64,000 nt of DNA from positions 2,294,001-2,358,000 of the forward strand of contig NZ_CP058601.1 in assembly GCF_013402815.2 (NCBI RefSeq). The letters are read 5' to 3'. Source of the stretch: Natrinema halophilum. Its GTDB lineage: Archaea; Halobacteriota; Halobacteria; Halobacteriales; Natrialbaceae. This document shows, in pieces, positions 1-64,000 of this stretch. The notes under the pieces are model-generated. The model was not told the origin of the DNA. It saw only the letters and a list, made by a program, of their open reading frames with translations, and searched no databases. The position numbers and the translations under genes are program-made. Position 1 is the first letter of the stretch; the number at the start of each line of letters is the position of its first letter.

Positions 1-1029
1 CCGGACACGTCCCTTGACCATCGTGTAGATCATCGAGAAGACCATCAGGTCGAACGGCAGGGAGATCCCGATCGTCGTCGCCATGAACAGCGTCTTGATC
101 TCGAGATTGATCGTCGTCAGGAACATGTGGTGCATCCAGACGAGGAACGACTGCACCGCGACCAGGACCATCGCGATGATGACCCACTTCCGACCGACGA
201 GTCGGCGGCCACAGAAGGTCTGGAACGTCTCGAAGATAATTCCCAGTGCGGGGAAGAACACGATGTACACCTCCGGATGGCCGAAGAACCAGAACAGATG
301 ACCCCACAACAGGCTCGATCCCTCTTGTGTCGAGGAGTAGTATTGTGTGAGCAGAATGCGGTCGGTGAGCATGAGAATTAGCGCGGACAAAAGCGCCGCA
401 AAGGCAAACAGCATCATCCAGACGGTCAGCAGCGTCCCCCACGTGAACAGCGGCATGTTCCAGGTTCCCATGCCCTCCGCGCGGCAGCGATGGATCGTCG
501 TCAGGAAGTTCACCGAGCCGAGCGTGACCGACATGACGAACAGGGTCAACGCGAGTATCGTCGCAGTCCCACCCGTCGTCAGCGTATAGCCGGGGTTGTA
601 GATCGGGACGTTCAACGGGGCGTACATGTACCAGCCGTTTGCCCACGTCGTGCCCTGGAAGAACGAGAGCAAGACGAGAATCCCAGAAAACAGGTAAAAC
701 CAGTAACTCAGGGCGTTCAGGCGAGGAAACGCGAGGTCCTTCGCACCGATCTGTAACGGAACCACGTAATTCGCGAGACCGAACCCGAACGGCGAGATGA
801 ACCAGAACACCATCAACAACCCGTGGATCGAAACCGCCTGGTTGTATTCGGTGTTCTCGAGGAGCCCAGTACCGCCGGCCTCCCAGAGGTGAGCACGAAA
901 GAGCAGTGCGAGGACACCTCCAGCAACGAGCATGAACAATGCGGTTCCCAGGTAGAGAATCCCGACGTCTTTGTGATTTGTCGTGACCAGCCACCGCTTG
1001 ACCGTCGTCCGTGGAGGGAGATCACTCAT
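1..1029 (-). CDS. cox1: Heme-copper oxidase subunit I (3' part beyond window)
   Basis: Reading from 1029 down to the window edge gives 343 codons without a stop; the C-terminus lies outside. This is the catalytic subunit of a terminal oxidase in the cell membrane, which reduces O2 at a heme-CuB centre. Visible marks are TTNHKDVGILYLG near residues 16-28, the low-spin heme histidine in SIHGLLMVFW (His69), and the CuB-site motif WFFGHPEVY with His251 and the His-Tyr cross-link tyrosine Tyr255, which marks an A-type oxidase. Several hydrophobic segments are evident. The ATG at 1029 was chosen because a strong Shine-Dalgarno lies seven bases before it and the family N-terminus fits. The remaining CuB histidines and heme ligands should lie in the missing part. 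Confidence 0.95.
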   Translation of the reverse strand, partial: MSDLPPRTTVKRWLVTTNHKDVGILYLGTALFMLVAGGVLALLFRAHLWEAGGTGLLENTEYNQAVSIHGLLMVFWFISPFGFGLANYVVPLQIGAKDLAFPRLNALSYWFYLFSGILVLLSFFQGTTWANGWYMYAPLNVPIYNPGYTLTTGGTATILALTLFVMSVTLGSVNFLTTIHRCRAEGMGTWNMPLFTWGTLLTVWMMLFAFAALLSALILMLTDRILLTQYYSSTQEGSSLLWGHLFWFFGHPEVYIVFFPALGIIFETFQTFCGRRLVGRKWVIIAMVLVAVQSFLVWMHHMFLTTINLEIKTLFMATTIGISLPFDLMVFSMIYTMVKGRVR

Positions 1030-1156
1030 CCATGTCCACCTCCCCACCAAAACGGACCCTCACGTCGACATCGCCTCGTGTCGATAGTTGATCGAGTACG
1101 CCCGCAACCCGACGGCCGAGACGGCCCCTCGAATGGGCGACTGGAACCATAATCAT
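1022..1156 (-). CDS. Possible 44-aa leader ORF overlapping cox1
   Basis: A short frame opens at the ATG at 1156, shortly after a GGTGATC motif, and ends at a TGA at 1022-1024, so it overlaps the first eight bases of cox1. A second in-frame ATG is at 1150. The product would be Arg/Val-rich with no recognisable domain and no membrane segment. The overlap and the SD-like motif suggest translational coupling to cox1, but composition is not typically acidic and another frame in the same stretch is also open without a start. It may equally be an untranslated leader. Confidence 0.25.
   Translation of the reverse strand: MIMVPVAHSRGRLGRRVAGVLDQLSTRGDVDVRVRFGGEVDMDE
1037..1043 (-). promoter_or_regulatory. 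Shine-Dalgarno of cox1
   Basis: On the minus strand GGAGGTG lies seven bases before the ATG at 1029 and is a strong match to the anti-SD of archaeal 16S rRNA. A nearer upstream ATG (1034 area) runs into a stop at once, so this site fixes the cox1 start. Most other starts in the window look leaderless, so a clear SD suggests that cox1 is translated from a longer mRNA with upstream sequence. Confidence 0.6.
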
Positions 1157-1472
1157 CAGATCACCACCACGATTCGCCGTATCAAGGTATCCGGTGCGCT
1201 TGCAGGCGGTACTTATTCTCCGAGAGCCGCGTCGGCTCGTATTCGGCGGGTTCGATCCCGGCAGAATCAGGTACGAGGTCGATAGCGATTTGACCGGACG
1301 CGACGACGAACGCGGAGGGAATCGAATCTGTTCACCGCGGCCGACTCAATACGACGAACTTCTGTCAGGCAACACTGCGAAATTTACAGGGCCAGCCGAT
1401 AGCAGGACGCGATCACTTGAGCCTGTTTGCGCGTCCCACACACCCATCGTCCGACCGGGAAAGCGCTTCCGT
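1157..1472. other. Intergenic, upstream of cox1
   Basis: This stretch lies upstream of cox1 and downstream of the GDPD gene, both on the minus strand. It should hold the cox1 promoter. Short open frames on both strands do not look coding, and I see no RNA gene or repeat. Confidence 0.5.
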
Positions 1473-2315
1473 TCAACGACTCTCAGCCGTCCGGCTCGTG
1501 CCCCCGATTAGTCCGGGATAGTCGGCGATAATGCCGTCGACGCCGGCCGCTGCAAGCCCGTCGAACTGGTTCCAGTTCGTCACCGTCCAGACGTTGACCG
1601 CACGTCCTTCCGCGTGGGCTTCCTCGAGAACGTCGATCTCCGGTTCGGCGGCCGAAAAGCCGGCGTACTCCGTCCCGGCCAGTTCCGTCCCCGCAATCGC
1701 GTTTCGGGGCGGATGGATCGCCTCGCAATCGTATCGGCGCGCGATTTCGAGACTGCCCTCGAGATCGTCCCAGACGATCACCGCAGCAGAATACTCGGCT
1801 ACGTCTCGCAGTGCTGCGATCGCACCTTCGCAGAACGACGAGAAGAGGAGGTCCCCGCCGAACGACTCGCAGTCAGCGACGACTCGCTCGACGAACGGCC
1901 GCCACACCGTGCGACGTCGGTCGCGGTCGGCCGACGGAAGTGACGCTCCGACTCGTAGGTCCGATCGCCCCGGGTTCTTCAACTCGACGTTCACCCCTAT
2001 CGTCTCGGGAACGACCGCAAGCAGATCTCCGAGTGATGGTATCGTCGCCTCTGTACCGAGGATTTGCGTTTTCTCGAGGTCAGCGAGCGCCGTCTCCCGG
2101 ACGAGTCCGGTTGCGTCGGTCAGCGGTCGGCCGTCCCGGGTTCCGTCGAGGTGCTCGTCGTGGACGACCACTGGCGTTCCACAGGCCGCCGGCTGGACGT
2201 CGATCTCGAGCATCGCGGTCTCGTCGTGCCCGATCGCACGTTCGACGGCCTCGATGGTGTTTTCGGGCGCGACGCGTGCATACCCGCGGTGAGCGATGAC
2301 TGCAGGGCGCGTCAT
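1473..2315 (-). CDS. ugpQ: Glycerophosphodiester phosphodiesterase
   Basis: This 280-residue protein is a GDPD-family TIM barrel that splits glycerophosphodiesters into glycerol phosphate and an alcohol. The N-terminus has IAHRGY (His9-Arg10) followed by PENT (17-20), then EIDVQ (37-41, acidic metal ligands) and VVVHDEHLDGT with the second catalytic histidine His52. A Glu-Lys pair in NVELKN around residues 108-113 completes the metal site. The end carries the usual VWTVTNWNQF and GVDGIIADYP barrel strands. There is no signal peptide, so it is cytoplasmic. Length is normal for the family. Neighbours give no operon context. In archaea the substrate may be a lipid headgroup product with sn-glycerol-1-phosphate chemistry, but that is inference. 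Confidence 0.93.
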   Translation of the reverse strand: MTRPAVIAHRGYARVAPENTIEAVERAIGHDETAMLEIDVQPAACGTPVVVHDEHLDGTRDGRPLTDATGLVRETALADLEKTQILGTEATIPSLGDLLAVVPETIGVNVELKNPGRSDLRVGASLPSADRDRRRTVWRPFVERVVADCESFGGDLLFSSFCEGAIAALRDVAEYSAAVIVWDDLEGSLEIARRYDCEAIHPPRNAIAGTELAGTEYAGFSAAEPEIDVLEEAHAEGRAVNVWTVTNWNQFDGLAAAGVDGIIADYPGLIGGTSRTAESR

Positions 2316-2424
2316 ACCGGAACGTCGGCAGCCCGGATAATGGAGGCTACGGCGGGCGCGTTCGCACCGCCACCGTTGCGCTTCCCGGGGCGCTTTTGAT
2401 GCGTTTGCGCCACCGACGACCGAT

Positions 2425-2682
2425 ATGACGGAGACGACACTCGCCGACGTCGAACGCGCGCTCGATCGAGCGACCGACCTCGAAGCCGAGGAAGCCGTCG
2501 CCGTGTTGCGAACGGCTCGGCAGGACCTCGAAAACCTGGGGGGCGATCCTCAGATCGACGAGGAGCGGCGCCAGGCGCTCCAGACCCAGCTGGAACAACG
2601 AATCCGGGAAGTGACGGAACGCGACGCCTACGATAGTGGCCTGGGATCGGCGATGAATCCGACCGAAGACGATGCGCCGTAG
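2425..2682 (+). CDS. Small acidic coiled-coil-like protein
   Basis: The 85-residue product is very acidic and mostly helical in character: Ala/Glu/Leu/Arg heptad-like runs from about residue 5 to 65, ending in a disordered acidic tail. No catalytic motif, cysteine or membrane segment is present. Its composition and wobble-position GC are typical of real haloarchaeal genes, unlike the basic opposite-strand frame covering the same DNA. It lies alone between a minus-strand GDPD and plus-strand npdG, with its ATG about 110 bases from the divergent GDPD start, so the two may share a control region. I do not recognise a function. Confidence 0.75.
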   Translation: MTETTLADVERALDRATDLEAEEAVAVLRTARQDLENLGGDPQIDEERRQALQTQLEQRIREVTERDAYDSGLGSAMNPTEDDAP

Positions 2683-2918
2683 ACCGGATGACTGCAGTCC
2701 GCGAGGATCAATGGACGGATCGGCGTCCACTGCCAGCACGGTGTACAGCCGGGCCGGGTCGGGTATCCGTCACGCCGACAATTCGCTACTGAACGTCTCT
2801 GAATCGCCGGAACGATACTCGTCGCCATCCGATCGCCTGGCCTCCCCCGAGCAGCCACAGCCGCCACGGCGCTGTGGTCCGTCGGAGAACCCGGCGATAT
2901 CGTCCGATCTCCGACCCA

Positions 2919-2924
2919 TTTATT
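2919..2924 (+). promoter_or_regulatory. TATA-like box of npdG
   Basis: TTTATT is centred about 27 bases before the ATG at 2949, the spacing expected for a leaderless haloarchaeal transcript. It argues against the longer frame that opens at 2874. Confidence 0.55.
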
Positions 2925-2948
2925 CGGGTGCCGTTCCGACGAGGCCGT

Positions 2949-3617
2949 ATGCGAATTGCACTACTGGGCGGCACCGGCGATATCGGCGAAGGACTCGCAT
3001 TGCGGCTTGCTCGGGATACGGATCACGAGATCCTCATCGGCTCGAGAGACCCGGAGAAAGCACGGGATGCGGTCGCAGGATACGAAGACGAACTCGCAGA
3101 GCGCGATGCCGAGGCCGACATCAAGGGCTTCGGTAACGAAATGGCGGCCGACCGCGCGGACGTCGTCATCGTAAGCGTCCCGCCGTACTACGTCGGCGAT
3201 ACCGTCGAGGCAGTCGCAGACAGCCTCGACTCGGACACGGTGTTAGTCACCCCTGCTGTCGGCATGCAGGGCGACGAAGACGGACTCCACTATCATCCGC
3301 CAAGCGCCGGGAGCGTCACCGAACTAGTCGAGCAGCGTGCTCCCGACGGGGTCTCAGTCGTCGGCGCATTCCACAACCTCGCTGCTGACGCGCTCGCAAA
3401 CCTGGACAACGAACTCGACCTCGATACGCTCGTCGTCGCCGACGATGACGCTGCCGCCGACACCGTTCTGACGATTGCAAACGAAATCGTCGGTCTGCGC
3501 GCACTCGAGGCCGGACCGCTTGCGAACGCTGCCGAGGTCGAAAGCGTCACACCGCTCGTCATCAACATCGCGAAGTACAACGACGACATGCACGATGTCG
3601 GCGTGAAGTGGATCTAG
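2949..3617 (+). CDS. npdG: NADPH-dependent F420 reductase
   Basis: The 222-residue product is an F420H2:NADP+ oxidoreductase, moving hydride between coenzyme F420 and NADP(H) in the cytoplasm. It begins with the Rossmann fingerprint MRIALLGGTGDIGEG (glycines 7, 8, 10 and 13), then IGSRDPEKA around residue 35, where Ser/Arg favour the NADP phosphate. A VSVPPYY segment and a GAFHNLAADAL segment follow, as in the family. The upstream in-frame extension to 2874 is Arg-rich and untypical; the TATA-like box 27 bases before 2949 supports this start. It is a single gene. The F420-type PPOX protein at 16762 is another possible user of F420 in this genome. Confidence 0.93.
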   Translation: MRIALLGGTGDIGEGLALRLARDTDHEILIGSRDPEKARDAVAGYEDELAERDAEADIKGFGNEMAADRADVVIVSVPPYYVGDTVEAVADSLDSDTVLVTPAVGMQGDEDGLHYHPPSAGSVTELVEQRAPDGVSVVGAFHNLAADALANLDNELDLDTLVVADDDAAADTVLTIANEIVGLRALEAGPLANAAEVESVTPLVINIAKYNDDMHDVGVKWI

Positions 3618-3833
3618 ACGACGGAAGCGCTTTCGGGAAGAGCGGTCGTTCCCTCGGTCGGTTCTTTGCATCGAGTGTTCTCCAGGTCGGTCCGATCGTT
3701 TCTCGGTCGACTAACCGACCGCCTCCCGCGACCGAAACCACGAGCATGTGGTATCGGGTAGTCACGGCATACGCGAGCGATCGCAACCGCTCGCTGGCGG
3801 GAAAACCGAGAGAACTGGCGGTGATCGTCGACC

Positions 3834-4103
3834 TTACGCGCCGGCCGATTCGAGAGCGTCTTCGATGTCGTCGCGCTGAGTGACGCCGACGAAGCGCTCG
3901 ACGATGCCGTCGTCGTTCTCGATGATGAGGGTCGGCAGCGAGCGAACTTGATACTCGTTGGCGATGTCTTGCTGTTCGTCGACGTTGACTTTCTCGACTT
4001 CGAATCGGCCCTCCCAGTCGTCCTCGAGTTCCTCGAGAATCGGGTCCTGGGTCTTGCACGGGCCACACCAGTCCGCGTAGAAGTCCTTGAGAGTGACAGT
4101 CAT
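3834..4103 (-). CDS. Thioredoxin
   Basis: This 89-residue protein is a compact thioredoxin, a cytoplasmic dithiol-disulfide reductant. The active site ADWCGPCK has Cys13 and Cys16, and the cis-proline loop appears as VRSLPTLII near residues 57-65. The N-terminal beta strand seen in classical thioredoxins is short, so the protein starts almost at the active-site strand. The longer frame to 4148 adds 15 residues unlike the family. A TATA-like CTTATG about 30 bases upstream of 4103 supports the shorter start. It is transcribed away from the Sec61-beta gene. Confidence 0.92.
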   Translation of the reverse strand: MTVTLKDFYADWCGPCKTQDPILEELEDDWEGRFEVEKVNVDEQQDIANEYQVRSLPTLIIENDDGIVERFVGVTQRDDIEDALESAGA

Positions 4104-4192
4104 GCGGTCAGCGTTAGTAGCGTGGCTGCGCGCATAAGGGTTTCCCACTGCCGACGACTTTCCGTATTCGGCGATGCAGATCGGTCGAAAGG

Positions 4193-4196
4193 TTTA
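4193..4196 (+). promoter_or_regulatory. TATA-like box of the Sec61-beta gene
   Basis: TTTA within GGTTTAGTT is centred about 27 bases before the ATG at 4222, fitting a leaderless transcript of this very short gene. Confidence 0.45.
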
Positions 4197-4221
4197 GTTC
4201 AGGGGAGCCGTAGAACCGAGT

Positions 4222-4383
4222 ATGGATAAAGGACAGAACACCGGCGGATTGATGTCCAGTGCCGGTCTCGTCCGGTACTTCGACTCCGAAGACTCGAACG
4301 CCATTCGTATCGACCCCAAAACGGTAATCGCGTTCGGTGTGTTACTGGGCGTGCTGGTTCAACTGCTGACGTTCGTCTCGTAA
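4222..4383 (+). CDS. Preprotein translocase subunit Sec61-beta
   Basis: This 53-residue gene encodes the small third subunit of the archaeal SecYEG/Sec61 channel. The N-terminal half is cytoplasmic and contains the conserved [17 protein letters not shown] region (about residues 8-24); then follows IRIDPKT and a single C-terminal membrane span from about residue 34 to 51, ending in two residues outside. This is the exact architecture and size of archaeal Sec61-beta. The other subunits, SecY and SecE, are not in the window, as usual for this scattered gene. Confidence 0.95.
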
Positions 4384-4517
4384 CGGAATCGCCGTCTCAA
4401 TTCTGCCGTGAGCGTCGCCTCGAGGAGCGCCGGCAATCGATATACGGTCACTGCGGACGATCGGTTTCAGGCCCGATTCTCGAGACGGGCGAGCCGGGAG
4501 ATCGCTGGTATCCGCGC

Positions 4518-5546
4518 CTACCGCTGTGAGTCGCGGAGTATGAGCGGTTCGATCGCGAGCGTCCGCTTCGCGATCGTTACGATCCGGAGCACGTAGGACG
4601 TAAACAAGAGAAACGGCACGAGCGTAATGGTAAACGCCAGACCGATCGCCCACGTCATATTCGTCACGCTGAACGTGCTCCCGGGGAACGTACCAGCGTC
4701 GACGACCGTGAGCATGATGCCGGAGACGACCAGCGCCGGCACCGACGCGTAGAGTATCAGTTGCGAGAGCGAAACAAGCGCCCACTCGAAGTACAGCGTC
4801 TTGACGTGCTCTCGTGCCGGTCCGAACAGACTCAGCGCCGTTTTGAGATCGTCCAGATGGGCCAGTTCCTCGTCGGAGAGGTCGTCTTCGTACTCGTCGA
4901 TGATCCGTTCGACCTGAAATATCTTCCAGCCGTAGTTGAAGTTGAGTGCGGCGAACAGCACGTCGAAGCTCCCGAACGACGCGCCCTCGAGTTGATCTTG
5001 AACGAGTTCGGCATTCCCGACGAGACTATCGGTGAACTCGTCGACTTCCTCGCGAAGTTCGTCGGTTTCGTTTTCGGAAATGCTTTCCTGGAGCGTCTCG
5101 GCTCGCAGCTGAGTGACGCCGACGATCTGGTGGAGGAACGACGACGGATCCGCCGGGCTGGGCGTTCCGATCAACTCTTCGGTGAAATCCCGGAAGTCCA
5201 TCGCGTTTTCCATTCGAGCGCGCTGCTCGCCGAGCGGACCGTTCTCCTGAGAGAGGACCAGTTGACCGATCGTGACGACGAGCGTGGTGCCGGTGACGAT
5301 GGCCGTGATCATCGTCGAAAACATCGTTTCGATCGTGTCGCCAGTTCGAAGTTGCGGGATCAGTGGCTCCGGGAGGAAAGTGACGGCAGCCACGAAGCTG
5401 ACGAGCACGGCCAGCGCCAGCACTGCGGTCACCTGGAGACGGTTCGCGGCGAGGAGCAGCCAGATCTTGAGGCGACTCTCACCCGCGCGCTCGCGCATCG
5501 TGTTGGCCGTCCCGATGTCTGTGGAGGAATCAGTGCGGTCGTTCAC
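4518..5546 (-). CDS. Four-span membrane protein of unknown function
   Basis: The 342-residue product has an N-terminal basic amphipathic stretch, two membrane spans at about residues 33-57 and 78-100, a long soluble helical domain (about 105-245) rich in Glu/Asp/Leu, and two further spans at about 252-275 and 290-316, with a short basic tail. No catalytic motif, nucleotide-binding loop or cysteine cluster is seen, and I do not recognise the family by name. The arrangement, two spans either side of a large cytoplasmic or external helical domain, suggests a structural or sensory membrane role, but that is inference. It starts six bases after the stop of the DUF4177 gene on the same strand, so the two are very likely one transcript. 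Confidence 0.8.
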   Translation of the reverse strand: MNDRTDSSTDIGTANTMRERAGESRLKIWLLLAANRLQVTAVLALAVLVSFVAAVTFLPEPLIPQLRTGDTIETMFSTMITAIVTGTTLVVTIGQLVLSQENGPLGEQRARMENAMDFRDFTEELIGTPSPADPSSFLHQIVGVTQLRAETLQESISENETDELREEVDEFTDSLVGNAELVQDQLEGASFGSFDVLFAALNFNYGWKIFQVERIIDEYEDDLSDEELAHLDDLKTALSLFGPAREHVKTLYFEWALVSLSQLILYASVPALVVSGIMLTVVDAGTFPGSTFSVTNMTWAIGLAFTITLVPFLLFTSYVLRIVTIAKRTLAIEPLILRDSQR

Positions 5547-5552
5547 GTTGAC

Positions 5553-5768
5553 TCACTCCGCAATCGTATCGCCTGTGCTCTCTGCCGGGCGTTTGAAGAC
5601 GAGATACTTGGTTCCGCCCCCCGTGTAATCGATCGTTTCGACGAGCTCCCATCCGTCTTCGCCGTGAGCGTTCAATTCCTCCTGCGGATCCTCGGCTTCT
5701 TTTTTGGTTTCGCCGCGGACCGGCCTGACAGTCTTGTATTCCCAACGACGCACAGTAGATCGACTCAC
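5553..5768 (-). CDS. DUF4177 family protein
   Basis: The 71-residue protein has the hallmarks of DUF4177: RRWEYKTVRP at residues 7-16, LNAHGEDGWELV around 32-43, and a terminal strand with YLVFKRP near 55-61. These small proteins are thought to form a compact beta-alpha fold; no enzyme activity is established. It is the promoter-proximal gene of a two-gene unit with the four-span membrane protein that starts six bases downstream. A role as a soluble partner of that membrane protein is possible but not shown. Confidence 0.85.
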   Translation of the reverse strand: MSRSTVRRWEYKTVRPVRGETKKEAEDPQEELNAHGEDGWELVETIDYTGGGTKYLVFKRPAESTGDTIAE

Positions 5769-5976
5769 GTTCGATTTTACGTCTTCGATCGCACTAAGCG
5801 TAGGGGGCCCTTCCGAAAACGCACGTGCTTTCGCTACGTACTCGAGTCGTGTTTCGTGGCGGCGCTACCCGATTACCCCCGGTCGACGATGGCTTCACGT
5901 CGCGACTCCGGTACGAACGTTCGAATTCGACGCCGATGGCGCGGCGTTTTTGACGACACCGTTCATAGCTGTAACC

Positions 5977-6594
5977 ATGTCACTGACTGCAGGCGTCGTC
6001 GCCGTTCAGGGCGACGTTTCCGAGCATGCGGCCGCCATCGAACGAGCAGCGGCGGCCCACGGTCACGAGGTCACCGTCCGCAAGATCAGAGAATCGGGAA
6101 TCGTCCCCGAGTGCGACTTGCTTGCGATGCCAGGCGGAGAGTCGACGACCATCTCCCGACTGATCCACGGTGACGGGATCGCTCCTGAAATCCAAGCGCA
6201 CGTCGCCGCAGGAAAACCGCTGCTTGCGACCTGTGCCGGACTGATCGTCGCCTCGAGCAACGCCGGAGACGACCGGGTCGACGAACTCGACGTAATCGAC
6301 GTGAGCGTCGAGCGCAACGCCTTCGGCCGACAAAAGGACAGTTTCGAAGCCCCGCTGGCGGTTGCAGGGCTCGACGAGCCGTATCCGGCGGTGTTCATCC
6401 GCGCGCCCGCGATCGACGGGGTCGGCGAGGCCGACGTGCTGGCGACGTGGGACGACCGGCCGGTCGCAGTCCGTGACGGCCCGGTTATCGGCACCTCGTT
6501 TCATCCGGAACTGACTCCGGACAGCCGGATCCACGGCCTCGCGTTCTTCGAAAATGATGCGTCTACGGTACCGGCCCTCGAAGACGCTCAGTGA
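5977..6594 (+). CDS. pdxT: Pyridoxal 5'-phosphate synthase glutaminase subunit PdxT
   Basis: The 205-residue product is the glutaminase that feeds ammonia to PdxS in the DXP-independent vitamin B6 pathway. The class I amidotransferase triad is complete: Cys86 in LLATCAGLI, and His176 and Glu178 in GTSFHPELT. The oxyanion-hole segment MPGGESTTI is at 51-59 and the PdxT signature RNAFGRQKDSFE is near 113-124. The frame is open upstream to 5704, but that part lacks similarity; a TTTTTG element about 30 bases before 5977 and the family length favour this start. The PdxS partner is not in the window, so the two subunits are unlinked here. Confidence 0.95.
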   Translation: MSLTAGVVAVQGDVSEHAAAIERAAAAHGHEVTVRKIRESGIVPECDLLAMPGGESTTISRLIHGDGIAPEIQAHVAAGKPLLATCAGLIVASSNAGDDRVDELDVIDVSVERNAFGRQKDSFEAPLAVAGLDEPYPAVFIRAPAIDGVGEADVLATWDDRPVAVRDGPVIGTSFHPELTPDSRIHGLAFFENDASTVPALEDAQ

Positions 6595-6685
6595 CGTCGC
6601 TGCATCGGACGAACACACCCTCGACTCGGCCGTGCATGCATTCGCGACCGGATATGTTTTCTCCCTCCCGCGCAACGGTCTGGAT

Positions 6686-7153
6686 ATGCAAGCATCTATC
6701 GACGCAGTTCGCGTCGCAGGGACTCCCCAAGGGCCGGTCCCGGTCATCGTCCTCACCGTCGACGGAGAAGACGACGTCGTACCGATTTTCATCGGGTTCA
6801 ACGAGGCGACGAGTATCGCTCGTGGCCTCGAAGCCGAAGATATCGGTCGACCGCTGACCCACGACCTCTTGCTCGACGTCATGGAAGAACTCGGCAGTCG
6901 CATCGATCACATCGTCGTCAACGAAATCAAAGAGCGAGACGACGGTCGAGGTGGGACCTACATCGCCGACATCCACCTCGAGACGCCGCGCGGCGAGACC
7001 GTCATCGATGCTCGCCCGAGCGATTCGCTTGCGCTGGCTGCGCGAACGAACGCGTCGATCGAAATAACCGAAGACGTCTTCGAAGACGGCCGGGACGACA
7101 GCGAAAAGTTCGACGAGCTCGAAGATATCCGAAACGTATCGGGTGAGCTGTAA
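6686..7153 (+). CDS. Bifunctional nuclease family (DUF151) protein
   Basis: The 155-residue protein belongs to the DUF151/bifunctional nuclease family, some plant members of which cut DNA and RNA. Recognisable segments are PVPVIVLTVDGEDDVVPIFIG (18-38), EATSIARGLEAED and RPLTHDLLLDVMEELG, followed by RPSDSLALAARTNASI. The start at 6686 was preferred to the overlapping upstream ATG at 6554 because the first 44 residues of the longer frame overlap pdxT and do not resemble the family. It ends in TAATG shared with hisE, so the two are translationally coupled. Confidence 0.9.
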   Translation: MQASIDAVRVAGTPQGPVPVIVLTVDGEDDVVPIFIGFNEATSIARGLEAEDIGRPLTHDLLLDVMEELGSRIDHIVVNEIKERDDGRGGTYIADIHLETPRGETVIDARPSDSLALAARTNASIEITEDVFEDGRDDSEKFDELEDIRNVSGEL

Positions 7154-7437
7154 TGGACGACGTACTCGACGACCTGTTCGCCGTCATCGAGGATCGAAAG
7201 AAAACGGTACCCGAAGACTCCTACACCGCCTCGTTGTTTACCCACGAGAAAGGCGAAAACGCCGTCCTGGAGAAACTCGGCGAAGAGACCACGGAACTCG
7301 TACTGGCCGCGAAAGACGACGACCGCGAGGAAATCGCCCACGAGAGCGCGGACATCGTCTACCACCTTCTCGTCTTGCTCGCGATGAAGGACATGGACGT
7401 CACGGATCTCGAGGCGGAACTCGAAGCCCGGCGCTGA
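7153..7437 (+). CDS. hisE: Phosphoribosyl-ATP diphosphatase
   Basis: The 94-residue HisE removes pyrophosphate from phosphoribosyl-ATP, step two of histidine synthesis. The all-alpha NTP-pyrophosphohydrolase fold shows in SYTASLFTHEKG, KLGEETTELVLAAK (the EExxE metal-binding helix), and HESADIVYHLLVLLA with the second acidic pair. Size is that of a stand-alone HisE with no HisI fusion. Its ATG overlaps the stop of the DUF151 gene by one base. No other his genes are in the window, consistent with scattered his genes in haloarchaea. Confidence 0.96.
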   Translation: MDDVLDDLFAVIEDRKKTVPEDSYTASLFTHEKGENAVLEKLGEETTELVLAAKDDDREEIAHESADIVYHLLVLLAMKDMDVTDLEAELEARR

Positions 7438-7908
7438 GTCTCCGTACCGTGCCCATGCGACGTCCCAGCGGACCTCCATATCGCCGCGGGTCGCGGCCGA
7501 AACGCGGCGAAACCGATCCTGGTAACGCTGACCGCGACGCAATCACGTTCTCGCAATCGCCGTGAGCGGTTCGACCGACCAGCGAGAGTTCGAGCACTGG
7601 CGCTCGACTGACGCTCGAGCGCGCAGTTGGAAAGAACCGTGGGCGGCGACGTGGTGTTCTACATCCGAGTTCCGCTCGACCCGTCTGAGTGACCGCCTAA
7701 CGGTATGCGTATCACAATCGTCGTCCCATCGGATTCGATCGAGGGCGGCCCGCCGATCCGACGACGTATCACGTCGCGTTGACGTCTTCCCTGCGGTCAA
7801 ACTCGAGAGTTCGCCCTATTCGCCGAAAAATACGTCTGAACGGCGCTGGCGCCGTGAGTGTTGCTTCCGAGACAGCTATCGTCGAAGGTGGTACGAATCA
7901 GGTGCCAA
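7438..7908. other. Intergenic, no gene recognised
   Basis: This stretch lies between two convergent units. Overlapping open frames on both strands are basic and Arg/Ser-rich, unlike the acidic proteins of this organism, so I do not call them. No repeat, RNA gene or clear terminator is seen. Confidence 0.5.
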
Positions 7909-9426
7909 CTAACAGGACGCCTCCTGCTCACAGTACGTGTCCTGTTCGTTGTAGTCGATCGAGGCTTCTGCAACCGTTTCGCCGTCCATGGTGAGAGTCA
8001 CTGTGGCCGTACAATCCGACTCGAGTTCGGTCCGGAACTGGGTCGAACTGTTCGCAGCAACCGTCAGTCCGTCGGTGGCTCCACCGTCAGATCCATCGTC
8101 GGTACCGCCGTTAGATCCGTCGTCGGAACCGCCGTTAGATCCGTCGTCGGAACCGCCGTTAGATCCGTCATCGGAGCCGCTATTCGCGTCGGCGGCGATC
8201 TGCTTGATTTGCTCGACCTTGTCCGCGGCGTTGTTCAGTGCGTCGACCGCTTCCTGAGCCGCACCACCGAGGTTCTCTTCCAGTCGGGTCGCCTCCTCTC
8301 TCGCTTCCGTCGGCGTGCTAACCGGATTAGCGATATCCGTGCCAATCTGTTCCTGAGCCTGGGCGTTGATCTCGTTGACGACCTTCGTGAAGATCTCGTC
8401 TTGCAGGTTGCTGGCCGTGTCCGGCCCGATCGAGTCGATCGTGCCGACGTTCTCGACGTTCTCGAGCTTCTCGTTGATGCCTTCGAGTATCCCGTTGATC
8501 TCCTGAATCGCCGCTTCGTTACTCCCGCCGGAACCGTCATCGCTTCCGGAGCCGCCGGAGCCACCGGAATCGTCGGAGCCAGTCTCACTGCTCGAGGTAG
8601 TGGCACTCTGGGAGCTATCGTCACTTCCGGAGTCGCCTGAGCCGCTATTCGCGTCGGCGGCGATCTGCTTGATTTGCTCGACTTTATCCGCGGCGTTGTT
8701 CAGTGCGTCGACCGCTTCCTGAGCCGCGCCACCGAGGTTCTCTTCCAGTCGGGTTGCCTCCTCTCTCGCTTCCGTCGGCGTACTAACCGAATTGGCGATG
8801 TCCGTTCCGATCTGTTCCTGTGCCTGGGCGTTGATCTCGTTGACGACCTTCGTGAAGATCTCGTCTTGCAGGTTGCTGGCCGTATCCGGTCCGATCGAGT
8901 CGATCGTGCTGACGTTCTCGACGTTCTCGAGCTTCTTGTTGATGCCTTCGAGTATCCCGTTGATCTCCTGAATTGCTGCTTCGTTACTCCCGCCGGAACC
9001 GCCATCGCTTCCGGAATCGCCGTCACCGCTGGAGCCGTCGTCACCGCTGGAGCCGTCGTCACCGCTGGAGCCATCGTCACCGCCATCGCTTCCGGAGCCG
9101 TCGTCGCCGCTGGAGCCATCGTCACCGCCAGAGCCGCCCGAATTGTACAGTGGGGTCCCTTGAGGTGTGAGTGTGGCCGACTGACTGGCGTTATTGTCGA
9201 CGCGGAACGTCGCGTATTTGCGGCTCGCGTCGACGCACTCGGCTACGAGTTCTATCGCGCTCGGATCGATGGCCGCTTCTTCCGTGTCGGCCGACCCGGA
9301 TCCGGAATTACTGCCGGTGTCCTGCATCGTTGCTGAAACACCGAGAGCACCGCTTCCCAGTACCGCGCCACTGGTCGCTAATATCTTCATGCTGTTCCGC
9401 CGTGAGATTGGGGTTCCGTCTACCAT
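7909..9426 (-). CDS. Secreted or surface protein with a duplicated helical domain
   Basis: The 505-residue product starts with ISRRNSMKILATSGAVLG (a twin-arginine-like export signal, approximate), followed by a beta-type domain (about 45-95), a Gly/Ser/Asp linker, a ~99-residue helical domain beginning NEAAIQEINGILEGIN, a second linker, a nearly identical copy of that domain, a third linker of SDDGSNGG repeats, and a short C-terminal beta domain with CTATVTL and two cysteines at the very end (DTYCEQEASC). The helical repeats look amphipathic and coiled-coil prone. It reads as a cell-surface protein with two stalk or binding modules on flexible acidic linkers. The function is unknown. The start at 9426 places the twin arginine near residue 9; the longer frame to 9495 has no added sense. 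Confidence 0.85.
   Translation of the reverse strand: MVDGTPISRRNSMKILATSGAVLGSGALGVSATMQDTGSNSGSGSADTEEAAIDPSAIELVAECVDASRKYATFRVDNNASQSATLTPQGTPLYNSGGSGGDDGSSGDDGSGSDGGDDGSSGDDGSSGDDGSSGDGDSGSDGGSGGSNEAAIQEINGILEGINKKLENVENVSTIDSIGPDTASNLQDEIFTKVVNEINAQAQEQIGTDIANSVSTPTEAREEATRLEENLGGAAQEAVDALNNAADKVEQIKQIAADANSGSGDSGSDDSSQSATTSSSETGSDDSGGSGGSGSDDGSGGSNEAAIQEINGILEGINEKLENVENVGTIDSIGPDTASNLQDEIFTKVVNEINAQAQEQIGTDIANPVSTPTEAREEATRLEENLGGAAQEAVDALNNAADKVEQIKQIAADANSGSDDGSNGGSDDGSNGGSDDGSNGGTDDGSDGGATDGLTVAANSSTQFRTELESDCTATVTLTMDGETVAEASIDYNEQDTYCEQEASC
8174..8550 (-). repeat. Internal gene duplication, copy A (C-terminal module)
   Basis: About 377 bp that match 8639-9015 at an offset of 465 bp with only a scatter of single-base changes and no indel seen. 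It encodes one ~99-residue helical module with flanking linker. Changed residues include Lys/Glu and Ser/Pro substitutions. Confidence 0.9.
8639..9015 (-). repeat. Internal gene duplication, copy B (N-terminal module)
   Basis: Partner of 8174-8550. The near identity, including third codon positions, points to a recent duplication or to ongoing gene conversion between the two copies. Confidence 0.9.
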
Positions 9427-10289
9427 GATTGTCTCACCCGACTGGAACGCGAACGTCCAGTCAGGATACGAATTAGTCAAGCTTTTTATTATCATTATTA
9501 TTCGAGCACTAAACAGTTGCAGTGTTGTGTGTTTTGTACGCCGTGTTAATTAACCGAAAGTTTCCATCAGTGATATAGTCTGTACTCGTTGAAAGAAACA
9601 CGGGACTTTGAGGCGGTATGAACCGGTTTACGGGCGATTAAGCCCTTCGAGAACGGATTTGCTTGTGAAAAGGAGCCCTTTGTTGCAATTACTTCTTCGG
9701 CGATAGGATGACGGACACACGGTTTTCTGAGACTCGCAGTGAGCGTTCGTGAGGGCAGTATTAGGCGAGCGTTTCGGTGTCGGTGAAATTCAGCGGCCTT
9801 GCCATTTGGTTCACACAGTAAACGGCCTTCGTCGGGTCCGGTCCGATTTGTCGGTCCGAACGACAACGTTTCCCCTGCAACGTATCCCCCGACCGTTTGC
9901 TACCGCCTTATCTCACTATTCACGTTTTTGCAACGATTGTTCTGAGCGAAAAAATTCGAACACCGTGTGGGGCGCCCGTGATCGTCGTATCGTTCAGAGC
10001 GTCTGGTACACACTCACGGTCGATTGTCGACGAGAACGACCGAACGGGACTCCACACGCTCTCTCACGGCCGATTGTCGACGAGAACGACCGAACGGGAC
10101 TCCGCACGCTCTCACGATCGACAATACAGTCGGCCGGAACACGCGCGCACCGATGGGGCCTCGAGCAACGATCTACCGGCACGAAACCGACCGCCCACCA
10201 GCAACGTCTATCGATCGGTCACCGACGTCTCGTTCCGGTGGAACGATCAGCCGGGTACCCATCCCCCGGAAACTGAACGAACTATTCGA
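9427..10289. other. Long intergenic stretch with AT-rich promoter and tandem repeat
   Basis: About 860 bases without a convincing gene. Bases 9480-9510 are strongly AT-rich and probably carry the promoter of the surface protein at 9426. A 50-bp tandem repeat lies at 10011-10124. A 99-codon minus frame at 9567-9866 is basic and featureless and was not called. Confidence 0.6.
10011..10124. repeat. 50-bp tandem repeat, about 2.2 copies
   Basis: Units at 10021-10070 and 10071-10120 differ at very few positions; a partial unit precedes them. Each unit begins with CGATTGTCGACGAGAACGAC. The sequence after the second copy contains ATCGACAAT, the inverse of the unit start. It is non-coding as far as I can see; origin and role are unknown. 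Confidence 0.85.
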
Positions 10290-10904
10290 TCACGTACTAT
10301 CGGGGTCGAAAACCGAACCTTCGTGGGAAGCGCGTGTAACGATGCTCGCTGCGATGCCGCCAATCGCACCGAATATCAACGGATAAAACGTTCCGGCAAA
10401 CCCGATCGTCAAGAGAAGATCGGGTTGCATCGCACCGTCGCCGAGATCGATAGCAAATACGGTCGTGCCGAGAACGGCCAATGGTAAGTACCCCACCATG
10501 ACGGTCGTTCCAGTGAGTGCGGCGTCGGTCGTCGATTCGAGATCGTGTCGGGTGTATATCGTCACCAGCGCGCCAGCGAAGAGCAAGGTCACAATCGGAA
10601 CGCCATACAGGAGTGTCGTACTCCCCCCTTGGGCAGAGATGAAATTGTGATTCGGATCGAGGGCTTGCAAAATGCTGTACTGTGGAACATCGATGGTGAC
10701 TCGGTGTGCATTGTAGAACAACATGCCAATCATTTCGACGGAAAGAGACTCATTAGCGGCAAGTTCCAGCGCCTCGAACTTTTCGTCCGACGTGACGTCA
10801 CCGATTGCGGTCACGTAGGTGAAGAGATATCCAGCGATCCAGGCAAAAGCACCACCCAGCGTCCCCCTTCCGATCATGACCTTCGATTCGTCATCAACTA
10901 TCAT
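10290..10904 (-). CDS. Membrane protein of unknown function
   Basis: The 204-residue product has about five hydrophobic spans: near residues 14-33, 99-118, 133-156, 163-180 and 176-200. A soluble loop of about 50 residues follows the first span. No motif identifies it; many haloarchaea carry similar five-span proteins of unassigned role. The start at 10904 was chosen over the ATG at 10946 because a TTATTT box lies about 30 bases upstream of 10904, as for a leaderless transcript. The tail ends in a short acidic segment. Base composition is slightly less GC-rich than its neighbours. Confidence 0.75.
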   Translation of the reverse strand: MIVDDESKVMIGRGTLGGAFAWIAGYLFTYVTAIGDVTSDEKFEALELAANESLSVEMIGMLFYNAHRVTIDVPQYSILQALDPNHNFISAQGGSTTLLYGVPIVTLLFAGALVTIYTRHDLESTTDAALTGTTVMVGYLPLAVLGTTVFAIDLGDGAMQPDLLLTIGFAGTFYPLIFGAIGGIAASIVTRASHEGSVFDPDST

Positions 10905-10930
10905 GCCACACAATACCAATCCACAGTACA

Positions 10931-10936
10931 AAATAA
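10931..10936 (-). promoter_or_regulatory. TATA-like box of the membrane protein gene
   Basis: TTATTT on the minus strand, about 30 bases before the ATG at 10904. It decides between two possible starts. Confidence 0.5.
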
Positions 10937-11125
10937 TTACGGACATGCAAATGGTAATAATTTGTTCTCATTTGGGAGGATATTGTCGATACAGCTCGGT
11001 ATCCCGGCCACGACGATTGATCGACGGTATCCGATCGGAACGGAGAATACGACGACAGTCCAGAGCAAGCGCGGCCGCCACAGCAGTTGAGTCGATCAGG
11101 CGAAACGGACGCCGTTGTACACGTT

Positions 11126-12286
11126 CTATCGGTCTTTAGCAGGCGTCCACGACCGGTTCGTCTCCCCGATGTATCGGGAGACCGGCCGAATCAACGTATT
11201 GTTATCGAGTTGCTCGAGAGCGTGGGCCATCCAGCCCGCGACTCGCGACACACCGAAGGTCGGCGTGAACAACTGTTTCGGAACGCCGACACCGTCGAGT
11301 AGCGCGGCGGTATAGAATTCGACGTTCGTTTCAAGTCGGCGGTCTGGGTTGTGTTCCCGCAGAGCCTCGACGGCAACCGTCTCGAATTCCCGGACGGTCT
11401 CGAAGAAGTCGACGTCGGACGACTCCGCGATCAGACGGTCGGTCGCCGACGAAAGAACCGCTGCACGCGGGTCGCGGACGCGATAGACGCGGTGGCCGAA
11501 TCCCATCAGTCGCTCGCCGGCGGCTAACTTCTCGGTGACGTACCCGGCCGGATCGCCGGATTCGTGGACGTCTCTCAGCATCTCGAGGACGGGACCAGGT
11601 GCGCCGCCGTGAAGCGGCCCCTTGAGCGAGCCCACCGCAGCGGTCGCTGCCGAAACGAGGTCCGATTCGGTCGAGACGACAGTCCTGGCGGTGAACGTCG
11701 AGGCGTTGACGCCGTGGTCGATGACGGTATTGAGGTAGGTCTCGAGTCCACGGACGACGGCTTCGTCAGGTCGATCGCCGGTGAGCATGTACAGATAGTT
11801 CGCAGCGTGGCCGAGATCCTCACGCGGTTCGACGGGATCGCTTCCCTGCCGGTATCGCCAGTAGGTCGCGATGATCGTGGGAAAAACGGCCACGAGTCGC
11901 CGAGCGAGAGCCGGCGTCGCCTCGTCCCCGATTGGGTGGAACGGCCGCGCCTCTTCATCGGTGTCGAGATTCGCCGCCGCGGTACCCATCCTGAGCGCAT
12001 CCATCGCCGGTTTCTCCGCCTCGGCGGCGTGCCGGAGCACGTCACGAACGCTTGCAGAGATACCGCGTCGGCTCGCGAGATCCGAGCGAAAGTCATCGAG
12101 TTCTGCCGCCGTCGGCAACCGATCGTGGAACAGGAGGAATACGGTTTCCTCGTACGTCGCTCGAGTGGCCAGTTCCTCGATCGGATAGCCGCCGATGACG
12201 AGTTCGCCGTTCTCGCCGTCGATGTCGCTGAGTCTCGTCTCCGCAACGGTGACCCCCTCGAGACCCGGGGTGATAGTGTCGTTCAT
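11126..12286 (-). CDS. Citrate synthase family enzyme
   Basis: The 386-residue protein is a full-length citrate synthase homologue, condensing acetyl-CoA (or a related acyl-CoA) with oxaloacetate. The substrate-binding and catalytic histidines are seen as VIDHGVN (His191), LKGPLHGGA (His226) and MGFGHRVYRVRDPR (His265 with the arginine of DPR). The third catalytic position, Asp in most enzymes (NVDFY), is Glu323 in NVEFY. The C-terminus has the conserved GWMAHALEQ and LIRP segments. The ATG at 12286 gives the family N-terminus; the frame extends to 12442 without similarity. It is followed upstream by a second, fused homologue in the same orientation, 262 bases away. Whether it is the main citrate synthase or a 2-methylcitrate-type or paralogous enzyme cannot be decided here. 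Confidence 0.9.
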   Translation of the reverse strand: MNDTITPGLEGVTVAETRLSDIDGENGELVIGGYPIEELATRATYEETVFLLFHDRLPTAAELDDFRSDLASRRGISASVRDVLRHAAEAEKPAMDALRMGTAAANLDTDEEARPFHPIGDEATPALARRLVAVFPTIIATYWRYRQGSDPVEPREDLGHAANYLYMLTGDRPDEAVVRGLETYLNTVIDHGVNASTFTARTVVSTESDLVSAATAAVGSLKGPLHGGAPGPVLEMLRDVHESGDPAGYVTEKLAAGERLMGFGHRVYRVRDPRAAVLSSATDRLIAESSDVDFFETVREFETVAVEALREHNPDRRLETNVEFYTAALLDGVGVPKQLFTPTFGVSRVAGWMAHALEQLDNNTLIRPVSRYIGETNRSWTPAKDR

Positions 12287-12547
12287 GGGCTTCGATATCC
12301 AATCGACGACGGGAAGAAATGTAAGCGCTTGGAGCAATTTCGTTCCCCATCCAACAGGGGAGAGAGGGACGGTTCTCGGTGATCGACTACAACGCGGTAC
12401 GGAGTCACCGGTCAAAACCCGAGACGTGCGGCCCAACACCACCAGTAATGGATGAACGGTCCGGATCGGCCGGCTGGCGTGAGACTGACGGCTCGTCTAC
12501 TCCGGGGAAGGATCGTTCTCCATCAGTGACGGTCGGTCGATCGGGAT

Positions 12548-14002
12548 TCAGTCCAGGAGATCGTCGAGGAGTTGCTCTTCCGTGAGGACAGTCTCGACGA
12601 ACGCAAGCCCGGCATCGGTCAATTCGTAGCCGTCCGCGCGATTAACGACGAAGTGATCCCGTAGCTGGCGCAGGTGATAGTTGAACCGGCCCTTGTCCTC
12701 GATCGACGACGACGCTCGGAGTGCCGAATACGAAACCGGGTCGTTTCGATCGGACAACAGGAGAAGCAGTTCGAGTCGGTTCGGTTCAGAAAGGATCGCG
12801 AGCGTCTCCGAGACCGGTTCGAGCGTCGCCGATTGAACGGGTCGTCGAACCAGCGAGTCCCCCGCCACGTCTCGATTCTCGACCGGAAGCCAGTCTTTCC
12901 CCGTCGGGCCGACGTACTGGCCAGTGGGTCGAACGAGGGCGTTGTCGTCCAACTGCTCGAGGCAGTGGGCCGTCCAGCCACCGACACGCGAGATGCCGAA
13001 CGTGGCCGTAAACAGCTCCTTCGGGACACCGATCTCGTGAAGCAAAGCGGCGGCGTAGACCTCGACGTTGGCCTCTGTACCGCGGTGAGGAGCGCGCGCC
13101 GACAGTACGTTCCCCGCAACCGTTTCGAACTGCCTGATGTTCTCGAGAAACTCGTCGTCCCCCGACTCTTCGACGAAGCGTTCGGCAGCCGCCTCGAGTA
13201 CTTCCGCCCGCGGATCGCGGACCTGATACACCGGATGGCCGAATCCGTTGACGCGTTCGTCCGCCGCCAGTTTCTCGCGAACGTACCGTTCGCCGTCACC
13301 GGTTTCGTGGATTTCCCATAGCATCTCGAAGACCTGTTCGAGACCGCCACCGTGGCGAGATCCTTTGAACGTCCCGACGGCAGCCGTCGCCGCCGAAACG
13401 ACGTCCGATTCAGTCGACATCACGGTCCGAGCGGTGAACGTCGAGGGGTTGAGGCCGTGATCGATCAGAGTGGTAAGAAAGGTCTCGAGGCCGCGAACCG
13501 CAGATTCAGCCGGCTCCTCGCCGGTCAGCATGTACAGGTAGTTCGCGGCGTGACCGAGGTCGTCGTTCGGCAGAACTGGGTCCGCTCCGCGCCGATAGCG
13601 CCAGTACGTCGCGGCGACCGTCGGGAAGACGGCGACGACGCGCTCGGCGGTCGCTTGCGGGTCTGTCTCGGCATTCTCGAGGGTCGCCGTCGCGATGCCC
13701 ATCCTGAGTGCGTCCATCGCATGCGTTTCGTCCGCCGCGGCACGCTGGAGTACGGCCCGGACCTCCGAACAGATTCCGCGTCGATTCGCGAGACCTGAGC
13801 GAAAGTCGTCGAGTTCCGCCGCCGTCGGCAGCCGACCGTTGAGCAGGAGAAACACGCTTTCCTCGTAGCTCGCTCGAGTTGCGAGTTCTTCGACCGGATA
13901 ACCGCCGATGAGCAGTTCGCCGTTTTCACCGTCGATGTCGCTGAGCGTCGTCTCTGCGACCGTGACGAACTGCAATCGCGGATCGAAGACGGAAGGGGGC
14001 AC
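12548..14002 (-). CDS. Citrate synthase-like protein fused to a winged-helix DNA-binding domain
   Basis: Residues 1-375 are a complete citrate synthase domain closely related to the neighbouring gene: DHG (His182), FKGSRHGGG (His217), NGFGHPVYQVRDPR (His256), NVEVY (Glu314 at the usual Asp position) and GGWTAHCLEQ. The domain is followed, in the same frame and without a linker break, by about 90 residues (395-484) of an ArsR-type winged helix: SETLAILSEPNRLELLLLL, SYSALRASS, GRFNYHLRQLRDHFV and YELTDAGLAFVE. This is the haloarchaeal wHTH type with the GRFNYHL recognition-helix signature. The start is a GTG at 14002, giving an N-terminus of the same length as the neighbour; there is no ATG before the frame runs antisense into the DCC gene. 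A metabolite-sensing transcription factor, or a bifunctional enzyme, is inferred. Confidence 0.85.
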   Translation of the reverse strand: MPPSVFDPRLQFVTVAETTLSDIDGENGELLIGGYPVEELATRASYEESVFLLLNGRLPTAAELDDFRSGLANRRGICSEVRAVLQRAAADETHAMDALRMGIATATLENAETDPQATAERVVAVFPTVAATYWRYRRGADPVLPNDDLGHAANYLYMLTGEEPAESAVRGLETFLTTLIDHGLNPSTFTARTVMSTESDVVSAATAAVGTFKGSRHGGGLEQVFEMLWEIHETGDGERYVREKLAADERVNGFGHPVYQVRDPRAEVLEAAAERFVEESGDDEFLENIRQFETVAGNVLSARAPHRGTEANVEVYAAALLHEIGVPKELFTATFGISRVGGWTAHCLEQLDDNALVRPTGQYVGPTGKDWLPVENRDVAGDSLVRRPVQSATLEPVSETLAILSEPNRLELLLLLSDRNDPVSYSALRASSSIEDKGRFNYHLRQLRDHFVVNRADGYELTDAGLAFVETVLTEEQLLDDLLD

Positions 14003-14158
14003 GATGAATTGGTGGTCGAAGTCGGACGTTGTAATGGTTCCGGGAAAATCGACGCATCGTTCGTCCAGCGGGTCACCGGGACCGAACGATCGCCCGTCTC
14101 GCCGGCGAACGGTCCCGTCTCGAGTTAGGCGTTTGTGTCTCGAGTTCGTTGTACACCC

Positions 14159-14545
14159 ATGACTGAGACGACACTCGTTTACGACGATGACTGCGGCTTC
14201 TGTACGTGGTGGGCGGAGTACTTCGACGATCGGTCTGATCTTCGAATCGTCGGATTCAGCGACCTCGATAGCGATTTGAGAGGGCGACTGCCCACCGACT
14301 ACGAGGACTGTGCGCATCTGGTAACCGGCGACGGAGTGTACTCCTGTGGCGCATCGATCGAACAAGCGTTCGTTCGCACCGACGTCGTGAAGCCTGCGGG
14401 GGACGTCCTCGAGTTTCTTCGCCAGTTCGAGGACTACGAACGGCTTCGGGAGCGCACCTACCGATGGGTCGCCGACAACCGCGACCGCTGGGGTGAACTC
14501 CTCTCGAAGACGCCGCCGACGCGCCGGGAGCCCGAAAACGACTGA
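14159..14545 (+). CDS. DCC (DUF393) thiol-disulfide oxidoreductase-like protein
   Basis: The 128-residue protein has the DCC signature YDDDCGFCTWWAEY with Cys12 and Cys15 as a CxxC redox pair, followed by DLRIVGFSDLD and a HLVTGDGVYSCGASIEQA segment in which Cys64 or so may take part. The family is thioredoxin-like and often lies beside membrane or respiratory proteins; physiological partners are unknown. The ATG at 14159 is preferred because the DCC motif always sits close to the N-terminus. It is transcribed divergently from the citrate synthase-wHTH gene, with only about 155 bases between starts, so the wHTH could control this gene; that is inference. Confidence 0.9.
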   Translation: MTETTLVYDDDCGFCTWWAEYFDDRSDLRIVGFSDLDSDLRGRLPTDYEDCAHLVTGDGVYSCGASIEQAFVRTDVVKPAGDVLEFLRQFEDYERLRERTYRWVADNRDRWGELLSKTPPTRREPEND

Positions 14546-14755
14546 TCCAGCCGGTTCCAGCGGTCGCCGAACGGACCGTCTGCGTTCCATCGTGCCACGA
14601 GCCGACCGATCGCCGGTGCGTACAGAAAGCGAGAATAGAGAAGAAACCAGACGGTGTTTGCTGAGAGAACGACTCGATCCCCATCCCTTGCAAGGGTCAG
14701 CTCACCCCACACATGTAGGAGTATGTCTTACGCACATAGACCGGATACGAATGGT

Positions 14756-15208
14756 ATGGACGAATACACCCCTGAAGAACCAATCGACCTCCTGCTCGTC
14801 GAGGACAATCCCGGTGATGTCCGCCTCACGGAAGAAGCGTTCAAGTCGACAGACAGCGAGATCGAATTCCACACCGTTACTGATGGGGCACAGGCAGCAC
14901 AGTATATTCATCGCCATCACGCCGAGGAACCGGATGCCGACCTCGACCTGGTCCTTCTGGATTTGAACCTCCCGCGCATCGATGGGTTCGCGGTTCTCGA
15001 GGCTCTCGATAAAGAACTCGACTATCCACCGCCACCTGTCCTCATCCTTACCAGTTCGAAAACTGAAGAAGACATCACCAAAAGTTACGAAAAGAACGCG
15101 AATGCGTACCTCACGAAGCCGGACGGCCCGATGGAATTCAACTCCATGGCGCAGGCGATCGAAGATTTCTGGATCGACGTCGCGCGGCATCCGCCAACTC
15201 CCACGTAG
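14756..15208 (+). CDS. Single-domain response regulator
   Basis: The 150-residue product is a stand-alone receiver domain. LLLVEDNPGDVRLTEEAF carries the acidic pair (Glu16, Asp17), the phospho-acceptor is Asp69 in LVLLDLNLPRIDG, the switch Thr is in LILTSSKTEED and the conserved Lys in NAYLTKPDG. The VEDNPGDVRL start is typical of the Rcp1-like group that pairs with PAS or phytochrome-type kinases. There is no output domain. An in-frame ATG at 14723 would add 11 residues and is possible. A candidate partner kinase is the six-PAS histidine kinase at 43762-46749, but they are not linked. Confidence 0.92.
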   Translation: MDEYTPEEPIDLLLVEDNPGDVRLTEEAFKSTDSEIEFHTVTDGAQAAQYIHRHHAEEPDADLDLVLLDLNLPRIDGFAVLEALDKELDYPPPPVLILTSSKTEEDITKSYEKNANAYLTKPDGPMEFNSMAQAIEDFWIDVARHPPTPT

Positions 15209-15462
15209 ACACCGTCAGGGAACGCGGAGCGGAATTCGGAACTCACCGTCAAGCGTTGCGCCATCGAACGTGGAATCGAGTCACGACCGGAAAATATCCG
15301 ATCGAACGACTGAGTGGATAGATTCATCCGAGACCTCCTCTCTAGAACTGCATTCGCGTTGTCCCCGTTCGTTGCCCGGTTGCACTGGGAGCGGAGCAGA
15401 CGGGACTGTCGATCGACTTCTTCGAGCCAGCGACCGACGGGTCGCGGCGCAGGTGAGCCGGG

Positions 15463-16701
15463 CTAGCCGTCACCGTACTGATACCGTAGAACACCCCCCG
15501 CCACCGCGACGACGAGCCCCCCCGAAGCCAGAACGAGGAGGCCAGGGGCGTACGATCCGGTGACGTCGCGCAACGTCCCGACGAGTACCGGGCCGAGGAA
15601 TCCTCCTATTTCGCCGACGGCAAAAATGAACCCGACTGCCGTCCCTGTCAACCGCGCGCCGATTCCCTCGAGATCCGGCGGGATGGCACGGACGAGAGGA
15701 GAGAGGCCGCCGACACCGAACCCGGTGACGACGATGCTACCGATGAGTAGGAGGCCGATTCCGCTGGTGAGCACGCCCGAAACGCCAAGAGCGGCCACCA
15801 GACCGCACGTGAGCAGAGCCGTTCGACGTACGCTGAAGCGGTCCGCGACCACCGGAACGGTGAGGACACCGGTGATGTTGGCCGCAACGAGCAGGCTGGT
15901 CGTCCGGCCGGCTCGATCCGCCGAATACCCGCGGGCCTCGAGTAGCGTCGGAAGCCATCCTTGCATCCCGTGAGCGATCAGCAGGTACATCGTGCCGATG
16001 ACGACCACGAGCTGGAGTTCGCGGTGGGTGAGTACGAGCGTGAGGTCCCGTCGAATCGCCTCGAGCGTGAGTGACGAATCCGCCGCGTCGGCCTCGTTTG
16101 ACGCACGGTTGCGAGCGTCGATGCGCAGCCGCCGAGCGATGACGAACCAGCAGAGACCGTAGCCGATCGCAACCGCGCCACTCCAAAGAAAGAGCGTCCG
16201 CCAGCTACCGAGCAGTGGAGTGAGGATCGGGCGACCGATAGCGAAGGCGCTAGCCGTGCCTGCGGACGCGCCGACGAGGTAGATCGACGACGGAAACCCG
16301 GTCTCCGTGGGCGGGAACAACACAGAGATTAGCTTCGGTAATCCGAAGGTGATGGCGGTGGCGCCGACGCCGATCAGCAGCGTCCACGCGAGCAGGGACG
16401 GAAAGCCCGATGCGGAGCTACGACCCACCTGGGCGACGCCGTAGATCAGAACGCCGGCCGCGAGGCTCCGACCCGGCCCGAACCTGTCGACGATCACTCC
16501 CGAAAACAGCGCAACCGGGATGTAAGTTAACGGGATCGCACCCGCAACAATACCGGCCTCGGTACTCGACAATCCGAGGTCGTCGATAATCGTCGAGAGG
16601 TGAGCCGGCAGCGTGAACCAGATAAACATCAAACACGTATACGAAAGCGTCGCGAGGACGACGGCGCCGTACGCGCGTCGTCGATTCATCCGTTCCGTCA
16701 T
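15463..16701 (-). CDS. MFS transporter
   Basis: The 412-residue integral membrane protein has twelve hydrophobic segments with a central cytoplasmic loop (about residues 195-225), as in the major facilitator superfamily. The loop 2-3 motif appears as GVIVDRFGPGRSLAAG near residue 68, and the second half has the counterpart VVADRFSVRRTALL. It resembles the CynX/NimT-type exporters and anion porters in overall layout, but the substrate cannot be named. It lies back-to-back with the PPOX gene at 16762; 60 bases separate the starts. Confidence 0.9.
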   Translation of the reverse strand: MTERMNRRRAYGAVVLATLSYTCLMFIWFTLPAHLSTIIDDLGLSSTEAGIVAGAIPLTYIPVALFSGVIVDRFGPGRSLAAGVLIYGVAQVGRSSASGFPSLLAWTLLIGVGATAITFGLPKLISVLFPPTETGFPSSIYLVGASAGTASAFAIGRPILTPLLGSWRTLFLWSGAVAIGYGLCWFVIARRLRIDARNRASNEADAADSSLTLEAIRRDLTLVLTHRELQLVVVIGTMYLLIAHGMQGWLPTLLEARGYSADRAGRTTSLLVAANITGVLTVPVVADRFSVRRTALLTCGLVAALGVSGVLTSGIGLLLIGSIVVTGFGVGGLSPLVRAIPPDLEGIGARLTGTAVGFIFAVGEIGGFLGPVLVGTLRDVTGSYAPGLLVLASGGLVVAVAGGVLRYQYGDG

Positions 16702-16761
16702 CCGTGCGTGGGGTGACGGTCAGGGACCGAGTATCTTGGTATCGCGGTAGCCTGGACCGGC

Positions 16762-17361
16762 GTGAGTTCTATCCGTTCGGTGAACGTCCGTCCGCCCGTG
16801 ACACCCGAAGAACAGGCGTTCCTCGAACGGACCCGCGTCGGCGCGTTAGCGACGGTCGACGACGAGAGGAATCCTCACGTCGTGCCGATCTGCTACGCAC
16901 TCCCCGAGTTCGACGACTCGACGGCGGAGACGGACCCCGCGATCGTCTCGGCGATCGACGAGAAACCGAAAGCGACCCGAAAGCTCCAGCGCGTTCGAAA
17001 TATACGGACGAATTCGAGAGTGACGCTGCTAGTCGATCGCTACCGCGAGGACTGGTCGCGCCTCGCGTGGGTCCAGATCCGCGGTCGAGCCCGGATTATC
17101 GAGCCCGATGCGGCGGTCGGTGTCCGATCCGATAGCACAAATCGAAACCGGACCGGATCGACGCCGCACGACGCCGCGACAGGCGCGCTCGAGCGCAAGT
17201 ACGACCAGTATGCGGATCACGATCTCGGCGACTGTCCGGTTATCTTGATTCGCGTCGAACGGACCGTCTCGTGGGGGGCCCTCGATCGAGGGGACGGAAA
17301 CGAAAGCGAAGACAGGGGCAGAAACGAGAGCGGAGACAGGGGCAGAAACGTGGATAGCTGA
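16762..17361 (+). CDS. PPOX-class F420/FMN-dependent oxidoreductase (split barrel)
   Basis: This 199-residue protein matches the TIGR03668-type branch of the pyridoxamine-phosphate-oxidase-like fold: PPVTPEEQAFLERTRVGALATV (10-31), HVVPICYAL, IDEKPKATRKLQRVRN, then RVTLLVDRYREDWSRLAWVQIRGRARI and KYDQYADHDL. These proteins bind F420 or FMN at a dimer interface. The start is GTG. The last ~25 residues are a low-complexity tail of NESEDRGRNESGDRG type encoded by a short imperfect tandem repeat, probably a recent addition. The ORF is convergent with the P-type ATPase gene, whose stop lies 13 bases beyond. Confidence 0.9.
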   Translation: MSSIRSVNVRPPVTPEEQAFLERTRVGALATVDDERNPHVVPICYALPEFDDSTAETDPAIVSAIDEKPKATRKLQRVRNIRTNSRVTLLVDRYREDWSRLAWVQIRGRARIIEPDAAVGVRSDSTNRNRTGSTPHDAATGALERKYDQYADHDLGDCPVILIRVERTVSWGALDRGDGNESEDRGRNESGDRGRNVDS

Positions 17362-17374
17362 CCGTCAGCGACGC

Positions 17375-19969
17375 TCACTCGTCGGTGAGTGACCGCTCGG
17401 CGTTCCCGACGATGAGCAGGGTTCCCGCCACGACGGCGACGGTGGTCACCAGCGGATTGACGATTCCGAGGACCGCGGCGGGGATCGCGATCGCATTGTA
17501 ACCGAACGCGAGGCCGACGTTTTGCTCGATTCGCGTTCGGGCTGCCGACGCCAGCGCGAACGCCCGTGCCACGGCAGCGAGGTCGTCGTGGGCGATCGCG
17601 ACGTCGGCCGCGTCGGCGGCAAGTGCAGTGCCGCTGCCCAGCGAAATACCCAGATCCGCCGCGGCGAGTGCGGGTGCGTCGTTCGTCCCGTCGCCGACCA
17701 TCGCTACCCGATTGCCGGCTCTCATCCGCCCGATTGCTGCCGTCTTTCCGTTCGGCGAAACGCCGGCAAAAACGTGTTCGACGGACGGATGCCGATCGAA
17801 GACGTCGGCTGCCGTTCCATCGTCGCCGGTCAGCACCACGACGTCGACCCCGTCCTCGTCCAACGTCGCGATCGTTTCCTCCCATCCACCACGGGGTTCG
17901 TCTCCGACGATCACGATCCCTTCTGCCTCACCGTCTCGACCGACGACGACCGGGAGTCGCCCGGCTGCTCGAGCGTCCTCGATTCGGGTCTCGAGCGCCG
18001 CGGTGAGCGCCCAGCCGCGATCGCGGAAGAGGTCGGGGTGACCGACGAGCACCGTCCGACCATCGACGGTCCCCTCGACGCCGGTCGCGTGGGTGTGGAA
18101 GTCCCGGACTTCCACCTCGCCTGACGTGGCCGAACCGCCGTCCGCGCGGGTTGCATCGCCTGCATCGTCGTCACCGGCGCGGTCGCGGTAACCCTCTCCG
18201 TCGGGGTACTGGTCTGGGCCGTCGAACGCATCGGCGATCGCCGCCGCCGCAGGATGGGCCGCGCGCTGCTCGAGGACCGCAGCAGCCTCGAGCAAGTCGG
18301 CCGGCGCGTCGGCATCGTGGACGCTCATCTCACCGGTCGTGAGCGTCCCGGTTTTGTCGAATACGACGATATCGACCGCACGCAGGCGCTCGAAGATCGT
18401 CTCGTCGAAGACGACGATCCCGCGGTCGAGGGCTTCCTGCAGGCTCGTCGCGACGGTATACGGCGTCGCGAAGCCGAGCGCCCAGGGACTCGCGACCATG
18501 AACGTCATGAGAACGGCCATCGCGGCGGTCGACACGCTCGGGCCGACGAGGACGGAGATCGCGCCGACGAGGACCGCGGCGGCGAGGACGATCGGAACGA
18601 GGACCGCCGCGATTTCGTTGGCCCGTCTGGTAATGCCGTGGTCGGCGCTCTGGACGTTCCAGACGACCTGCGTCAGTCGCTCGATGCTGCTGGTCGTCCG
18701 CTCGCCGACGTCGACGACCGCCGCGTTGGTCGTGACTACCGACCCACCCACCACGTCGTCACCGGCGCGTTTCGTGACCGGGAGTGATTCCCCCGTCACC
18801 ACAGCCTCGTCGACCGCACACTCGCCCTCCGCCAGCGTCCCGTCGACGGGGATGCGCTCGCCCTCGCGAACGAGCACGCGGTCGCCCGACTCGAGATCGG
18901 AGACGGGAAGTTCGGTCGTCGACCCGTCCGATGCGTACAACCGCGCGGTATCGACCTGCGAAACCGTGAGATCGGTCAATCGTTCCGTCGCGCGGCGTTT
19001 GACCGACGTCTCGTAGTAGACCGCACCCATCACGATCGAGGCGACGACGATCGTCAGATCGAAGTAGAGGTGGTTACCGCCGAGCCCGGTGATGACGATA
19101 CTGTAGAGGTACGCGCTGACGATGGTCAGCCCCGCGAGGAGATCCGTGGTTGGCCGCCGAAGTTTCAGGCTGACGTATGCACCTCGCAGGACCGGGCCGC
19201 CGGTCAGGTAGAGAATTGCCCCTGTTAGCACGACGAACAGGGGGAGATACAGTGTCCCGGTGAAGCCGGTGAAGGCGTTCTCGAAGTGCGAGATCGCGCC
19301 CCAGTCGGTGAACTCGGTCAGAAACATCGGATAGAGCACGGCAACGAACGGCAACAGGAGAAAAGATCCGAAGACGATACCCACCACGTATCGCATTTCG
19401 AGCATATCGTCGGCGCGGCGCTTTCGGAGGCCGGACATCTCCCGGGAGCGCCGGGTCCCACCCGTCTCGTCGTCGGCAGTCGCCTCCTCCCGCAAGTAGG
19501 CCGTATAGCCGAGTGTGCTCAGCGCTTCTTGGAGCGCCGGCGCCGAGATTCGGTCGGGATCATGATCCACGCGGATCGTTTCCGTGACGTAACTCGCCTC
19601 GGCCTCGGTCACGCCGTCGCATCCCTCGGCGACGGACTCGAGGAAGGCTTCGCAGGTCGCCGAGTGCATACCGTCAACCCGGAAGAAGGTTGTGACAGTC
19701 CCGTCTGGCCCGCTTCCTCCCCGGTCGGTATCGTCGATCGATTCCGGATCTGACGTCCGGGTCTCGAGGTCGTTCCCGCCGTCATCGCCGGTATCGCCAC
19801 CGGCAGTACCGCGATCAGCGCCGCTGCTCGTCCCGTACTCGGCAGCGATGTCGCGACAGCCGGTCGAACAGAACGCGTCCGATATCGACTGGCCCGCCGA
19901 CTGCGAGAGTACAGTCCCGCACAGCCGACAGCGGTCCGGTTGGTCGGTTCCCTCGCCTCGATCGCTCAC
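17375..19969 (-). CDS. P1B-like P-type ATPase with SPW in place of CPC
   Basis: The 864-residue protein has the full heavy-metal ATPase architecture: N-terminal Cys4 module (C14-x2-C17-x16-C34-x3-C38), acidic disordered linker, one HMA-like domain (about 93-160), membrane spans, actuator with TGES, phosphorylation loop DKTGTLT (Asp538), HP motif, GDGTNDAP hinge and final span pair. The metal determinants are altered: the span-6 motif CPC is SPW (494-496), the HMA motif GMHCxxC is GMHSATC, and the last span lacks the usual Met-x-x-Ser. The YN of span 7 remains. It is probably still an active pump, but copper or zinc selectivity cannot be assumed. I chose the GTG at 19969 because it avoids overlap with the GNAT gene; an upstream GTG at 20101 exists. 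Confidence 0.88.
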
Positions 19970-20064
19970 TGGTGTCACTCCGAGTTCGACGGCAATAACA
20001 GTGTCCGATACGTCCTCGGTCTTGGCGGTTCGATTACCTCCACGACCGTTTCGATCGAGTTCCG

Positions 20065-21231
20065 TTAGGTGGTATCCAGGTCGAGACGCGAGAACGTCCA
20101 CGCCTCGATCGGACTGGATTCGAGGTCGAGGCCGTCGCCGAGATCGCGTGCGAGGAGGGTTCGTGACGTCGGTCGGACGAACGCCGACAGCGGTAGTCGG
20201 GTGTCCGGGTAGAACCGGTACCTGAGCGGAGACGGTACCGTCTCTCCGAACGCGGTAACATAGCGACGGTCCGCGAAATCGTCCATCGCTGCCACGAGGA
20301 GTTGGTTGAGTGGCGCCTCCTCGGGTTCGATCGACCGCGGCAGCGTCTCGACGATTCGCGCGCGGTCGACGCCGCTCGAGACGACGAGCGCGGCGACCGG
20401 CTCGCCGTCGCGGCGAGCGACGTAGGTCAGATACGTCTGTGCCGGATTTGCGAACCGCCAGCGGTAGAAAGCCGCAGTCCGGTTGGTGTGAATTTCGGGG
20501 GGGATCGATCGCCGATAGATCGCCGCGAGGGTGCCGGTCGGCGGCGTCTCGTAGTACTCGATTCCGAGACCGGGTTCGGAATCGACGAGCAGTCGGTCGC
20601 CGGCGCGGTGAATTCGCGTAATCGTGTCCTCGAGCATGTCCGTGAACGCACTGGTCAGACGACCATCGCTGAGCCGTCGGTCGCCATCAGCACGTCGAGT
20701 ATCGACCGACCGTCCGTCGGTACCGTCCGACGACGGGTCGGTGTTAGTCCGCCGCTCGAGAGCGTCGGCGGGGTTTTGCAGCCGATAGTAGGCAGGCACC
20801 GTCCCGATCTCCTGCCAGCCGTGGGCTAGATTGCCCGGCTTCGAATTCTCGTTCGGGAAGTTGAAGAAAAACGACGGCGACCCGTTGGCGTACCGCTCGA
20901 TGGCATGTTCGTTCATCCGTCCGAACAGGCCACGTCCGCGGTGGCGGGGATGGACCATCGTGTCGCACGGCTGGAACGCGGTTCGAACGGTCCCGCCGAT
21001 GCGCATCTGCTGGGCGAAAAACGACCGGAAGCCGACGGGATCACCGTCGGACGTCGCCACGATGATCGGAACGTGATCGACGTAGGGATTCTCCCGGAAC
21101 TTCCAGCGGAACCAGCGCGGGCTTCTGTCGTGACCGAACACCGTTTCGTACAGCGACAGGAACGCCGCTCGATCGTCGGGTGCGAACGTTCGGACGGTGT
21201 ACCGTGTCGCCGTTCGGAGAGGTGCGTTCAT
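20065..21231 (-). CDS. GNAT family N-acetyltransferase, two-domain
   Basis: The 388-residue protein has a GNAT domain in the first half: [22 protein letters not shown], then [16 protein letters not shown] and the acetyl-CoA loop [17 protein letters not shown] (about 100-116), which fits Q/RxxGxG/A. The second half, beginning with [15 protein letters not shown] near residue 260, looks like a degenerate second GNAT-like repeat, as in haloarchaeal double-GNAT proteins. No target can be named. The ATG at 21231 is preferred to a GTG at 21249. The ATPase gene follows 95 bases downstream on the same strand. Confidence 0.85.
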
Positions 21232-21516
21232 GGTCGAGGCTGGGTTCACGCCCGGCTGCGAGGCGAACTGGAGACGCCTCGCTGTGGGGTCGTGATGATT
21301 GTCGGTTCGCTCGAGAGCGGAATACTAGTTCGCCTTGAATACGCCGAGTTAGACACGTTGACAAACTGGTCCGTGCGTTCGACAGTCAACCGAGCGTATC
21401 CGAACTGGCTTCCGCCGAGGCAGTCCACTGTGACGCACCGCACCGAGCGAGGAACCGGAGGGCGTGGCACCTCGGGGAGATCGAACACACACTGACCGAC
21501 CTCGTTGCCGATCAAA

Positions 21517-22977
21517 TCAACGCCTGTCGACGATCGTTCCGTCCGCACCGACTGCGACCGCCCGCCCGTCATCGGAGTTGACCGAGACAGCCAGAAGCGT
21601 TCCCGCTGCGTCCACAGCAGCCCGTTCCCAGTCGGCCGCCGCAGATCGTTCATATATTTCCCCGTCCGCGCTGCAGGCGATCGTCTCCCCCTCTCGCCAG
21701 GCGAGCCCGGGTAGCGCGCCATCGGCGACCCGCTCCGGCGTCCACGTCCCCGTGTCGTGACGGTGGACGACGCCGTCGTCCGCGCTCACCAGACAGTCGT
21801 CTCGACCCAGCGTCGCGACGGCTTCGAGCGTACCGTCCGCGCCCTCGAGTCCAACGCGGTCGAACGAGTCCCCGCCGTCGGTCGTCTCGAAGACACCGTC
21901 GTTCGTGTCACAGCAGTAGCCGATCGACGCGTCGGCGAGGGCGATTCCGGTCAGACTCGAGCCGCCGCCGGGTTTGACGGGGTCGGTCCACGAGAGGTCC
22001 CCGTCGCGGTAGCGCCCGCGACAGACCGCACCGGAACCGTTGATCAGTAACACGGTCTCGTCTCCGCTGGTCCCGCCGACGGCCGCTCCGAGCCAGTTGG
22101 CCGTGATCCCCGCGGGAGCCGAATAGTCCGTGTGACGGCCGGTATCGGTCTCGATACGGGCCACCGCGCCGCCGTCGCCGGCGATCCAGATCGCATCGCC
22201 GTCGGCCGTCGCGTCGACCCCGCGAAGGTCGGCTCCCGCTGCGGACGGCCCCTCTTCGAGGACGATTACCCACTCATTCTCCCCGTCGGCGTCGCTCCGA
22301 TGCTCAGCGATCACTCTTCCGTCATCGCCAGCTGCGTAGACCGCCCCCGATGCAGTAACGCTGACGTCCCTGAGCGTCACCTCTGTCGGCGCGTCGACGA
22401 CGTGCCACCCTCTCGGTCGGTCGCGGTCGTCCGTCCCGCTGGCTGCACTCGCACCGTTTCGGCTTTGTCCGGCGTCGTGATCCGCGTGCTCTGCCGCGGT
22501 CGCACCCTCACCGCCAGCATCGTCGGCACCGGCGTTGGCCTCCGCGACACCGCGCTCGAGTTGCTCGCTTCCCGTCCCGCGGTCCCCCGTTCGGTCGATT
22601 GTCCGATCAGCAGTCTCGTCGGCCGGTTCCCGTCCCGCTGCCGTCCCAGTAGATACCGGTGTTTTCCCCGTCCGTCCATCGTTCGCCCTCGCGGTCGGCT
22701 CTCGATCGCCGACCGTCGTCTCTCCATTGCCCGTCCCCCTCGCCGCCTCTCGGCCGGCGGCGTCGCGCATTCGACCGGCCGACCGCCCCCGTAAATACAG
22801 AACGATCGGCGGCAGAACGTACGAGGCGAGCGCGAGGACGACGAACCAGCGGTTGACGATGGTCAGCGTTCCGAACGCGGTCAGGCCAGCCGTCGCGACC
22901 GCGTGGATCCACGTCTTCGTGTAGCGGCGAAAGAACGGGACGAATCCATCCTCGGAACGCGCGTTGTGGGTAGCCAT
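21517..22977 (-). CDS. Membrane-anchored beta-propeller protein (Ycf48/BNR-like)
   Basis: The 486-residue protein has two membrane spans near residues 22-60, a long disordered region rich in Arg/Gly/Thr/Asp (about 65-195), and then about seven beta-blade units with repeated motifs such as DVSVTASGAVYAAGDDGRVI, GVDATADGDAIWIAGDGGAV and DGVFETTDGGDSFDRVGLE. The TTDGGDSFDRV segment is a classical BNR/sialidase or Ycf48-type turn. A C-terminal tryptophan and GADGTIVDRR end the last blade. The disordered spacer is unusually long. I infer a scaffold or binding protein held at the membrane; no enzymatic residues are evident. Confidence 0.8.
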   Translation of the reverse strand: MATHNARSEDGFVPFFRRYTKTWIHAVATAGLTAFGTLTIVNRWFVVLALASYVLPPIVLYLRGRSAGRMRDAAGREAARGTGNGETTVGDREPTARANDGRTGKTPVSTGTAAGREPADETADRTIDRTGDRGTGSEQLERGVAEANAGADDAGGEGATAAEHADHDAGQSRNGASAASGTDDRDRPRGWHVVDAPTEVTLRDVSVTASGAVYAAGDDGRVIAEHRSDADGENEWVIVLEEGPSAAGADLRGVDATADGDAIWIAGDGGAVARIETDTGRHTDYSAPAGITANWLGAAVGGTSGDETVLLINGSGAVCRGRYRDGDLSWTDPVKPGGGSSLTGIALADASIGYCCDTNDGVFETTDGGDSFDRVGLEGADGTLEAVATLGRDDCLVSADDGVVHRHDTGTWTPERVADGALPGLAWREGETIACSADGEIYERSAAADWERAAVDAAGTLLAVSVNSDDGRAVAVGADGTIVDRR

Positions 22978-23162
22978 TGGTCGACGTGCGTGGCTGCTCG
23001 AATCCGTCTATCGGACTGGCGAGCAAAAACGTACTGCAGGCAGGCGACCGCCGAGGTGGAATTCGGGTCCGGCGTGGTGATACTCCGACCGACATCCTCT
23101 TCCGAATCGTTCGGTGTCCGGCTCCTGTCAGAGCGTCATCCGCTTCCCTTCCGAATGACGCC

Positions 23163-23293
23163 AACCGCTGAAAACCGTCGACAGCCGCTAGAAACCGTCG
23201 ACAGCCGCTAGAAACCGTCGACAGCCGCTAGAAACCGTCGACAGCCGCTAGAAACCGTCGACAGCCGCTAGAAACCGTCGACGACCGCTAGAA
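23163..23293. repeat. 20-bp tandem repeat array at the 3' end of the LUD gene
   Basis: AAACCGTCGACAGCCGCTAG is repeated head to tail about six times, with one slightly different unit at each end. The last unit includes the TAG stop and final codons of the LUD gene, so the array looks as if it grew from that gene end. There are no spacers, so it is not a CRISPR array. Confidence 0.95.
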
Positions 23294-23953
23294 ACCGTGG
23301 GGCTCGTCGATCAACACCAGTTGGGTCCGGTCGTCGACCCGCTCGTACTCGAGTGAGACGAGCTTCCCGATGACGCTCCCCTGGCCGTACACCTCCTGTG
23401 CACGGGCGTCCTCGAGCGGATACGCGAATTCGCGTACCCGCTCGACGGCTGTTTGCCAGTCGTCGACGATTTTGTTCGTACTGCCGACCAGCACCAGCGT
23501 CTCCGCGCCGAACGGCCACGCGCCGACGGCGTTACCGAGCGCGTTGGCCCCGAGCAATTCGCCGGTCTCGGCGATCGCGTTGACGCTGTCGACGAAAACG
23601 TCGGCGGTGGTGGCCTCCCGTCGCATCCGGTATCGCTCCTCGTCGTCATCCCTCTCTTGTACCCGGTTTCCGAGGTACTCGAACCCGTCTTCGGCCTCGA
23701 GATCGTCCGTGAAACCGATCTCCTCGAGCGTCGTCGAGTGACCGTCCATCACCGCTTTGCCGTCCGGTATCTGGTCGCGGAGGTGCTCGCGCGCCGCATC
23801 GCCGTCGTCGAAGACGTGGACCTCGATGTTTCGATCCTCGACGTTCGAGACGACGGTCTCTATCGTCTCGTCGTCCGGGGCCTGATCGAAGCGGGACTCG
23901 TCGATCTCGAGTTGGTCTGCGAAATCGTCCTTCGTGTGGTAGTCGTCAGCCAT
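23288..23953 (-). CDS. LUD domain (LutC/YkgG-like) protein
   Basis: The 221-residue protein has the LUD fold used in lactate-utilisation proteins and related families: GKAVMDGHSTTLEEIGF (68-84), ATTADVFVDSVNAIAETGELLG, and GNAVGAWPFGAETLVLVGSTNKIVDDW, with the VGSTNKI glycine-rich loop typical of the group. The iron-sulfur partners LutA and LutB are not in the window, and this stand-alone haloarchaeal form has no established role. The stop codon is embedded in the first unit of a 20-bp tandem repeat. A single gene, transcribed toward the propeller gene. Confidence 0.9.
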   Translation of the reverse strand: MADDYHTKDDFADQLEIDESRFDQAPDDETIETVVSNVEDRNIEVHVFDDGDAAREHLRDQIPDGKAVMDGHSTTLEEIGFTDDLEAEDGFEYLGNRVQERDDDEERYRMRREATTADVFVDSVNAIAETGELLGANALGNAVGAWPFGAETLVLVGSTNKIVDDWQTAVERVREFAYPLEDARAQEVYGQGSVIGKLVSLEYERVDDRTQLVLIDEPHGF

Positions 23954-24097
23954 TTCGTTCCGAGAAGTCGGTGGCTCGACGGATCAAAGCAGAGCAAGCG
24001 AGTACCGGTCGAGCCACCCGGATTCCGCCACTGCCTATCTGTAGATTGACCGGTCGCGAATCGCGAGTCGCCACTGTCCGCCCGTCGAAGGCAACAG

Positions 24098-24424
24098 TCA
24101 CCGTCGTCTGAAAGCACCGTTCTCGCGGTGGCGACCGCGGGACCGCGTTTCGAGTGAAATGGTACAAACGCGGTTGTTGTAGATCGCCTCACGATCTCCG
24201 CCGAAGACGAGATCGCGGGGAAGCGGCGTGAGAACACGTTCGGCGATATCGTCGTCGCAGTCGACAGCGATTCGGATACGACTCGAGCCGACTTGAACCG
24301 TCAGATCGGCGGCGTCGGCTGGGGCGACGTCGACGACGACGCGAAGACGGTCGGCCGGTCCGTCGTAGACGATCTGTATCGGAAACGGGAACGACGCCGT
24401 TTCGGGAGGCGAGGGGGTAGACAC
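24098..24424 (-). CDS. Small Hsp20/CS-like haloarchaeal protein
   Basis: The 108-residue product is mostly beta strands: FPIQIVYDGPADRLRVVVDV, ADLTVQVGSSRIRIAV, a proline-rich turn, then AIYNNRVCTISLE, which resembles the last strands of small heat-shock/CS-domain proteins (ANYNNGVLTV type). The start is taken as a GTG at 24424; a TTG at 24469 would add a basic Cys-containing stretch that looks unrelated. It has a basic C-terminal tail. I infer an Hsp20-like fold, but the IxI motif of true small heat-shock proteins is not clear, so function stays open. Confidence 0.6.
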   Translation of the reverse strand: MSTPSPPETASFPFPIQIVYDGPADRLRVVVDVAPADAADLTVQVGSSRIRIAVDCDDDIAERVLTPLPRDLVFGGDREAIYNNRVCTISLETRSRGRHRENGAFRRR

Positions 24425-24560
24425 GGGACCGCGTTTCGACGATGGGTCGAAACATCTCCGCGTGCACAAATGTACGTTTCATACCGACCGACGTTTCGCG
24501 CGACCGACGAATCCGCGTACGGTAGCGCACGCTGGGTCGGGGCGAGTGACGCGATTCACC

Positions 24561-24823
<263 letters not shown>

Positions 24824-24826
<3 letters not shown>

Positions 24827-26413
24827 AAGATAGCCCAGATCCGCCAGCCGCTTTTTCGTTCCCTCTCGCATCGCTACGTCACCCGTCTCGCCGGCCTCAC
24901 CGAGAGGGTCAAACTGCTCTTCGAGCCGACGACGAAGCGTCCGCACGCGCTGTGGGTCGTCGTCGCTGATATCCGTTTCCTCGAGCGGGTCGGTCGAAAC
25001 GCGGTGGAGGCGCTCGAAGCCGTCGTCGCTGCGGACGTACTTGTACTCGTCCGTACGGATCGCCCGCAGCCGTCGGTCGAAGGCCCGGACCCGATCGGGA
25101 ATCTCGCCGAAGCGGTTTTCCAGGCGTTCGATCGACGGCTGCGGAGCGGCGTACTCCGCGAAGACGGCGTCGCGGGGCTCCGTGTCGGAATCGGGATGGA
25201 ACGAACGGCTCGACCACTGCTGGCGCAATTCCGGATCGTCGATTCCGGCCGCCTCGAGCATCGTGGCGGGGAGGTCGAGCAACTGGACCAGGTCGTCGCG
25301 TCGCCCACCGCGGGTGAAGGCGCCACCGTGACAGACCAGCGGGACGTGCAACAGCGTATCGTAGAGGTTGTACTGGTGGCCGAAAAAGCCGTGTTCGCCG
25401 ATGTGTTCGCCGTGGTCGCCACAGACGACGAACAGGGTGTCGTCCCACTCGCCCGCAGCTTCGAGGGCGGCCCGAAGGCGACCGACCTGGTGGTCTACGT
25501 AGGCGAGTTCGGCCCGGTAGAGGCCGCGGAGCAGGGCGAACTCGTGATCGGAAATGTCGTAGTCTTCGCAGTCGTAGGCGCGAGGGTCCTGACGGATCGC
25601 GGTTGCGGCGTCGTAACTGGCGCCGTCGGGGAGAAACCGTTCTGCGTACTCCTTCGGCGGATCGTACTGAACGTGGGGCTCGATAAAGTTACAGAACAGG
25701 AAAAACGGCTGGTCGTCGGTCCGATTCTCGAGCCAGTCGGCGACCCAGTCCGTCGACCGAGCAGCACCGTCGTCGCCGGGTGGCTGTAGCAACTCACTGT
25801 AGAGGATGTTGGCCGCGTTGACGAACGGGTTGCCGTCGAAGAGCCGATCTCGAGTTGCGACGATTTTCTCCCGAAGATCCTCGCCGCGGACGACTGCCCC
25901 CATATCGGCGTCTGTCTGGATGTACTGCCAGCCCTTCCGAAGGTCGTCGAACCCGCGCTCGAAACCGAACTCCTCGGTTATCCAGGTGTTGTTCGAGACG
26001 CCGACCGTCTGACGTCCGGCGTCGGCGAACGCCTCGGGGAGGGTTCGAAGCTCATCTTCGAGATAGGTGTGGCCGCCGTGCGTACCGTGCTCGGAGGGGT
26101 ACGTCCCGGTGAAAAACGACGCGTGGGAGGGCAACGTCCAGGGGGCAGTCGCGAACGCGTTCGTGAACGCTGTTCCCTCGGCTGCAAGTCGGCTCAGGGT
26201 CGGCGTCGGGTTCGCATCCGTTCCCTCGGTACTCGAGACGATCCGATCGTCCGAAGAGCGGTCCGTTCCGGCACGGCCGGACTCAATCACGGCCCGATCG
26301 CCCGTATCGGTTCGGTTGCCAACGCTTCTGGCTCGAGCCGTATCGAGTACGACGAAAACAACGTTCCGCACAATACGATGTGACTCACCGTCACGTCCGT
26401 TGGATTCCGACAT
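24824..26413 (-). CDS. Sulfatase-like hydrolase of the alkaline phosphatase superfamily
   Basis: The 529-residue protein has the superfamily landmarks: NVVFVVLDTARA near residues 18-29 (metal Asp), the nucleophile region APWTLPSHASFFTGTYP, FCNFIEPHVQY, LFVVCGDHGEHIGEHG (second metal site) and HVPLVCHGG. The nucleophile position is Thr in TLPSHAS; the formylglycine signature C/S-x-P-x-R of true sulfatases is absent. It is therefore more like phosphoglycerol-transferase or phosphodiesterase members. Between residues about 35 and 70 a Ser/Thr/Asp-rich insertion interrupts the usual loop. There is no signal peptide. The ATG at 26413 was chosen over 26428. The stop lies in the right end of an IS605-like remnant. 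Confidence 0.9.
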
Positions 26414-26756
26414 ATACCTTCCATCCACGTCACGTGCGGAAGGTCACAACCCCGGAGTATGCAGGGGGATAATCCGGGATATCGCCGACTGGTTGGGCGC
26501 AAATCGTCGATCTGCGTAATTTCGGCCCGAAACGTCTCTGGCGGGAGGGTCGTTTCACTCGAGTGGAAGCGACGATGCCCAGCGCCGCCGTCCCGAGAAT
26601 TCAGCAAACGACGCTGGAATGGGTGTCGATGTCCGGGGTCGGGTATTCAGTTGCCGGTCGAATCTTCATCCGACGGGACGGCGTAGCGCCACCGAGTCGA
26701 CGCCGGTGGGCCGTTCGGCGTGAGCAGCCACTGATGCGTCGCTCGGAGTGCATTCG
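26414..26756. other. Divergent intergenic region
   Basis: About 340 bases between the divergent hydrolase and the acidic membrane protein. It should carry both promoters; TATATACC-like bases lie close to 26410. No gene, RNA or repeat seen. Confidence 0.5.
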
Positions 26757-27605
26757 ATGACTGACCACCACGATCACGATACGGCGACGAACGGTTCGAC
26801 GAATCGTCTCGACGACGTCACCGATCTCGAGGGGGATGACGTCCCGACGGGAACGGACGACGCGGCCTCCCCAGCGACCGTCGGAGTGGCGAGCGGAACG
26901 CTGCCGTTAGTCGGTGGCGGCCTGCTGGTGCTTGCCGCGATCCGCTCGCGTATCGAGAATCGGACGCGAGCGATGCTGCTTGGCATCACTGGCATCGGGC
27001 TGATCGGGCTCGGCTTTCGAAAGCGTCGCTCGAGCGAGGCCGCCGACGTCCCGGAGGTCGAAGGCGGGACCGAGGGGAAGGAAACGTCGGATGAAGCCGC
27101 TTCCGCGGCGAACCGGATCGATTCCGGCCGCGTCTCCGAGATCGAGCCGGACGGGGAGATCGCAGACGAGCCCGAGATCGGCGAGTCCAGAACAGCGGAG
27201 TCCGACATCGAGTACACCGAGGAAGCCGACGAAGAGCCGCGACAGAGGCCGGGCATCGAAGCAGAAGAAACCGATCCCCGGCGCGACACTGACGCCGAAG
27301 TCGCAGTTGACGTCTCGAATTCGGCGATGGCGGACGAAGAGAGCGAGGCGACGGGACCGAGTTCCGAACAGGCCCAGCCGACGCAGACGGAAGGGACAGA
27401 ACCGGAAGCAAGCCCCGCGGAGGACGCCTCCCACATGAAGGTCGATCCGCCGACCGAAGACGATTCGGAGCCGGACAGAGACGATGCGGACGGCGAACGC
27501 GATGCAGACGATGGAGACGACCAGGGTAACGCAGACGATGCGGACGACCAGGGTAACGCAGACGATGGGGATGACGGTGGCGATACGGACGAAGGCGAAC
27601 AGTAA
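26757..27605 (+). CDS. Acidic two-span membrane protein with disordered tail
   Basis: The 282-residue product starts with a His/Asp-rich stretch, has two short hydrophobic segments (about residues 43-62 and 70-88, the second ending in GLGFRKRR), and then about 190 residues of extremely acidic, low-complexity sequence dominated by Glu, Asp, Ala and Thr. The end consists of imperfect DDQGNADDADD repeats encoded by a short tandem repeat. Positive residues after the second span suggest that the tail is cytoplasmic. No domain is recognisable. The ATG at 26757 was preferred to the one at 26748. Confidence 0.7.
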   Translation: MTDHHDHDTATNGSTNRLDDVTDLEGDDVPTGTDDAASPATVGVASGTLPLVGGGLLVLAAIRSRIENRTRAMLLGITGIGLIGLGFRKRRSSEAADVPEVEGGTEGKETSDEAASAANRIDSGRVSEIEPDGEIADEPEIGESRTAESDIEYTEEADEEPRQRPGIEAEETDPRRDTDAEVAVDVSNSAMADEESEATGPSSEQAQPTQTEGTEPEASPAEDASHMKVDPPTEDDSEPDRDDADGERDADDGDDQGNADDADDQGNADDGDDGGDTDEGEQ

Positions 27606-27631
27606 CAGTCACGATCGTACAGGAGATCGGC

Positions 27632-28567
27632 TTACTGTGAGCCGGATGGAGCCTGCCGTCCGCGGTTTCGGACCTGCTCGCTTCGGGAGATGACGGGGAC
27701 CGCGACGAACGTGGCGGCGGCTGCGCCGAGCGTGATACTCCGAAAGGCAAGCGAAACGGGACCGGAGTACGCAGTGATGACAACGAGAACGCCCACCGCG
27801 AGGGGTGCGACGATCGCTCTTGCAGTGAGTAGCCGGTTTGATCTGATCGGCCCGCGGCCTTCTTCCCGCGCTCGAGCGAGAAGGGCAAGTTGCCAGCCGG
27901 CGAACGCGCCGAGTGATGCGCCGAACAACAGCACAGCGTCGGGAGTCGCCCGAGAGACGATGAGTGTGACGGTGGCAAGTCCGACCGCGAGCGTGAAACC
28001 GATCGTGGCGCGAGACGCAGGATACCGGTTCAGTAGTGGCCAGGTGAGAAGCAGCAACGCCGCTCCGGCACCGACACCCGCGACGACGTCGACGAGATAG
28101 TGGACGCCGAGTCCGATGCGCGAGAGGCAGACGGCCGTCACGATCGCGCCAGCACCGAGGTACCGTCGACGGCGCGTGCTGACGGACCAGTACTCGGCCA
28201 GGCTCAGGTAGACGACCGTCGACATGAGCGCGTGACCGCTCGGAAACCCGTATCCGGTGGCCGTCGCGGTCGCCTCGTACAGTGGCCGCGTCAGTTCCGG
28301 CAGCGTCCCGGTTTCGACGAGCACTCGTTCCGGCCGTGGGAGTGCGAAGACTGCTTTCAATCCCGTAATGAGCGATAAACCGGAGAGGGTGATTCCGACG
28401 ATAGCGGCGGCTTCGTCGCGGTCGGACCTGTCCGTCCAGTAGACGATACCGACGAGCAATCCGAGAAACCAGACGTCGCCGAGTTGCGTGACGAGCCCGA
28501 GCAGGACGACGCTCCAGTCCGGAGCGACCTCTCGGAACGCGTCGAACCAACCGATCCCGCGAGTCAT
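27632..28567 (-). CDS. PAP2 family membrane phosphatase
   Basis: The 311-residue membrane protein carries the acid-phosphatase tripartite motif: KAVFALPRPERVL (K-x6-RP type), YGFPSGHALMS (PSGH) and SRIGLGVHYLVDVVAG (SR-x5-H-x3-D), so the catalytic residues are complete. It probably dephosphorylates an isoprenoid or other lipid phosphate on the outer face. Seven to eight membrane spans are evident; the last ~100 residues add three spans beyond the core. A GTTTATG box 29 bases before 28567 supports this start over in-frame ATGs at 28591 and 28669. Confidence 0.92.
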   Translation of the reverse strand: MTRGIGWFDAFREVAPDWSVVLLGLVTQLGDVWFLGLLVGIVYWTDRSDRDEAAAIVGITLSGLSLITGLKAVFALPRPERVLVETGTLPELTRPLYEATATATGYGFPSGHALMSTVVYLSLAEYWSVSTRRRRYLGAGAIVTAVCLSRIGLGVHYLVDVVAGVGAGAALLLLTWPLLNRYPASRATIGFTLAVGLATVTLIVSRATPDAVLLFGASLGAFAGWQLALLARAREEGRGPIRSNRLLTARAIVAPLAVGVLVVITAYSGPVSLAFRSITLGAAAATFVAVPVISRSEQVRNRGRQAPSGSQ

Positions 28568-28592
28568 AGTCCACCCTACGTGCGTCGGCATA

Positions 28593-28599
28593 CATAAAC
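28593..28599 (-). promoter_or_regulatory. TATA-like box of the PAP2 gene
   Basis: GTTTATG on the minus strand, centred 29 bases before the ATG at 28567; fits leaderless initiation and decides between three possible starts. Confidence 0.55.
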
Positions 28600-28726
28600 C
28601 GTTTCGCTGGAAGAAAGGATCGTCGTTCCGGCTCGAGGGAGAGTCACCCCGAAGCGGGAAAACCCTCATTTCCGCGTCTCCGGTAGGCTAGCTGAGACGC
28701 GCCACGAGCGTGGCGAGGAGAACGCA

Positions 28727-30409
28727 ATGAGCGAGACACCAGTGCCCGAACGCGAAATCGATCCGGAATACGACCACCGGCGCGACGAAGGTGCCGACGA
28801 GACCGAACTCGAGGCCCTTCTCACCGAACACGCGATCGGGCGGGACGACCACGAGAACGCACCGGCGTTCGTGATCCGGCCGGACGAGGTTCAGGAGGTA
28901 CTCCGCCTGCTACGCGACGAAGCGGGGTTCGATCACCTCTCGTGTCTCACGGCCCAGCAGTATGCGGATCGCTACGAGTCGATTATCCACATGACGAAGT
29001 ACGACCAGCGCACACACGAGGTGACGCTGGTCGTCCCGCTTCCGACCGACGACCCCACCTGCGAGTCCGCCGAACCGATTTTCCGAACCGCTGACTGGCA
29101 CGAACGAGAGGCCTACGACCTCGTCGGGATCGAATACGATGGTCACCCCGACCTCCGGCGGATTCTCCTTCCGGAGTCGTGGCTGGGCCATCCGCTCGCG
29201 CTCGAGTACGATCAGGACAAACCGCAGGTCGTTCGGTACGCAGAGCACGCGAACCCGCTCCAGGCGGACCATCGCGATCGCGAGTCGGAGACGATGCTGC
29301 TCAACATCGGCCCACACCACCCGGCGACCCACGGCGTGCTCCACCTCGAGACGGTGCTGGACGGCGAGACGGTCGCAGCCGTTCAGCCAGATATCGGCTA
29401 TCTTCACCGGTGCGAGGAGCAGATGTGTCAGAACGGGACCTATCGCCACCAGATCATTCCGTACTCGAACCGCTGGGATTACACGGCAAACCTTCCCAAC
29501 GAGTGGGCGGTCGCCCGTGCGATAGAGGACATCGCCGACATCGAGGTACCTGCCTACGCACAAGTCCTGCGGACGATGGCGACCGAATTTGGGCGCCTGC
29601 TCGGCCACTTCCTCGCGTTCGGGACCTTCGCACTGGACGTCTACGGCGATTTCACCGCCATCTTTCAGTACGCCATGCGCGACCGTGAGGTCGTCCAGGA
29701 CATTTTGGAGGATCTAACCGGCCAGCGGATGATGTTCTACTTCTTCCGTCTCGGCGGCGTCTGCTGGGATCTTCCCGAACCCCGCGAGGAGTTCATCGAA
29801 AAGTGCCGGGATTTCCTCGACGAGTTACCCGCGAAGGTCGACGAGTACCACGACCTCCTGACCGGCAACGACATCTTCCAGTTGCGAACGATCGACACCG
29901 GCGTTCTGGAGCCCGCGGTCGCAAAGGACTACGGCTGTACCGGCCCGGTCGCACGGGGCTCCGGCATCGATTACGACGTCCGTCGTGACGATCCGTACGG
30001 CTACTACGAGCACCTCGAGTGGAACGTGGTGACGGAAGACACCTGTGACAACCACGCGCGCGTCCTCGTCCGAATGCGCGAAGTCGAAGAGTCGGCGAAG
30101 ATCATCGAACAGTGTCTCGATCTCGTCGCAGACTGGCCCGAAGACGAGCGAACGGTCCAGAGCAACGTCCCGCGGACGCTGAAACCCGACGCGGGAACCG
30201 AAACCTACCGCGCCGTCGAGAGCGCGAAGGGCGAACTCGGGATTTACATCCGCGCGGATGGTTCGAATTCGCCGGCCAGATTCAAGATCCGCAGTCCGTG
30301 TTTTCACAACCTCGCGGCGTTGCCCGAGATGGCCGAAAACGAGTACGTCCCTGACCTGATCGCGTCGCTGGGAAGCCTCGACATCGTCCTCGGGAGCGTC
30401 GATCGCTGA
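28727..30409 (+). CDS. nuoCD: NADH-quinone oxidoreductase subunit CD (fusion), solitary copy
   Basis: The 560-residue product joins NuoC (about 20-175; HEVTLVVPLP, ADWHEREAYDLVGIEYDGHPDLRRILLPE) to NuoD (about 185-560; NIGPHHPATHGVLH, IGYLHRCEEQMC, MATEFGRLLGHFLA, TGNDIFQLRT, GCTGPVARGSG, ARFKIRSPCFHNLAALPEM, DIVLGSVDR). Both parts look intact; the quinone-site His-Pro segment in GPHHPATHG is present. In haloarchaea this fusion normally sits in the nuo gene cluster. Here no other nuo gene is within 25 kb on either side, so it is either a displaced gene or a paralogue. It starts in a GAGAACGCAATG context without a strong SD. Confidence 0.93.
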   Translation: MSETPVPEREIDPEYDHRRDEGADETELEALLTEHAIGRDDHENAPAFVIRPDEVQEVLRLLRDEAGFDHLSCLTAQQYADRYESIIHMTKYDQRTHEVTLVVPLPTDDPTCESAEPIFRTADWHEREAYDLVGIEYDGHPDLRRILLPESWLGHPLALEYDQDKPQVVRYAEHANPLQADHRDRESETMLLNIGPHHPATHGVLHLETVLDGETVAAVQPDIGYLHRCEEQMCQNGTYRHQIIPYSNRWDYTANLPNEWAVARAIEDIADIEVPAYAQVLRTMATEFGRLLGHFLAFGTFALDVYGDFTAIFQYAMRDREVVQDILEDLTGQRMMFYFFRLGGVCWDLPEPREEFIEKCRDFLDELPAKVDEYHDLLTGNDIFQLRTIDTGVLEPAVAKDYGCTGPVARGSGIDYDVRRDDPYGYYEHLEWNVVTEDTCDNHARVLVRMREVEESAKIIEQCLDLVADWPEDERTVQSNVPRTLKPDAGTETYRAVESAKGELGIYIRADGSNSPARFKIRSPCFHNLAALPEMAENEYVPDLIASLGSLDIVLGSVDR

Positions 30410-30832
30410 GAAGTGAGACGAGCATCGTCACCGAACTCGGACCGCGCGATTGTTCGTCGTTGTCAGTCCGTCCAGACTCTCCCAGAGGTACTCGCGAGCG
30501 AGTGTATTTCCCTTTAGACCGAGGGAGCGTCACCCCTCGAGTGCGTCGCTCCATCGATTCGTTCGGCTGCCAGTCCCGTCCGAGTCCGGTCAGGCCGCTC
30601 TCGGTTCTCGAGCATCCCTCCGATGGTCGAGTCAAGCCGGAATTCACCCATCCAACCCGCAACTGCGGTCACGCGCTGCCGACGTTCGGCCTCGGTCACT
30701 CGAGTGGAGAGGCCACCGGGCTCGACTACCCCGTCGTATCCGAGCGTCTGTGGTAGCTTGTCGGCATTATTTGCCGGTATCTCGGACAGTATCGGTATCA
30801 ATTAACTGTAACGACGTTCGGAATCCTAACAC
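30410..30832. other. Intergenic before the YeiH relic
   Basis: About 420 bases downstream of nuoCD. Overlapping frames on both strands are basic and not convincing. The AT-richer part at 30765-30825 may be the old promoter of the relic gene. No RNA gene seen. Confidence 0.45.
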
Positions 30833-31421
30833 ATGTCGAGCGACGGATCGTGGTCGAACATCGGCATCGTTATCGACCGCTGGTCGGCGCTGGAACGCGA
30901 CTGGAAAAGCGTCGTCGTCGGGGGAGCGATCGTCGTGCTGGGTATGGCGTTCGAATTACAGATCCCCTGGTGACGGGATGGACGTTCGTCGTCTCCTACC
31001 GGGGATCATCGCGCGCTGTCTCGGTGCGTTTCTCGCCCGAGCGGTCGCGCAGTTGCTCGGGTTCAACCATCTGCTGTTCGCATCGCGCTCGGGTTTGTCA
31101 TAACGAACGTCGTCGATATTCCGCCCCGAATCAAACCGGGTCTCGCCACGCACAAACTGTGGCTCGGCGCTGGGATCGTTTTCATGGGTGTTTCGGTGTC
31201 AATCGAGGCCGTTCTCGAGTCTGAGCGTTTTCACGGCGGCCCAGCAGGCGTCGATCGAGAACGTCTCCAATTGGTTGTTCCTGCTGGCGTTCGTCGGCCT
31301 CGGAACCGAAATTCGACTCTCCGAGCTCCGGTCCACCGGGCTAACGCCGGCCGTCGTCGTTCTGCTCGCCTTATTCGTCGGAAATGGCCTCTCGCTAACG
31401 ATCCTGACCGTTCTGTTCTGA
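30833..31421 (+). pseudogene. Decayed YeiH/UPF0324-type (putative sulfate exporter) transporter
   Basis: Pieces of one membrane protein are spread over three frames. From the ATG at 30833, 46 residues including RDWKSVVVGGAIVVLGMAF end in TGA. A second frame then gives LLPGIIARCLGAFLARA and AQLLGFNHLLF; further on ITNVVDIPPRIKPGLATHKLWLGAGIVFMGVSVSIE and, in another frame, the closing NWLFLLAFVGLGTEIR and VVVLLALFVGNGLSL. The order and the GLATHKLWL and FVGLGTEIRL segments match the YeiH family, but total coding is about 195 residues against 330-350 in intact members, so there are frameshifts and internal loss. The gene cannot give a working ten-span transporter. Confidence 0.75.
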
Positions 31422-31568
31422 TCGAGTCGCTTTCGCGTTCGATCTGCATCTCTGACGCGACGCGAGCGGGCTGAAAAGAGCAGTCGGAGAGAGGCGCAAT
31501 ATTTTCCCCAATGTTAGAACGGCGGAAAATTCGTCAGAGTTGGCGCTGACACGACCGTGGCACAGAAC

Positions 31569-31574
31569 ATATTT
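31569..31574 (+). promoter_or_regulatory. TATA-like box of trpB
   Basis: ATATTT centred 29 bases before the ATG at 31601, consistent with a leaderless trpB transcript of its own. Confidence 0.5.
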
Positions 31575-31600
31575 GTCGGTATGCGCGCAACCAGCGGCAT

Positions 31601-32752
31601 ATGTCCAACGGAGAGTTCGAAGGATATGGTGGGAGACACGTTCCAAAGCCGCTTCGGGAGCCGCTCGAGGAACTGGCGACGGCGTACGACGAAGTCGGCG
31701 AAACCGAGGCGTTCCAATCGGAACTGCGCGGCCTCCTCGAAGAGTTCGCCGGCCGACCCAGCCCCCTGTACTACGCGCGCAACCTGAGCGAACGCTACGG
31801 CGCGGAGATTTTCCTCAAGCGCGAGGATCTGCTCCACGGCGGCGCACACAAGATCAACAACTGTCTCGGGCAGGCGCTGCTCGCAAAGCGGGCGGGCCGA
31901 AACCGGCTGATCGCGGAAACCGGCGCGGGCCAACACGGCACCGCGACGGCGATGGTCGGCGCGTTGCTCGACCTGGAGACGGAGATCTATATGGGGAAAA
32001 AAGACGTCGAGCGCCAGGAGATGAACGTCTTCCGGATGCGGCTGATGGGCGCCGAGGTCAACGAGGTCACCCGCGGCGACGAAGGACTGGCTGACGCCGT
32101 CGACGCGGCGCTCGAGGACTTCGCCCAGAACGTCGACGACACGCACTACCTGGTCGGCAGCGTCGTCGGCCCGGACCCGTTCCCGCGAATGGTTCGTGAT
32201 TTCCAGAGCGTCATCGGTCGGGAAGCACGCGAACAGATCCAGGAGCGGACGGGAGCACTGCCCGACGCCGCAGTCGCCTGCGTCGGCGGCGGCTCGAACG
32301 CGATCGGTCTCTTCCACGCCTTCCGCGACGACGACGTCGAGTTCTACGGTGCCGAAGGCGGGGGCGAGGGATCGGATTCGAGCCGGCACGCTGCTCCACT
32401 CGCGAAGGGACAAGACGACGTCCTTCACGGAATGAAGACCCGCGTCATCGACGACGACGTCGAAGTCCACTCCGTCTCCGCAGGACTCGACTACCCCGGC
32501 GTCGGCCCCGAACACGCGATGTTCCGCGCCGTCGGTCGCTGCGAGTACCAGGGCGTCACCGACGACGAGGCACTCGCCGCCTTCCGGGAGCTCAGCGAAA
32601 CGGAGGGCATCGTCCCCGCCCTCGAGTCCAGCCACGCGATCGCTCGCGCGATCGAACTGGCCGAGGCGGGCGATCACGACACCATCCTCGTGAACCTCTC
32701 CGGTCGCGGCGACAAAGACATGGAGACAGCGGCCGCGAAATTCGATCTGTAG
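31601..32752 (+). CDS. trpB: Tryptophan synthase beta chain, solitary
   Basis: The 383-residue PLP enzyme condenses indole with serine. It has LKREDLLHGGAHKINNCLGQ with the Schiff-base lysine in HKINN, the ETGAGQHG segment (beta-chain Glu-Thr loop), and the phosphate-binding loop CVGGGSNAIG; SRHAAPLAKG and ESSHAIARA follow as in TrpB1. Length is normal. The gene has its own promoter and no trpA or trpC next to it, whereas haloarchaea usually have trpCBA together. It may thus be a second TrpB that works on free indole, or the trp genes are dispersed in this organism. Confidence 0.95.
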   Translation: MSNGEFEGYGGRHVPKPLREPLEELATAYDEVGETEAFQSELRGLLEEFAGRPSPLYYARNLSERYGAEIFLKREDLLHGGAHKINNCLGQALLAKRAGRNRLIAETGAGQHGTATAMVGALLDLETEIYMGKKDVERQEMNVFRMRLMGAEVNEVTRGDEGLADAVDAALEDFAQNVDDTHYLVGSVVGPDPFPRMVRDFQSVIGREAREQIQERTGALPDAAVACVGGGSNAIGLFHAFRDDDVEFYGAEGGGEGSDSSRHAAPLAKGQDDVLHGMKTRVIDDDVEVHSVSAGLDYPGVGPEHAMFRAVGRCEYQGVTDDEALAAFRELSETEGIVPALESSHAIARAIELAEAGDHDTILVNLSGRGDKDMETAAAKFDL

Positions 32753-32803
32753 CTCCGAATCGTCGTTTCTCGACAGTCGCCGAATCTCGAGTCGCGAGTC
32801 GCG

Positions 32804-33214
32804 TTACAGGGCGGATCGGAGGCGTGCCGTCAGCGCTGCGGCCTCGTCGGGATCGAGTTGGCTCCGAGACAGGGACAACGACACGTCGTCGCCATCAAAG
32901 CGGGGAACGAGGTGAACGTGTGCGTGTTCGACGGTCCCGACCAGCGGCCCGCTGGTGTGAAAGATGCTGAATCCGTCTGGGTCGAGTGCTTCCTCCAGAG
33001 CGCTCGTGACGGTTCGAACCGTCTCGAAAACGGCCATCGAAGCCCCCTCGTCTATCGTCAGAATCTCCGCTTCGTGGGCGCGTGGAACGACCAGACTGTG
33101 ACCCCGTACTGCTGGACGGCGGTCGAGAAACGCGACCGTCTGCTCGTCCTCGCAAAGTACGTGTGCGGGTCTCTCTCCGGCAACGAGCCGACAGAACTCG
33201 CAGGTGTCGACCAT
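32804..33214 (-). CDS. HIT family nucleotide hydrolase
   Basis: The 136-residue protein is a histidine-triad hydrolase. It starts with CEFCRLVAGERPAHVL (a zinc-like CxxC), has AFLDRRPAVRGHSLVVPRAHE, and the triad GTVEHAHVHLVPRFDGD (His-x-His-x-His) around residue 95-100. Such enzymes cut nucleoside phosphoramidates and related adenosine derivatives. It is a single gene; an ACTTATATG box 29 bases upstream of 33214 supports a leaderless start at this ATG. It is convergent with trpB. Confidence 0.93.
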   Translation of the reverse strand: MVDTCEFCRLVAGERPAHVLCEDEQTVAFLDRRPAVRGHSLVVPRAHEAEILTIDEGASMAVFETVRTVTSALEEALDPDGFSIFHTSGPLVGTVEHAHVHLVPRFDGDDVSLSLSRSQLDPDEAAALTARLRSAL

Positions 33215-33237
33215 AGCCCGATTCTCTCTCGAATCGA

Positions 33238-33245
33238 CATATAAG
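33238..33245 (-). promoter_or_regulatory. TATA-like box of the HIT gene
   Basis: CTTATATG on the minus strand, 29 bases before the ATG at 33214. Confidence 0.55.
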
Positions 33246-33468
33246 TACCCCTACTGAAACGTCGACCGTCGTTTGAAAACTGAACCGTCTCTCGCACCGT
33301 CGTGATTCGACGGTTCTACAGGCGGAGCAGGCCGAATGCCACGGGGTCGTTCGAAAATCTCCGATTTCCGTGATCAAGCGAAACCAACGGTTTCGCGGAC
33401 CTCGCGAATCTTCGATTCGCTCAGTCACGAGAATGGAAGATTCTCGACCGACTTGGCCCCGAGGCGGT

Positions 33469-34530
33469 TCACAGAATCCCGCGATCCTCCAGAAGCGCCC
33501 GGTACAACTCGAGATACCGCTCGGCGACGGACGACCGGTCGTAGTCGGCGAACCGATCGTCGAATTCGCGGCGTTCGAGATCGCCCGCCGCGAGGATGGC
33601 CTCGCCCAGTTCGGCCTCGCTGGTGGTCCGGAATCCACGGTTCCAGCCTTCGACGAGTTCGTGAGCGCTCGAGTTTGCGTGATATTCCACGATGCCGACG
33701 CAACCGGCGGCGAGCGCCCAGAGCATTTCCGTCGGAAAGACACAGTGTTCGGCCGTCTGGACGAAGATGTGCGCCCCGCGGTAGACCGCGATCCGGTCCT
33801 CGAGTGTTAGATTACCGAGGAACGTCACGCGGTCTTCGATCCGGAGGTCTCGCGTGAGTCGCTCGTAGGTCTCCCGTTCGGGTCCGTCACCGACGACCGT
33901 CGCGGACCAGTCCCGGTCTCGAAGTTCGGCGAGGGCCAGCAGCAGGCTCTCGAGGTTGGCCCCGTCGTCGAGTCGCCGGGCGTATATCACGTCGACTTCC
34001 TCGCCCGGTTCGACGTCTCGGATCAGTTCAAGATCGATCGGGTTCGAGATCGTCTCGACGATATCGCCGTCGGCTCCGAGTTCTCGGACCCACGTCCCGA
34101 CGAGTTCCGAGGGGGTGACGATACGGTCGGGCCTCCCCGTCGCAAGCCGCGTCCACCGCGTGTCGTCAATTCCTCCGTCGCCGTACCACTCGACGAGCAG
34201 CGGGGCACGTGCGAGCGTCGCCCCCCATCGGGCTGCAAGGATCTGACCCGGCGGTTGTGCGGCGGCGTGGATCACGTCAGGGTTCGCCGCCGCGAGGACG
34301 AACGGAAGTCGCAAATAGAACGAACTCCGTGCATCGAGACCAGTCGAAACTGCATGGTAGGTGATGCCGTCCTGCTCGAGCGTCGAACCGTCGCCGGCCC
34401 AGAATCCAGCGCAGTAACAGTGAACGTCGTGGCCGCGTTCGCTCAGAATCTCGAGGACGGTCCGGAATTGTTGGTTCGTCTCGGTGTCGCGGTGATGAAC
34501 CGTTTCGAACGAGACGAACGCAACGTGCAT
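33469..34530 (-). CDS. Glycosyltransferase family 4 protein
   Basis: The 353-residue GT-B enzyme starts MHVAFVSFETVHHRDTETN, has a donor-site half with SNPIDLELIRDV, EVDVIYARRLDDGANLESLL, ATVVGDGPERE and the signature AEHCVFPTEMLWALAAGCVGI with the E-x7-E of GT4 enzymes. It should transfer a sugar from a nucleotide-sugar donor; acceptor unknown, possibly N- or O-glycans of surface proteins, of which several lie nearby. No membrane span. The start at 34530 is set by a TATA-like box 28 bases upstream; the frame is open to 34587. It stands alone. Confidence 0.9.
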   Translation of the reverse strand: MHVAFVSFETVHHRDTETNQQFRTVLEILSERGHDVHCYCAGFWAGDGSTLEQDGITYHAVSTGLDARSSFYLRLPFVLAAANPDVIHAAAQPPGQILAARWGATLARAPLLVEWYGDGGIDDTRWTRLATGRPDRIVTPSELVGTWVRELGADGDIVETISNPIDLELIRDVEPGEEVDVIYARRLDDGANLESLLLALAELRDRDWSATVVGDGPERETYERLTRDLRIEDRVTFLGNLTLEDRIAVYRGAHIFVQTAEHCVFPTEMLWALAAGCVGIVEYHANSSAHELVEGWNRGFRTTSEAELGEAILAAGDLERREFDDRFADYDRSSVAERYLELYRALLEDRGIL

Positions 34531-34554
34531 CTGCTCGCAGAATGCAAGCGAGAG

Positions 34555-34562
34555 GATAAAAA
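34555..34562 (-). promoter_or_regulatory. TATA-like box of the glycosyltransferase gene
   Basis: TTTTTATC on the minus strand, centred 28 bases before 34530, indicates a leaderless transcript and the shorter start. Confidence 0.55.
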
Positions 34563-34587
34563 CTCTACTTGTTTCGTACGGGGCCAA

Positions 34588-35342
34588 ATGAGTTCAGGAG
34601 GTACACGACGGCCCTATCTCATCGGTCTAACTCGTGACGACTCGCTATTCTCGGGTGGAGTCGCCTGGGTGACGTGGAAGAACGATCCATCACGGACGAG
34701 CGGTACACCCGTACCGAAGTATATCATCTTCGGATCATCTCGTCGGTTCCCGCGTCGACGCGACGACGCATCGTCCGGGTCGACGAAACTCGATGGCGCC
34801 ACGAATTTTACCGTCTAAAACGGTGGGACTCGTGCCAATCGAACGATCGACAGCGGCTTTCCACTGGGTAGCATCCGCTCGAAGTCACCGCGTAGGTCGA
34901 ACCCGTTGCGCCGGCAATAGTGGGGCTGTCTATCGGAGTCGCGACTGGATTCGACGTTCCCGCCGTATACCGGGTCCTGGTGACACCAGCAAGTCGCCGC
35001 GCTCGATGGAACTCGAAAGAGAGCCGACCGACGGGAGAGGAACCGTGCCGTTACAGCGCCCCCTCAACGATTTAGCCTGCTCGAGGTTCTGTGCGCGGGC
35101 ACCTACTATCGTCGAACGCACTGTTCGTTTAGAGCGTGCGGATTCAACCGGTTTCGCTCACGAGAGTTGCTATTCCAGCTGCTCAGGGTAGTCGTCGGTA
35201 TCGTTCTCGATCCCTCTCTTTTTTATTTTCGGATAGCTCACACTATGTAATCTCCCATCCATTTCAAAAACGGATGTAACGAAGAGCGACGTCGAATCGA
35301 GTCGGGTTACCTCATACTTCGATCGGTAGCTCGCGGCTTTCG
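34588..35342. other. Intergenic, about 750 bases
   Basis: No gene is convincing on either strand: frames are short, basic or Ser/Arg-rich. One minus frame around 34830-34900 encodes FERMLPSGKPLSIVRLARV, which reads like a protein fragment, but I cannot name it and it lacks a start. Bases 35215-35245 are AT-rich. No repeat or RNA gene was recognised. Confidence 0.4.
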
Positions 35343-37013
35343 TTAGCTGTTGTCACTATTGCTGTCATTACTGGAATTGGTGTTTTTATCGTTGGTGGTA
35401 CTGTTGCTGCCCCTGTCGTTTCCATTATTGACATCCTTATCATCGGTACCGTCCTGGGCATTGTTGTTGTTCTCGCCGTTGTTGCTGTTCTCTTCGTTGT
35501 TGTTCTCGCCGTTGTTGCTGTTCTCTTCGTTGTTGTTCTCGCCGTTGTTGCTGTTCTCTTCGTTGTTGTTCTCGCCGTTGTTGCTGTTCTCTTCGTTGTT
35601 GTTCTCGCCGTTGTTGCTGTTCTCTTCGTTGTTGTTCTCGCCGTTGTTGCCGTCCTCGCTGTCTTCGTCGTCTCCTCCATCTTCACCGTTCTCGTCGTCC
35701 TCGCCGTCTTCACCGTTCTCGTCGTCCTCGCCGTCTTCGCCATCATCACCATCCTCGCCGTCTTCGCCATCTTCGCCATCATCACCATCCTCGCCGTCTT
35801 CGCTGTCTTCGCCATCATCACCGTCTTCTCCGTCCTCGCCATTCTCGTCGTCCTTGCCGTCTTCTCCGTCCTTGCCGTCTTCGCCATCCTTGCCATCTTC
35901 GCCATCATCACCGTCTTCTCCGTCCTCGCCATTCTCGTCGTCCTTGCCGTCTTCTCCGTCCTTGCCGTCTTCGCCGTCTTCGCCGTCTTGGCCATCATCA
36001 CCGTTCTCGCCATCCTTGCCATCTTCGCCATCATCACCGTCTTCGTCGTCCTCGCCGTCTTCGCCGTCTTCGCCATCATCACCATCCTCGCCGTCTTCGC
36101 CATCATCACCGTCTTCTCCGTCCTTGCCGTCCTCGCCGTCTTCGCCGTCTTCGCCGTCTTCGCCATCATCACCGTCTTCTCCGTCCTTGCCGTCCTCGCC
36201 GTCTTCACCGTCCTCGCCGTTCTCGTCGTCCTTGCCGTCTTCTCCGTCCTCACCATCTTCACCGTCCTTGCCGTCCTCGCCGTCTTCGCGATCCTTACCG
36301 TCATCGGCGTCTTCGCTGTCGGTGGCATCTTGACCATCGTCGGCATCTGCAACTTCGTCACCGACGTCTATCTGGTCATCCTGCTGGTCACCGTCTAGTG
36401 CCCCATCTGTAACCTGCTGTTTAGCCTGCCGATCCTGGGATACGTCATGTTCTCCACGGTCGTCCGTTTCCGTGGTAACCACGTCTCCAGTTCCATCGGT
36501 ATTAGCACTGGTACTAACCTGACCGTCCTCGTCAGGACAGTCGATCGTAATTAGCACCTCACTGTCGTCCCCCACCGTCGTAACGTCGTCTGGGATGTCA
36601 AGCGGAACCTCGGTTCCGTCCGCTTCAGCAGTGAGGTTGTATGTCCCATCCTCGAGATGAGTGAACGTGACGTTATCGTTCGCTGCAACAGTCTCGTTTT
36701 CCTGCTGGGACGGTGGCTGATCGACGTCGACTCGCTCGAGCGTGAGTTCCACCGGTACGTCAGTCGGATTCGAAACGTCGATCTGCCCGCTTCCAAGCTG
36801 ACACTCAACTGTAACGTCGAGTACCTCCGGTTCGGTCGTCTGATCGTCGTCGGATGACGATGGCGCGTGCGTAGTCGTATCGCCACTCGCCATGGCGAGT
36901 CCCGCACCGAACGTCATTCCGATAACAGCCATCAGAACGACGAGTATCGTCAATGATGTTCGTATGTGAGCACCCGAAATCGAATCAGTACTGTCCGCTG
37001 GTTTGTCTCTCAT
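35343..37013 (-). CDS. Surface protein with collagen-like Gly-Glu-Asp repeats
   Basis: The 556-residue product has an N-terminal hydrophobic segment (about 20-43), probably a signal or anchor, then a small beta domain (about 58-155) with two Cys (VECQLG, TIDCPDE), a Thr/Asp-rich linker and, from about 200 to 455, an almost unbroken Gly-x-x pattern with triplets GED, GKD, GDD, GEN. The C-terminal part is six units of GENNNEENSNN (11 residues; 33-bp repeats), then an Asn/Ser/Asp tail. Proline, needed for a collagen helix in animals, is missing, so a true triple helix is uncertain. No domain fixes its role; I infer an extracellular or wall-associated protein with a very long acidic spacer. Confidence 0.85.
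   Translation of the reverse strand: MRDKPADSTDSISGAHIRTSLTILVVLMAVIGMTFGAGLAMASGDTTTHAPSSSDDDQTTEPEVLDVTVECQLGSGQIDVSNPTDVPVELTLERVDVDQPPSQQENETVAANDNVTFTHLEDGTYNLTAEADGTEVPLDIPDDVTTVGDDSEVLITIDCPDEDGQVSTSANTDGTGDVVTTETDDRGEHDVSQDRQAKQQVTDGALDGDQQDDQIDVGDEVADADDGQDATDSEDADDGKDREDGEDGKDGEDGEDGEDGKDDENGEDGEDGEDGKDGEDGDDGEDGEDGEDGEDGKDGEDGDDGEDGEDGDDGEDGEDGEDDEDGDDGEDGKDGENGDDGQDGEDGEDGKDGEDGKDDENGEDGEDGDDGEDGKDGEDGKDGEDGKDDENGEDGEDGDDGEDSEDGEDGDDGEDGEDGEDGDDGEDGEDDENGEDGEDDENGEDGGDDEDSEDGNNGENNNEENSNNGENNNEENSNNGENNNEENSNNGENNNEENSNNGENNNEENSNNGENNNNAQDGTDDKDVNNGNDRGSNSTTNDKNTNSSNDSNSDNS
35464..35650 (-). repeat. 33-bp tandem repeat, about 5.6 copies, coding
   Basis: Exact 33-bp units (landmark TCTCGCC at 35471, 35504, 35537, 35570, 35603 and 35636 on the plus strand) encode the Asn/Glu-rich 11-residue units of the surface protein. 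The copies look identical, so copy number is probably variable between strains. Confidence 0.95.
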
Positions 37014-37587
37014 GGTTTTCAAACTGCAACCCACCTCGATGATCATCACGTGCTTTGTTATGGACAGAAGACAAACAGTCCGAGTGATTGCTAATTTCCA
37101 ATACTAGTATTTGTTGATCTGAGATTTAATTGAATGCTTAAAAATTGTCGTATTTATTGCTATGGAACAATCCGTAGTCAAACAGAGAACCGTTACAGAC
37201 CCACTGCAGTCGTCGAAATGTCGCCTCTTGTTACAAGGTGCGTGAACGAAATATCGATCACGAAGAGCCTCACGGTCGAACGCAAGGAAAGTATGTGATA
37301 GCGGCTATTACCACCGCTGCGAATCCGACACGATCCGCTGTTGAACCGCACTTTCCCTACAGACGTCATATGCTGCCAGACGCCGTCAAATCGACACCCG
37401 TCGGCGGGATCACGGATCGCGTTTACGTCCTTCCTGGCGGTAATGGCGAGTGACCGGCAACGAATTACCTTTCGTTGCTGGCGGATCACGGGAAAACCGC
37501 TCGAGCCGAACGACTCGTACTCTGTATTCGATCCCGGAATCGGAAGAAGGGGCAGTCAGTATCGGCAGAATCATCGGTAGTCTTCCC
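37014..37587. other. AT-rich intergenic region
   Basis: About 570 bases between two minus-strand surface-protein genes. Bases 37040-37190 are far more AT-rich than the rest of the window (TTTAATTG, TATTTATTG runs) and probably hold the promoter of the Gly-Glu-Asp protein. No gene is called in the remainder. Confidence 0.55.
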
Positions 37588-38262
37588 TCAACCCGTTCCG
37601 TCGCTGGCCTCGGCGTCCGTCACTCGGTCGTCCGTTTCGTCACCCGCTGGGTCGGTGGTACCACCAGTCGTTTCATCCTCCACATCGGATTCGTCACCCG
37701 CAGTATCGTTGCTGCCATCGGTTTCAGTATCCGCTCCAGTCTCGGTTGCAGTTTCGGTATCAGCCTCACTGCTGGTCTCGTTTCCGCCACCAGTTTCGTA
37801 CCCGTCCGCCGTCTCGTTTCGGTTGCTCGTTTCGTTCCCATCGGTCGTCTCGTTTCCGTCACCAGTTTCGATCCAATCACTCGTCTCGTTTCCGTCACCA
37901 GTTTCGTTCCAATCACTCGTCTCGTTTCCGTCACCAGTTTCGTTCCAATCACTCGTCTCGTTTCGGTCAGCGGTTTGGTTATCACTTCTCTCGGTACCGC
38001 CTCTGTCGATCGAATTCGTGTTCGACTCGTTGGTATCCCGGTCAGCGTCTTCGTCTCCGGATACACCGGCGGCCGCCCCGCCTTCGTCACTACTGTTCGA
38101 TCCCAGCGACGACAGTTTGCTTTCAGTCACCGAATCCTCGGACGCTTTGGTCGCGAACTGCTCTGGGCCGACAGCCGCGACGGTCAGCCCGAATACGAGG
38201 AGTATAATCGCAATTGGTACGAAGACGGTCCCGACCGGCGGCGAATCGGTTTCGTCTACCAT
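37588..38262 (-). CDS. Membrane-anchored protein with dense N-glycosylation sequons
   Basis: The 224-residue product has one hydrophobic span at about 10-31 and an acidic, Thr/Ser/Asn-rich outer part. From about residue 88 to 160 it repeats NETSDWNETGDG with small changes (12-residue, 36-bp units), giving more than ten N-x-S/T sequons (NET, NQT). The rest is Glu/Thr/Asp linker without domain. Haloarchaea glycosylate such sites by the AglB pathway, so this is probably a heavily glycosylated surface protein. An ATG at 38262 gives the single span close to the start. Function unknown. Confidence 0.75.
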   Translation of the reverse strand: MVDETDSPPVGTVFVPIAIILLVFGLTVAAVGPEQFATKASEDSVTESKLSSLGSNSSDEGGAAAGVSGDEDADRDTNESNTNSIDRGGTERSDNQTADRNETSDWNETGDGNETSDWNETGDGNETSDWIETGDGNETTDGNETSNRNETADGYETGGGNETSSEADTETATETGADTETDGSNDTAGDESDVEDETTGGTTDPAGDETDDRVTDAEASDGTG

Positions 38263-38463
38263 CGTCCGTAGTAGTCATGTTGAATGACTTCGTTAATCGC
38301 TGCAATCTCTCTTCGGACGACACTATCCCGGAGAACAGTCGTTCGTCGTTCGATGTACAGACGATCCATTGATAGGAGGCAATCGATTCCTACTCGGCCG
38401 CCCTGAGTGTCAGCTATCACATAGACCGAAACGACTACCCCCTCGAGTCCGTACGGCTGGAGC

Positions 38464-40293
38464 ATGAACAATTACGATATCGAGCGGTATCTCAACGTCC
38501 GTAGCGCGTACGGCGCTTCGTTCGGACCCAGCGGAGAACGGCTCTCTTTCCTGATGGATACGACCGGAACCTCGCAGGTCTGGACCATCGATTCCGCTCG
38601 TGCCTGGCCTGAGCAACGGACGTTCTTCGAGGAACGGGTGACGTTCGCCTCGTGGTCACCCGAACGGACGGAGCTGATCTTTGGAATGGACGAGGGTGGC
38701 AACGAACGTGCCCAACTATTCCGGCTCGATGCGGCGACCGGCAAAATAGAGAACCTCACTGCGATGCCCGAGGCCAAGCACCGCTGGGGCGGATGGAGCG
38801 ACGACGGCGAACGATTCGCCTTTACCTCGAATCGCCGCGACGAGTCCGTCTTCGACGTCTACGTTCAGGGTCGCGACGAGACGGGCGATGATGCACGGCT
38901 CGTATACGAGGGCGACGGCTGGCTCTCGCTTGCCGGCTGGAGCCCCGACGACTCCCGGCTGCTCGTCTCGCAGGCCTACTCTAACTTCGATCAGGACCTG
39001 TACGTGCTCGACCTCGAGGCTGAGAAACCAGATCTCGAGCACGTCACGCCACACGAGGGCGACGTCCGCTACCAGAGCGCAAGCTGGGCACCTGACGGTG
39101 ACGGAATATACCTTGTCACCGACGAGGGCGAGGCTGACACCCTCTATCTGGCATATCTCGATCTCGATGGCGGGGCACGAAGTGCCCCCGAGACCGTCAT
39201 CGATGGAAACGGATGGAACGTCGACGGCGTTGCACTGGACGACGAGACGGGCAGGTTCGTCTGCTCGCGAAACGTCGACGGCTACACGGAACTGACGGTC
39301 GGCGAGTTCGACGCCGCCGACCCCACCGAATACGAGACGTTTCCCGAGCCCGACCTTCCGGGCGGCATCTCCGGCGGCGTAAGCTTCGATCCCGACGCAG
39401 AACGGTTCGCTCTCTCGACGACCGGGGATACGGTCAACACGAACGTGTTCGTCATCGACGTCGAGAGCGGCGAGGCCGAACGGTGGACGAGCGCACCAAC
39501 CGCAGGCATTCCTCGCGAGACGTTCGACGGGTCCGATCTTGTTCACGTCGAGAGTTTCGACGGACTCGAGGTTCCTGGCTTCCTGACCGTGCCGGACAAT
39601 TGCGAAAACGGAAACACGCCCGTCATCGTCGACATCCACGGCGGACCGGAGAGCCAGCGCCGACCCTCGTTCTCGAGCGTCAAACAGTACTTCCTCGACC
39701 GAGGCTACGCGTACTTCGAGCCGAACGTGAGAGGATCTGCGGGCTACGGGGCCGAGTACGCCGCCCTCGACGACGTCGAGAAGCGGATGGACTCGGTCGC
39801 GGACATCGAGGCCTGCGTCGAGTGGCTGGCGGACCATCCAGCGATCGACCCTGACCGGATCGTCGCTAAAGGCGGCTCCTACGGTGGCTTCATGGTACTG
39901 GCTGCAATGACCGAATACCCAGATCTGTGGGCTGCCGGCATCGATGTCGTCGGCATCGCCAACTTCGTCACCTTCCTCGAGAATACCGGCGATTGGCGGC
40001 GGGAACTACGCGAAGCCGAATACGGCTCGCTCGCAGAGGATCGAGAGTTTCTGGAAGAGATTTCGCCGACTAACAACGTCGAGCGGATCGAGGCGCCGCT
40101 TTTCGTTCTCCACGGCGAGAACGATCCTCGCGTCCCGGTCGACGAAGCCGAGCAGATCGCGGAGCAAGCGGCCGAACAAGGAGTTCCAGTTCGCAAGTTG
40201 ATCTTCGAGGACGAAGGCCACGGGTTCTCGAAACTCGAGAACAGAATCGAAGCCTATTCCGCGATCGCAGATTTCCTCGACGAGCACGTCTGA
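38464..40293 (+). CDS. S9 family (prolyl oligopeptidase-like) serine peptidase
   Basis: The 609-residue protein has an N-terminal beta-propeller (about 1-350; repeated WSPD/WSDDG blades such as FASWSPERTELIFG and LAGWSPDDSRLLVS) and a C-terminal alpha/beta hydrolase domain. The catalytic serine lies in KGGSYGGFMVL, the Asp in LHGENDPRVPVDEAE and the His in FEDEGHGFSK; IHGGPESQRRP and NVRGSAGYG mark the oxyanion region. This is the acylaminoacyl-peptidase or oligopeptidase group, which trims short peptides in the cytoplasm. No signal peptide. A GGAG motif precedes the ATG. Confidence 0.94.
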   Translation: MNNYDIERYLNVRSAYGASFGPSGERLSFLMDTTGTSQVWTIDSARAWPEQRTFFEERVTFASWSPERTELIFGMDEGGNERAQLFRLDAATGKIENLTAMPEAKHRWGGWSDDGERFAFTSNRRDESVFDVYVQGRDETGDDARLVYEGDGWLSLAGWSPDDSRLLVSQAYSNFDQDLYVLDLEAEKPDLEHVTPHEGDVRYQSASWAPDGDGIYLVTDEGEADTLYLAYLDLDGGARSAPETVIDGNGWNVDGVALDDETGRFVCSRNVDGYTELTVGEFDAADPTEYETFPEPDLPGGISGGVSFDPDAERFALSTTGDTVNTNVFVIDVESGEAERWTSAPTAGIPRETFDGSDLVHVESFDGLEVPGFLTVPDNCENGNTPVIVDIHGGPESQRRPSFSSVKQYFLDRGYAYFEPNVRGSAGYGAEYAALDDVEKRMDSVADIEACVEWLADHPAIDPDRIVAKGGSYGGFMVLAAMTEYPDLWAAGIDVVGIANFVTFLENTGDWRRELREAEYGSLAEDREFLEEISPTNNVERIEAPLFVLHGENDPRVPVDEAEQIAEQAAEQGVPVRKLIFEDEGHGFSKLENRIEAYSAIADFLDEHV

Positions 40294-40380
40294 TTACCGA
40301 CGATAGTATTCCGTGTGAGACCCGAAAGACCGTCGATTCGTTCCGAAGACGGTGCAACCGGTCGGAAGGGGCGAAGCGGA

Positions 40381-40480
40381 ATGGGGATATTGATTGCCCG
40401 CGTCTCCGTGTCCCTTGCGATCGCCGGTGAACGCGAGTCTGGAAGTGGCAAATCCTCCTGTCGATTCCGATCAGCCGACG
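40381..40480 (+). pseudogene. Relic of a NosY-like ABC permease gene
   Basis: A short stretch is clearly homologous to the intact permease gene downstream: its LAIAGERES codons (around 40415-40443) match LAIAGERESS of the permease, and after a one-base loss CCTCCTGTCG-A-TTCCGA continues the match to the region coding YLLSVPN. No start, stop-to-stop frame or promoter fits. I read it as what is left of a paralogous permease that once preceded this ABC operon. Confidence 0.55.
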
Positions 40481-40606
40481 GTGCCGTGTTCTCATTATCG
40501 CTCGAGGCGCCTGTTCGGCTCTTTCGTCGCCTGAAACTGGAGAGAAATATCTGTTCTGATGGATACCTACAAAAACTATACAGTATTCGACAATGAAATA
40601 CCGGTT

Positions 40607-41548
40607 ATGGCCGCCATTCAAACAACCGGACTGACCAAGCGATACAACAGGTCAGTCCTGGCCGTCGACGATCTCGACCTCACGGTCGAGGAGGGGGAAG
40701 TGTTCGGATTTCTCGGTCCGAACGGCGCGGGGAAATCTACGACGATCAACATGCTCCTCGATTTCGTTCGTCCGACCAGCGGGACCGCGACGGTACTCGG
40801 CCTCGACGCACAGGCCGACATCGCCGAAATCCGTCATCGAATCGGCGTTCTACCGGAACAGGCGAGCCTTTATGACAGACTCACCGCCCGCGAGCACCTC
40901 AAATGGGTCATCGACACGAAGCGGGCCGACGACGAACCGGGAGCCATCCTCAAACGAGTCGGTCTGTACGACGACGGATACCGCTCCGTTGGGGACTATT
41001 CGAAGGGAATGGCCCAGCGGCTGGGGCTCGGAATGGCGCTGGTCGGCGATCCGGAACTGCTGATTCTGGACGAGCCCTCCGCGGGACTGGACCCGACGGG
41101 AAAACAGGAGATGCGCAGGATAATACAGATGGAAGCCGACACCGGGACGACCGTCTTTTTCTCGAGTCACATCCTCGGCGAAGTCGAGTCCGTCTGCGAC
41201 CGGGTCGGAATTATGAACGAAGGGAGACTGGTCGCGACCGGCACGCTCAACGATCTTCAGGGCGACCTCAATCTCGATGCGACGATCACGCTCGAAGTCG
41301 AGCGAGCGCCGAAAAATCTCGCCCTCCATCGACTCGACGGCGTCCGATCGGCCAGCATCAAGGGAACGACGATCACCGTCACCTGCACCGACCCTGCAAG
41401 CAAGGTCGACGTCGTCCAGCACATCGCGTCCGCAACGGAGGTCCACGACATCATCTCCGAGGACGTCTCGCTCGAGCAACTGTTCAATACGTACACGAAC
41501 GAAGAGCAGATGGACGAAGAGACATCGGGCATAGGGGTGACAGCATGA
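40607..41548 (+). CDS. ABC transporter ATP-binding protein
   Basis: The 313-residue ATPase has Walker A GPNGAGKST, the Q-loop region, signature YSKGMAQRLGLG, Walker B LLILDEPSAGLDP and the switch histidine in FFSSHILGEVE. The C-terminal ~90 residues form the accessory region found in NatA/NosF-type (ABC-2) ATPases. ATG at 40607 fits the family N-terminus; the frame is open from 40559. Its stop overlaps the ATG of the permease (ATGA), so one transporter is made. The substrate is unknown; ABC-2 types of this layout work in export or in copper-enzyme assembly. Confidence 0.95.
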   Translation: MAAIQTTGLTKRYNRSVLAVDDLDLTVEEGEVFGFLGPNGAGKSTTINMLLDFVRPTSGTATVLGLDAQADIAEIRHRIGVLPEQASLYDRLTAREHLKWVIDTKRADDEPGAILKRVGLYDDGYRSVGDYSKGMAQRLGLGMALVGDPELLILDEPSAGLDPTGKQEMRRIIQMEADTGTTVFFSSHILGEVESVCDRVGIMNEGRLVATGTLNDLQGDLNLDATITLEVERAPKNLALHRLDGVRSASIKGTTITVTCTDPASKVDVVQHIASATEVHDIISEDVSLEQLFNTYTNEEQMDEETSGIGVTA

Positions 41549-42360
41549 GCACGCTCGCGGTGGCAAAGAAGGACTTCCTCGACGTCTGGCGATCCAGAGT
41601 CGTCTGGTCCGTTAGCGTCCTCTACATCTCTATCGTCGCTCTATTTTTGTATTCCGAGCAGAACAGGGGCCCAAATCCGGACGTGGAAACCGCTCTGTTG
41701 AACCTGATCGACATCGGCGCGATGTTCATCCCGCTCGTCGCCCTCGTTTCGGCGTACCTCGCGATCGCCGGCGAACGCGAGTCCAGCAGCATCAAGTACC
41801 TCCTGTCGGTCCCGAACACGCGCCGCCAGGTCGTTCTCGGGAAGTACCTGTCACGAGCCTCCATGGTCACTATTTCCGTTATCTGTGCGTTTCTCGTCGG
41901 AGGGGGACTCGCACTCAACTGGTATTCCACACTCGATACGGAGATGTTCGTTGGTATCGCAGCTCTGACGCTCCTCTATACGCTTACCTACGTCGCCATC
42001 GCGATCGGCATTTCTGCATCGGCGGCATCCCGATCGCGGGCAATGGCTGGAGCGGTCGGCTTTTTCTTCGTGACGAACGTGTTGAATCTGTTCGGCCCAC
42101 TCGAACGCGGTATCAGGTTTTTCCTTAACGACCTTGCCGGGCTCGGGGTCCCCGATTTCGGGATCAAATTCATGCAGGTGCTTATCAGTCCGACGGCGGC
42201 ATACCTCGTCGCCACACCAGTAGCGTTCCCCGGAAAATCGGTCCCGCCCCAGTATCCGTGGTATCTCCAGGGCGAAGTGGTGATCGCCATTCTGTGCGCC
42301 TGGCTGATAGTGCCAGTCGTAATCGGAATTCGTCTGTTCAAACGCGCCGATCTCGACTGA
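41545..42360 (+). CDS. ABC-2/NosY-type permease
   Basis: The 271-residue membrane protein has six hydrophobic spans (near 17-38, 55-75, 108-130, 140-162, 170-190 and 245-265) and the LAIAGERESSSIKYLLSVPNTRRQ region typical of NosY/ABC-2 permeases, in which the Glu-Arg-Glu stretch after span 2 touches the ATPase. It starts on the last bases of the ATPase gene, so subunit dosage is coupled. A decayed copy of the same motif lies upstream at 40381-40480. Confidence 0.93.
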   Translation: MSTLAVAKKDFLDVWRSRVVWSVSVLYISIVALFLYSEQNRGPNPDVETALLNLIDIGAMFIPLVALVSAYLAIAGERESSSIKYLLSVPNTRRQVVLGKYLSRASMVTISVICAFLVGGGLALNWYSTLDTEMFVGIAALTLLYTLTYVAIAIGISASAASRSRAMAGAVGFFFVTNVLNLFGPLERGIRFFLNDLAGLGVPDFGIKFMQVLISPTAAYLVATPVAFPGKSVPPQYPWYLQGEVVIAILCAWLIVPVVIGIRLFKRADLD

Positions 42361-42439
42361 CGTCAATCTACCCGTTAGGACGGTGTTAGGCGGACTACAG
42401 AGGCGTTTTCCCTCTCCTAGCGGAGCGTTTCTCGGTCGC

Positions 42440-43501
42440 TCAGTCGATGACGCCGGTTTTCTTCGCGACGTCTCGAGCGGCACGCTCGTTCATCCCATCG
42501 CCCAGAATCGTATACCGATCTCGAATTTCGTGGCACGTGGTCAGCGCTTCGACGACGGTCTCGTCGTCGATGCCCAGTTCCGCCGCAGTCGTCGGCGCGT
42601 CGATACTCGAGAGGGCATTGCGAATATCACGCCAGATGCCCCGGTCGCCTCCATGGAGGTAGGCGGTCATAACTGAGCCGACGCCGACCTGGTGGCCGTG
42701 GAGGGCTGCGCCGGGTGCCAGTCGGTCGAGTTGGTGGGAAAAGAGGTGTTCGGCACCGCTTGCGGGCCGCGAAGAGCCGGCGATGCTCATCGCGACGCCC
42801 GAGGACATGAGCGCCTTCGTGACGACCCAGGCCGACTCCTCGAGGCCTGGCCGGATGAGTTCGGCGTTGTCGACCAGGATTTCGGCGGTCATCTCCGAGA
42901 GCGCGGCGGCGTACTCGGAGTATTCGACGTCTTTCAACCGTTTGGCCAACCGCCAGTCCATCACTGCGGTGTAATTCGAGATGATGTCAGCGCATCCGGC
43001 CGTCGTCAGTTCCCACGGCGCATCGGCGAGGGTAGCGGTGTCGGCGACGACCGCAAGCGGCGGCTCTGCGGCGACGCTGTGGCGGGAATCCCCGTCGGGG
43101 ACGGAGCCGCGATTGCTGACGATCCCATCGTGGCTCGCTGCGGTCGGAACGGAGAGAAAGCCCATTTCGAGATGGTAGCTGGCCATTTTCGCGATATCGA
43201 TGGCCTTTCCACCGCCGATTCCGACGAGGTACGCGGCGCCTTCGGCCTCGGCAACCTCGATGACTCGCTCGACGGCGTCGAACGTCGCTTTTTCGACCGT
43301 TACGATTTTGGGTTCGATCCCGGCAGCCTCGAAGTCAGCAGCGATGGGGTCCGCAGCGACCTCGCGGGGCGTCGGGCTCGTGACGAACAGCGGCCGCCCC
43401 TGCAGGTGGAGATCGTCGACCACGTCCACGACCGCGCTCCGGACGCCGTGGCCGACGACAACGTTTCGCGGGAGGCGGATCCACGTCGACTTCTCGAACA
43501 T
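42440..43501 (-). CDS. egsA: sn-Glycerol-1-phosphate dehydrogenase
   Basis: The 353-residue enzyme makes the glycerol backbone of archaeal ether lipids from dihydroxyacetone phosphate with NAD(P)H. Typical segments: LVGIGGGKAIDIAK (92-105; dinucleotide), FLSVPTAASHDGIVSNRGS (Asp metal ligand), AGCADIISNYTAVMDW, and the zinc histidines in EHLFSHQLDR and ALHGHQVGVG. Length is normal for EgsA. A single, minus-strand gene; it is convergent with the ABC permease. It is a firm marker that the host is an archaeon. Confidence 0.96.
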   Translation of the reverse strand: MFEKSTWIRLPRNVVVGHGVRSAVVDVVDDLHLQGRPLFVTSPTPREVAADPIAADFEAAGIEPKIVTVEKATFDAVERVIEVAEAEGAAYLVGIGGGKAIDIAKMASYHLEMGFLSVPTAASHDGIVSNRGSVPDGDSRHSVAAEPPLAVVADTATLADAPWELTTAGCADIISNYTAVMDWRLAKRLKDVEYSEYAAALSEMTAEILVDNAELIRPGLEESAWVVTKALMSSGVAMSIAGSSRPASGAEHLFSHQLDRLAPGAALHGHQVGVGSVMTAYLHGGDRGIWRDIRNALSSIDAPTTAAELGIDDETVVEALTTCHEIRDRYTILGDGMNERAARDVAKKTGVID

Positions 43502-43761
43502 ATCACTCCTTTCTTACGGGAACATTTAGTAAGTGAGGTTCGCTCGCTGCGCTTTTGGGATTCGAAGACTCCGAGTACGGTTGATCGACGTGCGCCGGAT
43601 TGCTACTCGCTCGAAGGCGACGGTCTCACTGTTACTCGCCCGGATCGGCCTACACTGGGACAGCGAACGACCAGGAGAGCGACCACAGCCGATAGCGACG
43701 GTCGTGCGTCACCGGTCGGCTTGCCTGAGCAGCAGCCGGTCGATCCGACACAAGCGTTCGG

Positions 43762-46749
43762 TCACTCGTCGCAATCACGTGCCGCCGGCAGCGTAAACGA
43801 GAACGTCGAACCGACACCGGGTTCTGCCTCAACCCAGATCTCGCCGCCGTGGCGTTCGACGATTCGGCGACACAGCGCGAGTCCGATACCCGTCCCTGCG
43901 TGCTCTCTACGGGTATGCAACCGTTGGAATACCTCGAAGATGCGTTTCTGATCGTCGGTTTCGATTCCAACCCCCTCGTCACGAACTGAAATGACCCAGT
44001 CGCTGCCGTCGCGGTCGGTAGTGATGTCGACCCGAGGCGGTTGGTCCCCGCTGTACTCGATCGCGTTGCTCAGCAGATTCTGGAAGACCTGTCGGAGTTG
44101 ACTCGCGTCTCCTTCGACGTGTGGAAGATTATCGGTCGTGATTTCGGCGTCGCTCTCTTCGATCTGTATCTGCAGGTCTTCGCGAACATTTTCGACGATG
44201 ACGTTCAAGTCGACCACTCCGAACGGATCGCCGTTCGTTTCGACCCGTGAATACGTAAGCAGGCCGTCGATCATTTCGCGCATTCGCTCGGCACCGTCGA
44301 CAGCGAACTCGAGAAATTCTTCTCCGTCCTCGTCGAGCGCATCTCCGTATCGCTGGTCGATCAACTGGAGATAACTCGTGACCATACGCAACGGCTCTTG
44401 AAGATCGTGGCTCGCGGCATACGCGAACTGTTCCAGTCGTTCGTTCGATTTCTCGAGTTTGCGACGGTATTCCATACGCTCGGAGATATCCTGCATCATC
44501 AACATTCCGGCGTAAATCTCGTCGTCAGCGTTTCGAACGGGGAGCGTATACCCGACTAGATGCCGACCGCGGTACTCCATCTCGAATGTCCTCGACTCAC
44601 CATCGAAGACGGCACGAAAGTGTGGTTTAATCTCCTCGATTACGTCGTCGGAATAGCGTTCGTAGATGGAGGTGCCAACTACCTCGTCGGATGAAATATC
44701 GAGTTCGGCCAGAATCTCTCCACCTGCGACGGTGTACGTCAACGCTTCGTCGTAGAGCCCGACTGCTCCGTTCGGGAAGTGTTCGACGAGCGTCCGATAG
44801 CGACGTTCGCTCTCTTCCAGCGCTCGTTCGCGCTCTTTCCGTTCGGTGACGTCGCGGGCAACACCGATTCGCACGCGGTCGTCATCGGGTAACAGCGAGA
44901 ACGTTGCCTCCGAGTGAACCTGGCCCCCATCTGCCGTCTCTATTACCGTTTCTACCATCGGCTTGTCGACGGTTCCCGCCGCCATCTCCGCCTCGAGGTC
45001 CGTTGCCCGTTCGATAGTCTCGTCGTCAACAACCAGTGAGACGTGCGACCCGAGCAGTTCCTCTCGAGAGTACCCGGTTAGCTCCGTGTACGCCTCGTTG
45101 ACCATCGTGAATCGGCCGTTCTCGTCGACCGTGTAAATGCCGTCGTTGACGGTCTCGACGATCGTCTCGTACTTCGTTAGTTCACGCTCGCGTTCTTTGC
45201 GCTCGGTGACATTTCGAAAGTATACTGAAACTCCGGATTCGGAGGGGTAGAGATTCGCCTCGACCCAGAACCCGAACGATTCGTCGTAAAATTCGATGGT
45301 CATCGCTTCCTGTGAGTTCATCGCCGTCTGGAAGGTAGTTCGGACCTCGTCCTCGCCAGCGACCGCCGGAAATACGTCCCAGTGGTTCTTGCCAAGCAAC
45401 TCTTCCTCGGAGTATTGGAGGAGATCTTCGGCACGCTCGTTGACGTGGGTAAATCGGAAGTCTTCGTCGACTGCATAGAACGCGTCCGATATTCGATGAA
45501 GAATGCGCTGAAGTTCGTTTTCGAGTTCCTGCTCGCGTTCGTGCCGATCGGTCATATCGCGCGTTACTTTCAGATACCCACGGTGAGTGTCGTCCCCGTC
45601 CCAAATAGACGTAATCGTCACGTTTGCCCAGAACCGGCTGCCGTCCTTTCTGATGCGCCACCCTTCGTCTTCGATCGATCCTGCTTTCGTCGCTTGCTCG
45701 AGATTGTGCTCGGGAACGCCCGCCGCTCGATCCTCCTCGGTGTAGAACGTCGAAAAGCTCTTCCCAAGTATTTCGTCGCGGTCGTAGCCTTTGATTTCTC
45801 TTGCTCCTTCGTTCCAACTGATTATGTGGCCGTCCCGATCGAGGCGGAAGATAGCGTACTCTTCGACGGCGTCGACCAGCGAGTGAAACCGTTCCGTGGT
45901 GTCCTGGAGGGCATCTTCCGATCGTTTCCGATCCGTGATATCGTAGTAGAGCTCGATTCGGCCGCCAGCGTACTGACCCGACTCGATCGGTTTGCTCCAG
46001 TGTTCGAGCCAGCGTTCCTCTCTATCGTCGCCTGCGGCGACGTGGCATTCGAACTCCTCGATGTAACTGTTGTCACCGTAGGTGGCCAGAACCGTCTCCG
46101 CGAATCGGTCCGGGTCGTCGATTTTGTCCAACACGTTTTCGCGGACGACCCGTCGTTTGTCACGACCGATAAGGGTCTCTCGATCGAGGTCCAGATACTG
46201 TTCGATCGTCTCGTTGGCCGACGCGACCTCGAATTTGTCATTAATAATGAAGACGCCGATGTTCGCTTCGTCGAGAACGCTCGTGATCGAGTCGTACGAC
46301 GCCCGCGTCGACTCGGACGTTGCTGGCCGCTTCGTTTCTTCGGAGATGTCCCGCGCAACGCCGATCGTTCCCTGACATTCCTCCTCTTCGATAAGCGGGG
46401 TAATACGTAGTTCGCAGGGGAAAGTCCCTCCGTTCGCTGTCTGGACGGCGGTCTCAAAGGTAGCGACGCCTGTCTCGTCCGTGTCGAGCAGATTTTCGGT
46501 TTCACGTTCGATTCGATCGATATCGTCGTCGGTGAGAACGAGCGAGACGTGCTCGCCGAGGAGTTCATCGCGAGGGTACCCCGTCATTTCGACGATGACG
46601 TCGGTAACCGCAACGAAGTGCCCGTCAGAATCGAGCTGATATATCCCGTCGTCGATCGTCTCGACGAGTGTGCGATACCGGTTGAGCGCTACATCGTCCG
46701 AAACGTCCCCACAGAAAGCTTCGGTAGTCGCGCCCGCTCGTGAACACAT
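43762..46749 (-). CDS. Soluble multi-PAS sensor histidine kinase
   Basis: The 995-residue protein contains six PAS domains in series (starts near RYRTLVETIDDGIYQL, YDSITSVLDEANIGVF, RFHSLVDAVEEYAIF, LQRILHRISDAFYAV, YETIVETVNDGIYTV and RYRTLVEHFPNGAVGL), then HisKA with ASHDLQEPLRMV (phospho-His near 783) and a HATPase with QNLLSNAIEY, VRDEGVGIET and TGIGLALCRRIVERHGG. There is no membrane span, so the kinase should sense cytoplasmic signals. PAS 1 and 5 are close in sequence, as if duplicated. The ATG at 46749 is preferred since a TTTAATTAT box lies 26 bases upstream. No response regulator is adjacent; the single-receiver protein at 14756 is a possible partner. Confidence 0.94.
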   Translation of the reverse strand: MCSRAGATTEAFCGDVSDDVALNRYRTLVETIDDGIYQLDSDGHFVAVTDVIVEMTGYPRDELLGEHVSLVLTDDDIDRIERETENLLDTDETGVATFETAVQTANGGTFPCELRITPLIEEEECQGTIGVARDISEETKRPATSESTRASYDSITSVLDEANIGVFIINDKFEVASANETIEQYLDLDRETLIGRDKRRVVRENVLDKIDDPDRFAETVLATYGDNSYIEEFECHVAAGDDREERWLEHWSKPIESGQYAGGRIELYYDITDRKRSEDALQDTTERFHSLVDAVEEYAIFRLDRDGHIISWNEGAREIKGYDRDEILGKSFSTFYTEEDRAAGVPEHNLEQATKAGSIEDEGWRIRKDGSRFWANVTITSIWDGDDTHRGYLKVTRDMTDRHEREQELENELQRILHRISDAFYAVDEDFRFTHVNERAEDLLQYSEEELLGKNHWDVFPAVAGEDEVRTTFQTAMNSQEAMTIEFYDESFGFWVEANLYPSESGVSVYFRNVTERKERERELTKYETIVETVNDGIYTVDENGRFTMVNEAYTELTGYSREELLGSHVSLVVDDETIERATDLEAEMAAGTVDKPMVETVIETADGGQVHSEATFSLLPDDDRVRIGVARDVTERKERERALEESERRYRTLVEHFPNGAVGLYDEALTYTVAGGEILAELDISSDEVVGTSIYERYSDDVIEEIKPHFRAVFDGESRTFEMEYRGRHLVGYTLPVRNADDEIYAGMLMMQDISERMEYRRKLEKSNERLEQFAYAASHDLQEPLRMVTSYLQLIDQRYGDALDEDGEEFLEFAVDGAERMREMIDGLLTYSRVETNGDPFGVVDLNVIVENVREDLQIQIEESDAEITTDNLPHVEGDASQLRQVFQNLLSNAIEYSGDQPPRVDITTDRDGSDWVISVRDEGVGIETDDQKRIFEVFQRLHTRREHAGTGIGLALCRRIVERHGGEIWVEAEPGVGSTFSFTLPAARDCDE

Positions 46750-46771
46750 GATCAGTAAAAGACCGTTGCGA

Positions 46772-46779
46772 TAATTAAA
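46772..46779 (-). promoter_or_regulatory. TATA-like box of the histidine kinase gene
   Basis: TTTAATTA on the minus strand, centred 26 bases before the ATG at 46749. It supports the shorter start over an in-frame upstream frame to 46860. Confidence 0.5.
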
Positions 46780-47057
46780 CCACTCGCTGCCTGTGTGCTG
46801 TTGCAATACTACTCGGAGCAACGGATCCAGGGCGATAGCTGGTTCCGATCGCCTCGTCATTCGTCATCGTGATCGACAGATGCTGCCAGGCCGAGTACCC
46901 CGGGTTGATCGAAAATCGGATGGTTTTGTGACTGAGTGGAGCGAAGCGGCGTGAGTGCATCGTTCCCGCAAGATCAGCGGGGCGTTCGTCCCGCCGACAT
47001 TCAAGCAATCATCGGCGCTGTATGCCAACAGCAAGCGATTCGGGAGCCAGGACGCTA

Positions 47058-48104
47058 TCAAAGCGTCTCGAGAATCCCCAGCACGCGCTCTTCGGCCTCC
47101 CGATCCGGTCCGTTTTCGTCCCCGTCCCGGTCGCTCTCGAGGTGGTCTTCGACCGACTGCTGCATCGCTTCCTCGAGCGGCGTCGATTCCCAGCCTAACG
47201 CGGCGAGTTTCGAAGTCGAGAGAACGTGCGGATACGACCGGTAAAGTGGATAATCGTCCAGTGTAACGTCGCCAGCTGCGAGTTCTCGAGGGCCGGCGTG
47301 GACGAGTTCAACATCGCCCGCTCTCGGCCCGCTTTGCTCACCGTCTGTGCGTTCCGTGTCGCTACGCGCCACGCTGTCCAGCGAGTCGGCGATCAACTCG
47401 ATCATCTCTTGGAGCGTTACGAGCCGTCGATCACCGACGTTGTAAGCTTCGCCGGCTTCGCCGCGTTCGGCGACGATCCGCAGTGCGCTGGCGACGTCTT
47501 CGACGTAGACGCGATGGCGGAGGTTCGTCCCATCTCCGGGAACGATGACGCGGTCGAACCGGTTCACGCGATCGACCCACCAGTCCAGTCGTTCGGTGTG
47601 GTCGTGGGGCCCGTAGACGATCGGCGGGCGGACAACCATCGTACGGATGCCCTCCTCTGCTGCAGCGAACGCCGCTCTATCGCCCTCGGCTTTCCGGTTT
47701 CCGTAGGTCTCGAACGAGTCGTCGGTCGCTTGCTCTGCAGTACAGGATTCGAGCGGCGTCCGGTCCTCGCGTTTCGGAATCTCTTCGCGGCCGTAGGCTG
47801 CGCCACTCGAGACGTAGACGTAGGCGTCGCAGTCGGCGAAGATCCCGGTCGCGGCTCGGACGTCCCGCGGGTGATAGGCGACGCAGTCGAAGACCGCGTC
47901 AGGGTCGACGGACGCGGCCACTGCCTCGAGAGCCGTTTCGTTCGTCCGGTCGCCTTCGACGTGGTTGACGCGGTCGTCCTCCGCGAACGGGTTCTCGCGG
48001 TTCCCTCGAGTGAGCAGCGTCACGTCGTAGTCGTGTTCACGCAGGTCGTCGACGAGGTGGCGGCCGATAAAGCGAGTGCCGCCGATAACGAGAGCACTGT
48101 CCAT
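47058..48104 (-). CDS. NAD-dependent epimerase/dehydratase (extended SDR)
   Basis: The 348-residue protein has the SDR nucleotide loop LVIGGTRFIGRHL at 5-17, the catalytic pair in VYVSSGAAYG and TYGNRKAEGD (Tyr-x3-Lys), and VRPPIVYGPHDHTERLDWW as in nucleotide-sugar or isoflavone-reductase-like relatives. The C-terminal half ends with the usual substrate helix regions (ALGWESTPLEEAM). A nucleoside-diphosphate sugar is the likely substrate, which would fit surface glycan work, but it is not shown. Divergent from the propeller gene at 48277. Confidence 0.88.
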   Translation of the reverse strand: MDSALVIGGTRFIGRHLVDDLREHDYDVTLLTRGNRENPFAEDDRVNHVEGDRTNETALEAVAASVDPDAVFDCVAYHPRDVRAATGIFADCDAYVYVSSGAAYGREEIPKREDRTPLESCTAEQATDDSFETYGNRKAEGDRAAFAAAEEGIRTMVVRPPIVYGPHDHTERLDWWVDRVNRFDRVIVPGDGTNLRHRVYVEDVASALRIVAERGEAGEAYNVGDRRLVTLQEMIELIADSLDSVARSDTERTDGEQSGPRAGDVELVHAGPRELAAGDVTLDDYPLYRSYPHVLSTSKLAALGWESTPLEEAMQQSVEDHLESDRDGDENGPDREAEERVLGILETL

Positions 48105-48276
48105 GTGCGACCGTCGCGATTACGGGGGAAAACGGTGGCGGATAACCGGTCGCCGCCACGGGAGCCGTCGGTGCCACACGAATCCGTCGTACTTCCATCG
48201 GGTGCAATAGTTGTATAGTGAACAAATACTCGATAGGAACTCGATAGTATTGTCCCTGATCTGCGGTGACGTCGAT

Positions 48277-49902
48277 ATGCCGGACTGGCATCGCCGTTCG
48301 CTGTTGGCGACCTGTGCAACGCTTTCGACCACTGGCGTCCTCGCATCGGAAGGATCGTCGACCGATCCAGACGACGCAAGCGACGTGGCGCAGTCGGGCG
48401 TTGCCAGCCCTCCTGACGGGTGGTCGTCGGCCTGGGGCAACGCCGGAAACACCGGTTACCTGCCCCTCGAAGACGAGTTTCCCGAACCGAATTCCATCGC
48501 CTGGCGCTACGAGCTGCCGAGTTTTCGCACGTGGCACGACGGAAAAGTCGCCGTCGTCGACGGTCGGATCTTCCTCCTGACCAACTACGCAGAAACCGAC
48601 GAGAGAGTCGGCGGTTTTTACCAGACCTACGAGAACCAACTCCACGCGCTCGACGCCGAGACCGGCGAACTCGAGTGGCAGGCCGAAGTCAAAGCGAAAA
48701 AACGGCCGACAGTCGTCGACGGAACAGTCTACGTGGAGGGGAGAGACCGCGTCGTGGCGTTCGACGCCGCGGATGGCTCGGTCAGCTGGGAGCGGGAACT
48801 CGATACCATCGAGTGGGTGACCAATCCGACGCCAGCAGACGGGGCGCTCTACGTCGTCGCCGGGGAGACCCTCTACGCGCTCGATGGCGACGACGGATCG
48901 GTCCGGTGGCGACGCGAACGGGTCACGGTACGGCCGGAGAACGAGGCGATGGGCGACCCCGTCCCGACGTCGTTCGCTGCGGAGACGGTCGCCATCGTGG
49001 ACGGGACCGTCTACGCGATAACGAGGCCGTGTAACGAGAACAGTTCGAACGAAGTCGAGGAGAAGGAGGGGGTCGCCGCGCTGAGCGCGAAAACGGGCGA
49101 ACCCGAGTGGGCGGTCGTACCCGAGGGCGGCGTGAGCACGTTGCTCATGGCAGCCGACGAGTTCGTCTTCGGCAGGAAAGTAGCCGACATGAACGATGAA
49201 ACCATTCTTGACCGCCACACGGGCGAAGTCGTGGGGCGAGAAACGGTAGACACCGTCGCCGCGACGTCGGACGTTCGAGTTACCTACGACGGCGGGGCAC
49301 CAGGCGGCGGCGACATCAGCGTCCATCCGTACGACGACGGGGAGCACTGGACGGTCAGCGGCGTGCATTCTCAGGCCCCGCTCATCGTGGGAGAGACCCT
49401 GATCGCCTTCCAGAACGGTTCGGTCACCGGGTTCGATCTCGAGTCCGGGACGGTGATGTGGCGGTGGGAGCGCGACCTCGATCCACGGGCACTGGTCGCG
49501 GTCGACGAGAACACGCTCTACGTCGGGATCAATACTGAGCTCGTCGCGCTACGGCCATCGGACGGCGAAGCCGACGATCAGCAGGATGACCCTGATGATG
49601 ACGGTCAGCAGGACGACCCTGATGATGACGATCAGCAGGACGATCCTGATGATGACGATCAGCGTGACAGACCGGACGACGAGAACGAAGACCAGTGTGA
49701 CGAACCTGACGAAACCGACGTCGACCAGTGTAACGAACCGGACGACGAGAACGACAACCAACAGGATGAGTCGGAGAAGCGACAACCCGATGACGACGAC
49801 GGAAGCAGGGACCCCACCGACGATGACGACGACGGAAGCGGGGACGCCACCGATTCGGACTGTCCGCGCGAAGCGACCGACTCCGTTCGAGGAGATCAGT
49901 AA
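48277..49902 (+). CDS. Exported PQQ-type beta-propeller protein with acidic tail
   Basis: The 541-residue product begins MPDWHRRSLLATCATLSTTG, a twin-arginine-like export signal, followed by an eight-bladed PQQ/BamB-like propeller (about 45-420) with repeated ALDAETGELEW, AFDAADGSVSW, ALDGDDGSVRW and GFDLESGTVMW blade ends. No quinone-dehydrogenase active site is seen. The last ~110 residues are Asp/Gln/Pro-rich repeats (QQDDPDDDG, 27-bp units near 49576-49680), then CDEPDE and CNEPDD pairs. The tail may act as an extended spacer to the S-layer. ATG at 48277 chosen for the signal; the frame opens at 48211. Confidence 0.83.
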   Translation: MPDWHRRSLLATCATLSTTGVLASEGSSTDPDDASDVAQSGVASPPDGWSSAWGNAGNTGYLPLEDEFPEPNSIAWRYELPSFRTWHDGKVAVVDGRIFLLTNYAETDERVGGFYQTYENQLHALDAETGELEWQAEVKAKKRPTVVDGTVYVEGRDRVVAFDAADGSVSWERELDTIEWVTNPTPADGALYVVAGETLYALDGDDGSVRWRRERVTVRPENEAMGDPVPTSFAAETVAIVDGTVYAITRPCNENSSNEVEEKEGVAALSAKTGEPEWAVVPEGGVSTLLMAADEFVFGRKVADMNDETILDRHTGEVVGRETVDTVAATSDVRVTYDGGAPGGGDISVHPYDDGEHWTVSGVHSQAPLIVGETLIAFQNGSVTGFDLESGTVMWRWERDLDPRALVAVDENTLYVGINTELVALRPSDGEADDQQDDPDDDGQQDDPDDDDQQDDPDDDDQRDRPDDENEDQCDEPDETDVDQCNEPDDENDNQQDESEKRQPDDDDGSRDPTDDDDDGSGDATDSDCPREATDSVRGDQ

Positions 49903-49959
49903 GTGCGGTGATGAGCAGGGAAAGGTTCTATTGGTCCGTTCGTGGTAGCGCGTTCCGGT

Positions 49960-50964
49960 ATGTCAGAACAGCTCTGGACGGAACGCGCACCCGAGTATCC
50001 ACTCGAGTGCGACCACTGTCACTACCCGATCCCCGGTGAGCCCGAAGAAAGCGACGACGGCCGATTCTGCTCGGTTGCCTGCCGCGAGGCCGCCGCCGAT
50101 AATTCCACGATGACCGATCCGCACGCCTACAAGCGGGTTGCGACGGGTATCGAACCGATCGATTCCCTCGTCCCGAACGGAATCCCTGCGGATTCGTTTC
50201 TCCTTCTCTTAGGCGACGAGGGGACCCGTCGCGCCGAACTCGAGATCGAACTCGCCTGGCGGGCGCTCGAGCGGGGAGAACCCGCCGTCGTCGTCTCCTT
50301 CGCCAATCCACCGACGGCGACGCTCGAGCGGTTCTATCAGAACGGCTGGAACGTCCTGCCTGCGCTCGAGAACGATCGCCTTCGGATCGTCGATTGTTAT
50401 ACGCATCGGCTTGACGACCGCGACGCGTTTCTCGACCATCGCAACGAGTGGACCGCATTCGTCGGTGAAGCCGCCGAAGATGCGATCATCGAGGTACGCG
50501 ACCCGAGCGATCGCCGCGAGCTGACCAACAGCCTATACGGCGCGCTCGACGACCTCGAGATGAACGAGACTGGGCTTGTGACACTGGACTCACTGGACGA
50601 ACTCGAGACGCTACTGCAGGATCGACAGGTTCACGATCTGGTCAAAGATATTCGGGCGACGGTCTGCAAGGCCAGGTTCGTCCCCGTCGTCGCCGCGGCG
50701 TCGACGGCCAGCGACGGCGAGTATCCAGAATCCGAGTACGTTTTCGACGGAATCGTCGATCTCCGATTGGACGACCAGCACGCGCCAGATGCCAGGCTCA
50801 AGCAGCTTGCTGTCCGCAAACTAATCGGCGCTCAGACGCTGCCGCAGTGGGTAACGTACGAATACGAACCCGCTCGCGGACTGTTCGCGTTCGGCGGGAA
50901 CGGAGAGACACCACAGAAGTACGATCTCGGAAACGGGACCCAGCAGCAACCGCAAACTCGGTAG
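49960..50964 (+). CDS. KaiC/RecA-like protein with N-terminal Cys4 module and degenerate P-loop
   Basis: The 334-residue protein has a metal-binding-like module at residues 17-41 (C-x2-C-x16-C-x3-C, ending FCSVACREAAA), then a RecA-fold domain with GIEPIDSLVPNGIPADSFLLLLGDEG, GEPAVVVSF, a Walker-B-like GLVTLDSLDELETLL and RFVPVVAAAS. The Walker A place reads LGDEGTRRAE: it lacks the GKT/GKS lysine, so ATP hydrolysis is doubtful. Such proteins are common in haloarchaea next to signalling genes. Start at 49960 fits the module; an upstream in-frame ATG exists. Function unknown. Confidence 0.82.
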   Translation: MSEQLWTERAPEYPLECDHCHYPIPGEPEESDDGRFCSVACREAAADNSTMTDPHAYKRVATGIEPIDSLVPNGIPADSFLLLLGDEGTRRAELEIELAWRALERGEPAVVVSFANPPTATLERFYQNGWNVLPALENDRLRIVDCYTHRLDDRDAFLDHRNEWTAFVGEAAEDAIIEVRDPSDRRELTNSLYGALDDLEMNETGLVTLDSLDELETLLQDRQVHDLVKDIRATVCKARFVPVVAAASTASDGEYPESEYVFDGIVDLRLDDQHAPDARLKQLAVRKLIGAQTLPQWVTYEYEPARGLFAFGGNGETPQKYDLGNGTQQQPQTR

Positions 50965-51231
50965 TCAGATCGGCGGAACGACCGCAGCCTCCGTCGGCCT
51001 GTGGGACGTACTGTTCGATAACGGCCAGGATTCCGGCGTCCAGCGTGGAGACGGGTTTCACGGCCGTCTGTGGCAGACGGTCGGTATGCACGCGAACGCG
51101 CGCTCAGGATTTATCAGCTCGTTCGGTCAAACACCCACCGCAGTACCACGGCCACGAGCGATCAGCGCGTCTATTCGGGCGAGTCACTGATCGACGATCG
51201 ATCCGCACCGAACGATCCACACTACTTCACC

Positions 51232-52521
51232 ATGAACGACCGATACGACAGCGACCGACGATGGACGGACGAACGGAGCACCGACCGCTCGGGCGAGAGC
51301 GAGCACCGAACTGGGAACCGGGACGAAGAGCGGAACCGTGGAACCGATCGAGAGCAACAGGGAGACGACCGTGGCTGGCTCCACGGCCTGTTCAGCCGCG
51401 GCGGGAGCAATGAACGGGGCTCGCAGGGGCCAGAACATCGAGGCCGAGCGGAAAGGGGAACCGAGGAATCCACCGGCCGGGGATCGACTACCGATACGAC
51501 CGGCCGGGGTCGCCAACGGAGGCGTCAGTCTGACCGCGGGGAAGGCGACTTTTCCCAGCGCAAGCAACAGTCCGACCAGCCAGGCGAGCCCGGACAGCAG
51601 TTCAGCCAGCAGGGAAGTCGCTCACAGCATCGGCAAGGCGCCCAGCAACGAGGCGGGCAATCCGACCGCCGACAGCAACACAGTGGCTTCGAAACCAACG
51701 CGACGGAGCAAAGCGACCTCGAGTACGGTGGCGAAGCCCGGCGAGAGGAACACCACGGTGGTCACCGCCCGCAGCGAGACGCGTTCGACCAGCAGAGCCA
51801 GCGCGAGCACCAGGGCCAGCGCGAGCACCAGGGCCAGCGCGAGCACCAGGGCCAGCGCGAGCAGCAACGGGGTAGACAGGGCCGATCGCGACGGCAACAG
51901 GGTGGCGGTCGAGAGCGGAGCAGTCAGCAAGGAAATCAGCGAGGCGAAGAGCAACGCGGTCCCCAACAGCGCTGGCAGGGGAACAGGGATACGCAGTCCG
52001 AGCCGATGCACAGCAGCCAGGGTCGTCAGGGCGAAAATCGATATCAGAGTGATCGCCAGGGCCAGCGAGGCAACCGGTATCAGAATACCGGTGAACAACA
52101 CGGCAGCCAGTATCAGCAGGGACAGACCGAATACGGCCGGCATCAACGCAGCGAAGGCCACCAATCCGGCAGTCAGCGGAATCGCGGCGGCGACCAGTAC
52201 GACCAGGGAACGGAGGGTCGCTACGGGGACACCCAACAATACGACCGGAGACGTAACCAGGACGACACCGACCGCTCCGCTGGTCGCATGAATCGAGAAC
52301 AGTCGAACACGGGTCTCCAGTACCGTCAGCAAAGGCGGCAATCAGAGCAAGGTGACTGGTCGCAAAGCGGCGAATCGAATCAGCGCCGCTCCGAGGCCGG
52401 CGGTAGCGACCGGAATCAACAACTGGACGACGAGGACATGAGTAACCGCCGGCACATCCACGAGCGAGATCCGACCGCCGATTCGGGCCGATCCCGTGAC
52501 GAAGACTACCGCTCTGGATGA
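51232..52521 (+). CDS. Gln/Arg/Gly-rich disordered protein
   Basis: The 429-residue product is nearly all low complexity: Gln, Arg, Gly, Ser, Asp and some Tyr, with no hydrophobic core, no span and no cysteine. It begins MNDRYDSDRRWTDERSTD and has short REHQGQ tandem units near the middle (18-bp repeats at 51805-51858). Many Arg-Gly, Gln-Gly and Tyr-Gln dipeptides recall RGG or prion-like sequences that phase-separate or bind RNA. Net charge is near neutral to basic, opposite to the haloarchaeal norm. Long overlapping open frames on both other strands are a by-product of the Gln-rich codons. The ATG at 51232 follows a CTTCACC context. Confidence 0.65.
   Translation: MNDRYDSDRRWTDERSTDRSGESEHRTGNRDEERNRGTDREQQGDDRGWLHGLFSRGGSNERGSQGPEHRGRAERGTEESTGRGSTTDTTGRGRQRRRQSDRGEGDFSQRKQQSDQPGEPGQQFSQQGSRSQHRQGAQQRGGQSDRRQQHSGFETNATEQSDLEYGGEARREEHHGGHRPQRDAFDQQSQREHQGQREHQGQREHQGQREQQRGRQGRSRRQQGGGRERSSQQGNQRGEEQRGPQQRWQGNRDTQSEPMHSSQGRQGENRYQSDRQGQRGNRYQNTGEQHGSQYQQGQTEYGRHQRSEGHQSGSQRNRGGDQYDQGTEGRYGDTQQYDRRRNQDDTDRSAGRMNREQSNTGLQYRQQRRQSEQGDWSQSGESNQRRSEAGGSDRNQQLDDEDMSNRRHIHERDPTADSGRSRDEDYRSG
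51805..51858 (+). repeat. 18-bp coding tandem repeat, three copies
   Basis: GAGCACCAGGGCCAGCGC repeated three times head to tail without change, encoding EHQGQR units. A further partial unit follows. Confidence 0.95.
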
Positions 52522-52832
52522 CGTCAGTCGACTGACGTTCGAGTCGCCGAGCCGAACCCCGGCCACCCCGTCGGAATTGACTTCGTTCTTTTATCATCGC
52601 CGTGTCGAGTATCGGGACGCGTAATAGCGCCGTCAACGGCTGCCCAACCGCTCGGCATCGACCGACGAAATCGGGAGGCAGGGACGTTGCGTGTTGGTAG
52701 AGATTCCCGCGGCTGCGTCGGCAGCACCGTCGACCCCAGTTAGAGAGGGCGTCCTCGAGACGGTAGTAGTCGAGCAGGAGACGGCGAAAATCCGCCTGCC
52801 GAATTATTACGGGTGCTTTCGAAAGAGGAAGT

Positions 52833-53444
52833 GTGAGCGAACCAGATTCCGACTCCGAACCAGAATCGACTCCCGAACTCACCGACGACGCGATGGCCCG
52901 GTTTCCCGTGCCGTCGTTCGACGACCTCCCCGAGGACCTACAAGAACGAATCGCTGACGAAGCCGATCGCGCCGGATTCACGCCGAACGTATTCTCCGCG
53001 TTCGCGTACAAACCCTCCCACTTCCGGGCGTTCTTCGAGTACCACGACGCGCTCGTCGAGGATAGTGCCCTGGAGCGCGAGGAGGTCGAAATGATCGTCG
53101 TCGCGGTGTCGGGTGTCAATCACTGTTACTACTGTAACGTAGCTCACGGTGCGCTCGTTCGGATCTACGCGGACGATCCGATGCTGGCTGACCAACTGGT
53201 CGCGAACTACCGGACGGCCGATATCGGCGAGGCGCACAGGACGATGCTCGACGTCGCCGTCAAACTCACCGAGCGGCCGACCGAGGTCGGACCTGCTGAT
53301 CTCGAGGCCTTGCGCGAGGTCGGCTTCAGCGACGAAGCGATATGGGACATTGGAGCTGTCACTGCGTACTACAACATGAGCAATCGAATGGCGACCTTCG
53401 CCGAGATTCGCCCGAACGACGAATTTCACACACTCGGCAGGTGA
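52833..53444 (+). CDS. Peroxidase-related (AhpD/CMD-like) protein
   Basis: The 203-residue protein belongs to the uncharacterised peroxidase-related branch of carboxymuconolactone-decarboxylase fold proteins. The redox CxxC motif is in VNHCYYCNVAHGALV (about residues 96-101), preceded by a conserved glutamate in LEREEVEMIVVAVSG, with the distal His in the same helix. The N-terminal 25 residues are acidic and disordered. It probably works in a thiol-dependent peroxide defence, all-helical trimer or hexamer, by family knowledge. The start is a GTG. No partner is adjacent. Confidence 0.9.
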   Translation: MSEPDSDSEPESTPELTDDAMARFPVPSFDDLPEDLQERIADEADRAGFTPNVFSAFAYKPSHFRAFFEYHDALVEDSALEREEVEMIVVAVSGVNHCYYCNVAHGALVRIYADDPMLADQLVANYRTADIGEAHRTMLDVAVKLTERPTEVGPADLEALREVGFSDEAIWDIGAVTAYYNMSNRMATFAEIRPNDEFHTLGR

Positions 53445-54124
53445 AACTGCACCGCAATCCCCGTCTGCTTTTCGACGGCGTCGTGGCTCCAAAACCGTAT
53501 CCGGTCGGTTTTTAGATGATGCTAAAGATTAAGTTGATGTGGCCTAAAATAGAGCGCGTGAACGGAGGTGATCAATCCACGAATCCAGCGCGACCTATCC
53601 CGTCAGTTACTGCTACAAAACGTGACCGTGCCCGGTCGTAGCAGCCAGGTAGACAGCGGACGCCGACTGAAAGTTGCGAGACGTCGTCTCACACGTGGTC
53701 AGCCCTCGTAACCGACGGTCGGCAACGAGCTCCTGACGTCCGAAAAACCCCGCTGTTTTGATGGATACTCCTCGACGAGCCGCAGTGCTCGATGACTCCC
53801 GAAGCGAATGGAACGATAGTGAGCGGCGGCTGGCGCGAACGGATTCGAGTCGCCGTGACAGGGGACGGTGACCGACGAGTCCGAACAGAGAAGAACGAGT
53901 TACCTGGGCCGGTACGAGCCCTCGCTTCAACCGAAGCCGCCGAAGGCGCGGCCCCTTAGATATTTCACCGATCCATATCGAGGGTGTTCGACCCCCTTAC
54001 AATCTCACAATCGACGAGCCGATCGGCGGGCGAAGGCATCAACCTGGTTACCGGGCATGGCAACCGCCGCGTTGGTGGTCCAGTAGCCGTCCGTCGAAAA
54101 CGATCGCAGCCGAATATCTCCGTT
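53445..54124. other. Intergenic, about 680 bases, with a perfect SD sequence
   Basis: Between the AhpD-like gene and the gltB stop. Bases 53508-53555 are AT-rich. At 53564-53573 GGAGGTGATC is a perfect complement of the archaeal 16S 3' end, yet no ATG frame follows; short GTG frames of 27 and 47 codons are possible but not convincing. No tRNA could be folded in the part around 53950-54000. Confidence 0.5.
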
Positions 54125-57100
54125 TCAGTCGTCGCTCGCTGCAAAGCTGGCCGATTCAGTCTCGAGGTCTGCCTCGGGCATGCCGGGGAGTTCGTTACGG
54201 ACGTCGTCCGATCCCTGCTCCGTGATCGCCTCGTGGTAGGCGTCGGGCATGACCTTCACGAAGGCATCGAGGGCGCGCTCCCAGTTCTCGAGGAGGCGCT
54301 GACCGCGCTCGGAGCCGGTGTACGCCACGTGATTTTCGACCAGCCGGCGCAGCATCTGCTCGTCTTTCTCCTCGAGGTCCTCGTGGAGGGACACCATTCC
54401 GGTGTTGGCTTTCGCCGCGAACTCGTCGTCAGGGTCGTAGACGTAGGCGACGCCGCCGGACATCCCGGCGGCGAAGTTCTTACCGGTGTCGCCCAGTACG
54501 GCGACGACGCCGCCGGTCATGTACTCACAGCCGTGATCGCCGACGCCTTCCGCGACGGCTTTCGCACCGGAGTTGCGGACGGCGAAGCGTTCTCCGGCGA
54601 CGCCGTTTACGTACAACTGCCCGTCGGTCGCACCGTAGAGCGCGACGTTACCGATCGCGACGTTTTCGGTGGGATCGTAGGCTGCTGTTTTGGGGGTCCG
54701 AACCGTGAGCTTGCCCCCCGAAAGCCCCTTGCCGACGTAGTCGTTGGCGCTCCCGTTCAGGTGCATCGAGACGCCGCTCGCGAGGAACGCACCGAAGCTC
54801 TGGCCGGCGGTCCCTTCGAGATCCACGGTGATCGTGTCCTCGGGGAGGCCGGGTTCGCCGTAGCGGCTGGTGATGCGATTCGAGAGCATCGCGCCGACGG
54901 TTCGGTCGATGTTCGAGACCGTCGTCTCGAGCGAGACCGGGTCCTGATTTTCGATCGCGTCGGCCGCGGCCTCGATGAGGTCCCGGTCGAGTTGGTCCTC
55001 GAGTTCGTGGTCTTGGTCGCGGATCTTTCGGCGAACGTCGCTGCCAGGGTCGGCGAGGACTTCCGAGAGGTCGACGTTCCGTGCCTTCGGGTGGTCGACG
55101 TCGTCGCGTTGTTCCAGGACGTCGACCTGGCCGATCATCTCGTCGACGGTGTGGAAGCCGAGTTCGGCCATGATCTCACGGAGTTCCTGCGCGATGAACG
55201 TCATGTAGTTGATGACGTGTTCGGGCTCGCCGGGGAACCGTTTGCGCAAGTCCTCGCGCTGGGTGGCGACGCCGACCGGGCAGGTGTTTTTGTGACACTG
55301 CCGGGCCATCACGCAACCGCCGGTGACCAGCGACGCGGTACCGAAGATGTACTCCTCTGCGCCGAGCAGAGCCGCGACCGCCACGTCGCGGCCGGTCTTC
55401 ATGCCGCCGTCGGTGGAGACGCGGATGCGGTCGCGGAGGCCGGTCGCACAGAGCATCTGGTTGGCCTCGGCGAGGCCGAGCTCCCAGGGGAGGCCGGCGC
55501 TCTTGATCGAGGTCCGCGGCGAGGCACCCGTTCCGCCGGAGTGGCCCGAGATGTGGACGACATCGGCGTTCGCCTTTGCGACGCCAGCGGCGACCGTACC
55601 GATGCCGGCCTCGGAGACGAGCTTGACGTTGATGTCGGCGTCCTCGTTCGCAGCTTTGAGGTCGAATATCAGCTGTTTGAGGTCCTCGATGGAGTAGATA
55701 TCGTGCAACGGCGGTGGGGAGATGAGTCCCACGCCGGGGGTCGATTTCCGGACGTGGGCGATCATCTCGTTGACCTTCGAACCCGGGAGATGGCCACCTT
55801 CGCCGGGCTTCGATCCCTGTGCCATCTTGATCTGCAGTTCGTCCGCGTTCGAGAGGTACGTCGAGGTGACGCCGAAGCGGCCCGAGGCGACCTGCTTGAC
55901 GTTGCACTCGCGTTCGGTGTTGAACCGCTCCGGCGGCTCGCCGCCTTCGCCCGAGTTCGACTTGCCGCCGAGGCGGTTCATCGCGATCGAGTTGTTCTCG
56001 TGGGCCTCCGGCGAGAGCGACCCGAGTGACATCGCCGCGGTGGAAAAACGCTGGACGATGTCCTTGATCGGTTCGACATCCTCGAGCGGGATCGGGTCGC
56101 GTTCGGAGTCGAACTCGAGCAGGCCACGAAGCGTCTGAAGGTTCTGTTGTTGATCGTTGATCAGTTCGGCGAATTCCTGATAGCGCTCGTAGTCGTTCGA
56201 GCGGACGGCCTGCTGGAGCGCGCCGACGGTCTGGGGGTTCCACTGGTGGTAGATCCCGTCGGATCGGTGTTCGAACTCGCCGTGTCGGTCGAGATCGGGT
56301 TCGTCGCCGTCGGGGCTACCGAAGCCGGTCTCGTGGCGCTCGCGGAGGTCTTCTTCGATTTCGGCGAGGCCGATCCCGCCCGTACGGTTCTCGGTGCCCT
56401 CGAAGTATTCCTCGACGAGGTCGGAGTCGAGGCCGACGGCCTCGAAGATCTGGGCACCCTGGTAGCTCTCGACCGTCGAGATTCCCATTTTAGCCATGAT
56501 CTTCAGGAGCCCGTCCTCGACCGCGCCGACGTAGGCGTCGATGGCGACTCCCGTGTCTGCGCCGTCGGGGCCGGCGGTGATGTCGTCGATCGTCTGGAAG
56601 GCCAGGTACGGGTTGACCGCGCCCGCGCCGTAGCCGACCAGCGTCGCGAAGTGGTGGACTGTCCGCGGGTCGGCCGACTCAACCACGAGGCCGACGTGAT
56701 TGCGCAATCCGTTGCGCACGAGATGGTGGTGGACGGCACCGGTCGCCAGCAGGCTCGGAATCGCGACCCGATCTTCGTCGATGCCGCGGTCCGAGAGGAC
56801 GATGACGTCGTAGCCCGCCTCGATCGCGTCGACGGCGTCCGCTCGGACGCGTTCGATCGCCGACTCGAGGTCGCACCCGAGATCCTCGCTCGTGGATTCG
56901 TAGGTGAGATCGATCGTCGCCGCGGTGATTCCGTTGGCCGAACAGTCGCGAATGGACTCGAGTTCGGCGTCAGTCAGGACGGGCGAATCGAGGACGAGCT
57001 GTCGGGCGTGTTCGGACGATTCGTCGAGCAGATTGCGCTGGAAGCCGAGTCGGCTCTCCATCGAGGTGACGAGTTCCTCGCGGATGTAATCGAGCGGTGG

Positions 57101-58735
57101 ATTGGTGACCTGCGCGAACAGCTGCTTGAAGTACGAGAAGAGCGGCCGATTGAACTCCGTCAGCACCGACAGCGGCGTGTCGTCGCCCATCGATCCGACG
57201 GGGTCTTTGCCCTTCTGGGTCATCGGTTCGATCATGTTCTCGAGTTCGTCGTGCGTGTAGCCGAAGGTCGCCTGGTGCGCACGCAGGCTCGAGAGTTCTT
57301 CCCGGGGCGTCGGGTCGGTCGTGGTCCGGATGTCATCGAGGTGAACCTGCTCCCGGGCGACCCACTCGCCGTATCGGTCGTCGGTCAGGTCCTCGAAGAC
57401 CTCCTCGTCGGGAATGACGCGGCCCTCGGCGGGATCAGCGAGAAACAGCTGACCCGGCTGGAGGCGGCCACGCTCCTCGATGTTTTCGGGCTCGGTCTCG
57501 AGCGCGCCGGCCTCGCTGGCCATGATCAGTCGATTATCCGTCGTCACGTCGTATCTGCACGGTCGCAATCCGTTGCGATCGAGGACGGCGCCGACCCGTT
57601 CGCCGTCGGTCGCCGCGACCAGTGCGGGACCGTCCCACGGCTCGACGAGCGACGCGTGGAAATCGTACCAGTCCTTCCGATCGGGGTCCATCGCGTCGTC
57701 GCCACGCCAGGCCTCGGGAACGAGCATCCGCAGGGCGTGTTCGAGGTCGCGCCCGTCTTGCATGAGCAACTCGAGGGCGTTATCGACGCTTGCGGTGTCG
57801 GACTGGTCGGGGTCGTCAATGATCGGCTTGACCGCCTCGAGGTCGTCGAGAACGTCGCTCTCGATGTCGGTTTCGCGGGCGCGCATCCAGTTGATGTTGC
57901 CCTGGATGGTGTTGAACTCGCCGTTGTGGATGATGTTTCGGTAGGGATGAGCGAGGTGCCAGGCACCGAGCGTGTTCGTCGAGAACCGCTCGTGAACCAT
58001 CGCGAACGTCGATTCCATCCGTTCGTCGGTCAGGTCGGGGTAGTACGCGGGGACCTGCACGCCCTTGAGCAAGCCCTTGTAGACGATCGTTTTCGAGTCG
58101 AGCGAGCAGACGTAGAAGCGATTGGCGCTGTCGGGGTCGATCCCCTCGGCGGCGTCTCCGCTGGCGTCGCTATCGGAATCTCGGTGAGCGCGTTGCTCGA
58201 CGGTGTTCTCGAGCGCACGACGGGCGACGTAGAGTCGACGGTCGAAATCGTCGCCGGAGATGTCGTCTTCGGGTGCGACAGCGACCTGCCAGACGTCTGG
58301 TTCCGAGTCGACGGCCGTCTGCCCGAGGTCCTCGTTGTTGGTCGGAACGTTACGCCACTCGAGAGCGGCTAGACCGTAGGTGTCGAACGTTTCCTCGACG
58401 AGCGAGACGAGGTCGTCGCGTGCCGCGGAGTCCTGGGGGAAAAAGAGCGAGCCGACGGCGTAGGTATCCGGAAGATCAGCTTCGAGAACGTCCTGGAAAA
58501 ACGAATCGGGCGTCTGGAGCATGATACCGGCCCCGTCGCCGGTGTCTTTTTCCGCACCGGTCGTTCCGCGGTGTTCGAGATTGCTAAGTAGGTCGAGGCC
58601 GTCTTCGACGACGTCGTGACCGCCGTTTCCGTCGAGGTCCATGACGACGCCGACGCCGCAGTTTGATCGGGCGTCCGTCGGGTCGGCGAGCCCCTGCGAA
58701 CGCTCAGCGGGAGGCGATACGTGTGACTGTGACAT
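54125..58735 (-). CDS. gltB: Glutamate synthase large subunit (GOGAT)
   Basis: The 1536-residue enzyme turns 2-oxoglutarate and glutamine into two glutamates. The glutaminase nucleophile is Cys26 in ARSNCGVGVVMDL, so a 25-residue N-terminal propeptide is expected to be removed. Then come the glutaminase domain (to about 430), the central domain, the FMN domain (ISPPPLHDIYSIEDL, SGHSGGTGASPRTS, DGGMKTGRDVAVAALLGAE), the 3Fe-4S cluster region CVMARQCHKNTCPVGVATQ and the C-terminal GxGxG helix (ILGDTGKNFAAGMSGG). All domains are present. No gltD small subunit follows, so ferredoxin may be the donor. A strong TATA-like box lies 25 bases upstream of the ATG. Confidence 0.97.
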   Translation of the reverse strand: MSQSHVSPPAERSQGLADPTDARSNCGVGVVMDLDGNGGHDVVEDGLDLLSNLEHRGTTGAEKDTGDGAGIMLQTPDSFFQDVLEADLPDTYAVGSLFFPQDSAARDDLVSLVEETFDTYGLAALEWRNVPTNNEDLGQTAVDSEPDVWQVAVAPEDDISGDDFDRRLYVARRALENTVEQRAHRDSDSDASGDAAEGIDPDSANRFYVCSLDSKTIVYKGLLKGVQVPAYYPDLTDERMESTFAMVHERFSTNTLGAWHLAHPYRNIIHNGEFNTIQGNINWMRARETDIESDVLDDLEAVKPIIDDPDQSDTASVDNALELLMQDGRDLEHALRMLVPEAWRGDDAMDPDRKDWYDFHASLVEPWDGPALVAATDGERVGAVLDRNGLRPCRYDVTTDNRLIMASEAGALETEPENIEERGRLQPGQLFLADPAEGRVIPDEEVFEDLTDDRYGEWVAREQVHLDDIRTTTDPTPREELSSLRAHQATFGYTHDELENMIEPMTQKGKDPVGSMGDDTPLSVLTEFNRPLFSYFKQLFAQVTNPPLDYIREELVTSMESRLGFQRNLLDESSEHARQLVLDSPVLTDAELESIRDCSANGITAATIDLTYESTSEDLGCDLESAIERVRADAVDAIEAGYDVIVLSDRGIDEDRVAIPSLLATGAVHHHLVRNGLRNHVGLVVESADPRTVHHFATLVGYGAGAVNPYLAFQTIDDITAGPDGADTGVAIDAYVGAVEDGLLKIMAKMGISTVESYQGAQIFEAVGLDSDLVEEYFEGTENRTGGIGLAEIEEDLRERHETGFGSPDGDEPDLDRHGEFEHRSDGIYHQWNPQTVGALQQAVRSNDYERYQEFAELINDQQQNLQTLRGLLEFDSERDPIPLEDVEPIKDIVQRFSTAAMSLGSLSPEAHENNSIAMNRLGGKSNSGEGGEPPERFNTERECNVKQVASGRFGVTSTYLSNADELQIKMAQGSKPGEGGHLPGSKVNEMIAHVRKSTPGVGLISPPPLHDIYSIEDLKQLIFDLKAANEDADINVKLVSEAGIGTVAAGVAKANADVVHISGHSGGTGASPRTSIKSAGLPWELGLAEANQMLCATGLRDRIRVSTDGGMKTGRDVAVAALLGAEEYIFGTASLVTGGCVMARQCHKNTCPVGVATQREDLRKRFPGEPEHVINYMTFIAQELREIMAELGFHTVDEMIGQVDVLEQRDDVDHPKARNVDLSEVLADPGSDVRRKIRDQDHELEDQLDRDLIEAAADAIENQDPVSLETTVSNIDRTVGAMLSNRITSRYGEPGLPEDTITVDLEGTAGQSFGAFLASGVSMHLNGSANDYVGKGLSGGKLTVRTPKTAAYDPTENVAIGNVALYGATDGQLYVNGVAGERFAVRNSGAKAVAEGVGDHGCEYMTGGVVAVLGDTGKNFAAGMSGGVAYVYDPDDEFAAKANTGMVSLHEDLEEKDEQMLRRLVENHVAYTGSERGQRLLENWERALDAFVKVMPDAYHEAITEQGSDDVRNELPGMPEADLETESASFAASDD

Positions 58736-58755
58736 ACGCAGCCCTAGCTGGAACG

Positions 58756-58763
58756 GATATAAG
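58756..58763 (-). promoter_or_regulatory. TATA-like box of gltB
   Basis: CTTATATC on the minus strand, centred 25 bases before the ATG at 58735, for a leaderless transcript. A second AT-rich box (TTTATAATAC) lies at 58787-58796, so two transcript starts are possible, as would suit nitrogen control. Confidence 0.55.
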
Positions 58764-59250
58764 AGGCTAACCCATAATGACTGAGTGTATTATAAACACA
58801 TACATACGGATATAAGGTGTAGAGACACACCTTAGTTTCTGTCGCCGGAGCCGGTCCCGAGATGGCTCTCGAGGGAGCAAGCGACACCCCGGTCGCGGAA
58901 TGAACGAACCATCGAATTTCCGCTACCGTGGAAGAAAACTTCCCGGTAGCGGACAAATGTCAGAAGCACGCAGTGTCCACCCACCAAAGTGAACACTACG
59001 AGCCTGTAGTTGCGCTTCCCCGTGTAAGCAACCTCTGGTTAAACAGTTAGGTAGCTATGGCCGGATGCCGGTTTTTTCCGTTCCCGTCTCGCTAAAATAG
59101 ACGCGTCTGGTTCAGCAGTGAGGGCGAACACGTCGCGAAGCCACCGCAACTCGAGCGGGCCCGGTGAGGCGACAGGTAATGGCATTCACCCACTATTTCC
59201 GCGTTCCTCGTAGTGAGTTGAAATAGCCTTCGCTGTGGGTACTGCAACCG
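58764..59250. other. Intergenic region upstream of gltB
   Basis: About 490 bases between gltB and the end of proS, both on the minus strand. The part next to gltB (58770-58830) is AT-rich and promoter-like. The rest has no convincing frame, repeat or RNA gene. Confidence 0.5.
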
Positions 59251-60732
59251 CTAATACGATTTCGCGAAATATGCGATTTCGTCGGCGGAGTCTCCGCAGA
59301 CGCCACACTCATCCGATTCCGGTTCGACGACTTCGCCCCCCGACTTTCCGCCCTCGTCGGTCAGGGGCTGGAGAACTATCTCCGCGGCGATCTTCTCCTT
59401 GATCACCTCCTCGCAGGCCTCATCGCCGCACCATGGAGTCTTTACGTAGCCACCGTGTTTGCCGATCGTTCCGAGGATGTCTTCGGGGCTGTGGGCTTCG
59501 CGGACGTTCTCTTCGACATTTTCCTCGGCCGCTTCGTAGAGTTTGTCGTATATTTCGTCCAGATGCTCGTCGACCGCATCGACGACGTCGTCCCGATCTT
59601 CGACGGTATCTTCGTTGTCCGGTCTGTGGACGGCCGTGACTTCCTCGTCGTCGACCTCGTGAGGTCCGATCTCGAGTCGAAGCGGGACGCCGTTGAGTTC
59701 GTGTTCGTTGAACTTGAAGCCGGGATTGCGCTCGTCGCGATCGTCGAGTTCGACGCGGAACCCAGCCGCTTCGAGGTCGTCAGCGATCGCTCGCGAGTAC
59801 TCGAGCACGTCGTCTTTCGTGTCCTCCTGCCAGATAGGGACGATGACGACCTGCGTCGGTGCGATCGTCGGCGGGAGGACCAGCCCCTGGTCGTCGGAGT
59901 GGGTCATGATGAGCGCCCCGATCGCTCGCCAGGAGAGTCCCCAGGAAGTGGTGTAGGCCGTCTGCTCCTCTTCGTCCTCGGCGACGAAAGTGATGTCGAA
60001 CGCCTCGGCGAAGCTCTGACCGAGGTTGTGGCTGGTCGCCCCCTGGACGGACTTCCCGTCGGGCATGAGCGCCTCGACGGTCGTCGTCGTGTCTGCACCA
60101 GGGAACTTGTCGTGTTCGGGTTTCTTGCCGCGCAATACCGGAATCGCCAGGACGTCCTCGTACACGCGCTCGTACTGGCCGAGCCGAGTCCAAACCTCCT
60201 CCCACGCGCCCTCGTTGCTGGCGTGGGCAGTGTGGCCCTCCTGCCACATGAACTCCTTCGTGCGGAAGAACGGCTTCGTCTCCGTCGCCTCCCAGCGGAC
60301 GACCGAACACCACTGGTTGAGGCGAAGCGGCAGATCGCGGTGACTGCGGGTCCAGTCGGCCATGAACGGCGCGATGATGGATTCGCTCGTCGGTCTGACC
60401 GCGAGGCGTTCCTCGAGTTCTTCGTGGCCGCCCTGCGTCACCCACGCGACTTCGGGATCGAATCCCTCGACGATGTCTTTTTCCCGCTCGAGGAAGCTCT
60501 CCGGGATGAACATCGGGAAGTAGACGTTATCGACGCCGGTTTCCTTGAACCAGCCGTCGAGTGCGTTCTGGATTCCTTCCCAGAGCGCGTATCCGCGGGG
60601 CTTCGTGACGATGAACCCGCCCATGGGGGCGTAATCGGCGAGATCGGCCTTCTGGACGACCTCGGCGTACCATTCGCCGGGTTTGTGCGATTTCGACTCG
60701 GTGATTCCGAGTTCCTGACTCTCGTCGCTCAT
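59251..60732 (-). CDS. proS: Prolyl-tRNA synthetase, archaeal/eukaryotic type
   Basis: The 493-residue class II synthetase charges tRNA-Pro. Motif 1 proline lies in DNVYFPMFIPESFL; motif 2 in VVRWEATETKPFFRTKEFMWQEGHTAHA; RPTSESIIAPFMADW binds proline; motif 3 is GLSWRAIGALIMTHSDDQGLVLPP. The anticodon domain follows, and the C-terminal zinc-like domain has WCGDEACEEVIKEK and CGVCGDSADEIAYFAKSY, ending in the Tyr typical of this type. No bacterial editing insertion is present. A stand-alone gene. Confidence 0.97.
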   Translation of the reverse strand: MSDESQELGITESKSHKPGEWYAEVVQKADLADYAPMGGFIVTKPRGYALWEGIQNALDGWFKETGVDNVYFPMFIPESFLEREKDIVEGFDPEVAWVTQGGHEELEERLAVRPTSESIIAPFMADWTRSHRDLPLRLNQWCSVVRWEATETKPFFRTKEFMWQEGHTAHASNEGAWEEVWTRLGQYERVYEDVLAIPVLRGKKPEHDKFPGADTTTTVEALMPDGKSVQGATSHNLGQSFAEAFDITFVAEDEEEQTAYTTSWGLSWRAIGALIMTHSDDQGLVLPPTIAPTQVVIVPIWQEDTKDDVLEYSRAIADDLEAAGFRVELDDRDERNPGFKFNEHELNGVPLRLEIGPHEVDDEEVTAVHRPDNEDTVEDRDDVVDAVDEHLDEIYDKLYEAAEENVEENVREAHSPEDILGTIGKHGGYVKTPWCGDEACEEVIKEKIAAEIVLQPLTDEGGKSGGEVVEPESDECGVCGDSADEIAYFAKSY

Positions 60733-60839
60733 TAATTCGACTCTCAGGCAGCGCGGGCTTAAACCATGCGAAGGCCGGACGCCGACGTGGGACGTCTCAC
60801 GAGGCCGAACCGGGGCACGGCGTCGGGTCCGTCCGTCGA

Positions 60840-61190
60840 TCAGCCGCCGTCGCAGTCGAGTCGTTCCCCACGGGTGTATCTCCCGTGAAACGCGAGCATG
60901 TCGAATCCCATCCCCGCCAGCGAGAGTCCGCCGACGCCCACCAGGAGAACATAGATGGGACTATCACTCCCGCTGAGTCCGATCGGTAGCGAGCAGCCGA
61001 TCAGGACGTCCCCGGCACCGGTCCAGCGGTACCATGCAAGGCGGTCGGTCAGTCTCGTCTCGGTCGCTGCCACGATGTGGAAGGCACCGCCCAACCCGAT
61101 CAACACCGATTGCCCAAGAAGAACCCGTTCCTCCATCACATCGATACCGAGCAGAACGAGGGTGACACTGCCGACGAAAAGCATGAACAA
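60840..61190 (-). CDS. Small four-span membrane protein, N-terminus unclear
   Basis: The 116-residue frame has four hydrophobic stretches (about 1-18, 26-41, 58-76 and 80-98) and a short hydrophilic Cys-containing tail. No family is recognised. The start is unclear: the frame begins at a TTG in the middle of the first span. An ATG at 61230 in another frame would give MNDRRNP before joining LSAAVGLFMLF if one base were added near 61215. This suggests either a frameshift mutation or a wrong base in the sequence. Shown from the TTG. Confidence 0.55.
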   Translation of the reverse strand: MFMLFVGSVTLVLLGIDVMEERVLLGQSVLIGLGGAFHIVAATETRLTDRLAWYRWTGAGDVLIGCSLPIGLSGSDSPIYVLLVGVGGLSLAGMGFDMLAFHGRYTRGERLDCDGG

Positions 61191-61379
61191 CCCGACGGCG
61201 GCACTGAGTTTGGGTTACGACGGTCGTTCATACGGCCTCCGGCGTCGATCGGAAGCGTCGGTTTCGCGTGAGGAAATGCATTGTTTCATATTCACTCGTA
61301 CTGTACTTAACCATTGGTGGGATGTGTTCGCCTTCGCTGTGAACGGTAAACGAACGGCCAGTTTCATCCGGTTCTCGCA

Positions 61380-61387
61380 GTTTTATG
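61380..61387 (+). promoter_or_regulatory. TATA-like box of the quinone oxidoreductase gene
   Basis: TTTTTATG-like bases (GTTTTATG) centred about 31 bases before the ATG at 61415, for a leaderless transcript; argues against the ATG at 61385. Confidence 0.5.
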
Positions 61388-61414
61388 CGATCGACTGGCG
61401 TACGAACGAACGGA

Positions 61415-62389
61415 ATGAAAGCAATCGAAGTCGACGCATACGGTGACAGCGACGAACTCTCGGTCGTCGACGTACAGATGCCAGAACCGGACGCGGGTGA
61501 GGTTCGAATCGACATCGAAGCGGCGGGGATCAATTTCGCGGACATCATGCAGCGACGCGGCCACTACCCCGGCGGACCAGAGCCACCGTACGTCCCCGGC
61601 ATGGAAGCCGCAGGGACGGTCAACGCGGTCGGCGAGGGGGTCGACGACCTCGAGGTTGGCGACCGCGTCGTCACGATGCTCGACACCGGCGGGTACGCGG
61701 AATACGCCACTGCCGACGCCGGAATGCTCTTTCCGGTTCCGGACGAGATGAGCCTCGAGGCGGCCGCCGGCTTCCCGGTCCAGTTTCTCACTGCCCACGC
61801 CTGCCTCTTCGAGTGGGGTGGACTCGAGGAGGGCGAATCGGTACTGATCCAGGCTGCAGCCGGTGGCGTCGGAACGGCAGCCGTCCAGTTAGCGTCGAAC
61901 GCCGGCGCGGAGGTCTTCGGGACCGCAAGCACGCAAGAGAAGTTGGACCTCGCATCGGACCTCGGCTGTGACCACCCGATCAACTATACGGAGACGGATT
62001 TCCGCGAGGTCATCGACGATGAGACCAATGGCGATGGAGTCGACCTCGTCCTCGAGAGCGTTGGCGACGACGTCTTCGAGCGCAGCCTCGATGCGATGGC
62101 ACACTTCGGACGCATGGTCACGTACGGCGTCGCAAGCGGCGTCCCCGCGGAGGTCAGTAATCAGCGCCTGCTCTTCGAAAACAAGACCGTCAAAGGCTTC
62201 CACCTCGGGCAGGCCGCCACGCACGATCCGGGACGAGTAATGCAGGCCGTGCCCGATCTCACGGAAGGACTCGCAAGCGGTGACCTCGAAGTTATCCTCG
62301 GCAAGTCGTTCGCGCTCGAAGACGCCGCCGAGGCCCACCAGTACATCGAGGACCGGAAGAGTTCCGGGAAGGTCGTTCTGCAGCCATGA
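61415..62389 (+). CDS. Quinone oxidoreductase-like MDR protein
   Basis: The 324-residue protein is a medium-chain dehydrogenase/reductase without zinc ligands, as in NADPH:quinone reductases. It has an N-terminal GroES-like domain (AGINFADIMQRRGHYPGGP, PYVPGMEAAGTV, VGDRVV) and the Rossmann domain with LIQAAAGGVGTAAVQLA around 150-166. The late part HFGRMVTYGVASG and FENKTVKGFHLG also fits. The likely substrates are quinones or enones with NADPH; true specificity is unknown. Start set by the TATA-like box. Confidence 0.93.
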   Translation: MKAIEVDAYGDSDELSVVDVQMPEPDAGEVRIDIEAAGINFADIMQRRGHYPGGPEPPYVPGMEAAGTVNAVGEGVDDLEVGDRVVTMLDTGGYAEYATADAGMLFPVPDEMSLEAAAGFPVQFLTAHACLFEWGGLEEGESVLIQAAAGGVGTAAVQLASNAGAEVFGTASTQEKLDLASDLGCDHPINYTETDFREVIDDETNGDGVDLVLESVGDDVFERSLDAMAHFGRMVTYGVASGVPAEVSNQRLLFENKTVKGFHLGQAATHDPGRVMQAVPDLTEGLASGDLEVILGKSFALEDAAEAHQYIEDRKSSGKVVLQP

Positions 62390-62537
62390 GAGTGTGGGGA
62401 ATCTACTTCGAGTAATCAAGTATACGTCCGCAACGCTTGTATACAATGCAAAGGCGGTACTGTGCGCCGAATCAGTACGCGAGGATTCTCGAGAAATTCG
62501 ATTTCCTCGGCGAGACGCAGGGAACTGTTTCGAGACG

Positions 62538-63068
62538 TTACTGCCCCCTCGCTCCGTCAAACGAGACGCCCCACTCGAGGTCGGAGTCGACGAACGCGGC
62601 TTCGTCCAGCGGCTCGCCGCCCTCGAACCGTAACTCCGCAGTGACAGATCGTCCCTCGAGGACGCCGGGCAGCCAGAGCCGGTCGTCCTCCCACATCTGA
62701 TCGTAGGGCACCTCGTCGACGGGGACCCACTCCGGATGCGCCTCATCGGAGGATGTGGGCTCGCCGCCGAACGAGCGAGTTCGGTAGACGTGACAGAACG
62801 TGTGGTCTTCGCCGTCGAGCAAAAACCGGAGTTCGCCCGCCTTCTCGAGGTCCCGTACCTCGAGACCGACCTCTTCGCGCGTCTCGCGGATGGCACACTT
62901 CCGTGGGCCCTCCCCGGGTTCGCACTTGCCGCCAGGCCCGTTGTACCACCCCTCGCCCAGACCGCGGCGTTTCTCGATAAGGAGTACCTCGCGTAACGTG
63001 TCGCCGTCCGTGGCGGCACCCTCGCTATCGTCGTCACGGAGCGGGAAGCAAAGCGTCGCCTCGATCAT
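62538..63068 (-). CDS. NUDIX hydrolase
   Basis: The 176-residue protein begins MIEATLCFPLRDD and has LREVLLIEKRRGLGEGWYNGPGG in pieces, followed by the NUDIX box GGKCEPGEGPRKCAIRETREEVGLE (G-x5-E-x7-REUxEExGU) at about 55-77. The pattern GWYNGPGGK is that of the 8-oxo-dGTP/MTH1-like subgroup, so nucleotide-pool cleaning is a fair inference. ATG at 63068 was chosen because AGCCTTATTT lies 26 bases upstream and the upstream frame is basic. Just 143 bases downstream of the agmatinase stop on the same strand. Confidence 0.9.
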   Translation of the reverse strand: MIEATLCFPLRDDDSEGAATDGDTLREVLLIEKRRGLGEGWYNGPGGKCEPGEGPRKCAIRETREEVGLEVRDLEKAGELRFLLDGEDHTFCHVYRTRSFGGEPTSSDEAHPEWVPVDEVPYDQMWEDDRLWLPGVLEGRSVTAELRFEGGEPLDEAAFVDSDLEWGVSFDGARGQ

Positions 63069-63090
63069 ATCCGTCAGTTCGTTCGGAGCG

Positions 63091-63096
63091 AAATAA
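63091..63096 (-). promoter_or_regulatory. TATA-like box of the NUDIX gene
   Basis: TTATTT on the minus strand centred 26 bases before the ATG at 63068; it decides the start. Confidence 0.5.
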
Positions 63097-63211
63097 GGCT
63101 GTACGCTCGCTCGAGTCCGCCCAGCACAGCGGTCAGCGGTAACGTGATTCCGAAACGTCGTCACACGTACACTCGACGTGGACCGATGATCACGGCGACG
63201 AGTACGTCGGC

Positions 63212-64000
63212 TCACCCGTCGACGTGCGAAAAGACGAACTCCCGAACCAGTTTCGCGGCCAGTGCAGCGGCCTGCCCGTCGTCGCGGTCGTTCACTTCGA
63301 CCACGTCGAAGCCGTCGGCGTGTGGGGCGACTGCGTGCACGACGTCACGGATGTCGCGGGGCTCGAGTCCGAACGGTTCCATCGTCCCGGTTCCGGGCGC
63401 GTAGCCGGGATCGACGGCGTCGATGTCGACGCTCAGGTAGACGTCGCGATCCGCGAATTGCCCGTCGTGTGACCACTCCGCGACGTCCTCGGGCGGGACG
63501 ACGGTTACGTCGTCCGCAGCGGCTCGCTCCCACTCGGCTTCGCTCCCGGTTCGCACGCCGAGCAAGATCGCCTCCTCGATCGAATCGACGTCCTCGACGA
63601 TCCGTCGGGTGACGGCGGCGTGTGACAGCGGGTTGCCGTCGTAGACGTCGTAACAGTCGAGGTGGGCGTCCAGACAGACGAACACCTCGGGTTCGACCGC
63701 TCGGACACCCGCAAGGGAGACAGTGTGTTCGCCCCCAAGCAACAGGGGAATGCCATCGTTCCAGACGACCTCGCGAAGGGTGCTCGTCAGATACTCGAGG
63801 TACTCCGCGACGTCGTCCCACGCTCGAACGTCGCCGCGGTCGACGACACCGAGGTCGGAAAAGTGTCGGTCCGACCGGTGGTCATAATCGTCGAACGGCG
63901 CTGCAAAAGAACGGATCCGCTGGGGCCCAAAGCGGGTCCCAGGATGAAAGGTCGTCGTGGCGTCCAGGGGCGCACCGACGACCACGAAGTTCGCGCCGTC
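63212..64000 (-). CDS. speB: Agmatinase/arginase family (ureohydrolase), 5' end cut
   Basis: The frame is open to the window edge and begins DGANFVVVGAPLD, so the true N-terminus lies outside. Manganese-site motifs are complete: LLLGGEHTVSL, VCLDAHLDCYDVY and YLSVDIDAVDPGYAPGTG. AVTRRIVEDV and LGVRTGSEAEW also fit agmatinase-like enzymes. By family knowledge it hydrolyses agmatine to putrescine and urea; in Haloferax an agmatinase-type enzyme is tied to hypusine formation on aIF5A, whose gene is often next door. That neighbour, if present here, lies outside the window. Confidence 0.93.
   Translation of the reverse strand, partial: DGANFVVVGAPLDATTTFHPGTRFGPQRIRSFAAPFDDYDHRSDRHFSDLGVVDRGDVRAWDDVAEYLEYLTSTLREVVWNDGIPLLLGGEHTVSLAGVRAVEPEVFVCLDAHLDCYDVYDGNPLSHAAVTRRIVEDVDSIEEAILLGVRTGSEAEWERAAADDVTVVPPEDVAEWSHDGQFADRDVYLSVDIDAVDPGYAPGTGTMEPFGLEPRDIRDVVHAVAPHADGFDVVEVNDRDDGQAAALAAKLVREFVFSHVDG

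Follow-up and report, generated by a model that had tools for sequence, protein, structure and literature searches.

Gene Organization at the Locus

The window (64,000 nt of the 4.84 Mb genome of Natrinema halophilum; G000:C1:2294001-2358000) carries on its minus strand, at 12548–14002, one open frame of 484 codons, whose GTG start codon is shared with its orthologs. The frame encodes a citrate synthase (CS) domain, a linker of ∼21 residues, and a winged helix (wHTH) at the C-terminus (table 1). The original prediction of a CS domain and a winged helix joined in one frame is confirmed by matches to two Pfam families and by 15 orthologs. PF00285 (Citrate_synt) spans residues 12–360 with 354 bits against a cut-off of 27, and PF24038 (DUF7347) spans residues 399–472 with 72.1 bits against a gathering cut-off of 27.6. 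Downstream lies CS2, a stand-alone alternative citrate synthase gene, and two palindromes are located between the genes. A motif, AACCATTACAACG, is kept ∼33 nt before the start codon of the fusion (upstream of 14002, minus strand) in the window and in G005, G018, G009, and G013, and is probably the fusion's own promoter. In the other fusion lineage, CGTAACACTGTTG replaces AACCATTACAACG at a similar position.

Table 1. Features of the fusion–CS2 locus, in window positions
Feature	Position	Strand	Details
CS2, stand-alone alternative citrate synthase, presumed target	11126..12286	-	PF00285, 387 bits; downstream of fusion
TATA-like box CTTACAT of CS2 (predicted)	12319..12325	-	Constant distance to palindrome in all genomes
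Proximal palindrome, candidate operator	12331..12348		Minus strand GGGGAA-cgaaat-TGCTCC; 62 nt upstream of CS2 start
Distal palindrome, candidate operator	12504..12521		Minus strand GGAGAA-cgatcc-TTCCCC; 26 nt past fusion stop
Fusion gene, CS domain + linker + C-terminal winged helix	12548..14002	-	484 aa, GTG start; 15 full-length orthologs
Winged helix DUF7347	12587..12808	-	aa 399–472; 72 bits; ArsR/HxlR/MarR-type fold
Presumed recognition helix KGRFNYHLRQL	12662..12694	-	aa 437–447
Linker	12809..12871	-	aa 378–398; pLDDT <50 over aa 378–402
CS domain, presumed metabolite sensor	12872..13975	-	aa 10–377; PF00285, 354 bits; AlphaFold2 model matches CS structures, Z about 44
DCC gene	14159..14545	+	PF04134; divergent from fusion

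Distribution and Origin of the Fusion

Intact fusions are present in 15 haloarchaeal genomes of several families, 12 in whole genomes and three in an independent collection. Orthologs are 68–75% identical in the same genus (G005, G018, G009, and G013), about 51% identical in the same family (G053, G105, and G133), and 46–52% identical in other families of the order (G089, G377, G419, and G278). With the wHTH region alone as query, seven loci were recovered from 84,980 named genomes, every one a complete haloarchaeal fusion. Four of these (Natrinema gari, which is of the window's genus, Natrialba sp. SSL1, Halovivax sp. KZCA124, and Halogranum rubrum) were already within the 12 and are counted once; those of Salinibaculum litoreum, Halorientalis marina, and Halobacteriales archaeon YIM A00010 are new.

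Gene order is conserved across the fusion genomes. In all 15, the two genes share a strand and the fusion precedes CS2, which is the immediate downstream gene in 14; in G053, an insertion of ∼3.4 kb with two ORFs of 453 and 359 aa (L042, oriented 9677–13098) separates the two. Across families, no neighborhood is conserved beyond CS2. CS2 occurs without the fusion in about 60 of 391 genomes of the class, and no intact fusion without CS2 was seen among the genomes examined.

The CS domain of the fusion is about 64–65% identical to CS2. The canonical CitZ is encoded away from the fusion (G000:C1:1992614; 40% identity), and the fusion scores 344.5 bits versus the 550 of the CitZ equivalog NF041301. 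In a maximum-likelihood tree of 56 CS sequences, which covers the 12 whole-genome fusions and leaves the three found later outside, all 12 fusions form one clade (100/100) that is nested among CS2 and apart from CitZ (100/100). These sequence relationships indicate that the 12 fusions arose once, through duplication of CS2. The fusions split into two lineages that correspond to the two lineages of their CS2 partners, so the two genes have moved as a pair.

CS2 probably serves as an additional citrate synthase. A role in methylcitrate metabolism is less favored: a PrpB-type lyase was not found in the window's genome or in its four close fusion-bearing relatives, which makes a complete methylcitrate cycle unlikely in the window's genome, and PrpD-like proteins are patchily present.

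The fusion–CS2 pair is decaying in several genomes of the family. In G017 (L044, reverse-complemented 8702–9834), a frameshifted chimera has the N-terminus of the fusion and the C-terminus of CS2, apparently from recombination between the tandem paralogs, and its candidate operators are gone. The fusion of G128 (L096, oriented 8565–9356) has an in-frame deletion of most of the CS domain (residues ∼33–247) and retains the wHTH, the open frame, and the Arg of GFGHR; neither CS2 nor operators are nearby. G001, G015, and G050 have only tails of CS2. No palindrome is left near the broken loci of these five genomes.

Residues of the Citrate Synthase Domain

The AlphaFold2 model of the whole fusion has a CS fold whose best structure matches are citrate synthases (Z about 44); confidence is mostly high over the CS domain and the linker is disordered. 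His182, His217, His256, and Glu314, as named in the original prediction, are all confirmed in the window protein, which also has the oxaloacetate-type residues Arg265, Arg339, and Arg358. All 15 fusions keep His217, His256, Glu/Asp314, and the three arginines, and 14 keep His182, which is missing in G419. Conversely, the Arg of GFGH-R-VY that follows the catalytic His is gone in 14 of 15 fusions, the window protein having Pro257, and is present in all 46 of the enzymes aligned, which comprise CS2 and CitZ proteins and two references. Arg250, Asn312, and Asn354 are eroded among the fusions, and the LHGGAP loop of CS2 has become RHGGGL or similar. The GFGH region adjoins the adenine of CoA in structures of citrate synthases. 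Accordingly, the fusions appear to have retained the oxaloacetate pocket and remodeled the acyl-CoA side. Among the 15 fusions, 18% of positions are invariant in the CS domain versus 34% in the wHTH, and identity across the two fusion lineages is 49% for the CS domain versus 68% for the CS2 partner.

The Winged Helix and Palindromes at the CS2 Promoter

All structure matches to the whole model fell on the CS domain, so the wHTH was modeled separately. On its own, it is folded by AlphaFold2 as H-H-H-H-E-E-H and its best matches in the PDB are the repressors YodB, QsrR, HxlR, SmtB, and CzrA, with CggR also matched (Foldseek E of 0.007 and weaker; VIA Z up to 12). The best sequence match is NmtR of the ArsR class and is nonsignificant. 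The fold resembles that class, but a score of 17.3 bits versus a cut-off of 55 (NF033788) led us to reject the wHTH as an ArsR/SmtB metalloregulator. All 15 fusions have the same presumed recognition helix, DKGRFNYHLR, and in KGRFNYHLRQL, 10 of 11 positions are invariant across the 15 genomes, with residue 446 being Q, K, or R. No papers on DUF7347 were present in the literature searched, which lacks most subscription journals.

A motif, GGRGAA-N6-TTCYCC, occurs twice in the fusion–CS2 intergenic region of the 12 genomes compared; the region is 155–267 nt long (3.6 kb in G053). Scored over 12 positions, the proximal palindrome matches at 11–12 in 15 of 15 fusion genomes and the distal one at 10–12 in 14 of 15, the other genome being single-site. 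The proximal palindrome is 52–62 nt upstream of the CS2 start, or 110 nt in Halorientalis, and in all 15 genomes, including Halorientalis with its longer leader, ends about six bases before the TATA-like box. Spacing between the two is mostly ∼165 bp and ranges from 107 to 188 bp without helical phasing. The insertion in G053 separates the stop codon of the fusion from the distal site and both sites remain with CS2, which argues that both belong to the control region of CS2.

The palindrome pair at CS2 promoters is newly found and is tied to the presence of the fusion. No promoter of the 39 CS2 genes without a fusion has a palindrome matching at 11 or more positions (maximum of 10/12), nor does any of 12 CitZ promoters. 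The motif was derived from 12 loci; the three genomes that were identified later all have the site (3/3) and are the only strict out-of-sample cases, and genomes that are related do not count as independent. Dinucleotide shuffles reach at least 11/12 per region in 0.1–0.6% of cases, a figure that is biased because the motif was discovered in the same set; the CS2-only, CitZ, and out-of-sample controls are therefore stronger. Exact matches are rare genome wide: pattern searches identified zero to four per fusion genome, about half at the CS2 locus, and five in 14 genomes without the fusion (zero to one each).

Two extensions of the motif were rejected. A wider regulon is not apparent, as the exact matches at eight other loci examined in fusion genomes mostly fall within ORFs and have no gene in common. 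Autoregulation through the same palindrome is likewise not predicted, since a scan of 12 genomes found no site of at least 11/12 upstream of the fusion (best 9/12).

The original prediction of a transcription factor had suggested two targets. The part that invoked a CS-fold regulator and the tandem CS2 is supported, with the palindrome in 15 of 15 fusion genomes versus 0 of 39 with CS2 only. The divergent DCC gene, in contrast, can be set aside as a target: there is no site upstream of the fusion (best 8/12) and the gene is not a conserved neighbor, with no DCC homolog (E ≤ 1e-3) in the 18–20 kb surrounding each of the other whole-genome fusions.

A Predicted Regulator of the Neighboring Citrate Synthase Gene

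The fusion is always beside CS2, whose promoter holds the palindromes, and so it seems that an enzyme has become a switch for its sister gene. We consider it quite likely that the fusion acts locally, as a transcription factor dedicated to a single target, the neighboring CS2. A broader interpretation, to which we lean with less confidence, is that a CS fold now provides the sensory part of an archaeal transcription factor, which reads oxaloacetate/acyl-CoA, switches the gene of its ancestral sister, and forms with it a self-contained regulator–target module that moves between haloarchaeal families and has an independent bacterial parallel in MerR-like HTH–CS proteins beside a plain CS gene.

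In the predicted mechanism, the CS domain would hold the fusion as a dimer and the two winged helices would meet two half-sites, which are 12 bp apart from center to center, about one turn. The CS domain would bind oxaloacetate and/or an acyl-CoA, which are the most likely ligands. Citrate synthases move from open to closed upon ligand binding. Such a movement in the fusion could change the geometry or spacing of the two winged helices and hence binding to DNA. CS2 alone would be the target. The second site, usually ∼165 bp off, may allow for cooperative binding or looping.

The direction of control is predicted with less certainty. The proximal site would directly precede the BRE/TATA region, in which the TATA-like box is weak. 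For archaeal TrmB-type regulators, sites upstream of BRE/TATA lead to activation and sites downstream lead to repression (PMC4158304). By analogy, the location of the site and weakness of the box slightly favor activation of CS2 over repression through blocking of TFB, and an overlap with the BRE could equally be compatible with repression.

Alternative Explanations

The fusion could instead be a bifunctional trigger enzyme that makes citrate (or a homolog of it) and also binds DNA, as does PutA. Its CS domain is under purifying selection, and the base residues (His/His and Asp/Glu) and three oxaloacetate arginines are found in the window protein as well as in most of its orthologs, nearly without exception. 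However, the loss of the GFGH-R-VY Arg in 14 of 15 fusions, the erosion of Arg250, Asn312, and Asn354, the missing His182 of G419, and the lower conservation of the CS domain relative to CS2 across fusion lineages make such a bifunctional enzyme unlikely.

It is less likely still that the fusion senses the amount of CS2 protein through mixed oligomers rather than a metabolite. Citrate synthases are obligate dimers, and a CS2-derived domain that is about 64% identical to a co-occurring partner could conceivably pair with it. However, paralogs often cease to mix, and conservation of the ligand residues suggests that a ligand is still bound.

The palindromes could also be RNA elements, such as a hairpin or terminator, unrelated to the wHTH. 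They are inverted repeats, and one is directly behind a stop codon. Yet across 29 sites, the arms are fixed and the six-base spacer is free; the variable arm pair is A-T in 11 sites, G-T in nine, G-C in five, and A-C in four, without covariation, and the next pair is G-A in five of 29. Mismatched pairs, a distance to the TATA-like box that is constant even with a longer leader, and absence of the palindromes from genomes without the fusion render an RNA element very improbable. Conserved arms, a free spacer, and the lack of covariation instead favor recognition of two half-sites by a protein.

An assembly or base error that fused two genes, at about 12850 as the original prediction had allowed for, has a negligible probability and a frame error is excluded, because the join and linker are common to 15 genomes with intact fusions, and the CS domain and wHTH are each under purifying selection (dN/dS of 0.05–0.35 in codon comparisons, NG86).

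Comparison with Known Systems

Each half of the predicted regulator has relatives in haloarchaea. CS2 (PF00285, type II) is the parent of the CS domain and forms one clade with it, apart from CitZ, but lacks a wHTH and retains GFGHRVY and LHGGAP. DUF7347 (PF24038) proteins of haloarchaea share the domain family of the wHTH. Relatives in the window's own genome are 34–43% identical to it, but lie in open frames of about 300–340 aa without a CS domain.

Bacteria also have proteins that join an HTH to a CS domain, annotated as "citrate synthase family protein" (MerR/HTH_17 + CS; e.g., Agrobacterium fabrum ATU_RS25370). Unlike the haloarchaeal fusion, their HTH is N-terminal and MerR-like, their CS domains are on a distant branch, and gene order is divergent; the window fusion has no N-terminal HTH_17/MerR domain and its wHTH is C-terminal. 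On these sequence features, the bacterial proteins represent an independent fusion. Proteins with an N-terminal MerR-like HTH and distant CS are encoded on plasmids of Roseomonas, Deinococcus, and Burkholderia, with the HTH of the last just under the cut-off. On pAt of Agrobacterium fabrum (299436–301812; L150:1186-3562), the gene is divergent from a plain CS gene and the start codons overlap; the same divergent arrangement is on p2 of Pararhizobium qamdonense (L151:1285-3577). In both rhizobial cases examined, a plain CS gene adjoins the HTH–CS gene, with start codons overlapping or close. The HTH match is borderline in Agrobacterium fabrum and below the Pfam cut-off in Pararhizobium qamdonense. 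Functional studies of these proteins were not found in the literature searched, from which most subscription journals are missing.

Regulators with other effector domains offer more distant comparisons. MocR/GabR regulators use a PLP aminotransferase fold as a sensor, joined to a wHTH, with a target gene in their own metabolism (PMC6677901). The haloarchaeal fusion is similar in having an enzyme fold turned sensor, a joined wHTH, and a target (here predicted) in the same pathway. MocR/GabR differ in that they are bacterial and have an unrelated enzyme fold and an N-terminal wHTH, and the fusion fell outside their family when tested. CggR, of the SorC family, is a regulator of central metabolism in which an enzyme-like, sugar-phosphate-binding effector domain is combined with a wHTH. 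Its DNA-binding domain is among the fold matches of the fusion's wHTH, but its effector fold and ligand are different. CitA of Caulobacter is a citrate synthase whose regulatory role does not depend on catalysis (PMC7083601); unlike the fusion, it acts on the cell cycle and a DNA-binding domain is not described. The original prediction also stated that no regulator of this makeup had been described. This holds for the literature searched, in which we found no paper on a CS–wHTH protein and which lacks most subscription journals, but must be qualified by the annotated bacterial proteins with a MerR-like HTH and a CS domain.

Citrate synthase gates entry of carbon into the TCA cycle. If the interpretation is correct, the fusion is a one-component transcription factor for which an operator, target, class of ligand, and evolutionary origin are all predicted, and exemplifies an enzyme that duplicated, gained a winged helix, and then came to regulate its parent. 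Archaea and bacteria may have made CS regulators separately. The fusion could also serve as a part for sensing acetyl-CoA/oxaloacetate, for example, in haloarchaeal bioplastic strains, where the level of citrate synthase is already a lever (PMC8387396).

Elsewhere in the window (7909–9495, minus strand), a putative surface protein of 528 aa is rich in serine, glycine, and aspartate and has a long segment (AIQEINGILEGIN...IKQIAADANSGS) that is repeated almost unaltered.
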